NCBI GenBank assembly: GCA_035759705.1
Contig: DASTUJ010000014.1
Location: 1 to 41,696, forward strand
DNA: 41,696 nucleotides
Source of the DNA: Actinomycetota bacterium
GTDB taxonomy: Bacteria > Actinomycetota > CADDZG01 > JAHWKV01
Direction of reading: 5' to 3'
Within the stretch, counting starts at the first letter, position 1. Each line of letters begins with the position of its first letter. Positions 1 to 41,696 of this stretch are shown in pieces. The position numbers and the translations under genes were made by a program. The notes beneath the pieces were generated by a model. The model was not told where the DNA came from, made no database searches, and was given only the letters and a program-made list of their open reading frames with translations.

Positions 1-1244
1 TCACCGACATCCCCGGTCCGGGATCCCGCAAACTTGGCTCCCAGGCTGCGCTGTCAGTCGCCGGGCCCGTTTCTCCCTTCGGGGAGGTTTTTATCGCCTC
101 CGGCAGGGGAGCGGTGGTCGAAGACGTCGACGGCAACCACCTGCTCGATCTGGTCTGCGGTCTCGGATGCCTTGCGGTTGGGCATAGTCACCCGCACGTG
201 GTCGATGCGGTAAAGGCCCAGGCCGAGCGGTTCCTTCACACCGACTACAACGTCGTTGCTTACGAGGTCTACCAGCAGCTGGCCGAGCGGGTGGCCGCGG
301 CCTCCGGGGGCAACCGCCGGGTCGCGTTCTTCAACTCGGGCGCGGAGGCGGTGGAGAACTCGGTGAAGGTCGCCCGGGCGGTCACCGGCCGGCCCGGCAT
401 CATGTGTTTCGAGGGGGCCTTCCACGGCCGGACCCACATGGCGATGAGCCTGACCCACCGGGAACATCCCTACAAAGCGGGTTTCGGGCCGTTCTCGCCC
501 GATGTCCACCGGGTTCCCTACCCGGGCCTGGACGCCTCCACCATGGACGAGTTCCGGGCCGAAGCCTCCGCTGGGATGGAGGGCGGGAGCATTGCGGCCG
601 CGATCGTAGAGCCGATCCTCGGGGAGGGCGGGGTCATCGTCCCGCCCGATGGCTTCCTGGAGGCACTCGCAGAGCTTTGCCATCGCCATGGGGCACTGCT
701 GATCGTCGACGAGATCCAGACCGGCTACGGCAGAACCGGCAGGTTCCTGGCGTCCCAGCACTCCGAAGCAGACCCGGATCTCATCCTGCTCGGCAAGTCG
801 ATAGCGTCGGGGCTTCCGCTTTCTGCGGTGGCCGGCAAGGCTCAAATCCTGGACAAGCTGGATCTGCACGCCCTCGGCGGGACCTACGTCGGCAACCCGG
901 TGGCGTGTGCCGCGGGGTTGGCGGTGCTGGACGTGATGGAGGCGGAGAAGCTGATCGAAAGAGCGGAGCCGATCGGCAGCCGCCTTAAGGAAGCATGGCA
1001 GGAGATCGGGGATAACGACCGTCGGATCAAGGGCGTCCGGGGCAGGGGAGCGATGGTGGGAGTGTCCTTCCGGACCGCCGACGAGGCGAACAAGGTGGCG
1101 GCGGCCGCGGCGTCCCGAGGCGTGCTGGTGACCACCGCCGGCCTGCGAGGCAACGTGGTGCGGCACCTTCCGCCCCTGGTCCTGACCGACGACGAGCTGG
1201 AGGAGGCCATCGGAGCCCTGAAGCTTGCGGTCAGGGAGTGCTGA
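1..1244 (+). CDS. Class III PLP aminotransferase (4-aminobutyrate aminotransferase-like), 5' end outside window
   Basis: The reading frame is open from base 3, and the residues before the first possible start (GTG at 114) already match the family: TDIPGPGSRKL is the usual N-terminal stretch of GabT-type enzymes. The gene therefore begins left of the window and the GTG at 114 is not its start. About 413 residues are visible. The cofactor-domain motifs are in order: the NSGAEAVENSVKVAR phosphate-binding segment, the IVDEIQTGYGRTG segment with the PLP-contacting Asp, and LLGKSIASGLPLSAV, whose Lys should form the Schiff base. The likely reaction is transamination of an omega-amino acid such as GABA with 2-oxoglutarate. 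Substrate cannot be fixed from sequence; ornithine or other omega-amino acids are possible. Its stop overlaps the end of the convergent glycogen synthase gene by 14 bp. Confidence 0.87.
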   Translation, partial: TDIPGPGSRKLGSQAALSVAGPVSPFGEVFIASGRGAVVEDVDGNHLLDLVCGLGCLAVGHSHPHVVDAVKAQAERFLHTDYNVVAYEVYQQLAERVAAASGGNRRVAFFNSGAEAVENSVKVARAVTGRPGIMCFEGAFHGRTHMAMSLTHREHPYKAGFGPFSPDVHRVPYPGLDASTMDEFRAEASAGMEGGSIAAAIVEPILGEGGVIVPPDGFLEALAELCHRHGALLIVDEIQTGYGRTGRFLASQHSEADPDLILLGKSIASGLPLSAVAGKAQILDKLDLHALGGTYVGNPVACAAGLAVLDVMEAEKLIERAEPIGSRLKEAWQEIGDNDRRIKGVRGRGAMVGVSFRTADEANKVAAAAASRGVLVTTAGLRGNVVRHLPPLVLTDDELEEAIGALKLAVREC

Positions 1245-2430
1245 CGCTCCGGTAGACCGCGACGGTCTTCTCCGCGGCGGCGGTCCAGCTGAAGTGCTCG
1301 ATCGCCCGGACCCGTCCGGCGCGGCCCATGTTCAGTGCCAGCTCCGGGTCGTCGAGGAGGCGGTTGATCCTCTCGGCCAGCTCGGCTGCGAAGCCTGAAG
1401 GGTCGTCGGGCTCGCCGGTCACGGGGTCGGTCTCGCCCAGCGGCACGAGGTACCCGGTCTCGCCGTCGACCACGATCTCCGGAATCCCGCCGGTCCGGCT
1501 GGCCACCACCGCCGTCTCGCAAGCCATCGCCTCGACGTTCACCAGCCCGAACGGCTCGTAGACGGAGGGGCAAACGAACGCAGTCGCTGCACTGAATATC
1601 TCCATCAGCTCGGGGCGGGGCAACATCTGCTCGATCCAGAAGACGTTGCCCCGGCTGCTCTTCAGCTCCGAGGTCAGGTTCTGGAACTCCCGGGCGATCT
1701 CCACGGTGTCGGGGGCGGCAGCGCACAGCACGATCTGGGCTTGAGGCGGGATGTGATCGGCGGCTTTCAACAGGTGGATGATGCCCTTCTGCCGGGTGAT
1801 CCTCCCCACGAACAGCACTATCGGGTACTCCGGGTCGATCCCGTGGTTCACCAGGGTGCCGGTGCCGCTGACCGGGCGGTAGGCGTCGGTGTCGATGCCG
1901 TTGTGGACCACCACCACCTTCTCCGGGTCGATCGACGGGTAACACCGCAGCACGTCCCGCCGCATCTGCTCGGAGACCCCGATCACCGCATCGGCCGCCT
2001 CGAGGGCGGTTTTTTCGCAGAAGCTCGAAACTGCGTACCCCCCGCCCAGCTGTTCGGCCTTCCACGCCCGGAGCGGCTCCAGGCTGTGGGCCGTGGCGAC
2101 GTGGGGAACCCCGTACAGAAGTTTCGCCAGGTGGCCGGCCATGTTGGTGTACCAGGTGTTGCTGTGCACCAGGTCGGTTCCCTCCAGCGCCGCCGCCATC
2201 GACAAGTCGACCGACATGGACTGAAGAGCGCCCAGGTGCGGGGCGCTGCCGTCGAGTGCTTCCCAGGGCTGGTAGTTCGCGACCGGCACGTCGGCGGTCC
2301 GGAGGCCGCCGAAGCAGTGGACCTTCAGGTCGACCAGCCGGGCCAGCTCGCCGGTCAGGTGCTCGGCGTAGACGCCCGCCCCGCCGTACACCTCGGGCGG
2401 AAACTCCCGCGTCAGGAAAGAAATCTTCAA
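1231..2430 (-). CDS. glgM: GT4 glycogen synthase, actinobacterial GlgA/GlgM type
   Basis: The 399-residue protein starts MKISFLTREFPPEVYGGAGVY, the GT4-type glycogen synthase start with the glycine-rich nucleotide-sugar loop. It carries HNGID near the domain junction, FVGRITRQKG at the start of the second Rossmann domain, and a PSVYEPFGLVNVEAMAC acceptor/donor loop with the conserved E-x7-E pattern. Actinobacterial members of this family (Rv1212c type) make maltose-1-phosphate from ADP-glucose and glucose-1-phosphate for the GlgE pathway; older annotation calls them glycogen synthase. It lies 9 bp downstream of glgC on the same strand, so ADP-glucose supply and use are co-transcribed. Family assignment is strong; the choice between maltose-1-phosphate and glycogen as product rests on the actinobacterial context. 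Confidence 0.88.
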   Translation of the reverse strand: MKISFLTREFPPEVYGGAGVYAEHLTGELARLVDLKVHCFGGLRTADVPVANYQPWEALDGSAPHLGALQSMSVDLSMAAALEGTDLVHSNTWYTNMAGHLAKLLYGVPHVATAHSLEPLRAWKAEQLGGGYAVSSFCEKTALEAADAVIGVSEQMRRDVLRCYPSIDPEKVVVVHNGIDTDAYRPVSGTGTLVNHGIDPEYPIVLFVGRITRQKGIIHLLKAADHIPPQAQIVLCAAAPDTVEIAREFQNLTSELKSSRGNVFWIEQMLPRPELMEIFSAATAFVCPSVYEPFGLVNVEAMACETAVVASRTGGIPEIVVDGETGYLVPLGETDPVTGEPDDPSGFAAELAERINRLLDDPELALNMGRAGRVRAIEHFSWTAAAEKTVAVYRSVSTP

Positions 2431-2439
2431 GGGGTGCGC

Positions 2440-3687
2440 CTAAACGAGCTTCTGACCCTTGCCGATGACCACCACACCGTTGCTGGAGACGGTGAAGCGT
2501 TCGGCATCGGCCACCGGGTCGCAGCCGATCCGGTAGCCGGGTGGGATGCAGACATTCTTGTCGATGATCGCGTTGCGGACCACGGCGCCCTGCCCCACGT
2601 CGACCCGATCCATCAGGACGCAGCCGTCCACCTCCGCTCCGGTGTGCACAAAGACCCGGGCGGAGAGGATCGACCTGCGCACCGTAGCGCCCGAAACAAT
2701 GGCGCCCTCGCTGACCAGGGAGTCCAGCGCCATGCCCCGCCGGCCCTCCTCGTCGAACACGAACTTGGCCGGGGGGAGCGGCTGGTGCCAGGAGTAGATC
2801 GGCCAGTGCTCGTTGTACAGGTTGAAAACCGGGTGGACCGACACCAGGTCCATGTGCCCGTCGTAGTACGAGTCCAGGGTCCCGACGTCCCGCCAGTAGC
2901 CCCGCTCCCGGTCGGTGGTTCCGGGTACGTCGTTGGCGTCGAAGTCGTACACGGCCGCAACCCCGTCGTTGGCCAGCATCGGGATGATGTCCCCGCCGAC
3001 GTCGTGCTTGCTGCGGGGGTCCTCGGCGTCTCGCACGAGGGCGTCGACCAGCGCCTCGGTCGAAAAGATGTAGTTGCCCATGGAGGCCAGAACCTTGCCC
3101 GGTGAGTACTCGAGACCGGTCGTGTCACTCGGCTTTTCGACAAACCGGCGAATGCGGTGGTCGGGCCCGGCGTCGATGATGCCGAGGGCGTGGGCTTCGG
3201 AGGAAGGGACCGGTATGCCGGCCACCGTGACGTCGGCGCCGGAGGAGATGTGCTCCGCCAGCATCTGGCTCGGGTCCATCCGGTAGATGTGGTCGGCGCC
3301 GAAGACGTAGATGTAATCGGGGTTCTCGTCGCGGATCAGGTTGAAGTTCTGGAAGATGGCGTCGGCGGATCCGGAGAACCAGTGGGGGCCCCGCCGCATC
3401 TGAGCTGGCACGCAGGTGACGTAGCCGCCCAGCAGGGACGACATGCGCCAGGTCTGGGCGATGTGCCGGTCCAGGCTGTGGCTCTTGTACTGGGTCAGCA
3501 CTGCGATCCGACGGTTGCCGCCGTTGACCAGGTTGGACAGCGCGAAGTCGATCAGCCGGTAGTTGCCGGCAAACGGGACCGCCGGCTTGGCGCGGTCGGC
3601 GGTAAGGGGAGCGAGCCGCTTCCCCTCACCCCCGGCCAGGACGATGGCGAAGACGCGCTCGCGCGCCTGCGCCTCTCTAATTGCCAG
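2440..3687 (-). CDS. glgC: Glucose-1-phosphate adenylyltransferase, start codon uncertain
   Basis: This enzyme makes ADP-glucose from ATP and glucose-1-phosphate. The protein contains the nucleotidyltransferase signature [18 protein letters not shown], then [32 protein letters not shown], and a C-terminal left-handed beta-helix (residues about 300-415) ending GKGQKLV. The first conventional in-frame start is GTG at 3501, but that would remove the catalytic GGEGKR loop, so translation must begin upstream. Between the in-frame stop and this motif there is no ATG, GTG or TTG. Candidates are CTG at 3687 (5 bases after GAGGA) and ATT at 3681. Alternatively, ATG at 3709 or 3703 would join the frame if one base were missing from the GGGG run at 3687-3690. 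The coordinates given use the CTG. Full length would be about 415 residues, as expected. Confidence 0.85.
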
Positions 3688-3703
3688 GGGAGTCCTCGAC
3701 CAT

Positions 3704-3920
3704 TCTCATATCGTACGATCCGCCTTGTTTTCTGGGGATGAACATGAGGTGAACTCTAAGCCCTCGGACCGCGGGTGCGGGGTAACGGGTGCGCGAGGGC
3801 CTGCGTCACAGCGCCACGTCTCGCCCCGGCCTTGGCATTGAGCAGCCGGGCGCGATAATCAGCAGGGCGGCCGCGCACCGTAGCGCCGGTCGCCGAGTCT
3901 TCGACTCAGAAGGGAGATCC
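3704..3920. promoter_or_regulatory. Divergent intergenic region between glgC and the acyl-CoA synthetase
   Basis: About 217 bases separate the 5' ends of the divergent glgC and acyl-CoA synthetase genes, so promoters for both must lie here. The only clear element is AAGGGAG at 3910-3916, a ribosome-binding site ahead of the ATG at 3921. I could not pick out convincing -35/-10 pairs or an operator. Confidence 0.4.
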
Positions 3921-5729
3921 ATGGCTGTTTCAGGCCGAACACTCACCGAGGTCTTTGAGAACCGCGTTGCTCGCAGCGCCGATCGGGTCGCTATGAGGGC
4001 CAAAGAGGCCGATGGTTGGAAGAAGATCACCTTCCGGGAGTACGACCTGCAGGCTCGAGAGATCGCCAGTGGTTTGATCAGCCTGGGGGTCGACAAAGGC
4101 GACGCGGTCGCGCTGCTTTCGACCAACCGCCCCGAGTGGCACATCGCCGACATCGGCATCCTTCTCACCGGGGCGGTCACGGTACCGGTCTACGTCACGA
4201 ACTCCCCCAGCCAGGTCGCCCATGTCGTCGGCCACTCCGGCGCCCAGGTCATCTTCGTCGAGAACCAGCTGCAGCTGGACAAGGTCCAGGAAGCGGTCAA
4301 AGAGCTGCCGAACCTGCGCAAGGTGATCGTCATGGACGAAGGCTCCGGCTCCTCCGACCTGCTGATGAGCTTCAGCCAGCTGCGCCAGCGCGGGCGGGAC
4401 TACGCCAAGACCGAGCCGGCCGCCGTCAAGGAGCGCACCGCCGCCATCAGCCCGGAGGACACCGCAACGATCATCTACACCTCCGGCACCACCGGACTGC
4501 CCAAGGGGTCGATCCTCTCGCACGGCGGTTTTGCCTGGACCTTGATGACGCTGGGGGACGTACTGCCGTTCACCGACATGGAGGAGCGGGTTATCTCCTA
4601 CCTCCCCCTGTCGCACGTATTCGAGCGGCTGGCCTCCGAGTGGGGCGGCATCTACTACGGGTTCGAGGTGTGGTTCGCCGAGTCCACCGACAAGCTGAGG
4701 GAGAACCTCAAGGAGTGCAAGCCGACCTTCTTCATCGGCGTGCCCCGGGTCTACGAGAAGTTCGCATCCGCAATCCAGGCCCGGTACTCCGAGCACGAGA
4801 AGGCGGAAACCATTGCCAAGGCTCTGGCCGCTGCGATGGAGCGGGTGGAGCTGGAGCAGGCGGGCAAGTCCATCCCTCTGCCGCTCAAGGTCAAGGGGGC
4901 CCTGTTCGACAAGCTGATCTTCTCCAAGACCCGCGAGGAGCTGGGCATGGAGCACTGCCGGTTTGCCATCACCGGCTCGGCGCCGGTGGCGCCGGAGGTC
5001 ATCAAGTTCATCCACGCCATCGGCATCGACCTGATCGAGGCTTATGGGCAGACCGAAACCAACGCTCCCACCACCGTGACCCCGCCCAAAAAGGCCCGGA
5101 TCGGCACCGTCGGCCCTCCGATTCCAGGCATGGAGCTGAAGTTCGACGAGGACGGCGAGATCCTGGTCAAAGGCCCGAACGTCTTCAAGGGCTACCTCAA
5201 CGACCCGGCTGCCACCGCCGAGGCGATGACCGAGGACGGGTGGCTGAGGACCGGGGACGTCGGCGTGCTGGACGCCGCGGGCTACCTGAACATCACCGAC
5301 CGCAAGAAGGACATCATCATCACCGCCGGCGGCAAGAACATCTCCCCGCAGGAGATCGAGGGAAAGCTCACCCTCTCGCCGCTCATCTCGCAGGCGGTGG
5401 TCATCGGTGACCGCCGGCCTTTCCTCACAGCGCTGATCACACTCGACGCCGACGCCGCCGTGAGGTGGGGCAAGGCCCTGGGCGTCACGGTCGACCACCC
5501 GGCTGCCCTGGCCCGGGATCCCAAGGTCCTGGACGAGATCGGGGCGCTGGTCGACAAGGTGAACGAGGGCCTTTCGCAGGTGGAGAAGATCAAGAAGTGG
5601 ACGCTCCTGGAGAACGACTTCACCCAGGAGGCCGAGGAGATCACTCCGACCTTCAAGGTCAAGCGCAAGACGATCAACAACAAGTACGCGCCCCAGATCG
5701 AGGCGATGTACGAAAAAAAGGCTAGCTGA
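3921..5729 (+). CDS. Long-chain fatty-acid--CoA ligase (AMP-forming, FadD15-like)
   Basis: The 602-residue adenylate-forming enzyme should activate long-chain fatty acids to acyl-CoA through an acyl-adenylate. Motifs in order: the phosphate-binding loop YTSGTTGLPKG (about residue 190), AYGQTETNAP (A5), the TGDVG motif with the ribose-binding Asp (A7), the hinge DRKKDIIITAGGKNISP (A8), and a C-terminal FKVKRKTI with the candidate catalytic Lys. The linker and the ELGMEHCRFAITGSAPV stretch resemble the FadD15/long-chain subfamily. The frame is open further upstream, but ATG at 3921 follows AAGGGAG at good spacing and gives the usual N-terminus. The stop overlaps the convergent DM13 gene by 8 bp. 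Exact chain-length preference is unknown. Confidence 0.9.
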   Translation: MAVSGRTLTEVFENRVARSADRVAMRAKEADGWKKITFREYDLQAREIASGLISLGVDKGDAVALLSTNRPEWHIADIGILLTGAVTVPVYVTNSPSQVAHVVGHSGAQVIFVENQLQLDKVQEAVKELPNLRKVIVMDEGSGSSDLLMSFSQLRQRGRDYAKTEPAAVKERTAAISPEDTATIIYTSGTTGLPKGSILSHGGFAWTLMTLGDVLPFTDMEERVISYLPLSHVFERLASEWGGIYYGFEVWFAESTDKLRENLKECKPTFFIGVPRVYEKFASAIQARYSEHEKAETIAKALAAAMERVELEQAGKSIPLPLKVKGALFDKLIFSKTREELGMEHCRFAITGSAPVAPEVIKFIHAIGIDLIEAYGQTETNAPTTVTPPKKARIGTVGPPIPGMELKFDEDGEILVKGPNVFKGYLNDPAATAEAMTEDGWLRTGDVGVLDAAGYLNITDRKKDIIITAGGKNISPQEIEGKLTLSPLISQAVVIGDRRPFLTALITLDADAAVRWGKALGVTVDHPAALARDPKVLDEIGALVDKVNEGLSQVEKIKKWTLLENDFTQEAEEITPTFKVKRKTINNKYAPQIEAMYEKKAS

Positions 5730-6348
5730 CCAGAGTCGCCACCCCGAAACCAACGCTGAATCGGGCGCACCAGACGACTGCGTTGCGGTACTTCGCCAGG
5801 TCGGTTCCGGCCGGGATCTCGTAGTTCTGGTTGCCCAGGTTCCCTTTGAGCCTGCCCAGCTCCACGAAGTCCTCGCCGTACTCCTTGCCGAAGCCGGCGT
5901 CGCTGCTGCCCGCCGACAGGTAGACCCGCAGGTCGGGCCCGTTGCTGGTCTCGAAGTCTTCGAACCTCAGGAATCGCCGGCCGTCGGGGAACTCGGTGAC
6001 TATGGCCTGGCCGGTGGTGGTGTGCTCCAGCGACCGGAACGCCGCCCGGGCGGACTCCTTCGGAGGCTCCGGCGCTGCCGGGATGGCGCTCCCCGGGTCG
6101 ACGAGACCGGCGCCGGCTCCACGGCTCGACTGGCCGGGCACAACAGGGTCGGTGGTGACGCCTTCACCGGATCCGGGCGCCGAGTCCGAAGGAGTGATGG
6201 TGGAGGCCGGCTTGTCGGCGGCCGGAGCGGGTTCGTCTACCCGGTCGTCCAGGAACAGCTTCTGCGGCTGGAAGAACAACAGCACGAAGATCGTCAGTGC
6301 CACCGCTATCGGGATGCCGGCCCAGAGGAGGCGCTTCTTGGTGATCAT
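5722..6348 (-). CDS. DM13-domain membrane-anchored protein
   Basis: The 208-residue protein has a single N-terminal membrane segment (residues about 8-25, WAGIPIAVALTIFVLLFF), a Ser/Pro/Ala-rich linker (about 35-95) and a C-terminal DM13 domain (about 100-205). The DM13 features seen are the FEDFETSNGPDLRVYLS strand, NLGNQNYEIP, and the conserved NAVVWCARFSVGFGVA, whose single Cys is typical of the family. DM13 domains are proposed to be redox or electron-transfer modules on the cell surface. The ATG at 6348 overlaps the stop of the flavodoxin-like gene by 4 bp (ATGA), so the two are translationally coupled. The pairing with a flavin protein under an ECF sigma factor suggests an envelope redox role, which is inference. 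Confidence 0.8.
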   Translation of the reverse strand: MITKKRLLWAGIPIAVALTIFVLLFFQPQKLFLDDRVDEPAPAADKPASTITPSDSAPGSGEGVTTDPVVPGQSSRGAGAGLVDPGSAIPAAPEPPKESARAAFRSLEHTTTGQAIVTEFPDGRRFLRFEDFETSNGPDLRVYLSAGSSDAGFGKEYGEDFVELGRLKGNLGNQNYEIPAGTDLAKYRNAVVWCARFSVGFGVATLVS

Positions 6349-7001
6349 CCCGCGTGGAGGGGGTGTTCGGTCTCCGGGTCGAAGGTGTTGCCCTCGGCCG
6401 GGATGGGGTTGGCCTTCAGGATTCGGGCCATATGCACCACGTTGTGGGCCATCCACCGGGTGGTGCGCTGGGTGTAGGCGTGGTTCTCGCCGCCGGCCTC
6501 GATGTAGGAGGGGCCGGGACCGGCGTCGCCCACCCAGTAGGTGTCGGCGTTGGGGGGCACGGTGCATCCCAGGTGGGTCAAGTTGAACAGGGTGGTTTCG
6601 GCGGCGGAGTGGGCGCCGTCCTCGTTTCCGGTCACGACCACGCCGGCGACCTTGTTGTAGAGCGGGTACTGGCCTTTGTCGTTGGTCTCGTTGTAGGTGC
6701 CGTCGAGCCTTTCGATCAACAGCTGGCAGACGCTGCTCCGGACCCCGAACCAGATGGAGGTGCAGACGATGATGATGTCGGCGGCCTTGATCTTCTCGAG
6801 AATGACCGGCCACTCGTCGCCCTCTCCCTCGTAGGAGCTCACCCCGAAGGGGACGTTGTAGTCGACGATGCGGATCATCTCGCTCTCGACGTCCATCCGG
6901 TCGAACCACTCGATGACCTTGCGAGCCAGCGCCTCGGTGTTGGAGACCTCGGGCGACTTCTTGAGCGTGCAGTTCAGGAAAACAGCTTTGAGTTCGGCCA
7001 T
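6345..7001 (-). CDS. Flavodoxin-like NAD(P)H/FMN reductase family protein
   Basis: The 218-residue protein has a flavodoxin-like alpha/beta fold: strand 1 then LNCTLKKSPEVSNTEALARK (the FMN phosphate-loop region), ADIIIVCTSIWFGVRSSVCQLLIERL (the loop that packs on the isoalloxazine in NADPH-dependent FMN reductases), and GVVVTGNEDGAHSAAETTL near the third flavin loop. It probably binds FMN and moves electrons from NAD(P)H; the natural acceptor is unknown. It is co-oriented with, and upstream of, the DM13 gene (4-bp overlap) and follows the sigma/anti-sigma pair after a 75-bp gap, suggesting one stress-response operon. WrbA-like quinone reductase is an alternative label. Confidence 0.8.
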   Translation of the reverse strand: MAELKAVFLNCTLKKSPEVSNTEALARKVIEWFDRMDVESEMIRIVDYNVPFGVSSYEGEGDEWPVILEKIKAADIIIVCTSIWFGVRSSVCQLLIERLDGTYNETNDKGQYPLYNKVAGVVVTGNEDGAHSAAETTLFNLTHLGCTVPPNADTYWVGDAGPGPSYIEAGGENHAYTQRTTRWMAHNVVHMARILKANPIPAEGNTFDPETEHPLHAG

Positions 7002-7076
7002 TACGGTCCTCCATTGGATCAGGGCTAACGGCGGTTAGTGTCGGGCGGGACCCCGGCGTTACGTCGACGGGACGGA

Positions 7077-7349
7077 TTATTCGGCCGGGCCCCTCCAGCC
7101 GCGGAAGGCAACCAGCAGGTGGCCCGCCAGCTCTTCGGAGAGGTCGTCGGTGCGGAGGCGCCCCGACTCCCGGATCGTCGTGCGGAACTGCTCGAGGTAG
7201 CGGGAGCAGTGGGGGCATACCGCCAGATGGGCCTCGAACCGTGCGCGGTCGGCCGTGGAAAGGGTGCCTTCGAGGTAGTCGGTGATCACCTCCACCAACT
7301 CCTGGCACATCATCGCCTTGGGGCGGCGCGGGCCCAATCGAACCTTCAT
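7077..7349 (-). CDS. Zinc-binding anti-sigma factor (ZAS type, soluble)
   Basis: The 90-residue protein carries the ZAS signature H41-x3-C45-x2-C48 (FEAHLAVCPHC), with a further Cys upstream in the MMCQELVE helix (C15). This is the usual HxxxCxxC anti-sigma domain that binds and silences an ECF sigma factor. There is no membrane segment, so the sensor is cytoplasmic. The start overlaps the sigma-factor stop by 4 bp (ATGA), the standard arrangement for a cognate pair. Release could be redox or zinc driven, as for RsrA, but that is inference. Confidence 0.85.
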   Translation of the reverse strand: MKVRLGPRRPKAMMCQELVEVITDYLEGTLSTADRARFEAHLAVCPHCSRYLEQFRTTIRESGRLRTDDLSEELAGHLLVAFRGWRGPAE

Positions 7350-8038
7350 CGGCCTTCCTCGTTTCCCAGATAGCTCTCCAACTCGAGCCGTACCCTCGAT
7401 CGGGCTCGGTGAAGCAGGACCCGTTGGTTGGTCTCGGTCAGGCCCAGGGCATTACAGACCTCGGCCGGCGTCCACCCCTCCACGTCCCGAAGTGAGATGA
7501 CCTCACGCTGCACGGGGGGCAGGCGATCGATGGCGGCGCCGATGGCCCTCTGGGCTTCATGTGTGGTTAGCGCCTGTTCCGGGTTTTCGTCCCAGGGCGC
7601 CGGCGGCGTCAGCCAGCCGCCCGGGTTGGGGGCTCCCTCCTGCTGGAACCGGTCGGCGGGGACGCTGGGGCCTTCGAGCTCGCTGGACCAGGAGGAGAAC
7701 GGGATGGTCCGGATCTCCTTGTTGAACTGGGCGGTGCCCACGTGCGACACGATGCTGAAGATCCAGGTTCTAAGCGAGGAGCGGCCCTCGAACCTGTCGA
7801 TCCCCTGCAGGACGGCAAGCCACGCCTCCTGGACTATCTCCTCGGCGACGGCTTCCGAGGGCGCCCGGCGCCGGGCGAGACGGAGCATCCAGGGACCGTG
7901 CTCGGCGACCAGCGCCTTGAAGGCCGCCTCGTCCCGTGAGCGGAGCGCCTCGATGAGCGCCCGGTCCGTCGACCGTCCAGCCGGAGCTCCGACTGGAGCC
8001 GGTTGGCGGGATACGAAGCGTTCTCTGAGGAATGCCAT
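7346..8038 (-). CDS. ECF RNA polymerase sigma factor
   Basis: The 230-residue protein contains sigma region 2 (about residues 50-115, with EEIVQEAWLAVLQGIDRFEGRSSLRTWIF recognising the -10 element) and region 4 (about 165-215, RLPPVQREVISLRDVEGW followed by LGLTETNQRVLLHRARSR, a helix-turn-helix for the -35 element). A Pro/Gly-rich linker of about 40 residues joins them. The frame extends upstream, but ATG at 8038 gives the usual length; no Shine-Dalgarno motif is visible before it. It is followed by its anti-sigma with a 4-bp overlap and probably drives its own operon. Confidence 0.88.
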   Translation of the reverse strand: MAFLRERFVSRQPAPVGAPAGRSTDRALIEALRSRDEAAFKALVAEHGPWMLRLARRRAPSEAVAEEIVQEAWLAVLQGIDRFEGRSSLRTWIFSIVSHVGTAQFNKEIRTIPFSSWSSELEGPSVPADRFQQEGAPNPGGWLTPPAPWDENPEQALTTHEAQRAIGAAIDRLPPVQREVISLRDVEGWTPAEVCNALGLTETNQRVLLHRARSRVRLELESYLGNEEGR

Positions 8039-8144
8039 GGGGCCAAGGAGGAGCCTATACCCGCCATGTGGCGGATTCGAGAGTGGATGTAACGCGCGGC
8101 TTCGCCGGCCCACTAAGGCTTGCGAACTGGAGCGAGGGGGAGTC

Positions 8145-8819
8145 ATGAGAAGAGGGATCGTGCTGGCGGCGGCGATGGTGTTCTTGACCGGGGTGGCGGC
8201 GCCGGCCCAGGCGGTGCGGGTCGACCGGAGGGACCGGTCGGACGCCGCGCTGATCTATTCCGAGGACGTCTCGGTGATCGTCGGCAGCACGCTGCGGGAG
8301 CCGGACGAGAGCACCGACCCCTCCAAACCCCTGTTCAACGATGCCGGAGTCGGCCTCGACCTGAGCTGGGGACAGTGGCAAACGGCAACCGGGCTGGCGA
8401 TCGCCCGCTACCGGAGCGATTCCCGATCCACCATGGTCGAGCTGAAGTTGTCGGGGCTGGTGCCGGGCGGCGTCTACTCGGTGTTCTGGGGCACTCTCGA
8501 TCCCGACAGCGAACACCCCGACTGCCCGGGCGTGGAAAGAAGCCTTCCTTTGACCAGCTTGCAGCCAAACCGTCAGGTCCCGGACCCGTCCTCGTTCATA
8601 GCCGCTTCAACCGGCAAGTCGGTCTACGAGGGCAGGGCGCCCGGGAACATCCTCACCGCCCGCCAGACCTTCTTCTGGGTGATCTACCAGAGCGACGGCG
8701 AGGCAGACCACCCGTTCCCGAACCGCGGCGAGAAGCTGACCGCCGGAGGGGAGTCTGGCTGCCGGAGCAGCTTCGGCGAGGACGCGATGAGGCAGCTGAT
8801 CATCGTCATGCGTTCCTAG
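8145..8819 (+). CDS. Secreted protein of unknown function
   Basis: The 224-residue product begins with a clear Sec signal peptide (MRRGIVLAAAMVFLTGVAAPAQA, cleavage probable after AQA, residue 23). The rest is a beta-rich domain without a motif I can name; a stretch around 115-130 (VELKLSGLVPGGVYSVFWGTL) looks like an immunoglobulin-type sandwich strand pair. Three Cys are visible, two in the central and C-terminal parts. The ATG at 8145 follows GCGAGGGGGAG. It is transcribed divergently from the ECF sigma gene and could belong to its regulon. The gene ends in a 4-bp overlap with the convergent LysM gene. Confidence 0.72.
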   Translation: MRRGIVLAAAMVFLTGVAAPAQAVRVDRRDRSDAALIYSEDVSVIVGSTLREPDESTDPSKPLFNDAGVGLDLSWGQWQTATGLAIARYRSDSRSTMVELKLSGLVPGGVYSVFWGTLDPDSEHPDCPGVERSLPLTSLQPNRQVPDPSSFIAASTGKSVYEGRAPGNILTARQTFFWVIYQSDGEADHPFPNRGEKLTAGGESGCRSSFGEDAMRQLIIVMRS

Positions 8820-9316
8820 GAGCAGCTGGCCTCAGCCGGGATGACTATCGACTTGCCCACCTGCAGCTTGCTCGGGTCCGTGATCACAGACGCGTTCGCA
8901 TCCTGGATGCACTTGGTCAGGTTAGCGGTGCCGTAGAACCGGGTCGAGATCCTGCCCAGGGTGTCGCCGGACTTGATGACGTAGTTCGAAGCTTCCGTGT
9001 TGCCTCCGGCCGACGGGCTTGCGGTGGTGGTAGTGGTGGGAGTGGGCGAGGTGGTGGTGGTGGGCGTCGTTGTCGTGCCCGGGGTAGCTCCGGTCCCGGT
9101 GCCCGTTTCGGTCCCGGCGCCGGCGTCGGGACTGGGCGACGCTTCTGCCGCCTCACGGTTGGCCGCCTCCAGCTGGTCGATCTCGGCTTCACGATCCGAA
9201 AGCCGGTCCTGGAGGTCCTTTAGCTCTGCGCTGTTACCGCCCGTGGCGCGGCCCAGCAGGAAGACCAAAAGGAGGACGACGCCGAGGACGACGACCCTGC
9301 CCCACAAGACGTTCAT
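8816..9316 (-). CDS. Membrane-anchored LysM-domain protein
   Basis: The 166-residue protein has an N-terminal membrane helix (about 7-23), a short heptad-like acidic/basic helix (about 30-58, probable coiled coil), a low-complexity Thr/Pro/Gly/Ser linker (about 60-105), and a C-terminal LysM motif (about 108-160: NYVIKSGDTLGRISTRFYGT ending in GKSIVIP). LysM binds peptidoglycan N-acetylglucosamine, so the protein probably bridges membrane and wall. No catalytic domain is attached. The repetitive linker explains the ACC/GTG-rich DNA around 9020-9110. Confidence 0.86.
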   Translation of the reverse strand: MNVLWGRVVVLGVVLLLVFLLGRATGGNSAELKDLQDRLSDREAEIDQLEAANREAAEASPSPDAGAGTETGTGTGATPGTTTTPTTTTSPTPTTTTTASPSAGGNTEASNYVIKSGDTLGRISTRFYGTANLTKCIQDANASVITDPSKLQVGKSIVIPAEASCS

Positions 9317-9576
9317 AGGCTTTTCGCTTCCGAAGGATTGCTGTTCCGGCTCGTAGATGGCCTATCTCCCGTCTATCTCCGCCACACATGAGCGGGCGGC
9401 GCAGACTCCTGATCCTAGCGTCGAGCAGCGGGGCGCCACAACTTTTCCCGACCCGTCCAGTTTACCGTCGCACCGGAAGCGGGACGCGGCATTGCCGGAC
9501 AGCCGCCCGATTCCCCTACACTGGCTACCCCCGCAGCCGGCGGGCGCCCCGGTGAGTCGGACATTAGGAGGCATGG
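9317..9576. promoter_or_regulatory. Divergent promoter region between the LysM gene and the DUF6457-like gene
   Basis: This 260-bp region has no credible gene. On the plus strand TTGCCG (9492-9497) and TACACT (9517-9522) could form a promoter with a 19-bp spacer for the DUF6457-like/hypF unit. On the minus strand TTGTGG (9442-9437) and TAGGAT (9418-9413) with an 18-bp spacer could serve the LysM gene. Both are by-eye matches. Confidence 0.35.
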
Positions 9577-9849
9577 ATGCAGGATTGGTTGAGCGAATAT
9601 TCAGCGGCACTAGCGGTTGAGCTGCCCGGGCTTGCGGTCGACCTCCCCCCTTCCCTGGAGCTCGCCGACGAGCTTTTGAACCTCGCCCGAATCATCGCCG
9701 AGGGCACCGGCGAGAAGACCAACGCCCCCCTCAGCACCTTCATGGTCGGCCGGTTTGTCGGCTTGACCGCCGAAAGCGGCATATCGACGGAGGACGCAGT
9801 CAAGCTGGCCACGGAGATCGCCGAACGCACTATCCAATCCCGGGGCTGA
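9577..9849 (+). CDS. Small DUF6457-like helical protein
   Basis: This acidic all-helical protein of 90 residues begins MQDWLSEYSAAL and includes LLNLARIIAEGTGEKTNAPLSTFMVGRFVG. The pattern of a short N-terminal helix, LLDLAR-x-(A/I)AHG-like helix and (A/T)PLxTFLxG matches the small DUF6457 family often found near molybdenum-cofactor genes in actinobacteria. The function is not known. It sits 10 bp before hypF and shares its direction, so it is probably co-transcribed with hypF; whether it takes part in hydrogenase maturation is open. The start ATG at 9577 follows AGGAGG at 9567-9572. Confidence 0.72.
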   Translation: MQDWLSEYSAALAVELPGLAVDLPPSLELADELLNLARIIAEGTGEKTNAPLSTFMVGRFVGLTAESGISTEDAVKLATEIAERTIQSRG

Positions 9850-9859
9850 AGCGCCTGCC

Positions 9860-12145
9860 GTGAACACCGACCGCCCGTCCCGGAGCCAGTTCCGGGTTCA
9901 GGGCATAGTCCAGGGGGTCGGTTTCCGGCCGTTCGTCTTCAACCTCGCCAACCGCCTGGGACTGGTGGGGTTCGTCCTCAACGACTCGTCCGGCGTGCTC
10001 ATCGAGGTCGAGGGCAACCGTGTAGCGGTGGGGGAGTTCGGGTCGACCCTCGCGTCCAGCCCGCCACCGCTTGCGGTGATCGACAAGCTGGAGGAGCTCG
10101 AGCTGGCGCCGACCGGAGCCGACGCCGTCTTTACGATCCTGCACAGCGAGCACACGGGCGCCGCCACCGCGCTGATCTCCCCGGACTTCGCCACCTGCGA
10201 CGACTGCCTCCGTGAGATGGACGACCCGGACGACCGCCGCTACCGCTACGCCTTCACGAACTGCACGAACTGCGGCCCCCGGTTCACGATTTCCAAGGGC
10301 ATCCCGTACGACCGGCCGAACACCACGATGGCCCCCTTCGAGATGTGCGGGCCGTGCCGGCAGGAGTACGAGAACCCGGCCGACCGCCGCTTCCACGCCC
10401 AGCCGATTGCCTGCCCCGCATGCGGACCGCACCTCACTCTGCTGGACCGCTCACTCAACCAGATCCCCGGCGACCCGGTGTCCGAGGCCGCCCGGCTGCT
10501 TCGCAGCGGGTCGATCCTGGCGGTCAAGGGCCTCGGCGGCTACCACCTGGCCTGCCTCGCCTCCGATCAGACTGCGGTGGCCAACCTGCGCACCCGCAAG
10601 GCCAGGGAGGAGAAGCCATTTGCCGTCATGGCGGCCGGGCTCGACGAGGTCGCCGCCCTTGCCTCCTGCGGACCGGAGCAGCGGGATCTGCTGCTCTCGC
10701 CCCGGCGCCCGATCGTCCTGCTGGACCGCCTGCCGGGAGCGCCGGTGGCCGAAGCGGTCGCTCCACACAACCGCTACCTCGGGGTGATGCTGCCCTACAC
10801 GCCGCTTCACCACCTGCTCCTCAGGGAGGTGGGTGAGCCGATCGTCTGCACCTCGGGCAACATCTCCGACGAGCCGATCGCATACCGGGACGGCGACGCC
10901 CTTTCCGGCCTCGACCACATCGCCGACGCCTTCTTGACCCACAACCGTGAGATCCACATGAGGTGCGACGACTCGGTGATGCGGGTCGTCTCCGGCAGGG
11001 ATGGCCCGCAGGTGCAGGCGATGCGCCGAGCCCGCGGGTACGCCCCCGAGCCGATCCCGGTCAGCCCGGTCTTCCGTGCGCCGATCCTGGCGGCCGGCCC
11101 GGAGCTGAAGCACACCTTCTGCATCGGATCCGGGGGCCGGGCGATCGTCTCCCACCACCTCGGGGACCTCGAGAACTTCGAGACCATGACCTCGTTCCTC
11201 GAGGGGGTCGAGCACTACCAGCGGGTCTTCGAGGTGCGGCCGAAGATAGTCGCCCACGACCTTCACCCCGAATATCTGGTCACCAAGTGGGCCAAGGCCC
11301 TGGAGGGAGTGCGCCTGGTGGGGGTCCAGCATCACCACGCCCACATAGCCTCCTGCCTGGCCGACAACCTGCGGTCGGACCGGGTGGTCGGCCTGGCGCT
11401 GGACGGCACCGGCTACGGCGAGGACGGCAACCTGTGGGGGTGCGAGGTGCTGGTCGGGGACCTCGCCGGGTACGAACGTTTCGCCCACCTCGCCTACCTG
11501 CCGCTGCCCGGCGGCGGAGCGGCCATCCGGGAGCCCTGGCGAATGGGGGCCGTGTACCTGAACGCAGCATTCGGCGATGCTGCGGCCGAGTTGGATATCG
11601 ACTTCGTCCACCGGACCGGCGCAAAGTGGAAGCCGATCCTGAGGATGGCCGCGACCGGCCTGAACTCCCCGCTGACCTCGAGCGCCGGCCGGCTGTTCGA
11701 CGCCGCCTCGGCCCTGGTCGGGCTCGCGGACCGGGTGCGTTACGAGGGCCAGGCGGCCATCGAGCTGGAGCAGATCGCCGACCCGGCCACCACTCGGAGC
11801 TACCCCTGCGGGTTAGATGGCGACCGGATCAACGGCGTCGACCTGATGGCGGCCCTCGCCGAGGATCTCGTGGCCGGCGTCCCGGTCCCCGAGATCGCAG
11901 CCGCTTTCCACAACGGGCTGGCCGCCGTCCTGATCGAGGTCGCCCGGATGGCGGCGGAAGCCAAAGGGCTGACCACGGTCGCCCTCTCGGGCGGAACATT
12001 CCAGAACCGTCTGCTGGCCGGCCGGGTCGAACGGGGGCTGCAGGAGGCGGGCCTGGAGGTGCTCACCCACCATCGCGTCCCCCCGAACGACGGCGGGATC
12101 TCACTCGGGCAGGCGGTTATCGCCAACGCGAGGCTGTTCTACTGA
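9860..12145 (+). CDS. hypF: Carbamoyltransferase HypF
   Basis: HypF converts carbamoyl phosphate and ATP into a carbamoyl adenylate and transfers the carbamoyl group to the C-terminal Cys of HypE, the source of the CN ligands of the [NiFe] site. The 761-residue protein has all expected parts: an acylphosphatase domain (about 10-95, VQGIVQGVGFRPFVF), two zinc-finger segments (CDDC with CTNCGPRFTI, and CGPC with CPACGPHL, about 113-190), a YrdC-like domain (about 205-390, LAVKGLGGYHLAC) and a Kae1-like domain (about 400-761) with VGVQHHHAHIASC. Translation starts at GTG 9860, only 10 bp after the preceding gene. No domain is missing. Confidence 0.95.
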   Translation: MNTDRPSRSQFRVQGIVQGVGFRPFVFNLANRLGLVGFVLNDSSGVLIEVEGNRVAVGEFGSTLASSPPPLAVIDKLEELELAPTGADAVFTILHSEHTGAATALISPDFATCDDCLREMDDPDDRRYRYAFTNCTNCGPRFTISKGIPYDRPNTTMAPFEMCGPCRQEYENPADRRFHAQPIACPACGPHLTLLDRSLNQIPGDPVSEAARLLRSGSILAVKGLGGYHLACLASDQTAVANLRTRKAREEKPFAVMAAGLDEVAALASCGPEQRDLLLSPRRPIVLLDRLPGAPVAEAVAPHNRYLGVMLPYTPLHHLLLREVGEPIVCTSGNISDEPIAYRDGDALSGLDHIADAFLTHNREIHMRCDDSVMRVVSGRDGPQVQAMRRARGYAPEPIPVSPVFRAPILAAGPELKHTFCIGSGGRAIVSHHLGDLENFETMTSFLEGVEHYQRVFEVRPKIVAHDLHPEYLVTKWAKALEGVRLVGVQHHHAHIASCLADNLRSDRVVGLALDGTGYGEDGNLWGCEVLVGDLAGYERFAHLAYLPLPGGGAAIREPWRMGAVYLNAAFGDAAAELDIDFVHRTGAKWKPILRMAATGLNSPLTSSAGRLFDAASALVGLADRVRYEGQAAIELEQIADPATTRSYPCGLDGDRINGVDLMAALAEDLVAGVPVPEIAAAFHNGLAAVLIEVARMAAEAKGLTTVALSGGTFQNRLLAGRVERGLQEAGLEVLTHHRVPPNDGGISLGQAVIANARLFY

Positions 12146-12323
12146 AGCGGCTTATGGCTTAGTTGAATGCCGAAACCTCTGTTTCCACGGTAAAAATCGG
12201 TGGTTTTGGCCGCAAACTGTTCGACTTTGTTTGACCACAACGCGGTGGTAAGCTAACCCACCTTGGTATTCGAACGGGCAGCGCGCCGGTGCTGCTCAAT
12301 CACCTAAGACAGGGAGTCGGCCC
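12146..12323 (+). promoter_or_regulatory. Probable promoter region of the hypC operon
   Basis: The 178-bp gap is noticeably richer in A and T than its surroundings. TTGACC at 12231-12236 and TAACCC at 12254-12259 are separated by 17 bp and could be a housekeeping-type promoter with a leader of about 58 bases. GCAGC/GCTGC near 12280-12296 could form a small hairpin in that leader. ACAGGGAG just before the ATG is the ribosome-binding site. The gap splits hypF from the hypC unit transcriptionally. Confidence 0.4.
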
Positions 12324-12602
12324 ATGTGTCTTGCAATCCCAGGTCAAATCCTTGAGTTCATCGACCCCGTAAACCAAATTGCGAAGGTCGATGTCGGAGG
12401 AGTTCGACGCAACGTGAATGTGGGCCTTCTGGCCAAAGAAGAGGGTGGAATCCATCTTGGCGACTGGGTTCTCATCCACGTCGGTTTTGCCCTATCCAAA
12501 GTCGACGAAGAGGAAGCTGCCGCCACTCTCAAGCTGTTGAGAGGCCTGGGCGAGGCTTTCGAGGACGAGATCGAACAGCTCAAGACCTCAGACATCACAT
12601 GA
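12324..12602 (+). CDS. hypC: Hydrogenase maturation chaperone HypC
   Basis: The 92-residue protein has the family hallmark MCLAIPGQI at its N-terminus; Cys2 becomes available after Met removal and binds the Fe(CN)2CO fragment with HypD. The OB-like core VDVGGVRRNVNVGLL and the LIHVGFALSKVDEEEA helix also fit. HypC passes the iron unit to the hydrogenase large-subunit precursor. It starts the second maturation unit, and its stop overlaps the next gene by 4 bp (ATGA). Confidence 0.95.
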   Translation: MCLAIPGQILEFIDPVNQIAKVDVGGVRRNVNVGLLAKEEGGIHLGDWVLIHVGFALSKVDEEEAAATLKLLRGLGEAFEDEIEQLKTSDIT

Positions 12603-12859
12603 TCCAGAAGGGTCAACCCTTAGAGGTTCTTGACCCCGGGTCCTACGCCGTGGCCTGCTCGGTGGTCGACGGGTGCCTTACCTGTGGAGATGTCGCAGTC
12701 GAGGTCAAAGTTTTGGAGGTCGACGGCTTCGATGCCGTCTGTGAGGACCCCCACGGACAGGTGGGACGGGTCGGGATAGACCTGGTGCTGCCGGTCGAGG
12801 TGGGGAGCCGTCTATTGGTGCATGCCGGAGTGGCGATCACTCGCCTAAAGGAGTCCTGA
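12599..12859 (+). CDS. Diverged HypC/HupF-like protein lacking the N-terminal MC motif
   Basis: The 86-residue protein keeps the HypC-like beta-barrel pattern (VAVEVKVLEVDGFDAVCEDP, then VGIDLVLPVEVGSRLLVHAGVAITRL) but starts MIQKGQPLEVL, without the Cys2 that carries the iron fragment. Instead it has a Cys cluster C20, C26, C29 (CSVVDGCLTCGD) about 20 residues in. Similar second HypC/HupF proteins occur in actinobacterial hydrogenase clusters. It overlaps hypC by 4 bp, and its stop (TGA, 12857-12859) directly abuts the hypD ATG at 12860. It may act as a subunit-specific chaperone or bind a metal through the CxxC; neither is shown. Confidence 0.75.
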   Translation: MIQKGQPLEVLDPGSYAVACSVVDGCLTCGDVAVEVKVLEVDGFDAVCEDPHGQVGRVGIDLVLPVEVGSRLLVHAGVAITRLKES

Positions 12860-13981
12860 ATGAAGTACGTCGACGAATTTCGAGACGCGGAGCTGGCCCG
12901 GGCGCTGGGAGTGCAGATCGCAGCACTGACCGAGCCCGGCCGTCACTACAAGATCATGGAGGTCTGCGGGGGCCACACCCACACGATCTACAAGCACGGC
13001 ATCGAGGCCCACCTGCCGGACAACGTCGAGCTCGTCCACGGCCCCGGCTGCCCGGTCTGTGTGATCCCGATGGGCCGCGTCGACGACGGCATCGCCATCG
13101 CCCGCAACCCCGAGGTGATCTTCACCTGCTTCGGCGACATGATGCGCGTGCCCGGCGGCAACGGCAGCTTCCTGGACGCCAAGGCCGACGGCGCGGACAT
13201 CCGCTTTGTCTACTCGCCCCTCGACGCCCTGAAGATGGCGGTCGCGAACCCGGATCGTGAGGTCGTGTTCTACGCCATCGGCTTCGAGACCACCGCCCCC
13301 TCCACCGCCTTGACCCTCATGCGGGCCAAGGCCGAAGGGATCAAGAACTTCTCGGTTATGTGCAACCACGTCACGATCGTTCCGCCGCTCAAGGCGCTTC
13401 TGGACTCACCCGACCTTCGGCTGGACGCGTTCATCGGCCCGGGGCACGTCTCGACTGTCGTCGGCGCCCGCCCCTACGAGTTCATCTGCGAGGACTACAA
13501 CACCCCGATCGTCGTCGCCGGCTTCGAGCCGCTGGACCTTCTGCAGTCGATCCTGATGATCATGCAGCAGCTTCACGACGGCAGGGCCGAGGTCGAGAAC
13601 CAGTACGGCCGGGTCGTTCCGTTCGAAGGAAACCTTCGGGCGCTCGAGGTGCTGCAGGAGGTCTTCGAGCTGCGTCCGTACTTCGAGTGGAGGGGCCTGG
13701 GCTTCATCTCCCAGAGCGCTCTGAAGCTGTCCGATGCGTACGCCGAGTACGACGCCGAGCTCAAGTACTCCACCCCGGGCGTCCGGGTGGCCGACCCCAA
13801 GGCCTGCCAGTGCGGCGAGGTCCTGAAGGGCGTCATCAAGCCCTACGAGTGCAAAGTGTTCGGCACGGCGTGCACGCCTGAGACCCCCATCGGCACCTGC
13901 ATGGTGTCCTCTGAGGGCGCCTGTGCGGCGTACTACAACTTCGGCCGGTTTGCGAAGTCCGCAGCCAGGGCCGACGCTTAA
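12860..13981 (+). CDS. hypD: Hydrogenase formation protein HypD
   Basis: HypD is the iron-sulfur scaffold on which, with HypC, the Fe(CN)2CO unit is assembled. The 373-residue protein contains the conserved MEVCGGHTHTIYKHG (about 33-47), GPGCPVCV (about 62-69), GFETTAPSTA (about 142-151), and the C-terminal cysteine region with CQCGEVLKGVIKPYEC, FGTACTPETPIGTCMVSSEGAC (about 315-355) that binds the [4Fe-4S] cluster. All the motif cysteines are present. It lies in the hypC-hypC-like-hypD-hypE order, directly after the hypC-like gene. Confidence 0.96.
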   Translation: MKYVDEFRDAELARALGVQIAALTEPGRHYKIMEVCGGHTHTIYKHGIEAHLPDNVELVHGPGCPVCVIPMGRVDDGIAIARNPEVIFTCFGDMMRVPGGNGSFLDAKADGADIRFVYSPLDALKMAVANPDREVVFYAIGFETTAPSTALTLMRAKAEGIKNFSVMCNHVTIVPPLKALLDSPDLRLDAFIGPGHVSTVVGARPYEFICEDYNTPIVVAGFEPLDLLQSILMIMQQLHDGRAEVENQYGRVVPFEGNLRALEVLQEVFELRPYFEWRGLGFISQSALKLSDAYAEYDAELKYSTPGVRVADPKACQCGEVLKGVIKPYECKVFGTACTPETPIGTCMVSSEGACAAYYNFGRFAKSAARADA

Positions 13982-14008
13982 CCACCCCCTAGGGAAGGAC
14001 TAACAGCA

Positions 14009-15085
14009 GTGCCTGATCTCGAAGAAGAGGTACTCGCGCGCATCGAGCGCCAGCGAAAGCTGAAGGCCCGGTTCCGCGACACGCACATCACCATGGCTCA
14101 CGGAGCCGGCGGCAAGACCACGCACACGCTGATCGAGGGCCTGTTTGCACCGGCTTTCGCCAACGACGCGCTGGGCGAGCTGGCGGACTCGGCGAAGCTC
14201 GATGTGAACGGCACGCTGTTGAACTTCACCACCGACGGTTACGTCGTCAAGCCGCTGAGCTTCCCGGGTGGGTGCATCGGGGAGCTGGCGGTGAACGGGA
14301 CCATCAACGACCTCGCCGTCTCCGGCGCCCGGCCGCTGTGCCTGTCGACCGCGTTTGTGGTCGAGGAGGGGCTGGACGCAGACATCCTGCGGGAGCAGGT
14401 GGCGGCCATGGCCGAGGCGTCGAAGAAGGCCGGCGTCCCGATCGTCACCGGGGACACCAAGGTCGTCGAGCGGGGCAAGTGCGACGGGATGTACATCATC
14501 TCGTCGGGCGTGGGCGTAAGGGACCCCAGGGTCGAGCTGTCGTCGACCAGCGTCCGGCCGGGGGACCACATCCTGGTGTCCGGCACCATCGCCGACCACG
14601 GGACGGCGATCATGCTGGCCCGCGGCGAGCTGGAGCTGGACGCCGACGTCGAGTCGGACACGATGTCGGTGTGGCCGATCGTCGAGTCGCTGATCGACGC
14701 CTGCGGAGCGGATCTTCGCGTGATGAGGGACCCGACCCGCGGGGGAGTGGCGACCGTGCTGAACGAGATCGCCAAGGACTCCAGCGTCGGCGTGGTCCTG
14801 GACGAGGAGGCGGTCCCGGTGAATGGCCCGGTTCGGGGCGCGTGCGAGATCCTGGGCATCGACCCGATGTACGTGGCCAACGAAGGCAAGCTGATCGTCT
14901 TCGTTGCGCCGGAGAGCGGCCCCGCCGCCCTTGCCGCCATGCAGGCCACTCCCGGAGGTGAGCAGGCTGCGCTGATCGGCAAGGTCCAGGAGCAGCCGGA
15001 GGGCATGGTCCTGGTGAAGACGGCCTTCGGCGGCACCCGGATCATGGACATGCTGATAGGGGACCCGCTGCCCCGAATTTGCTGA
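14009..15085 (+). CDS. hypE: Hydrogenase expression/formation protein HypE
   Basis: HypE receives the carbamoyl group from HypF on its C-terminal Cys and dehydrates it with ATP to a thiocyanate, the cyanide donor. The 358-residue PurM-like protein shows MAHGAGGKTTHTLIEGLF near the start, the ATP-binding NGTINDLAVSGARP, TGDTKVVERG, DPTRGGVATVLNEIA, and the diagnostic C-terminus PRIC with Cys358 as the last residue. It begins with GTG or the ATG at this position after GGAAGGAC. The 33-bp gap to the next gene contains a possible promoter. Confidence 0.96.
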   Translation: MPDLEEEVLARIERQRKLKARFRDTHITMAHGAGGKTTHTLIEGLFAPAFANDALGELADSAKLDVNGTLLNFTTDGYVVKPLSFPGGCIGELAVNGTINDLAVSGARPLCLSTAFVVEEGLDADILREQVAAMAEASKKAGVPIVTGDTKVVERGKCDGMYIISSGVGVRDPRVELSSTSVRPGDHILVSGTIADHGTAIMLARGELELDADVESDTMSVWPIVESLIDACGADLRVMRDPTRGGVATVLNEIAKDSSVGVVLDEEAVPVNGPVRGACEILGIDPMYVANEGKLIVFVAPESGPAALAAMQATPGGEQAALIGKVQEQPEGMVLVKTAFGGTRIMDMLIGDPLPRIC

Positions 15086-15118
15086 GAGTTCCCGGCGTAA
15101 GAGCGCTAGTCTGGGTTA

Positions 15119-16375
15119 ATGACTAATGACCTGGTGGCGCGCGTCGAGACTGCTTACGCCGACCGCGAACGGCTTTGCCGGGCCTTCTTCCAGGCCGAGA
15201 ACACCCGGATCGCCGACCTCTGCCTGCTCATGGCCCGACGGTTCATCCGGGGCGGCCGGCTCATCGCCTTCGGTACCGGTCCGGCAGGCACCGACGCCCA
15301 GCACGTCTCGGTGGAGTTCGTCCACCCGGTAATCGTCGGGAAGCGGGCACTGCCCGCCATGGCGCTGTCGAACGACGCCGCCTCCTCTGTCGGCCTGGCC
15401 GTCACCGACCGGGTCGGGTTCATCTCCCAGCAGCTCACCACCATCGCCCTGCCGGAGGACATCGCCCTCGGCATGATCCACGGGCCCAACGACTTCGGAT
15501 CCGACGCGGTCTCGGCCGCCCTCAAGCAGGCGCAGGCCCTCGGCATGCTTTCGATCTTCCTCGGCGGCCCGGGAGCGGCGGCCGACTGCGAGCACGTTTT
15601 CCAGGTCCCCTCGGACGACCCGTACATCGTCCAGGAGATCCACGAGACGCTCTACCACGTCCTCTGGGAGCTGGTTCACGTGTTTTTCGACCACAAAGGC
15701 CTTCTGGAGGACCGCCCGAAGGGCCCGTCGCACGACACCGGAAAGTCGAGCTTTCTCTACCCCTGGCTGGCGGAAGCCGAGACCGACTCCAAGTCGGTGC
15801 TGAAGGAGGTCTCCAACTCGGTCCTGCAGAAGTCGGAGGACGTCATCGCCATGCGCAACGGGTCGATGGACCCGGCGGGCATGGTTGAAACCGCCCAGCT
15901 GATCGCCGACCGTATCAAAGCGGGCGGCAAGATCCTGATCTTCGGCAACGGGGGGTCGGCCACCGACGCCCAGGACTTCTGCGTCGACCTGGTGGCGCCG
16001 AGCAGCGTGGGCATCCAGCGGAGGCCTGTGCCGGCGCTCTCTTTGACCAACGACGCCGCCGTGGTGACCGCAGTCGGCAACGACGTGGGCTTCGAGAACA
16101 TCTTCGCCCGGCAGGTGATTGCCTACGGCAACCGGGGCGACGTCGCGGTTGCCATCTCCACCAGCGGCGGGTCCCGCAACGTCCTGGCGGCAATCGAGGA
16201 AGCCCGCAGGCGGGGGCTGATGACGGTCGGCCTCGCCGGCTACGGCGGGGGCAGGCTGGCCGAGCTCTGCGACCGTTCGCTGATCATCTCGGCGGACTAC
16301 ATCCCCCGCATCCAGGAGGCCCAGGCGCCGCAGTACCACGTGCTTTGCGACCTTTTGGGCGCTCTTCTGGAATAG
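15119..16375 (+). CDS. Tandem SIS-domain protein, phosphoheptose isomerase (GmhA)-like
   Basis: The 418-residue protein is a fusion of two SIS (sugar isomerase) domains. Domain 1 (about 1-200) has GTGPAGTDAQHVSVEF and QEIHETLYHVLWELVH; domain 2 (about 240-418) has FGNGGSATDAQDFCVDL, AISTSGGSRNVL and RIQEAQAPQYHVLCDLL. GmhA-type isomerases convert sedoheptulose-7-phosphate to heptose-7-phosphate using a His and Glu in the AQHxxxE helix. Domain 1 keeps both; domain 2 has Asp at both places. GmhA-like genes are recurrent neighbours of group 1h hydrogenases, with unknown purpose. A TAGTCT element at 15107-15112 lies 6 bases before the ATG, suggesting a leaderless transcript in addition to operon readthrough from hypE. 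Confidence 0.82.
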   Translation: MTNDLVARVETAYADRERLCRAFFQAENTRIADLCLLMARRFIRGGRLIAFGTGPAGTDAQHVSVEFVHPVIVGKRALPAMALSNDAASSVGLAVTDRVGFISQQLTTIALPEDIALGMIHGPNDFGSDAVSAALKQAQALGMLSIFLGGPGAAADCEHVFQVPSDDPYIVQEIHETLYHVLWELVHVFFDHKGLLEDRPKGPSHDTGKSSFLYPWLAEAETDSKSVLKEVSNSVLQKSEDVIAMRNGSMDPAGMVETAQLIADRIKAGGKILIFGNGGSATDAQDFCVDLVAPSSVGIQRRPVPALSLTNDAAVVTAVGNDVGFENIFARQVIAYGNRGDVAVAISTSGGSRNVLAAIEEARRRGLMTVGLAGYGGGRLAELCDRSLIISADYIPRIQEAQAPQYHVLCDLLGALLE

Positions 16376-16384
16376 ATTCCGTAC

Positions 16385-16894
16385 ATGGAGTCTGCAAGAG
16401 ACCTTTTCGAGCACGAGCTGTGCATCCTCTACGACGCCGAGACCAAAGCCATCCGGTCGCTGGGGCGCATGGCGATGCGGTGCTCCGACGCGGAGCTCGT
16501 TCAGGTCTACAAGGACTACCAGCTGGTGGCCGAGAAACGCCTGGACCGGTTGGACGAGATCTTCGGGATGATCGGCCTGAAACCGGAACGAATCCCGTGC
16601 GCGGGGATGAACGGGCTTATCGAAGAGTTCTCCGATTTCCTCGAAACAAAGCCTTCCGACGGTGTTTTGGATGCTTTTGCGGTCGAATCGGCCCGAAGGG
16701 TCGAAAGATACGAAGTTTGCGCCTACCAGGCTCTGATCACCCTGGCGGTCGCCCTGAGGCTGGACGACGTTACCGAGCTGCTCCTGCAAAGCCTCGGCGA
16801 CCACAACCTTGCCGGCGGTGGGTTCAAGGCCCTGACGATCAACCTGACCGAAAAGCTGGTCCCGGAACCGGTGAGCGAATCCGTCCCCGAATAA
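16385..16894 (+). CDS. Ferritin-like DUF892 (YciF/YciE-type) protein
   Basis: The 169-residue, all-helical protein begins with LFEHELCILYDAETKAIRSLGRMA, continues with LVAEKRLDRLDEIFGMIGLKPERIPCAGMNGLIEEF, and has VERYEVCAYQALI; these match the DUF892/YciF ferritin-like four-helix bundle. The Glu residues in these helices could hold a di-iron site, but the metal is unproven. It starts 9 bp after the SIS gene and is the last gene of the unit, followed by a strong terminator. An iron or redox storage role near a hydrogenase is plausible but inferred. Confidence 0.77.
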   Translation: MESARDLFEHELCILYDAETKAIRSLGRMAMRCSDAELVQVYKDYQLVAEKRLDRLDEIFGMIGLKPERIPCAGMNGLIEEFSDFLETKPSDGVLDAFAVESARRVERYEVCAYQALITLAVALRLDDVTELLLQSLGDHNLAGGGFKALTINLTEKLVPEPVSESVPE

Positions 16895-16898
16895 CAAA

Positions 16899-16926
16899 AC
16901 CGGCTGCCCCCGAAGGGACAGCCGGT
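16899..16926. terminator. Hairpin terminator shared by convergent genes
   Basis: ACCGGCTG (16899-16906) pairs with CAGCCGGT (16919-16926), and the inner CCC/GGG adds three pairs around a CGAA loop. It sits between the stop of the DUF892 gene (16894) and the stop of the convergent small membrane gene (16946). Reading rightwards it is followed by CCGGTTCTGG, so the T-run is weak; leftwards the sequence after the stem reads TTTTGTTA, a good U-tract, so it ends the minus-strand transcript best. Confidence 0.65.
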
Positions 16927-16945
16927 CCGGTTCTGGTGGAGGAAG

Positions 16946-17179
16946 CTACTTGCCGCCGGTAGCCAGCGTCTCCATGAACTTCTGCATCGAGGACTTGCCG
17001 ATTCCGTCCAGGCCGTAGTTACCGGCTGCGCTCTTGGCAACCCGGATCACCGAGTCCCGCCGCTTGCCGCCCTCGTCCGGATCAAAGAAGTACTTGTAAC
17101 CAGCAAAGGCGCCGCCCAGGGCCGCAAGGCCCGCAGCTCCTACTGCTCCTACTATCGCCAGCTTGGTCGCCATTCCCAT
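16946..17179 (-). CDS. Small single-pass membrane protein, unknown
   Basis: The 77-residue protein begins MGMATKLAIVGAVGAAGLAA and has one Gly/Ala-rich membrane helix (about 5-27, ending AFAGYKYFF), followed by a charged tail DPDEGGKRRDSVIRVAKS and an amphipathic C-terminus. ATG at 17179 is preferred over upstream in-frame codons because AAGGGAGG lies 7 bases before it. I recognise no family. It is transcribed away from hhyS, in the gap between the maturation and structural hydrogenase units, and could share regulation with hhyS. Confidence 0.6.
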   Translation of the reverse strand: MGMATKLAIVGAVGAAGLAALGGAFAGYKYFFDPDEGGKRRDSVIRVAKSAAGNYGLDGIGKSSMQKFMETLATGGK

Positions 17180-17509
17180 CCGACTGCCTCCCTTTGTCCG
17201 AGAAACCTGCCCCCTACTCTGGCCCAAAAGAAACCCGAAATCAAAGGAAAATCCGCTTCAGGGCGCAGTTTTTTGCGACTTACGTCGCGAACACTAGTCT
17301 TTTTTCGATCATTTGGAAAAACCTTTGGGAATTAGGGGGTTTCCATTTGCCCAAATAAGTGAGACAGGCGTAGTGTGTTTCATTGCTGAAGGTCGTGAAT
17401 CCCAGTCAGACCCTGAAAGCAGCATGAAGCTCCCAGAAAAAGGGCTCCTAACTGGCTTCACCGCCGAAGGTTTTGCTTTGTCGGTAGTTGGTCAAGGAGA
17501 GGAGCATTC
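17180..17509. promoter_or_regulatory. Upstream regulatory region of the hydrogenase structural operon
   Basis: These 330 bases are AT-rich for this genome. A hairpin GCGAC-TTAC-GTCGC (17275-17288) is followed 9 bases later by a T-run (17299-17305). An inverted repeat TGGAAA (17314-17319)/TTTCCA (17340-17345) lies just left of a possible promoter TTGCCC (17347-17352), 18 bp, TAGTGT (17371-17376). That promoter would give a leader of roughly 127 bases before hhyS, whose ribosome-binding site is AAGGAGAGG at 17494-17502. A transcription-factor site at the inverted repeat is inferred only from position and symmetry. Confidence 0.45.
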
Positions 17510-18571
17510 ATGGCGACGGTTGAGTTTGTCCCCGGACAGCGTGCGACCGAACAAGTTGTAGCTCATGCCTTGTGGATGACCACGGGTTTGAGTTGTGACG
17601 GTGACTCGGTGGGCATGACTTCGGCAACGAATCCAAGCCTCGAGGACATCGTTCGGGGAATCATTCCCGGCATGCCCAAGCTGATCATCCATCACCCCGT
17701 TATCGCTTACGAGAACGGGGACGATTTTATGCAGGCTTGGTTTGACGCCGATGAGGGCAAGCTGGCCCCCTTCGTCCTGCTCGTTGAGGGATCCATCCCC
17801 AACGAGAACCTGAGCGGCGAAGGTCACTTCGCAGCCATGGGCCAGGACCCGGTAACCGGACAGCCGATCACCACCAACGAGTGGGTCGACCGCCTGTCTC
17901 CCAAGGCAGCCGCAGTTGTCGCAGTCGGAACTTGCGCCACCTACGGCGGTATTCCTGCAATGAAGAACAACCCAACCGGCGCCATGGGCCTCCCGGACTA
18001 CCTGGGCTGGAACTGGAAGTCGGCCGCCGGTATCCCGATCGTCTGCATCCCGGGTTGCCCGGCGCAGCCGGACAACATCACCGAGACCATCCTCTACCTG
18101 GCGCTGATGCTCGCCGGCCTCGCCCCGCTCATCGAGCTGGACGACTGCCTGCGTCCCAAGTGGCTGTTCAACCGCAGCGTCCACGAGAGCTGCAACCGTG
18201 CTGCCTTCTACGAGCATGGTGACTTCGCAACCGAGTACGGAAGCGACCACCGTTGCCTCGTCAAGCTCGGCTGCAAGGGCCCCGTTGTGAAGTGCAACGT
18301 TCCCGTTCGTGGATGGGTCAACGGAATCGGTGGATGCCCGAACGTCGGCGGCATCTGCATGGCCTGCACGATGCCTGGTTTCCCAGACAAGTACATGCCG
18401 TTCATGGACGAGGCAGCAAACGCAAAGCTGTCCTCGAACACAGCCAAGTACACCTACGGTCCGGTGCTGCGGTTCTTCCGCAAGCAGTCGATCGACCTGG
18501 TTTACGACAAAGAGCCGGAATGGCGCAAGCCTGGAAACGTCAACCTGTCGGGTTACCAGCAGCGCTGGTAG
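17510..18571 (+). CDS. hhyS: [NiFe] hydrogenase small subunit, group 1h (HhyS/HucS type)
   Basis: This electron-transfer subunit of the uptake hydrogenase has 353 residues and no Tat signal, as expected for group 1h enzymes. The proximal-cluster motif near the N-terminus reads C29-D-G-D32 where most [NiFe] hydrogenases have CxxC: Asp replaces the second Cys, the feature reported for the oxygen-tolerant actinobacterial-type hydrogenase of Ralstonia. Further ligands are seen in VGTCATYGG (C142), CIPGCPAQPDN, HESCNRAAFYEHGDF and CLVKLGCKGPVVKCN, GGCPNVGGICMACTMPGFPDK. Codons ending in T or A are more frequent than in neighbours such as hypD. It is followed 55 bp later by hhyL. Confidence 0.95.
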   Translation: MATVEFVPGQRATEQVVAHALWMTTGLSCDGDSVGMTSATNPSLEDIVRGIIPGMPKLIIHHPVIAYENGDDFMQAWFDADEGKLAPFVLLVEGSIPNENLSGEGHFAAMGQDPVTGQPITTNEWVDRLSPKAAAVVAVGTCATYGGIPAMKNNPTGAMGLPDYLGWNWKSAAGIPIVCIPGCPAQPDNITETILYLALMLAGLAPLIELDDCLRPKWLFNRSVHESCNRAAFYEHGDFATEYGSDHRCLVKLGCKGPVVKCNVPVRGWVNGIGGCPNVGGICMACTMPGFPDKYMPFMDEAANAKLSSNTAKYTYGPVLRFFRKQSIDLVYDKEPEWRKPGNVNLSGYQQRW

Positions 18572-18626
18572 GACCAGTAGGAATCTCAACCCTTAGTCGG
18601 TAGTAGGAAAGTCGAGAGGAGAGTTC

Positions 18627-20411
18627 ATGGCTGTTACAGAGAGGCCAACCACCCAGCAGAACGTGGTTGTCAAGGAGATGTCGTGGGACCCGATTACCCG
18701 CATCGTGGGAAGCCTCGGTATTCACGCTGAGATTGACTTCACCAACAAGGAAGTCCTCAAGTGCTACTCGAGCTCCATGATCTTCCGTGGTTTCGACATC
18801 TTCATGAAGGGCATCGACCCTCGTGACGCTCACTTCATCACTTCCCGCATCTGCGGAATCTGTGGTGACAACCACTGCACCTGTTCGTGCCTCAACCAGA
18901 ACATGGCCTACGGCGTAAAGCCCCCGAAGTTGGGCGACTACGCCTTCAACCTGGCTGAGACAGCAGACTTCATCTTCGACCACGCAATCTTCAACGACTG
19001 CATGGCCAACGTTGACTTCTGTGAGCAGATGGTCAAGGAGACCAACCCCAAGGTTCTTGCCAAGGCCGAGCAGACGCTCGCCCCGGGCAGCAACTTCCAC
19101 GGGTACCGCACCATTGCAGACATCATGCGGGCGCTGAACCCGTTCACCGGTGACTTCTACCTGGAGACCCTGCACGTCGCCCGGTACACCCGTGAGATGT
19201 ACTGCCTGCTTGGTGGACGTCACTGCCACCCCTCGACGATCATGCCGGGCGGTTGCAGCGCAGACATCACCCACCAGACCCTGACGGACTACTACGTCCG
19301 CCTGATGAAGTACATGGACTACGTAAAGCGCTCGGTCCCCATGCACGACGACCTTTACGACTTCTTCTACGAGGCACTTCCCGGTTACGAGCGTGTCGGA
19401 TACCGCGACACGAACCTCGTCTGCTGGGGATCGTTCGACGACCCTGAGGTCGTGGACTACTCGTACAAGAACATGACCGACTGGGGACGTCACCGCTTCA
19501 TCACCCCGGGTGTTGCGATCAACGGCGAGCTGGTTTCGACCGACCTCGTTGAGATCAACCTCATGATCCGTATCCTGCTGGGCAGCTCGTACTTCGACGA
19601 GTGGGCCGACACCACGACCCCCTGGGTGACTCACGACCCATTGGGCAACGAGGTCAGCCGCGACCACCCGTGGAACAAGACCACGTTCCCGAAGCCGCAG
19701 AAGCGTGACTTCAACGACAAGTACAGCTGGGTCACCTCGCCTCGTATCTACGACAAGAGGACCGACACCCACGTTTGTTGTGACACCGGTGGAGGAGCAT
19801 TTGCTCGCCAGTGGTGCACGGCAAAGGCCGGACTTGTAGACCTTGGTTACCTCAAGGCAACCGGCGACAGCACCCTGATCTCGCTGCCGAGAAGCGAAAA
19901 CTTCCCGGAGGTCGAGTTCGAGTGGAAGGTCCCGCAGTGGTCCAACGCAATCGAGCGTGACCGTGCTCGTACCTACCACCAGGCGTACAACGCAGCGGTG
20001 GCTCTGTACAACCTCGAGAAGGCATTCGTAGAGGTTCGTGCCGGCCGCACCAAGTCCTGGAACAGCTTCACCGTTCCTGACGAGGCCGTCAGCGTTGGAT
20101 TCCACGAGGCAGTTCGTGGAGTGCTTTCGCACCACATGGTCATCCGTGACGGCAAGGTAGCCAACTACCAGCCCTTCCCGCCGACCCCGTGGAACGCATC
20201 TGTCCGTGACAAGTTCGGGACCCCGGGTCCGTACGAGGACGCAGTCCAGAACACCCCGATTTTCGAGGAGAACGGCCCCGAAAACTTCAAGGGTATCGAC
20301 ATCATGCGGGCTGTACGTAGCTTCGACCCCTGCCTGCCCTGCGGTGTGCACATGTACACCGGCGGCGGACGGGTGAAGAAGGTTATGCACACGCCCACGA
20401 GCCTCTGCTAA
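18627..20411 (+). CDS. hhyL: [NiFe] hydrogenase large subunit, group 1h (HhyL/HucL type)
   Basis: The 594-residue subunit carries the NiFe(CN)2CO active site. The L1 motif RICGICGDNHC gives C76 and C79; the L2 motif DPCLPCGVH gives C569 and C572 with H575. A 19-residue tail after His575 (MYTGGGRVKK...TSLC) should be removed by the dedicated protease encoded at 24551 after nickel insertion. The protein resembles the high-affinity group 1h enzymes that oxidise atmospheric-level H2. Third codon positions are visibly less GC-rich here (many CGT, GTT, GCA, GGA codons) than in surrounding genes, which may reflect high expression. GAGAGGAGAG precedes the ATG. Confidence 0.96.
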   Translation: MAVTERPTTQQNVVVKEMSWDPITRIVGSLGIHAEIDFTNKEVLKCYSSSMIFRGFDIFMKGIDPRDAHFITSRICGICGDNHCTCSCLNQNMAYGVKPPKLGDYAFNLAETADFIFDHAIFNDCMANVDFCEQMVKETNPKVLAKAEQTLAPGSNFHGYRTIADIMRALNPFTGDFYLETLHVARYTREMYCLLGGRHCHPSTIMPGGCSADITHQTLTDYYVRLMKYMDYVKRSVPMHDDLYDFFYEALPGYERVGYRDTNLVCWGSFDDPEVVDYSYKNMTDWGRHRFITPGVAINGELVSTDLVEINLMIRILLGSSYFDEWADTTTPWVTHDPLGNEVSRDHPWNKTTFPKPQKRDFNDKYSWVTSPRIYDKRTDTHVCCDTGGGAFARQWCTAKAGLVDLGYLKATGDSTLISLPRSENFPEVEFEWKVPQWSNAIERDRARTYHQAYNAAVALYNLEKAFVEVRAGRTKSWNSFTVPDEAVSVGFHEAVRGVLSHHMVIRDGKVANYQPFPPTPWNASVRDKFGTPGPYEDAVQNTPIFEENGPENFKGIDIMRAVRSFDPCLPCGVHMYTGGGRVKKVMHTPTSLC

Positions 20412-20436
20412 GAGTGCTCAAAGAGGAAACGCGCTC

Positions 20437-21378
20437 GTGGTAATGAGTGCGACCGGGGGGGCGGCAGCTGCGGCTGCCGCCCCTTCTGGTCACATGGCAC
20501 CATCGCCAGATCAGCTCATGGAACGTGTCCAGGAGCTGGCCGCCCAGATTGATGGCCTGTCCGACCCCACCGTTCGGAAGACGGCACAGGACTTCATGCG
20601 CTCCATCATGGAGCTCTACGGCTTGGGACTGGCAAAGGTAGTACAGGTTTTGACCGACTCCGGTGACGCCGGCGCCCCCATGAGGGCCGAGCTGATCCAA
20701 GACGGTGTTTTTGCGAGCCTTCTGTTGATCCACGACCTTTACCCCGTGCCGCTCGACGAGCGCGTGGAGGAGGGTCTGGACAGCGTTCGTCCCTACCTCG
20801 CGTCCCACGGGGGTTCGGTCGAGCTGGTCCGCATCAAAGACGGCGTTGCCTATCTCCAGTTGGAGGGCAGCTGCAAGGGGTGTCCTGCGTCGCAGGCAAC
20901 TCTCGAGCTGGCCATCAAAAAAGCACTGGACGAGTCGGCGCCGGATCTGGTTGGTCTTCAGGTCGAGGGTGTCATCGAGCAGGAGAAGGGCCCCGGCAAG
21001 GGACCCCTGCTTCCCGTCGTCAACGCCCAGGGCAAGGCTCAGTCGGCGGCTCCGAAGCAGGAGTCGGCGTGGTTCGAGGTCGAAGGCACCATGCGGGTTC
21101 CGGTGGGCAAGGTAATCAGCGCGGACCTCTCCGGATTCAAGCTGGTGGTGGCCAACGTAGACGGCACCATGCTCGCCTACAAGGACACCTGTGCCGGCTG
21201 CGGCAGCCCGATATCGGGTGGTGAGTTGATCGAGGGCATCCTTCAGTGCCCGAGCTGTTCGCGGAAGTTCTTCCTGCCGCGGGCCGGTCGTTCACTGGAC
21301 GAGGAGCGTCTGCACCTGGTGCCGATCCCACTGCTGTACGACGAAAACGTGGGAGTCCGGGTCGCATTAGCGGTATGA
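20437..21378 (+). CDS. NifU-like plus Rieske-like fusion, hydrogenase electron-transfer partner (HucE/Hhy accessory)
   Basis: The 313-residue protein has an Ala-rich start, a helical region (about 25-100), a NifU C-terminal type domain (about 105-190) with C146-x2-C149 (GSCKGCPAS), and a Rieske-fold-like domain (about 205-313). The last carries C252-x2-C255-x15-C271-x2-C274; the two His ligands of a true Rieske [2Fe-2S] centre are replaced by Cys. A homologous gene follows the structural genes in mycobacterial Huc clusters and is thought to relay electrons to the respiratory chain. The start could be GTG 20437 or ATG 20443. Its stop overlaps the next ATG by 4 bp. Confidence 0.82.
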   Translation: MVMSATGGAAAAAAAPSGHMAPSPDQLMERVQELAAQIDGLSDPTVRKTAQDFMRSIMELYGLGLAKVVQVLTDSGDAGAPMRAELIQDGVFASLLLIHDLYPVPLDERVEEGLDSVRPYLASHGGSVELVRIKDGVAYLQLEGSCKGCPASQATLELAIKKALDESAPDLVGLQVEGVIEQEKGPGKGPLLPVVNAQGKAQSAAPKQESAWFEVEGTMRVPVGKVISADLSGFKLVVANVDGTMLAYKDTCAGCGSPISGGELIEGILQCPSCSRKFFLPRAGRSLDEERLHLVPIPLLYDENVGVRVALAV

Positions 21379-22094
21379 ACGAGCCGACTTCGACCAACGG
21401 ACAGGAGTACATCGGGAACGGAGCGTCCAACGGCGCGGCCTCCAACGGCACGCGGGATGTTGCTACCCAATGGGCTTCTATGCGGCGCAAACCGTCCGCT
21501 ATTGCCGGTCTGAAGAGTCTGGTCAAGCCGCCCAAGCCCGTCTCCGACGAGCAGTGCGACCTGTGCGGCATGCCCATTCCGACCCGCCACCGTCACCTTT
21601 TGCACCTGGAGGAGCGGCGCATCTGTTGTGTGTGCGCCACCTGCTGGGCGCTGAGGTCCGGCGACGCGGTCTACCGGCCTACGGGCAACCGGGTTCTGTG
21701 GCTGGACGACTTCAACCTGCCGGACGAGCTGTGGGCAAGCTTCGGCGTGCCCATCGGCTTGTGCTTCTTCTTCAACAGCGGCACGGCGAACAAGATCATC
21801 GGCCTGTACCCGAGCCCCGCCGGGGCTACCGAGTGCGAGCTGTACCTTGACGCCTGGGAGGAGCTGAAGACGCTCAATCCCGTCCTCGACACACTGCAGA
21901 CGGACATCGAAGCCCTCATCATCAACCGGCTGGCCGATCCGCCGCAGTACTCGGTGGCCCCGGTCGACCAGGCCTACGAGTTGGTGGGCCTGATCAAAGC
22001 CAAGTGGGAGGGAATTTCGGGCGGCCCGGAGCTGAAGGAAGCGGTGGCGCAGTACTTCGAAGGGCTAAAGCAGGAAAGCGCCGGTTGGGGTTAG
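21375..22094 (+). CDS. Hydrogenase-cluster conserved protein, DUF5947-like
   Basis: The 239-residue protein has a disordered Asn/Ser/Gly N-terminus (1-50) and a cysteine-rich motif CDLCGMPIPTRHRHLLHLEE followed by CCVCATCWAL (about 61-94), probably a metal-binding zinc or iron-sulfur knuckle. The rest includes GLCFFFNSGTANKIIGLYPSPAGATECEL and an acidic C-terminal helix. I recognise it as the DUF5947 type repeatedly found with actinobacterial hydrogenases; function unknown. ATG 21375 overlaps the previous stop (ATGA). An upstream in-frame extension was rejected because it would run inside the Rieske-like gene. Confidence 0.72.
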   Translation: MNEPTSTNGQEYIGNGASNGAASNGTRDVATQWASMRRKPSAIAGLKSLVKPPKPVSDEQCDLCGMPIPTRHRHLLHLEERRICCVCATCWALRSGDAVYRPTGNRVLWLDDFNLPDELWASFGVPIGLCFFFNSGTANKIIGLYPSPAGATECELYLDAWEELKTLNPVLDTLQTDIEALIINRLADPPQYSVAPVDQAYELVGLIKAKWEGISGGPELKEAVAQYFEGLKQESAGWG

Positions 22095-22266
22095 CCAGTT
22101 GGGGGGCTGGGCTACCTCTTGTTCGAGGCTGACTTCGCCCCCCAACTTCCCCCGCCGGCCTCCCTCTGCCCTGGACTTGCCTGGCGGCACCGGGACCGCT
22201 TGCCTGCCTGGCGGCTTTGGACTGCCCGGCGGTTACTCTCTAATGAACAAAGTTTGGAGCGAAGAA
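22095..22266 (+). other. Structured intercistronic region
   Basis: AGTTGGGGGGC (22097-22107) and GCCCCCCAACT (22137-22147) are a perfect 11-bp inverted repeat with a 29-base loop that itself holds a small CCTC/GAGG stem. Being only 3 bases after a stop codon and inside the operon, it could act as an attenuator or an mRNA-stabilising hairpin. It has no T-run after it. Downstream, three copies of a CCTGGCGGC-like 9-mer occur between 22177 and 22232. Confidence 0.5.
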
Positions 22267-23121
22267 ATGGCTGACGAAGAGGTTCCAAGCTCGGACGACG
22301 ACACGCTGTCGGTTCCCGGCACGCCCAGATCCAAGGCGGCTACTGGCCCCAGCGAAATTCCGGCGCAGCTGTCGCCCGACGGCGTGTATACCGGCAAACG
22401 CGGCTACGTCGACACCGGGCCGAGCAAACTTCCGCAGCCGATGTTCACCATCCTCGGCGCCGACGTAGTCAAGGTGGCGGCGGCCCCCACCATGAAGTTC
22501 AACCTGGCTATCACCGAGCCGCTCGGTTGGGAGGTCTTCACAATTGCGCTGACCATCCAGATCCAGATCGACCCGAACCAGCGCCAGTACGACGCGGAGA
22601 CCCGGGAGAAGCTGTTCGAGCTGTTCGGCGACCCGAGCCGCTGGGCGGCCACGACCCGGAGCTTCCCGTGGGCAACGGTCTTCCTGCTCGTGCAGGGTTT
22701 CACCGGCGCCACCACCGAGGACGTGATCGTGGCCAACAACTTCGACCTCGAGCTGGCGGCCACCAAGTACTTCTACGCCCTTCCCGACGGCGAGGTCCCC
22801 ATCACCTTCCACTTCTCGGGATCTATCTACTACCGGGGCGAGGACGGCCGCATCCAGATAGTCCAGGTGCCCTGGGACAGCGCAGCCAAGTTCCGGATGC
22901 CGGTGGACGTGTGGAAGACCATGGTCGACCACTACTACCCGAACACCGTCTGGCTGACCACGCGCCGGCGAACCATGGACGCCCTGCTCAAATACAAGAC
23001 CGATCAAGGGCTTCCGACGTTCGACGCCTGCATCTCGAAGCTACTGGGCATCGAGGACTTCCACCAGTTCAACCCCTACGAGTTCAAGCCGGTCAGGCCG
23101 GCCAAAGAGGAACAAGAGTGA
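22267..23121 (+). CDS. Hydrogenase-cluster conserved protein, DUF6084-like
   Basis: The 284-residue protein has an acidic disordered N-terminus and a mixed alpha/beta body with PTMKFNLAITEPLGWEVFTIALTIQIQIDPNQR, a Trp/Phe/Pro-rich WAATTRSFPWATVFLLVQGFTG, and VPITFHFSGSIYYRGEDGRIQIVQVPWD. This matches the DUF6084 family associated with actinobacterial hydrogenase operons; no enzymatic motif is visible. ATG at 22267 follows GGAG at suitable distance. The frame is open upstream, with repeated LPGG tetrapeptides, so an earlier TTG or the ATG at 22243 cannot be excluded. The stop overlaps the next GTG by 4 bp. Confidence 0.7.
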   Translation: MADEEVPSSDDDTLSVPGTPRSKAATGPSEIPAQLSPDGVYTGKRGYVDTGPSKLPQPMFTILGADVVKVAAAPTMKFNLAITEPLGWEVFTIALTIQIQIDPNQRQYDAETREKLFELFGDPSRWAATTRSFPWATVFLLVQGFTGATTEDVIVANNFDLELAATKYFYALPDGEVPITFHFSGSIYYRGEDGRIQIVQVPWDSAAKFRMPVDVWKTMVDHYYPNTVWLTTRRRTMDALLKYKTDQGLPTFDACISKLLGIEDFHQFNPYEFKPVRPAKEEQE

Positions 23122-24554
23122 GCACCGACGTCGAGGAGCTCGCCAAGTCCCTGCTGTACGAGGGCTACGCGCTGTACCCCTACACCCAGAACAACGCCAA
23201 GAACTCCACTCCCACCCCCTTCGGGATTGTCTACCCTCCGAAGTACGCCGAGCGGCTCGCCACCACCTACGACCACCTGCAGATCCAGTGTGTCCTGGAG
23301 TACCAGCCGGACGCCACGCTGGAGGGCATCGTCATGTTCCTGGTGCCGTCCGGGCAGGACTACCGGGCGGGGGAGCAGCGGGTGACCATCGACTACACGC
23401 CGGTGGAGTTCTTCGTTAAGGAGCCGGCGGTCGTCCCGTTCGAGGTCGGGGACGCAACCGTGGGGATCATTCGGGGAACCGTCCGGATGAACGTCGACGT
23501 GCTGACTCCCGGCTCCGCCCGAATCACCCTGCGGGTCGACAACGAGACCGAAGTACCCTCCGACCTGGTCGGGGAGCTGGACCGGGGCCGGGCGCTGCTC
23601 TACAGCCTGATCTCCGTCCACCCGATGCTCCGGGTGCGGGGCGGCAAGTTCGTCTCGCCGCTGGAGAACTCCGACGATCGCATCGCCGGGTGCAAGAACA
23701 TCAACTCCTGGCCGGTGCTCGCCACCGAGGAGGACGACGCGGTCCTGGGCGCGGCAATCATGCTGCCCGAACACCCGCAGATCGCCCCGGAGAGCAAGGT
23801 CAACTTCTTCGACAACACCGAGATCGAGGAGGCGCTGGTCCTCCACGCACAAACGCTCTCCGACGAGATGCTGGCCGAGATCGAGCAGCAGGAGCCGGCG
23901 ATCCGGGACATGATCGCCCGGGCCCGGGAGGTCTCGTCCGAGGACCTGCTGAAGATGCACGGCCGCCTGCAGATGGCGGAGCCGGGCAGCGAGGTTCTGA
24001 GCTCAACCCCGGACGAACCCTTCGTCTCCATGCCCATCGACCCGTTTGCCGACCGGTTCAAGGGCCGGACCCAGGACGCCCCCCCGGTGGCGCCCGGCGG
24101 CTACGAGAATTTCCCCGAGTTCCAGGCGATCCCGCCGGAGTACCAGGGCCTGATGCCGGGCGAAGATCCGGTAGCCCAGACTGCGCCTAAGGGCAACACG
24201 GGCCTGGCGCCGATGTCCTACGGGACCTTCGACAGCGCCCACCAGGCCACCCCGATGTCTGCCCCCATGGGTTACGAGGACACCCCGGGCCTGATGGAGA
24301 TCGAGGCCGAGGACGGGCGGGTGTTCCGGGTTGGCGACACGGTGCTGCTGAAGCTGCTGGTGAAAAAGCGGCAGGACGCCATCGACCACATGTTGGACGG
24401 CAAGACGGCAACCATCGAGAGGATCCTCACGGACTACGACGGGACCATCCACTTCGGGGTGACCATTGACGGCGACCCCGGCCAGGAGCTGCTCCGTGAG
24501 ACCAATCGATTCATGTTCTTTTTCCTAGATGAAGTGGAGGTGGTCCCCCGATGA
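23118..24554 (+). CDS. Large conserved protein of the hydrogenase operon, unknown function
   Basis: The 478-residue protein starts at GTG 23118 (GTGA overlap). Residues about 1-230 form one domain beginning ELAKSLLYEGYALYPYTQN, which reads as an all-beta or alpha/beta fold and includes VLATEEDDAVLGAAIMLPEHPQIAPESKVNFFDNTEIEEAL further on. After a helical stretch comes a Pro/Met/Ala-rich linker (about 315-395, PGGYENFPEFQAIPPEYQG) and a C-terminal SH3/KOW-like barrel (about 397-478, GDTVLLKL, DGKTATIERILTDYDGTIHFGV). No catalytic motif is apparent. A scaffold or assembly role for the hydrogenase is a guess from position. Confidence 0.68.
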   Translation: MSTDVEELAKSLLYEGYALYPYTQNNAKNSTPTPFGIVYPPKYAERLATTYDHLQIQCVLEYQPDATLEGIVMFLVPSGQDYRAGEQRVTIDYTPVEFFVKEPAVVPFEVGDATVGIIRGTVRMNVDVLTPGSARITLRVDNETEVPSDLVGELDRGRALLYSLISVHPMLRVRGGKFVSPLENSDDRIAGCKNINSWPVLATEEDDAVLGAAIMLPEHPQIAPESKVNFFDNTEIEEALVLHAQTLSDEMLAEIEQQEPAIRDMIARAREVSSEDLLKMHGRLQMAEPGSEVLSSTPDEPFVSMPIDPFADRFKGRTQDAPPVAPGGYENFPEFQAIPPEYQGLMPGEDPVAQTAPKGNTGLAPMSYGTFDSAHQATPMSAPMGYEDTPGLMEIEAEDGRVFRVGDTVLLKLLVKKRQDAIDHMLDGKTATIERILTDYDGTIHFGVTIDGDPGQELLRETNRFMFFFLDEVEVVPR

Positions 24555-25081
24555 GCGAAATAACGCCATCACCGATGGACGACAAGATCCTGGTCGCCGG
24601 CATCGGCAACATTTGGATGAAGGACGACGGGTTCGGCGGCGAGGTCGCCAAACGGCTCAACAACCGGGACCTGCCAAAGGGCCTGACCGTGACCGACTTC
24701 GGCATCGGCGGCCTGGACCTGGCGTACGAGCTCCAGAACGGGTTTGCGGCGCTGGTCCTCGTGGACATTAGCCGCCAGGGCGGAGAGCCCGGCACGTTGT
24801 ACGTCATGGAGGTCAACCCGAGCGACGTCGAGGGTGAGATCCAGGACGGCGTGATGATGGACCCGCACGGCATGGACCCCGAGACCGTTCTGCGCTTCAT
24901 CAAGTCGACCGGAGCGTGGCCTGGCAAGGTGTTGATCATCGCCTGCGAGCCGAAGGAGGTCGGCGACTTCGGGCTGGGGTTGAGCCCGGAGATCGAGGCT
25001 GCCGTCGATCGTGCGGTGGACCTGGTGCTGGAGACGGTAATCGACCTCCAGACCGAGTTCGCCGGGCAGTCGGCTACCTAG
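24551..25081 (+). CDS. Hydrogenase maturation protease (HyaD/HupD family)
   Basis: This endopeptidase clips the C-terminal tail of the large subunit once nickel is in place. The 176-residue protein begins near residue 13 with ILVAGIGNIWMKDDGFGGEVA. The three nickel-sensing ligands known from HybD align with D26 (Glu in HybD), D72 (VLVDISRQGG) and H106 (MDPHGMDP). The Asp-for-Glu change at the first ligand is conservative. It overlaps the preceding gene by 4 bp (ATGA) and precedes hypA by 11 bp. Its substrate should be HhyL, the only hydrogenase large subunit in the window. Confidence 0.9.
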   Translation: MSEITPSPMDDKILVAGIGNIWMKDDGFGGEVAKRLNNRDLPKGLTVTDFGIGGLDLAYELQNGFAALVLVDISRQGGEPGTLYVMEVNPSDVEGEIQDGVMMDPHGMDPETVLRFIKSTGAWPGKVLIIACEPKEVGDFGLGLSPEIEAAVDRAVDLVLETVIDLQTEFAGQSAT

Positions 25082-25092
25082 GGTTGCATTAG

Positions 25093-25433
25093 ATGCACGA
25101 GATGGCGCTCGGCAGCGCCGTGGTCAACACCGCAACCAAGCACGCCAACGGGCGGCCGGTGAAGGTCGTGGTGATGAGCATCGGCAAGCTGCGCCAGGTG
25201 GTCCCGGACTCGTTGTCGTTCTACTTCGACATCATCGCCAAGGACACCATCTGCGACGGGGCCAAGCTGGAGATCAACATCGTGCCGGCGCTTTTGCGCT
25301 GCGAGAGCTGCACCAAGGAGTGGGAACCGGACTTCCCGACCTTTCGCTGTCCGTTTTGCATGGATAGTAAGGTGACCGTGTTGAGCGGCGAGGAGTTCAT
25401 GGTCGAATCACTGGAAGTCGAGGAGGACGAGCC

Positions 25434-25452
<19 letters not shown>
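25093..25452 (+). CDS. hypA: Nickel insertion protein HypA
   Basis: HypA is the metallochaperone that delivers nickel with HypB. The 119-residue protein starts with the invariant MHE (His2 binds Ni) and has a zinc ribbon C70-x2-C73 and C86-x2-C89 (CESC, CPFC). The C-terminal segment VTVLSGEEFMVESLEVEE is typical. Its last 19 bases overlap the start of hypB in another frame, an arrangement that couples the two. Confidence 0.95.
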
Positions 25453-26120
<668 letters not shown>

Positions 26121-26129
26121 CAGCTAAAC

Positions 26130-26351
26130 CTGAACATACCGCCTGCAGCCGACCAGGGGCTGCACGTCGTCCTGCTCCTGCTTGCCCTGTTCTGGGCGGG
26201 ACTTCTGGTGATCCGCTTCATAGCTCCGATGGTGGCCGGAGGCAGTGAGGAGAAGAAGTCGTCGATGAGGCCCAAGATTCTTCTGCCGCTGGCCGTCCTG
26301 ACCGTGGTCGGGTTCGTGGTCGACCAGTGGATCCACGGCCGTTTTCTCTAG
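26130..26351 (+). CDS. Possible small two-helix membrane protein without a normal start codon
   Basis: Immediately after the hypB stop the same frame stays open to TAG at 26349-26351. It encodes a hydrophobic helix (about 26160-26235, LHVVLLLLALFWAGLLVIRF), a charged turn (GGSEEKKSSMRPK) and a second helix (LLPLAVLTVVGFVVDQW) with a basic end. The two-helix hairpin design looks coding. The only conventional starts, GTG 26208 and ATG 26229/26265, cut into or remove the first helix; CTG 26130 or 26160 would be needed for the whole hairpin, and the listed start is the CTG at 26130. Readthrough of the hypB TAA is another option. The stop overlaps the convergent HAD gene by 4 bp. Confidence 0.35.
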   Translation: MNIPPAADQGLHVVLLLLALFWAGLLVIRFIAPMVAGGSEEKKSSMRPKILLPLAVLTVVGFVVDQWIHGRFL

Positions 26352-27115
26352 TCGAGGCCGAGAATTCCCTGCAGCTCGGACCAGTGGTTCATGACCGCGT
26401 CGGCCTCTTCGCCGTGCGCCTCCTCCGGGGTCCAGGCGTCGTCGTGGATGCCGGTGTAGCGGATCGACCCCATGCCCGCCTGCCGTGCGCCGGCGATGTC
26501 GGTGCGCCGGAGGTCTCCGATGTGGACCGCCTCGCCCGGGGCGGCGCCGGTGGCTTCGAGGGCCGCCTCGAAGATCGGCGGGAACGGCTTGGGGGTGCCG
26601 ACCTCGTCGGAGAAGAAGTAGTGGTCCAGCTTGATGCCGTGGTCGCCCAGGAAGCCGCGCACGAAACGGGCCGGGGTGAAACCCACGTCGCAGACCAGCG
26701 CGGTGGCGATGCCGGCATCCCGTACCGCATTGATGGCGTCGACCGCTCCGTCGAGGACGTAGGTGCCGACTCCGCTGGTGGCGCTTTCTATGGCGTGCGC
26801 CAGCTCGGCCGCCAGCTCGGCCTCAGCCGACTCACCGCCGGGCGACACGGGGGGGATGCCGAGTCTTCCCAGGATCCAGTCGGCAGCACCCTTGGCGCCG
26901 AAGACCCCGCCGTTTCGCCAGGAGATCACATGCTGCTCCCAGGCGTCCTTGATGAGCTGCTCGCTGCGCTCGGCCGAGATCTCCACGCCGCGTTTGGCCG
27001 CAATCTCGATTAGAGAATGCTGCCGGTGGAGCATGGTCTTTTCCCAGTTCGTGTCCGAGATCAATGTCGACCAGCAGTCGAAGGTCACGGCCCTGGGCGG
27101 TTGCGGAATCGCCAT
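26348..27115 (-). CDS. HAD-superfamily hydrolase
   Basis: The 255-residue protein carries motif I as TFDCWSTLI (Asp nucleophile in the haloacid-dehalogenase style, where the usual second Asp is absent), a helical cap (about 25-120), VCDVGF near motif II, and motifs III/IV TPKPFPPIFEAAL and VHIGDLRRTDIAGA with the conserved Lys and Asp. It is likely a phosphatase; lacking the second Asp of motif I, a dehalogenase-like reaction is also possible. HAD proteins recur next to group 1h hydrogenases, and here one lies convergent to the hypB end. ATG 27115 is preferred over upstream in-frame codons, which fall in the divergent neighbour. Confidence 0.82.
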   Translation of the reverse strand: MAIPQPPRAVTFDCWSTLISDTNWEKTMLHRQHSLIEIAAKRGVEISAERSEQLIKDAWEQHVISWRNGGVFGAKGAADWILGRLGIPPVSPGGESAEAELAAELAHAIESATSGVGTYVLDGAVDAINAVRDAGIATALVCDVGFTPARFVRGFLGDHGIKLDHYFFSDEVGTPKPFPPIFEAALEATGAAPGEAVHIGDLRRTDIAGARQAGMGSIRYTGIHDDAWTPEEAHGEEADAVMNHWSELQGILGLD

Positions 27116-27148
27116 CTGGCCCCAGGTTAGCGCATATAGAGTCGGCTG
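27116..27148. promoter_or_regulatory. Divergent promoter spacer with a leaderless -10 element
   Basis: Only 33 bp separate the HAD gene and the AlkZ-like gene. TATAGA at 27135-27140 lies 8 bases before the ATG at 27149, so the plus-strand transcript is probably leaderless. Confidence 0.45.
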
Positions 27149-28243
27149 ATGGAACTGTCTCAGGCAGCCGCCGTCGGGGAGCGGCTCCGGCGAAACCGGC
27201 TGACCGGCCCGCGGCCCTCCACCGCCGCGCAGGTGGTCGAAGCCCTGTGCGGGGTCCAGGCGCAGGAGCTGCCGGCGGCCCGGCTCTCGCTCCGGCCGCG
27301 CGGCGCCGGGCTGACCGACGCCGGAGTCGAGGCCGCCCGGGTGGAGGAGAGGTCGTTCGTCCGGACCTGGGCGATGCGGGGAACCCTGCACCTGGTTGCC
27401 TCGGACGACCTGTTCTGGCTGCGCCGGCTGCTCTCGCCGGGAAGCATCCGCGCCAACGAGCGCCGCAGTATCCAGCTGGGTCTCGACGAGAGCACCTACC
27501 GGCGAGCCATGGGCCTGATCGACCGGGCGCTGGCCGGCGGGGAGGCCCTCGGCCGGGCGGCATTGAAGGAGGCGTTGGCCCGGGGAGGGGTCGACTCCGG
27601 TGGGCAGCGGATGGTTTACCTGCTGGCCAGGGCCACCGCCGAGGGACTGATCTGCGAGGGCCCCTTCGAGGGGCGTTACGCGACCTACGTGCGGGTTCAG
27701 GACTGGCTCGGGAGAACGCCGCCCCGGCATTACGACCGTGCGGAGGACCTGAACCGGCTGGTCGTTCGCTTTCTGGACGCCTACGGACCGGCGGCCCCGG
27801 AGGATCTGGCGACCTGGTCCGGCCTCCCGGTGTCCGAGTGCAGGACGGCGTTCCGGGACGCCGGACTGACGGCGGTTTCCATCGAAGGCCGCAACCTCTG
27901 GGTCACCGGTGAGCCCGGTGGTCCCGAGACGTCGGGCGTACGGCTGCTTCCCGCATTCGACACCTTCCTGCTGGGCTACCGGGACCGGAGCCTGCATCTC
28001 GACCCGGCTTACGCCCGGCGGGTCAACCGAGGAGGCGGAATCGTCAAGCCGGTTCTGCTGGTCGACGGCCGGGCGGCCGGGACCTGGCGTCTTGTCCGCA
28101 AACCGAAGGGTGCTGCGGTGTCGGTTCAACCGTTCTGGAAACCGGCGAAGAAAGCGGAGCCGCAGATAGAGCGAGAGGCGGAGGACCTGGCCCGGTTTCT
28201 CGGGGTGCCGGTGTCGCTTACCGTCGAGCCGGCGCGGGCCTGA
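27149..28243 (+). CDS. Winged-helix DNA glycosylase, AlkZ/YcaQ-like
   Basis: The 364-residue protein belongs to the HTH_42/AlkZ family of winged-helix proteins. The catalytic QxQ motif is present as Q37-A-Q39 in GVQAQ, followed by FVRTWAMRGTLHLV (about 70-83), the beta-hairpin region, FDTFLLGYRDRS (about 270-281) and a C-terminal VDGRAAGTWRL domain. AlkZ enzymes excise crosslinked or bulky alkylated bases and often protect antibiotic producers from their own products. Specific lesion unknown. It ends 26 bp inside the convergent VanZ gene. Confidence 0.82.
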   Translation: MELSQAAAVGERLRRNRLTGPRPSTAAQVVEALCGVQAQELPAARLSLRPRGAGLTDAGVEAARVEERSFVRTWAMRGTLHLVASDDLFWLRRLLSPGSIRANERRSIQLGLDESTYRRAMGLIDRALAGGEALGRAALKEALARGGVDSGGQRMVYLLARATAEGLICEGPFEGRYATYVRVQDWLGRTPPRHYDRAEDLNRLVVRFLDAYGPAAPEDLATWSGLPVSECRTAFRDAGLTAVSIEGRNLWVTGEPGGPETSGVRLLPAFDTFLLGYRDRSLHLDPAYARRVNRGGGIVKPVLLVDGRAAGTWRLVRKPKGAAVSVQPFWKPAKKAEPQIEREAEDLARFLGVPVSLTVEPARA

Positions 28244-28826
28244 CCAGCCGGGCCGCCCGCACCATCGCCCAGCCGAAGAGGCCGCCCAGGGTGTTGAAGA
28301 TCACGTCGTCCAGCTGGGCCACCCGGCCGGCGTTCATGAAGTACTGCGCGACCTCGATGGCGGCGGAGAGGCCGGCCGCAATCAGGGTGACGACCCCCGG
28401 CCGGTCCAGGCGCGGCCACCGAACGGGGAGCAGGATCCCGATCGGGACGAACAGCAGGATGTTGGCGCCGAAGGTGGCCACCACCCGGGTGGCGTCAATT
28501 TCACCGGTCAGGGCGCTCCACAGCGGGTGGAACGGGATTAGGTCGGTGCGGCCGTCGGAGCCGTAGGGGCGGGCGGTCAGGGTGATGAGAAGAACCCCCA
28601 GCAGCGAGCAGGCGAGGGCGACGTTCAGCAAAAGCAGCCTGGGGAGAAGCCTGTCAGATCTTCCTGAGCGCACCAGCAGGGCCCGGTACAACAGGAGGAT
28701 AAGCAGGCTCGGCACCACCACCAGCAGGAACAGGCTCAGCTGGGGCGAGAAGCGCTGGAAGACCGCGATGCCGTCGAAGGTCAGCTGGTTTCCGACCACC
28801 CGAACCAGCCGCTCCAGCGAGTCCAC
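28218..28826 (-). CDS. VanZ-family membrane protein
   Basis: The 202-residue protein has about five hydrophobic segments (near 30-50, 65-85, 115-130, 140-160, 175-190) and the VanZ-like pattern DLIPFHPLW, then NILLFVPIGILLPVRWP, AAIEVAQYF and LDDVIFNTLGGLFGW. VanZ-like proteins give low teicoplanin resistance in some Gram-positives, but most members have no known job. The start GTG 28826 overlaps the last base of the upstream stop (TAGTG), so translation is coupled to the copper-type operon. Confidence 0.8.
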   Translation of the reverse strand: MDSLERLVRVVGNQLTFDGIAVFQRFSPQLSLFLLVVVPSLLILLLYRALLVRSGRSDRLLPRLLLLNVALACSLLGVLLITLTARPYGSDGRTDLIPFHPLWSALTGEIDATRVVATFGANILLFVPIGILLPVRWPRLDRPGVVTLIAAGLSAAIEVAQYFMNAGRVAQLDDVIFNTLGGLFGWAMVRAARLVRPAPARR

Positions 28827-29461
28827 TAAGAGGGGGAGCCCTCCACGGTGAAGCGAACCCGGTCGTTCACCCGTTTGCAGAACGGCGCGTGGTCGTTGGC
28901 GACGTACTCCACCTCGAGCTCGTGGTCTCCGGGCGGGACCTGCAGCACCTGTTCGGCGTCGCCGGTCATGGTGGCCAGCCTCCCATCGATCGAGATGTGG
29001 AGGTGCCCCTCGTCCTCCTTGTTCTCGGTTGAGGCAAGCGAGGCCACCTTCCCGCCCTCGAGATCCAGCTCCAAAGGCACGTCCTGCGACGTGAAGACCT
29101 CCTGGGGCGTGGGACTGGTGATTGCGATGCTGGCCTGCGTGGCCGGCCGGTCCTCGCACGGGATCTGGGCCGGCTCGAACAGGTCGGGCCCGAATATGAA
29201 GGCCAGAAACCCGACCATCGCCAGCGCCAGGCCGCCCCGGCGCAGCTTTCGAGTGTCGCCCTTGAACCTCTTGGAGTCGCCGGTGGCGACCATGGCCGCG
29301 CCCACACCGGCCAACGCCAGCAGGGTGGCGACCACGGTGATGGCGATCTGCAGCGGGCTCGCCGACCCGCCTGTGATGGGGTGAGCCGCCGCCGGCGAGG
29401 CCATGAGCACCACGTACATGGCGGACAGGACCGCCGCCGAAGCGATGCGCTTGACGATCAC
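28826..29461 (-). CDS. Membrane-anchored beta-domain protein of the copper operon, unknown
   Basis: The 211-residue protein has an N-terminal hydrophobic signal or anchor (about 5-25), two further hydrophobic segments (about 35-58 and 75-95), and an external beta-rich domain (about 105-211) with ITSPTPQEVF, EGHLHISIDG and VPPGDHELEVEYVANDHAPF. This looks like the small Ig-like domains of copper or cell-wall accessory proteins. GTG 29461 follows GGAGG by 7 bases and overlaps the CopCD stop (GTGA). His residues just after the signal (AAAHPITGG) could bind metal at the outer face. No family name is certain. Confidence 0.6.
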   Translation of the reverse strand: MIVKRIASAAVLSAMYVVLMASPAAAHPITGGSASPLQIAITVVATLLALAGVGAAMVATGDSKRFKGDTRKLRRGGLALAMVGFLAFIFGPDLFEPAQIPCEDRPATQASIAITSPTPQEVFTSQDVPLELDLEGGKVASLASTENKEDEGHLHISIDGRLATMTGDAEQVLQVPPGDHELEVEYVANDHAPFCKRVNDRVRFTVEGSPS

Positions 29462-31401
29462 GAAGAGACCTCCATCTCGGCCGGGAACCGCATGGACTCG
29501 CCGGCTTCGGTGGTTGCGGTGACGTCGAATTGGTACCGGCCCTCCTCGAGCGTCACGTCGGACACGAAGTGTCCGGGGCCGAACCGCCGGGTCACCAGCG
29601 TGATGCTTTGCTCCTTCGGTGGGACCGAGATCGCCAGGATCTCCTTGACCGCCAGTTCGGTGCCGGAGGTGTCGAAGAAGGTGAGGTGGAGCTCGGACCG
29701 GCCCGGCCTGTCGGGCTCGGAGTAGACCTGCAGCTGGCGGCCCTGCGGGTCGGTAAACGAGTAGATGGTCGGCTGGCCTTCCACTCTTGAGGTGTCGGTT
29801 GTGATTCCGGTCGCCCGGGTGGAGAACTCCAGCGGGATGTCGAACGAGTTGCTGGAGGTGGTGACCGCCACGGTTGCCTTCCACCGCCCGTCGACCGAGA
29901 CGTTGGACCCGGAGGCCTCGTACTCGCCGTCCCCCTTCTTCTCCATCTCCACCGACGACTCGCCGACCGCGGGGTTGGACAGCGACGAGAACCTCAGAGT
30001 CACCCCGGTCACCCCGTCGAGGGGGTCGCCGGAGCCGGGCTCGACCAGCGATAGCTTGAACCGGTTGGGTCCGGCTGTGCCCGGCTCCACGGTCAGGCCG
30101 GCCTCGGCAGTCCGGGCAAAGTCGGTGCCTTCGACCTCCACCAGAGCCGCCTCACCTTCAGCCGCCACAGAGACCGGGGGGACCGAGGTCGACAGCATGC
30201 CGGCGATCGCGAGAGTGATGACTGCGACGGCCACCTCCAGGCGGCCGGCCTTCTGAAGGCCGGCCGGCGCGCTGACGGCCTTGGGAATATTGCGGAACCG
30301 GTTGAGCGCACCGAGCCCGCCGAGCACGACAATCAAAACGGACTTCGCTATCACCAGCCGGCCGTAGGTGGTCTCGAACAGCGGCTCCCAGCCGTCGACC
30401 TCGTTTACCGCCCGGAGCACCCCGGTTGCGGTCACGACGAAGATCGCAAAGCCCGCAACGAACGAAAACCGTTTCGCCGCACGCCGCCGGTCCTCCTCGG
30501 GGGACTCGGAGAGGCCGAGGAGCAGGGCGGCCAGGCCGCCGATCCAGATGCCGACGGCGGCGAAGTGAAGCCACTGGATGCCGACCTTGATCGCCACATC
30601 CGGCGGTACCGCGGCGTGTCCGGCCGATGCATGCGCCAGCATCCCAGCCAGCGCCCCCGCCCCGGCGACCATCATCCGGGGCCGGTAGTTGTTCCGGTAG
30701 AGCAGGTATCCGAGGACGATGAGCAGCAGAGGGGCAGCCCGAAGTCCAAGGGCCCTGCCGGAGGAGCTCCCGAGAAAGACCCCCAGCCCGACGCCGGCCT
30801 CCCGGAACTGGAACAAGCCCAATCCCAACGTTCCCGCAGCGGCTGCCAGGAGCCCGAACAGGCTGAGCCTGCCCACCGACCGGTAGCTGTGCCCGAAGGC
30901 GAAGAGAGCCATCCAGGCCGCGCCGAGAAGTGAGGCGAGACCGAGGTAGAGGACCCAGCGTGCGGCGGCCGACGGGATCTTGGAGCTGGTCTGCTCCTCA
31001 GCATCGGCCGAGATCGCTTCCGGCGGCTCACCGACGCCGAAGGCAAACGCTCCGGCCGACGAATGGCCGTCGACCCGGGACACGGTGCGCCAGGAGACGG
31101 TGTACGACCCTTTGGGGAGCGCTTTCAGGTCGACCACCAGCGTGGATTCGTCGCCCTCGGCGAGGCGTGGGGCGCCCTGTTCATAGGAGCCGGAGCCTCC
31201 CAGGACCTTGACCGACGAGAGCTTGGTGTCGGGGGGTTCGGTAAAGGTGAGGGTGACCTGGGTTGGAGCTTCCTCCACGGCCGCTCCGCCGGCCGGCGTT
31301 GAGGCACTCAAGCTTGCGTGCCCCCACGCCGGGACGGCGGCGAACAGCAGGAGCCAGAACAGCGCTCCTGCAGTCAACGCGGTCCGCAGTAGGAGTTTCA
31401 T
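29458..31401 (-). CDS. CopC-CopD fusion copper protein with C-terminal YtkA/FixH-like domain
   Basis: The 647-residue protein starts with a signal peptide ending AWG before H28, which would be the N-terminal histidine of mature CopC. The CopC domain (about 28-125) also has the D-x-H pair in RVDGHSSAG, completing the Cu(II) site. A multi-pass CopD domain follows (about 150-400, eight or so helices, with GIQWLHFAAVGIWIGGLAAL). The last part (about 410-647) is a beta domain like FixH/YtkA. It probably moves copper across or into the membrane for cuproenzymes. It lies 6 bp after the YtkA-like gene. Confidence 0.85.
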   Translation of the reverse strand: MKLLLRTALTAGALFWLLLFAAVPAWGHASLSASTPAGGAAVEEAPTQVTLTFTEPPDTKLSSVKVLGGSGSYEQGAPRLAEGDESTLVVDLKALPKGSYTVSWRTVSRVDGHSSAGAFAFGVGEPPEAISADAEEQTSSKIPSAAARWVLYLGLASLLGAAWMALFAFGHSYRSVGRLSLFGLLAAAAGTLGLGLFQFREAGVGLGVFLGSSSGRALGLRAAPLLLIVLGYLLYRNNYRPRMMVAGAGALAGMLAHASAGHAAVPPDVAIKVGIQWLHFAAVGIWIGGLAALLLGLSESPEEDRRRAAKRFSFVAGFAIFVVTATGVLRAVNEVDGWEPLFETTYGRLVIAKSVLIVVLGGLGALNRFRNIPKAVSAPAGLQKAGRLEVAVAVITLAIAGMLSTSVPPVSVAAEGEAALVEVEGTDFARTAEAGLTVEPGTAGPNRFKLSLVEPGSGDPLDGVTGVTLRFSSLSNPAVGESSVEMEKKGDGEYEASGSNVSVDGRWKATVAVTTSSNSFDIPLEFSTRATGITTDTSRVEGQPTIYSFTDPQGRQLQVYSEPDRPGRSELHLTFFDTSGTELAVKEILAISVPPKEQSITLVTRRFGPGHFVSDVTLEEGRYQFDVTATTEAGESMRFPAEMEVSS

Positions 31402-31407
31402 TGGTCG

Positions 31408-32019
31408 TTAAGCCGCTTTGCTCTTTTTGGCGAAGGCGGCCACCGCGATGATCAAGGCGAGCGCGCCCAAGCCGATCCCGATCATCCCGGTGTTGTCGGA
31501 GGAGCCTTCGTCGCCGTTGTCACCGCCCAGCTGCTCGACGCGGGCCGCCAGTTCCCCGGCGGTCGGGTCCTTGGCCGGGAACGATACGTCGGCCGGGTTC
31601 TTGGGAGCGTCGAAGGTCTCTTCGCCGGACTTGAAGGTCTGGTCGTAGGGCTGGCCTTTGATCGTGCCGAAGAAGTGGAAGCTGTAGTCGCCGGGGCGGG
31701 TGGGCATCAGAGGCGCCCGGTACTCGCCGGGGCTGTTGAATGCCGGCTCGAGCGGCAGCGCAGCGGTCTTCTGGTCGCCGAACAGAACCTCGACCTTCAG
31801 TTCGTCGGCGCCGAGGTCGGCAATCGGAGTGTTCCCGTTCGAGAGGCGCAGCTGGACGGCGTTCGGGTACCCGACGTAGGCGGGCTCGGTTGCCCACCCG
31901 ACTACTGCGCGCACCCCTCCTTCGGTGCGGGTCTCGTGGGCCATCGCCGGTGCGGCGAGGGCCAGGAGGCACAGAGCTGTGATGCATAGGGCAACGATTC
32001 GTAGAACCATTGGTTTCAT
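31408..32019 (-). CDS. Secreted, C-terminally anchored YtkA-like protein
   Basis: The 203-residue protein has a signal peptide (1-27, ending APAMA before HETRTEGG), a beta-sandwich domain (about 28-140, WATEPAYVGYPNAVQLRLSNG; SPGEYRAPLMPTRPGDYSFHFFG), an acidic stalk and a C-terminal helix (about 175-198) with a basic end KKSKAA. Mature His at the N-terminus suits copper binding, as in CopC. Its place directly upstream of the CopC-CopD gene supports a role in copper handling. ATG 32019 was chosen because the signal peptide begins there. Confidence 0.75.
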   Translation of the reverse strand: MKPMVLRIVALCITALCLLALAAPAMAHETRTEGGVRAVVGWATEPAYVGYPNAVQLRLSNGNTPIADLGADELKVEVLFGDQKTAALPLEPAFNSPGEYRAPLMPTRPGDYSFHFFGTIKGQPYDQTFKSGEETFDAPKNPADVSFPAKDPTAGELAARVEQLGGDNGDEGSSDNTGMIGIGLGALALIIAVAAFAKKSKAA

Positions 32020-32071
32020 TGGGTTTCCCTTCGAGTTGGATGTGATCGGCTGCCCTGCAGCCGAGACGGCT

Positions 32072-32653
32072 TCAGCTCGAGAGGGCGGGAGGTCCTCGTG
32101 ATCGCAGGCCGCCGTTGGGGACGGCGCTGAGGAAGGTGATGCTGCGGACGAGAGGCCGCTCCGGCGAGGTCCGCCGTGCCTGGGGGCCGCCCAGAAGGGC
32201 GCCGAGCTTGCGTCCGGCCTTGTGAAGGGCGGTGACCAGCAGTGCACCGAGGGCGGCGACGATGAGCTGCAGGGGGATGCCCAGCAACAGGACGGAGCCG
32301 AGGTCGTGGAGGGGGGCGCCGCTCAGCAGGCGCTCGAGCACCTCCTGGCCGGCGAAGCCGAGGGTTTGGATCAGCGCCAGGGCCGCGGCAGTGCCGGCCA
32401 GGCTGGGAAGGCGGGACCGGCTCTTCATGGCGCCTGCGGCCAGCCAGTAGAGGGCGGACATAAGCGCCATGGCAGGCCCGAAAGCAAGGAGGTTGTCCAG
32501 GTAGCTGTGGCCGGTGATCCCGAGGAGGGCGGTGCGCACTCCATGCGAAGGCGCGAGCTTCAGGTACGTCAGCGAGTGGCCGGCCATGAGGCCGGTCGAC
32601 GCGACTGCCAGCAGCGCAACGGCTCGAAGTCTTCCCATCGGGATCATTGTCAT
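32072..32653 (-). CDS. Multi-pass membrane protein at head of the copper-type operon
   Basis: The 193-residue protein contains about four membrane helices (near 8-26, 45-68, 83-105, 122-145), a GHSLTYLKL stretch in the first loop and a basic C-terminal tail. I do not recognise the family. It could start at ATG 32653, 32647 or 32638; the furthest upstream is listed. It is the first gene of the minus-strand run that continues into the YtkA-like and CopC-CopD genes 52 bp later, so a role in metal handling is a contextual guess. Confidence 0.6.
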   Translation of the reverse strand: MTMIPMGRLRAVALLAVASTGLMAGHSLTYLKLAPSHGVRTALLGITGHSYLDNLLAFGPAMALMSALYWLAAGAMKSRSRLPSLAGTAAALALIQTLGFAGQEVLERLLSGAPLHDLGSVLLLGIPLQLIVAALGALLVTALHKAGRKLGALLGGPQARRTSPERPLVRSITFLSAVPNGGLRSRGPPALSS

Positions 32654-32706
32654 TCCAGTTTACCTAGGGTGAACAACCTTCTTTGCCGATGATTCGCACC
32701 GGCCGG

Positions 32707-33036
32707 TCAATCGGATGGGTGGCTGGCCTCACCGGTGGGGTCGAACGGCTCGGTCCGGCTCAGGAGGTCCTTCATGCTCGGAGGGTTCGGCTCGAGCATG
32801 TTGCCGAGGTCCCGGTGCGGCTTGACCTCCGGGTAGGGCCCGTCGAGGCTGATCTTGTCCGGCGCAGGCGGATCCCGGAGGACGCCCCGGCGCATCGGGT
32901 CCATGCAGGCCTCTGCCCAGGTCTCGCGGAGGGCCTGGAGGGTCCGCTTTCCTACGCCCTTACGACGCATGTCACGGTACAGGCGAGCCCCCTCGTCCTG
33001 AGCGGTCTCGATGTCCGGAAGCTCGTCGTCGGTCAT
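32707..33036 (-). CDS. Small soluble protein coupled to fabI, unknown
   Basis: The 109-residue hydrophilic protein (MTDDELPDIETAQDEGARL...) has an N-terminal basic helix around RDMRRKGVGKRTLQALRETWAEACM and a Pro-rich C-terminal half. No family is recognised. It begins 3 bp after the enoyl-reductase stop, so it is almost certainly co-transcribed and translationally coupled. A regulatory or accessory role in fatty-acid synthesis is possible but unsupported. Confidence 0.55.
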   Translation of the reverse strand: MTDDELPDIETAQDEGARLYRDMRRKGVGKRTLQALRETWAEACMDPMRRGVLRDPPAPDKISLDGPYPEVKPHRDLGNMLEPNPPSMKDLLSRTEPFDPTGEASHPSD

Positions 33037-33039
33037 GCC

Positions 33040-33834
33040 TTAGGTCTTACCCGTTTCTCCTGAGCTCGTATCGGCGCCCATGGCGTGGTAACCGCCGTCG
33101 ACGTGGATGAGCTCACCCGTTATTGCGGACGACCAGTCGGAGAAAAGAAACCCGACGGTCTTCGCCACCGGCTCCGGGTCGTCGGGCGCCCAGCCGAGCG
33201 GCGCGCGGGTGCCCCAGGCGGTGACCAGCTGGTCGAAGCCGGGGATGCCCTTGGCGGCCGTAGTGGCCAGCGGGCCGGCGGAAACCGTGTTGACCCGGAT
33301 CCCCTTGGGGCCGAGGTCGCGCGCCAGGTACCGGGTGATCGACTCGAGGCCCGCCTTGCAGACGCCCATCCAGTCGTAGATCGGCCACGCCACGCGGGCG
33401 TCGAAGTCGAGGCTGACGATGGATCCGCCCCCGCCCATCAAGGGCAGCAGCCCGGTGGCCATGGACTTCAGCGAGAAGGCGCTGGTCTTGAAGGCCATCT
33501 CTACGCTCTCCCAGGGGGTGTTGAGGAACTCTCCGCCCAGGGCGTTCTTAGGAGCAAAGGCCACTGCATGCAGGAACCCGTCGAGACCGCCCCATCTGGC
33601 GCCGATCTGCTCGGCCACGTTGGAGATGTCCTCCTCCTTGGTAACGTCGAGCTCCAGGATCTCGGGGGTCTCGGGGAGGCGCCGGGCGCTCATCTCGGTC
33701 AGAGCCATGCCCTTGCCGAACCCGGAGAGGACGATCTGGGCCCCCTGCTCCTGAGCCAGCTTCGCCGCGGCGAAGGCAATGCTCTTTTGGGTCAGAACCC
33801 CGGTTATCAGGAGGCGCTTGCCCTCGAGCAACAT
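33040..33834 (-). CDS. fabI: Enoyl-[acyl-carrier-protein] reductase (InhA/FabI type)
   Basis: This NADH-dependent enzyme reduces enoyl-ACP in the last step of fatty-acid elongation. The 264-residue SDR protein has the InhA-like start LLEGKRLLITGVLTQKSIAF (NADH binding), FLHAVAFAP, and the catalytic pair Y153-x6-K160 in YDWMGVCKAGLES, with PLATTAAKGIPGF and a C-terminal VDGGYHAMGA. It is closer to mycobacterial InhA than to enteric FabI. The spacing of Tyr and Lys is as in InhA (Y158/K165), so the enzyme should be active. Confidence 0.92.
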   Translation of the reverse strand: MLLEGKRLLITGVLTQKSIAFAAAKLAQEQGAQIVLSGFGKGMALTEMSARRLPETPEILELDVTKEEDISNVAEQIGARWGGLDGFLHAVAFAPKNALGGEFLNTPWESVEMAFKTSAFSLKSMATGLLPLMGGGGSIVSLDFDARVAWPIYDWMGVCKAGLESITRYLARDLGPKGIRVNTVSAGPLATTAAKGIPGFDQLVTAWGTRAPLGWAPDDPEPVAKTVGFLFSDWSSAITGELIHVDGGYHAMGADTSSGETGKT

Positions 33835-34782
33835 CTAGTTCGAGGAGTCGGAGGAGGGGCGCTCGCTGTAGAAGGCGATCTTCGTGCCGTCCGGCGACCA
33901 TGCCGCGAAGCGGTCGATGCCGGGGCTGTTGGTGATGCGCCTCTGGTCCGAGCCGTCGGTCTTCATCGTGTAGAGCTCACGGTTGTCGTCCCGGACCGAG
34001 TCGAAAGCAATCAGCTGGCCGTCGGGCGAGAACGCAGGGAAGTTGTCGAAACCGTCGCTGGTGGTTAGCCGGATCTGCCGGGAGCCGTCGGCCTCCATGA
34101 CGTAGACCTCGAAGTTGCCCTCGCCGTCACGCTGGCTGATGAACGCGATCTGGGAGCCGTCGGGTGACCAGGAGGGCGAGCCGTCCACGGCCTCGCTGTC
34201 GGTCAGGACCTTGGTGTTCTCGCCGTCGGCATCCATCACGAAGACCTCGTAGTTGCCGTTCCGGTTGCTCTCGAAGGCAATCTGGCTGCCGTCCGGGGAG
34301 AACGCAGCCAGCCCGTCGTTGTCCTGGTTGTTGGTCAGCCGGCGCTGGTTGGAGCCGTCGGCGTCCATCACGTAGATCTCGCGGTTGCCGTCCCGGTCGC
34401 TGTTGAACGCGATCTGGGAGCCGTCGGGGGACCAGTCGGGTGAGAAGTCCTCGGCGCTGTTGTCGGTCAGGCGCTTGGCGTTGGAGCCGTCGGCGTCCAT
34501 GACGTAGATCTCGAAGTTGCCGTCCCGGTTGGTGTTGAAAGCGATCTTGTCGCCGTCGGGGGACCAGTCCGGCGAGGAGTCGACGCCGGAGGTGTTGGTG
34601 ATCCTGGTGACGTTCGAGCCGTCGGCGTTCATGAAGAAGATGTCCTGGACCTGGCTGGTGGTGGCCTCGGTTTGGGGGTCTTCGTTGTCGCCGCCGCATG
34701 CGGACGAGACGAGCATCAGGGCGGCCGCCAGGCCCGCCGCCACTACCGATCCTCGACTTTTTCGCACAGGCCTACCTACCAT
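33835..34782 (-). CDS. TolB-like beta-propeller lipoprotein
   Basis: The 315-residue protein has a lipoprotein signal with lipobox LVSSAC (Cys about 29), then six tandem WD40-like (PD40) blades of about 43 residues, each of the form YVMDADGSN-x2-RLT-x9-SPDGSQIAF-x4-DGN. These make a six-bladed propeller resembling the TolB C-terminal domain. In Gram-positives such lipoproteins are surface-anchored and of unknown function. The DNA repeats with a period near 130 bp at 33860-34640 encode these blades. It ends 1 bp before the fabI start. Confidence 0.85.
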   Translation of the reverse strand: MVGRPVRKSRGSVVAAGLAAALMLVSSACGGDNEDPQTEATTSQVQDIFFMNADGSNVTRITNTSGVDSSPDWSPDGDKIAFNTNRDGNFEIYVMDADGSNAKRLTDNSAEDFSPDWSPDGSQIAFNSDRDGNREIYVMDADGSNQRRLTNNQDNDGLAAFSPDGSQIAFESNRNGNYEVFVMDADGENTKVLTDSEAVDGSPSWSPDGSQIAFISQRDGEGNFEVYVMEADGSRQIRLTTSDGFDNFPAFSPDGQLIAFDSVRDDNRELYTMKTDGSDQRRITNSPGIDRFAAWSPDGTKIAFYSERPSSDSSN

Positions 34783-34826
34783 CTGTCTACCAATGAAGGA
34801 TCCGGGGCGGGGGCGGTGGAGGACCT

Positions 34827-35621
34827 TTAGGTCCTGTTCACCGGTGCTGATGCCTCCGCCACGGCCAGGGTGGACGTAACCGATTCCGATTCGGGCAGTG
34901 CACGCACCACCACTTCATCCAGAACACTATCGTAATCGGCCAGCCTTGAGGTGTAATCCCCGCTGTGGTCGGTTACCCCGACACCGGCCAGCGGGACCCC
35001 CATCGCAGTGAAATGCCGGGTGTAGGCGGGGTAGCCGTTGTACTTGGCGGCCTCGGCGGCCACCCGATCGACCGCGCCGTCGCCGATGGCGCAGCGCACG
35101 TAGCAGGCCAGCTCGGGCACGCCGTAGCGTCCCGAACGTTTTGCCCCCTGCGCCACCCGGGCCTTCGCCCACTCGATCCGTTCCGGGACCATCCAGTTGA
35201 GAAGGACGGTGTCGGCTACCTCGCCGGCCAGCCGGCACATCTGCGGGCCCATCGCGGCGACCCCGATCCGAAGATCCGGGCCCAGAAGGTCCCTCAGAGC
35301 CGCGACCGCCTCCCGGACGGCGCGGATCGGGGTGGGGGAGGACCCGGAACCGACGCCGAGGACCAGGCGATCCAGCGGGATCTCGAGCTCCCGCACGACC
35401 TCGGCGATCTCTTGCGGAGGACGGCGGTGCACTGCAACGACCCCGACTCCGACCCGCAGCCGGTCGCTCGCATCCGCCATGGCCGCGGCGGTCACTATCC
35501 CGTCGGCTCCGGGTGTGTCGTTGCTCCAGATGGATGAGTAGCCGAGCCGCTCGACCCGGGCGGCGATCTCCTGGGCTCTTTCGAGATCCTCTGTCGCCGG
35601 GATGGCGAATCCGCGGCGCAC
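34827..35621 (-). CDS. LLM-class F420-dependent oxidoreductase
   Basis: The 264-residue protein has a luciferase-like TIM-barrel pattern: an N-terminal strand, YSSIWSNDTPGADGIVTAAAMA, LRVGVGVVAVHRRPPQEIAEVV, LVLGVGSGSS and LRDLLGPDLRIGVAAMGPQMCRLAGEVADTVLLNWM. It is shorter than typical members (about 300-340) but complete. It probably uses F420, as most actinobacterial relatives do; FMN is possible. Translation appears to start at GTG 35621, right next to the stop of the preceding gene. Confidence 0.8.
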   Translation of the reverse strand: MRRGFAIPATEDLERAQEIAARVERLGYSSIWSNDTPGADGIVTAAAMADASDRLRVGVGVVAVHRRPPQEIAEVVRELEIPLDRLVLGVGSGSSPTPIRAVREAVAALRDLLGPDLRIGVAAMGPQMCRLAGEVADTVLLNWMVPERIEWAKARVAQGAKRSGRYGVPELACYVRCAIGDGAVDRVAAEAAKYNGYPAYTRHFTAMGVPLAGVGVTDHSGDYTSRLADYDSVLDEVVVRALPESESVTSTLAVAEASAPVNRT

Positions 35622-36380
35622 TTAGGGGAGGAGGTGCCCGGCTACCTCTGAGATAACCGGCCAGATGCGTTCGTCGTCCCGGGCCAGCTTGCCGAAGTCG
35701 TGCTCGATGCCGTGACGGTCCCAGGCAGTCCCGTTGGTCTCGACGCAGATCTTGGGGTCGTCATTCAGCAGGATGAACCAGAAGCGGTAGGCGGTGACGC
35801 CGAACGGGTCGGACTCTTTGACCGTGCGGAGGCGGTCGGCCGCTTCGGGGAAAAGCTCGAACCGGCTCTCCCAGACACCTCCGAAGCCGTCGGACGTGTC
35901 CAGGTAACCGTTCTGGCAGTCCCAGAAGAACTTTCCGAAGGAGGCGTTGAATGCGATGTGGGTCAAAAAGCCCGCGATGAAGCGGTAGACCGTGACCTCG
36001 TTGGTCGATGGCTTCAGCTTGGCCACCGGCGGGAGGTTGCAAAAGGCGCTCAGTTTGCGCATCGGCTCACGGGGGTCTTCGGCGTTGAAGAACTCGGACC
36101 AGAAGTCCGGCCAGTTCTTGAAGGTCTGGGAGCCGTTGGGGCGGCGGAAGTGGTACTGCACGCCGCCGAGACGGTTGAGCTCCAGGCGCTGGTAGGGCTG
36201 GAAGCCGGGGTCGAGGAGCAGCGACAGGCTGTCGTTCTGGCCGCCGCCCGGGTGGGTCTGGATGATCCGGGTCTTGGGGTAGCGCCGGACCATCTCGGCT
36301 GCGACCCGCCAGGAGGCGATCTCCAGAAGCTGGCGGCTGGGATGACGCGCAGAATATGAGGCCGGAATCGTCCGCCTCAT
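35622..36380 (-). CDS. Hypothetical protein
   Basis: The 252-residue protein has no signal peptide or membrane helix. It contains IIQTHPGGGQNDSLSLLLDP early, a Trp/Phe-rich centre (FKNWPDFWSEFFN) and FGVTAYRFWFILLNDDPKICVETNGTAWDRHG. It reads as a soluble alpha/beta protein and I recognise no family. It is divergent from nrdR and followed immediately by the LLM oxidoreductase gene, with which it should be co-transcribed. Confidence 0.6.
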   Translation of the reverse strand: MRRTIPASYSARHPSRQLLEIASWRVAAEMVRRYPKTRIIQTHPGGGQNDSLSLLLDPGFQPYQRLELNRLGGVQYHFRRPNGSQTFKNWPDFWSEFFNAEDPREPMRKLSAFCNLPPVAKLKPSTNEVTVYRFIAGFLTHIAFNASFGKFFWDCQNGYLDTSDGFGGVWESRFELFPEAADRLRTVKESDPFGVTAYRFWFILLNDDPKICVETNGTAWDRHGIEHDFGKLARDDERIWPVISEVAGHLLP

Positions 36381-36536
36381 GCCGTCATCCCTTCATTCCG
36401 AAGGGCAAACATCTCACTGGAACCATGCTGCGAACGGTTATCCGAGATGTCACTGTGTGACCCTTTCCGCTCTGTGCTCCTATCTATTAACTCACGCTGA
36501 CGTTCTTTACACGTAACGTACTATTGGTTTCATCCC
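36381..36536. promoter_or_regulatory. nrdR upstream region
   Basis: This 156-bp divergent spacer is less GC-rich than its surroundings. TACTAT at 36519-36524 could be the nrdR -10 element and would place the start site about 6 bases before the ATG, giving almost no leader; no Shine-Dalgarno is seen. I saw no clear NrdR-box pair here. Confidence 0.4.
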
Positions 36537-37025
36537 ATGCGGTGTCCATTTTGCTCTCATCCCGAAGACCACGTTGTCGACTCGCGCATGGCCGAGGAAG
36601 GCCGAGCCATCCGCCGTCGACGCCAGTGCGAGAGCTGCGGTCAGCGGTACACCACCTACGAGCGTATCGAGGAGATCCCCCTCCTTGTCCAAAAGCGCTC
36701 CGGACAGCGTGAAGCATTCGACAAGGAAAAGCTAATTTCCGGCGTCCGCAAAGCGTGCAAAAACCGGCCGGTTTCCAACGACGATCTTGACAAGCTGGCC
36801 GAGGACGTCGTCGAGACCGTCAAGGAGGAGGGGAGCAGCGTGGTCATGAGCGCCGACCTCGGACTCCAGATCCTGGAGCGCCTGAGGGTACTGGACGACG
36901 TCGCCTACCTGCGCTTCGCCTCGGTCTACAAGGACTTTCAGGAGCTGAACGACTTCGAGAAGGAGCTGGGCCTGCTTCAAAAGAAGCTGCCGCCCAAGGA
37001 ACGACCGGCCACACCTAAGACTTGA
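36537..37025 (+). CDS. nrdR: Transcriptional repressor NrdR
   Basis: NrdR senses ATP/dATP and represses ribonucleotide reductase genes. The 162-residue protein has the N-terminal zinc ribbon with C3, C6, C31 and C34 (MRCPFC and CESCGQRYTTYER) and an ATP-cone domain (about 45-135, LVQKRSGQREAFDKEKLISGVRKAC). Length and motifs are standard. Its stop overlaps the start of the dUTPase gene, putting two nucleotide-pool functions in one transcript. Confidence 0.95.
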   Translation: MRCPFCSHPEDHVVDSRMAEEGRAIRRRRQCESCGQRYTTYERIEEIPLLVQKRSGQREAFDKEKLISGVRKACKNRPVSNDDLDKLAEDVVETVKEEGSSVVMSADLGLQILERLRVLDDVAYLRFASVYKDFQELNDFEKELGLLQKKLPPKERPATPKT

Positions 37026-37462
37026 GCGAGCCGGTTCGGGTCCAGGTACTAAGGATGGACCCCGATATGCCGATGGTTCGCCCGGCCAAGCCGGGCGACG
37101 CAGGAGTCGACCTCAGGTCGACCGAAGCAATGACCATCGAGCCGGGGGCGCGCTGCCTGATTCCGACCGGCCTCGCCGTCGCCATACCCGAAGGCTACGC
37201 CGGGTTCGTCCAGCCCCGGTCGGGGATGGCAATCAACAAGGGACTCGGCCTTTTGAACTCTCCTGGACTGATCGACTCCGGCTACCGCGGCGAGCTAAAG
37301 GTCATCGCCATAAACCTGGGTTCCGGTGTGCTCACGATCGAGCGTGGGGACCGGATTGCGCAGTTGGTTATCCTCCCGGTGCCAGCCTTTTTGTACGAAG
37401 AGGTGACGGAACTTCCCGGTTCCGAACGGGGCGCCGGGGGCTTCGGCTCGACGGGGACCTAG
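37022..37462 (+). CDS. dut: dUTP diphosphatase
   Basis: The 146-residue enzyme hydrolyses dUTP to dUMP, keeping uracil out of DNA and feeding dTMP synthesis. All five trimeric-dUTPase motifs are visible: PGDAGVDLRS, QPRSGMAINKG, GLIDSGYRGELKVIAINL, RGDRIAQLVILP and the C-terminal glycine arm RGAGGFGSTGT. Translation starts at TTG 37022 within a TTGA overlap with nrdR, so expression is coupled. Confidence 0.95.
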   Translation: MSEPVRVQVLRMDPDMPMVRPAKPGDAGVDLRSTEAMTIEPGARCLIPTGLAVAIPEGYAGFVQPRSGMAINKGLGLLNSPGLIDSGYRGELKVIAINLGSGVLTIERGDRIAQLVILPVPAFLYEEVTELPGSERGAGGFGSTGT

Positions 37463-37514
37463 ACCCGAACTCTGGTGGCCTCCGTACCTCAAGGCTGCTA
37501 GGATGGAACTTCCC

Positions 37515-37590
37515 GCGGACGTGGCTCAGTTGGTAGAGCATCACCTTGCCAAGGTGAGGGTCGCCAGTTCGAATCTGGTCGTCCGCTCCA
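37515..37590 (+). tRNA. tRNA-Gly(GCC)
   Basis: The 76-base sequence folds into a standard cloverleaf: acceptor GCGGACG/CGTCCGC, D-stem GCTC/GAGC, anticodon stem TCACC/GGTGA with loop TTGCCAA (anticodon GCC at positions 34-36), T-stem GCCAG/CTGGT with TTCGAAT, discriminator T and an encoded CCA. GCC reads GGC and GGU glycine codons, which dominate in this genome. TAGGAT at 37499-37504 is a likely -10 element. Confidence 0.97.
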
Positions 37591-37605
37591 AAGCTTCAGG
37601 CGCAG

Positions 37606-37632
37606 GCGAGGAATTCTCCTCGGATTCCTCGC
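37606..37632 (+). terminator. Hairpin terminator after tRNA-Gly
   Basis: GCGAGGAAT (37606-37614) and ATTCCTCGC (37624-37632) form a perfect 9-bp stem with a 9-base loop, followed by TTTAAA. It lies 15 bases after the tRNA CCA end, fitting a terminator for the tRNA transcript. Confidence 0.75.
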
Positions 37633-37718
37633 TTTAAACGCTCTAGTATCAATCTGAACCGCACCAGCGGTTTGCGCCGGCAGTCGTTGTCAAGGCTGTT
37701 GGTCACGCGGGAGTTCAG

Positions 37719-38180
37719 ATGTCCGAGCCCAAGCCCAATCCGTGGCTTCCCCCTCGCTGGTTCATCCGGCTTGCCTGGTTCACCCATCGCCGCCTCTACC
37801 GCCTGACACGCGGGCGCCTGGGTCTATGGCGGCCGAAGCCCGACGCCTGGGGCGTCATGCGCCTAAACACCGTGGGGCGGCGGACCGGCCTTGAACGCAG
37901 CGTAATGGTCGGCTATTTCGAGGATGGGCCGAACCTCGTCACCCTGGCGATGAACGGCTGGGGAGAGGGCGAGCCGGCGTGGTGGCTGAACCTGCAGGCC
38001 CAGCCGGACATTCGCGTCGACCTGCCCGACGGGCCGCGCATGGTCACCGCCCGATCGGCCGCCGGCGAGGAGCGGGAACGGCTGTGGTCGCGGTGGAGAG
38101 AGATCGACAAAAACCTCGACGCCTACGCGACGCTCCGCCCCACCGAGACCGCGGTCGTCATCCTGGAACCGCGGCCGTGA
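37719..38180 (+). CDS. Deazaflavin (F420)-dependent nitroreductase/quinone reductase family protein
   Basis: The 153-residue protein matches the split-barrel F420H2-dependent Ddn family: LNTVGRRTGLERSVMVGYFEDGPNLVTLAMNGW (cofactor-binding start of the barrel), PAWWLNLQAQPDIRVDLPDG and RPTETAVVILEPRP. Members reduce quinones or nitro compounds with F420H2. The N-terminal helix (PPRWFIRLAWFTHRRLYRL) could sit at the membrane. The start ATG 37719 has only a weak GGGAG upstream. Confidence 0.87.
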   Translation: MSEPKPNPWLPPRWFIRLAWFTHRRLYRLTRGRLGLWRPKPDAWGVMRLNTVGRRTGLERSVMVGYFEDGPNLVTLAMNGWGEGEPAWWLNLQAQPDIRVDLPDGPRMVTARSAAGEERERLWSRWREIDKNLDAYATLRPTETAVVILEPRP

Positions 38181-38200
38181 GGTGAGGTGGAAGTTGCTCG

Positions 38201-38995
38201 TTATGCCCGGCTGGGGTCCCGGTTGTACAGGCGCACCGCCCACAGGTAACCGGCCAGCGAAAGAGCAACGCTCCAGGCGGCCATGATGGCTGCGCTGTCG
38301 CCGATCGGCGTCCCGGTGAGCAGGCCCCGGACCGTCTCGATCACCGGCGTGAACGGCTGGTGCTCGGCAAACAGGCGAAGGGCGGTCGGCATCGACTCAG
38401 TCGGCACGAAACCGCTTCCGAAGAAGGGGAGCAGCACCAGCGGCATGGGCAGGTTGCTCGCGGCCTCGACGGTCTTGCTGGCCAGCCCGAGGGCTACGCA
38501 CAGCCAGGTGAGCGCCAGAATGATCAGGCAGAGCACACCGTAGGTGGCCAGCCACTCGGCCGGGGTGGCGTTGGGCCGGAAGCCGAGGGCAAGAGCGACC
38601 CCCAGCACCAGGGTCACTCCGATCAGCGACTGGATCATGCTGCCGACGACGTGCCCGGTAAGCACCGACGGTCGGTAGATCGCCATCGTCCGGAAGCGGG
38701 CGATGATGCCCTCGGTCATGTCCATCGCCACGGTGATCGCCGTCCCCTGAGCCGCCGACGCAACCGAGATCATCAGGATCCCGGGCACGACGTACTCGAG
38801 GTACTCGGCCCGTCCCCCAGTCACGCCTCCCAGGCCGGCCCCCAGTGTGCCGCCGAAGACGTAGACGAACAGCAGCAGGAAGACCACCGGCATTCCCACG
38901 AGGATCACTGTCATCGACGGGTAGCGAACCATGCGCTTGAGGTTCCGGCGGAGCATGGTTGCGGAGTCGCTTACTGCGTAGGAAAGGGCGGTCAT
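38201..38995 (-). CDS. ABC-2 type exporter permease (DrrB-like)
   Basis: The 264-residue membrane protein has about six hydrophobic segments and the DrrB-style signature: RNLKRMVRYPSMTVILVGMPVVFLLLFVYVFGG, EYVVPGILMI, GIIARFRTMAIYRPSVLTGH and FFGSGFVPTESMP. It should form the channel with the ATPase encoded just upstream (ATGA overlap at 38992-38995). The substrate is unknown; drugs or lipids are the usual cargo. Confidence 0.88.
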   Translation of the reverse strand: MTALSYAVSDSATMLRRNLKRMVRYPSMTVILVGMPVVFLLLFVYVFGGTLGAGLGGVTGGRAEYLEYVVPGILMISVASAAQGTAITVAMDMTEGIIARFRTMAIYRPSVLTGHVVGSMIQSLIGVTLVLGVALALGFRPNATPAEWLATYGVLCLIILALTWLCVALGLASKTVEAASNLPMPLVLLPFFGSGFVPTESMPTALRLFAEHQPFTPVIETVRGLLTGTPIGDSAAIMAAWSVALSLAGYLWAVRLYNRDPSRA

Positions 38996-39921
38996 AGTGC
39001 AGGCTCCTTTTCGGCTTTGCCGGTGAGGGCGAAGAAGACGTCGTCCAGGTCGGGCGAGTGGATGGTGAGGCCCTCGACCTCTATGGATTCGTCGTCGAGA
39101 CGGCTGAGGAGCGCCTTCAACGACTTGAGGCTGCCGTCGCTCGGAACCTGGAGGGCGAGATCCTCGCCGCCGGAGGTTCGAAGGGCCCGGCCGGCGTGCT
39201 GCATGCTCTCGGCGTCGGCGAACTGAAGGCGGACGTGCCCCCCGGGCACCAGGCGCTTGAGCTGGTCCGGGGTGCCTTCGGCGACCACTCTGCCGCCGTC
39301 GAGGACCGCAATGCGGTCGGCAAGCTCGTCGGCCTCCTCGAGTTGCTGCGTCGTCAGGAAGACGGTCACTCCGCCCGACACGAGGTCCCGGATGATCTGC
39401 CACATCGTGTGCCGGCTCCTGGGGTCGAGGCCCGTGGTCGGCTCGTCCAGGAACAGGATGCGCGGCCGGCCGACCAGCCCCATGGCGAGGTCGAGCCGCC
39501 GCTTCATCCCTCCCGAGTAGGCGGCCAGAGTCTGCTTGCCCGCCTCGACCAGGTCGAACTGCTCCAGCAGCTCTGCAGCCCGGCGGCGGCCCTCGCCCCG
39601 GCGCAGGTGCTGCAGGTCGGCCATGAGCATCAGGTTCTCCTCCCCGGTCAGCAGGTTGTCGACCGCCGAGAACTGGCCCGTCACCCCGATGACCGCCCTG
39701 ACTGCCTCCGGTTCCCGGGCCACGTCGTGCCCGGCCACCAGCGCCTCCCCGCCGCCGGCGCCGATGAGCGTCGACAGGATGTTCACCACCGTCGTCTTGC
39801 CCGCCCCGTTTGGCCCCAGGAGCGAAAAGATCGTTCCCTCGGCGACGTCCAGGTCGATGCCGTCCAGGACTACCTTGTCCCCGTAGGACTTGCGCAGCCC
39901 GGTTACCGAAATTGCCGGCAC
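38992..39921 (-). CDS. ABC transporter ATP-binding protein (DrrA-like)
   Basis: The 309-residue ATPase has Walker A GPNGAGKTT (about 36-44), the Q-loop at VTGQFSAVDNLLTG, signature YSGGMKRR (about 135), Walker B ILFLDEPTTGLD (about 155) and the H-loop T-TQQLEEAD. The C-terminal extension of about 80 residues with ADAESMQHAG is typical of DrrA drug-export ATPases, which have Gln instead of His in the switch. It is 1 bp from the DUF4097 gene and coupled to the permease. Confidence 0.92.
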   Translation of the reverse strand: MPAISVTGLRKSYGDKVVLDGIDLDVAEGTIFSLLGPNGAGKTTVVNILSTLIGAGGGEALVAGHDVAREPEAVRAVIGVTGQFSAVDNLLTGEENLMLMADLQHLRRGEGRRRAAELLEQFDLVEAGKQTLAAYSGGMKRRLDLAMGLVGRPRILFLDEPTTGLDPRSRHTMWQIIRDLVSGGVTVFLTTQQLEEADELADRIAVLDGGRVVAEGTPDQLKRLVPGGHVRLQFADAESMQHAGRALRTSGGEDLALQVPSDGSLKSLKALLSRLDDESIEVEGLTIHSPDLDDVFFALTGKAEKEPAL

Positions 39922-39922
39922 T

Positions 39923-40780
39923 TCAACCCTCCTTCCTGTCTGATGTTCTGCTGATGACGATGTCGCCGTGGGAGGTACGAGCCCGGACCTCCACCGTCGA
40001 ATCGGATTGCGCGGGGCCCTCGGCGGGCTCCAGGACGTTGTGGACCGTTCCGTACTTGGTGCTCACGTCGAGCCAGGCGGCGGTGCCCTTCCGAATTCCG
40101 ACAGAGATCTCACCGGACGCGGTCTCCAGTTCCACCTCGCCGCTCGTCGCCTCACCCACCCGGATGTGGCCGTTGGCGGTTTTGACCGTCACGGAGGCCT
40201 GCGGCCGGTCGACAAAGACGCTTCCGTTTGCCGCCCGGACGACCAGATCGCCGGCAACCTCGCCGATCGTGTTCGCGCCGTTGGAGTTCTTCACCTGCCC
40301 GGAACCGCCGATCCGGCCGATCCGGACCTCGCCCGATCCGGTGTCGATGCTGGCGTCACCGGCAACCCGGCCGACCGTGACGTCGCCCATCGCCGTAACG
40401 GCGTGCAGGGAGCCGACATCGCCGAGGCGGATGTGTCCCATCGCGGACTTGAACGTGCAGTCACCGAGCCGTCCTTCGGACGAGAAGTCGCCCATGTCGG
40501 AGTCCCCGGAGACCGTGGAGCCGGATGGGAGCTCGACGGTCACGTTGATCGAGGGGACCCGGCCGATGATGGTGTGCAGCTTGGGCCCCCTGACGACGAG
40601 CCGTCCGCCCACGTACTCAACCTGGGCGTTCTCCGCAGCTTTGGCGTCGGCCTGCTTTGACTTGTTCCGGGGACGGACCTCGACCGTGGTGTCGGTGCGG
40701 TCGGTTGCCACGATCCAGACGTCGCCGACGATCCGGTCGATCGTGACTGAGATGGGTTCGGGCGTGTCGAAAGTTGGCAT
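39923..40780 (-). CDS. DUF4097-family beta-helix protein
   Basis: The 285-residue protein consists of short repeated beta strands rich in Gly, Asp, Ser, and Val (SGDSDMGDFSSEGRLGD, HIRLGDVGSLHAVTAMGDVTVGRVAGDASIDTGSGEVRIGRIGG), the mark of DUF4097 right-handed or polymer-like beta helices. No signal peptide is present. Such proteins are often encoded with regulators and ABC genes and are of unknown function, perhaps scaffolds or regulators. It sits 57 bp after the RHH gene in the same direction. Confidence 0.8.
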   Translation of the reverse strand: MPTFDTPEPISVTIDRIVGDVWIVATDRTDTTVEVRPRNKSKQADAKAAENAQVEYVGGRLVVRGPKLHTIIGRVPSINVTVELPSGSTVSGDSDMGDFSSEGRLGDCTFKSAMGHIRLGDVGSLHAVTAMGDVTVGRVAGDASIDTGSGEVRIGRIGGSGQVKNSNGANTIGEVAGDLVVRAANGSVFVDRPQASVTVKTANGHIRVGEATSGEVELETASGEISVGIRKGTAAWLDVSTKYGTVHNVLEPAEGPAQSDSTVEVRARTSHGDIVISRTSDRKEG

Positions 40781-40837
40781 AGCTGTCTCCTTGAGCCCCG
40801 ATGGGACGATGGTGAAACGTGAGGATTTTTGCGGGTG

Positions 40838-41353
40838 CTAGCGCACCCAGCCGGTGTATCGCTGCCCGCCCGGGGGGCTTCGACGCCGGGTGCGGCGCTC
40901 GTCACCCGGTTCGAGGGAGGCCGACAGAGCCCTGACGAGCCAGGCGTTGACCGAAAGCCGGTCCCGCGCGGCCGCCTCCTCGATACGCAGCTTGAGCTGC
41001 TCGGGGAGTCGAAGCGTCATGCGGGAGGTTCCTCCGTCGCCCGTATCGCCCACCGGCGACGGGGTTTCGGTCGTCGGGACCTCGCCCGAGCCCTCGAAGG
41101 AGTCCGGCGGGGCCGGCTGGGTCACGACGAACTCGGGGTCCCGTCCCCGAAGGCGGAGGTCGACCGAGCCGGGTGCGATCTCCCTGGTGATTTCGTTTGC
41201 CGCGTCCGACAGGACCTCCAGAAGGACAAGCCGGCTTGCGGATTCAAGCGGCGCGATGAGGCGCTGGGCGATGGCCCGGGCCTCGTCGCCGCCCATCTCA
41301 GCGGCGGTCATCAACTCCCGGTGGAGGCTCTCGATGTATGACGTAAGGTTCAT
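40838..41353 (-). CDS. Ribbon-helix-helix (RHH) transcriptional regulator
   Basis: The 171-residue protein has an acidic helical N-terminal domain (1-65), a Pro/Thr-rich linker (about 75-107), and a C-terminal RHH DNA-binding domain (SRMTLRLPEQLKLRIEEAAARDRLSVNAWLVRALSASLE, about 109-147) followed by a basic tail. The layout resembles HicB-like or Arc-like repressors. It heads the operon with DUF4097 and the ABC exporter, so it probably controls that exporter and itself through the sites around 41363-41403. ATG 41353 coincides with the predicted transcription start. Confidence 0.8.
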   Translation of the reverse strand: MNLTSYIESLHRELMTAAEMGGDEARAIAQRLIAPLESASRLVLLEVLSDAANEITREIAPGSVDLRLRGRDPEFVVTQPAPPDSFEGSGEVPTTETPSPVGDTGDGGTSRMTLRLPEQLKLRIEEAAARDRLSVNAWLVRALSASLEPGDERRTRRRSPPGGQRYTGWVR

Positions 41354-41359
41354 GGCACC

Positions 41360-41403
41360 ATAGTGACGTCACAATGACGTCGTGTCAAGTCAAACCGACG
41401 TCA
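41360..41403 (-). promoter_or_regulatory. RHH-operon promoter with phased GACGTC operators
   Basis: On the minus strand TTGACA (41388-41383), a 17-bp spacer and CACTAT (41365-41360) place the start site on the ATG at 41353, so the mRNA is probably leaderless. Three GACGTC-centred elements overlap or flank it: GTGACGTCAC (41363-41372, a perfect palindrome), ATGACGTCGT (41374-41383) and CGACGTCA (41396-41403). Their centres are 11 and 21 bp apart, close to one and two helical turns. A fourth TGACGT lies inside the gene at 41339-41344, out of phase. Confidence 0.6.
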
Positions 41404-41448
41404 GAAGGTGTTAGGAGGAGTTCGAGAAATCTTTTGATGTCGAATTGC

Positions 41449-41475
41449 TTGAAACCCCGGTCTTGGGTGTATCCT
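41449..41475 (+). promoter_or_regulatory. Putative promoter of the edge RNA
   Basis: TATCCT (41470-41475) is a good -10 element. TTGAAA (41449-41454) with a 15-bp spacer or TTGCTT (41445-41450) with 19 bp could be the -35; neither spacing is ideal. Transcription would begin at about 41480-41482, where the first helix of the folded region begins. Confidence 0.45.
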
Positions 41476-41479
41476 GGAT

Positions 41480-41696
41480 GTCCGCCCCGGCGTCTTTTTA
41501 GCGTCTTTCCTTGGCTGATGCTAAATCCAAGAGTCGCCTCGAACGTGCCCCCGCACCGTTCGAGGCGGCCGGGGCGGACTAAACCCCTTTACTCCTCCCT
41601 CATGGCCCAAATGTTCGAAGTCGGCGCGTAGAGGGAAGGTCTCTCATAGGACTTATCGAGCCGGGACCACGGCCGAGTTAACAGCAGTGGGCTGTT
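41480..41696 (+). ncRNA. Candidate structured RNA or riboswitch-like leader, continuing past the window
   Basis: GTCCGCCCCGGC (41480-41491) is perfectly complementary to GCCGGGGCGGAC (41568-41579) and would close an 88-100 base domain. Inside lie a hairpin of 14 pairs, CGCCTCGAAC+GTGC with GCAC+GTTCGAGGCG (41535-41567, one bulged C), and a possible H-type pseudoknot: TTTAGC (41497-41502) with GCTAAA (41520-41525), and CTTGG (41510-41514) with CCAAG (41527-41531). At the window edge AACAGC/GCTGTT (41680-41696) starts another hairpin, perhaps a terminator. There is no matching gene; a short frame MAQMFEVGA at 41602-41631 lacks a ribosome-binding site. I do not recognise the RNA class. Confidence 0.5.

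Follow-up and report, generated by a model that had tools for sequence, protein, structure and literature searches.

At the right-hand end of a contig from an Actinomycetota bacterium, a perfect helix begins a few bases after a promoter-like element, which raises the question of whether a folded RNA is encoded there and what it does for the gene that follows beyond the contig end. The window analysed here is the complete contig (C14, 41,696 bp) of genome G000, and it was compared mainly with a sister genome of the same genus (G003) and with a genome from another genus of the same family (G005). The original prediction, made from the sequence of the window, was of an unrecognised folded RNA over 41480-41696, transcribed from about 41480 and riboswitch-like with a possible pseudoknot.

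A closed two-hairpin domain

Positions 41480-41579 form a closed two-hairpin domain with a folding energy of −63.3 kcal/mol (z = −8.6); 200 dinucleotide shuffles gave −34.8 ± 3.3 kcal/mol, and not one was equally stable (0/200). The G003 copy is also far more stable than its shuffles. The perfect 12-bp helix of the original prediction and the hairpins that it encloses are thus present in the sequence (Table 1). The remaining 117 nt (41580-41696) fold like shuffles (z −0.85) and are poorly conserved except for short blocks, so that the clearly structured unit is 41480-41579 rather than the whole of 41480-41696. A possible second hairpin in the remainder is not significant when folded alone (z −1.7 and −0.8); hand alignment on CCAAATGTTC gives about three pairs changed on both sides between G000 and G003, which is suggestive only.

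No Rfam 15 family reached its gathering cut-off for 41480-41579, the sole match at gathering score in the whole window being a tRNA-Gly at 37515-37587, and a permissive scan of the domain returned one snoRNA model at a chance-level E of 8.1. These two scans bear out the expectation that the domain would match no known riboswitch. Two other stable RNAs were considered and set aside: SRP RNA (RF00169) is found elsewhere in G000, G003 and G005, and the domain is branched rather than the rod of 6S RNA (RF00013), for which no match was obtained in these three genomes with a model that also misses the control actinobacterium.

Table 1. Features at the right-hand end of the window and in the adjoining sequence.
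Feature	Position	Strand	Remarks
Divergent ribbon-helix-helix (HicB-like) gene; neighbour, outside the RNA	40838..41353	-	Pfam HicB E 8e-6
Conserved promoter block, -10 TATCCT at 41470-41475, -35 weak	41440..41475	+	23/36 ungapped identity, L010:10066-10101
Structured RNA domain: closing helix and two hairpins	41480..41579	+	z -8.6; 94.1% identical to G003:C1:15107-15207
P1 closing helix, 5' strand	41480..41491	+	perfect 12 bp with 41568-41579; one pair U.U in G003
P1 closing helix, 3' strand	41568..41579	+	perfect 12 bp with 41480-41491; one pair U.U in G003
Left hairpin, 11-nt loop UUUCCUUGGCU at 41506-41516	41493..41532	+	main stem and loop unchanged between the genomes
Right hairpin, CCCC loop at 41549-41552	41535..41567	+	one difference, A-U to G.U, pairing kept on +
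Possible second hairpin, CCAAATGTTC (41607-41616) in loop region	41594..41639	+	CCAAATGTTC identical in G003
TCCTCCCT, perfect 8-nt complement of the downstream gene's Shine-Dalgarno sequence (AGGGAGGA, C212:2-9)	41593..41600	+	

Conservation of the domain in the sister genome

A search of 61 genomes returned one strong match to the domain, in G003, with 94.1% identity over 101 columns and with BLAST match bounds that are exactly those of the domain. As a nucleotide yardstick, the downstream gene is 72.8% identical between G000 and G003, and the 80 nt upstream of the domain are about 49% identical in a gapped alignment, whereas the stable RNAs of the two genomes reach 98% (SRP RNA, 97/99), 98.6% (tRNA-Cys) and 100% (tRNA-Val). 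No 100-column window within the downstream gene exceeds 81% identity. Within the 4.3 kb of the comparison, conservation close to that of the domain occurs in windows at index ~2220 and 3247-3422, corresponding to ~1905 and 2930-3180 of contig C212; these comprise tRNA-Cys (1911-1982), tRNA-Val (3107-3181) and coding sequence just before tRNA-Val. The domain is nearly as well kept in the sister species as the stable RNAs of the genus. Taken together, the strong fold, the negative Rfam result and a conservation far above that of neighbouring coding DNA uphold the reading of the locus as an unrecognised folded RNA at a promoter.

Six columns differ between the two copies. Two of them make up one pair of the closing helix, changed from G-C to U.U, and one changes an A-U pair of the right hairpin to G.U; the remaining three, including a 1-nt insertion in G003, fall in the left hairpin, on its bulged 3' side (41523-41528), the only part of that hairpin to vary, while its nine-pair core stem and 11-nt loop are unchanged. 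There is no compensatory pair within the domain, and two near-identical sequences from one genus allow no meaningful covariation test, so that conservation of the fold here means conservation of the sequence. Of the two signs of a functional RNA that relatives were expected to provide, conservation is found in G003 and covariation is beyond the reach of two sequences. The insertion, which lies within a near-identical stretch, shifts all reading frames and argues against conserved coding; a protein-coding leader or uORF was rejected for this reason.

The A-U to G.U change keeps its pair on the plus strand only and hence favours this strand, a point that bears on whether the element acts as RNA or as DNA. 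The domain is also a 100-bp imperfect palindrome with unlike left flanks in G000 and G003, and its minus strand folds almost as well as the plus, features that would suit a palindromic site for recombination or protein binding, the relic of a mobile element, or a terminator. We consider such a DNA-level element very improbable, since the strand preference of the substitution is joined by a single copy per genome, no match to phages and chance-level matches only to plasmids, and since in both genomes the domain adjoins the promoter block and precedes the same gene. A repeat or mobile element was rejected on the copy number (one in G000 and one in G003), and a terminator because the upstream gene in G000 is divergent, leaving no co-oriented gene that would need one, and no U-tract follows the domain.

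Distribution of the RNA

Wider searches added no further member. Within the class (24 genomes), a covariance model made from both copies matched only G000 and G003; a search of 296 genomes from the phylum gave one more, weak match in G228 (E 0.009) that is without the common loop sequence and looks like chance, and nothing convincing was found with the model at distant homologues of the downstream gene (best E 0.28). In a scan of 84,980 species genomes for the exact 18-base loop pattern, G003 was the only true relative (record JAUJPC010000006.1, Actinomycetota bacterium isolate YX3bin35), all other sites among the 23 in the genome collection being judged as chance from their flanking sequence. 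One match to the loop pattern in a viral contig was likewise chance, and neither a longer loop pattern nor the pattern of the right hairpin had a match in viral contigs. Within the reach of these searches, the RNA seems to be restricted to the genus of G000 and G003.

Promoter and transcription start

The −10 element TATCCT of the original prediction is in the sequence, and the same TATCCT ends a 36-nt block shared with G003; no other of the 39,730 offsets in a 20-kb G003 region gives as high an ungapped identity. The block has no match to a consensus sigma-70 promoter. TATCCT fits TANNNT, the preferred −10 of M. smegmatis (PMC6448022). From the shared block and this fit we soundly infer transcription from about 41480-41483. 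The promoter block thus agrees with the predicted start at about 41480, but with a start at exactly 41480 the spacing from the −10 element would be only 4 nt (6 nt in G003), so that +1 may lie 1-3 nt later.

The gene downstream and its leader

The gene beyond position 41696 was looked at through G003 and through contig C212 of G000 (locus L054), and it encodes a 291-aa protein. In the G003 region that holds both RNA and gene (L010), the RNA lies ~205 nt ahead of the gene (L010:10414-11289), and the G000 orthologue, 79% identical, starts at base 15 of C212 (L054 15-890). When aligned to G003, C14 and C212 leave an estimated gap of ~15-20 nt, and C14 most likely continues into C212. With the RNA ahead of the gene in G003 and the orthologue at the start of C212, the most likely place of the RNA is the 5' leader of the 291-aa gene, with which it would be co-transcribed; both the contig join and this placement are deduced from sequence. 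The stretch between the domain and the start codon is ~140-205 nt long and poorly conserved, and the G003 leader carries, just after the domain, a perfect 20-nt tandem duplication, ATCCTCTGGACTCCTATCCA (L010 10214-10254), which is absent from G000. In G005, the same gene has an upstream space of 104 nt and no such RNA. Only 3' parts of the gene are assembled in G001 and G002, so that absence of the RNA there is not informative. In four genomes the assembly is interrupted within this gene or just ahead of it (G000:C212, G001:C84, G002:C129, and G005:C339 and C42), perhaps because the region is difficult to assemble or varies between strains.

Searches of Pfam, NCBIfam and PDB gave no match for the 291-aa protein; distant homologues are present in other actinobacterial families (relatives L066-L076). 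The gene is followed by an ORF for a membrane-like peptide and then by a gene for an ACT-domain protein. The peptide ORF has 32 codons and lies directly after the 291-aa gene (L054 899-997, L010 11298-11396; (L)VKLIKWTAIGWLVWCGWLVFRDNVWATYKPG); it differs at three positions between G000 and G003, is better conserved than the 291-aa protein, and probably encodes a small membrane peptide.

On the other side of the RNA, the ribbon-helix-helix gene of G000 has no match in G003, where the upstream neighbour is an S8 protease. The case for a cis-acting leader rests mainly on this contrast, seen in two genomes: the downstream gene accompanies the RNA in both, whereas the upstream neighbour is different. 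TGACGT/GACGTC repeats at 41360-41403, ahead of the divergent ribbon-helix-helix gene, are likely an operator for the product of that gene.

The same arrangement bears on the main rival to the leader reading, an independent small RNA gene that would use the same promoter, terminate behind either the domain or the second hairpin, and act in trans through its loops. Conservation drops sharply at 41579, the element has its own promoter and is single-copy, and it displays single-stranded C- and U-rich loops, such as UUUCCUUGG, that could face Shine-Dalgarno-like sequences. However, neither genome has a terminator-like site at the end of the domain, and the RNA keeps its place by the downstream gene though the upstream gene differs. 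In a genome-wide search for near-perfect copies of the full loop complement AGCCAAGGAAAGA (at most one mismatch), each genome yielded, besides the RNA itself, a single site at chance level, a number that does not exceed the control. We regard a small RNA of this kind as rather unlikely.

Predicted masking of the Shine-Dalgarno sequence

In the predicted leader structures the domain stays folded and the Shine-Dalgarno sequence of the 291-aa gene is buried by linker sequence. It is predicted to be 95-97% paired in both leaders (unpaired probability 0.05 in G000 and 0.03 in G003), and few shuffled linkers masked it as well (2/100 and 3/100, respectively). In G000, TCCTCCCT is predicted to bury it at assumed gaps of 8, 18 and 28 nt between C14 and C212, a pairing incompatible with the local second hairpin. 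In G003 the Shine-Dalgarno sequence is masked by other bases, the exact TCCTCCCT partner is not conserved, and a plain duplex between leader and Shine-Dalgarno sequence is no stronger than in shuffles. The modelled TCCTCCCT pairing, which is without a G003 equivalent, is kept as a lead only, whereas burial as such is predicted for both leaders.

A maskable Shine-Dalgarno sequence, together with a 5' position, a compact junction and strong sequence conservation, would suit a metabolite riboswitch, in which a small molecule bound by the domain would switch expression of the gene. The long, GC-rich closing helix of 12 bp, however, is not expected to open or exchange strands, which makes it an implausible switch; the predicted leader structures show no alternative fold that would compete with the domain, and hence no expression platform exclusive with it, and no known aptamer matches in Rfam at either stringency. 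The proposed pseudoknot (CTTGG/CCAAG) fails in G003, where the second strand is CAAAG and the C to A change breaks a central G-C pair; its CCAAG strand also competes with UCUU/AAGA pairs of the minimum-energy fold. With the pseudoknot broken, the altered closing pair (U.U) not compensatory and no ligand or terminator switch visible, the description of the element as riboswitch-like with a pseudoknot is not supported. We consider a metabolite riboswitch improbable, and the label is unproven.

Discussion

The best reading of these data is that the RNA is a real, new, lineage-restricted structured leader RNA. Whether its domain is a 5' structured platform in the leader of the 291-aa mRNA, tuning translation in conjunction with a buried ribosome-binding site, is evenly balanced in our judgement. 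In such a leader, 41480-41579 would be the 5' end of a long (~250-300 nt) transcript portion ahead of the gene, whose GC-rich closing helix would fold once transcribed and present two hairpins, one of them with the invariant 11-nt loop. The constitutively folded domain could then serve as a platform for a putative protein or RNA partner and could also shield the 5' end of the mRNA, the platform tuning translation while the ribosome-binding site is buried in the rest of the leader. Its role is probably that of a binding platform or a 5' stabiliser. More tentatively, and with somewhat less confidence than in the platform itself, the RNA may represent an undescribed leader class, restricted to one lineage of uncultured actinobacteria, in which the invariant loop, held on a GC-locked, non-switching junction, controls the operon, with the ribosome-binding site masked downstream.

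The domain can be set beside several known systems. 6C RNA is an actinobacterial small RNA with two stem-loops that contain six or more C; our RNA, likewise GC-rich and actinobacterial, also has a hairpin loop with C, but it has no Rfam match, one CCCC loop and an outer 12-bp closing helix. The ompA mRNA of E. coli has a 5'-terminal stem-loop that stabilises it, and the very stable helix described here similarly begins at +1 or a few bases from it, although stability alone would not explain the invariant 11-nt loop and a conservation near that of stable RNAs. Weinberg et al. (2010, PMC2864571) list the Actino-pnp, msiK, mraW and pheA motifs in actinobacteria. Like the restricted orphan cis-regulatory motifs of that study (PMC2864571), the RNA is structured, has its own promoter, lies ahead of an actinobacterial gene and has no known ligand; unlike them, it matches no Rfam family and is represented by two sequences from one genus, with no covariation support. 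It thus belongs to no described Rfam family but to a kind that is already known, that of narrowly distributed structured leader and small RNAs (PMC2864571), and the evidence so far points to no unprecedented mechanism.

A fold call made from a single sequence at the edge of a contig could in this case be checked with one sister genome. The finding adds a structured RNA that is absent from family libraries, in a lineage known here from draft and metagenome-assembled genomes only, and because the RNA is tied to a concrete candidate target gene, its role is testable.
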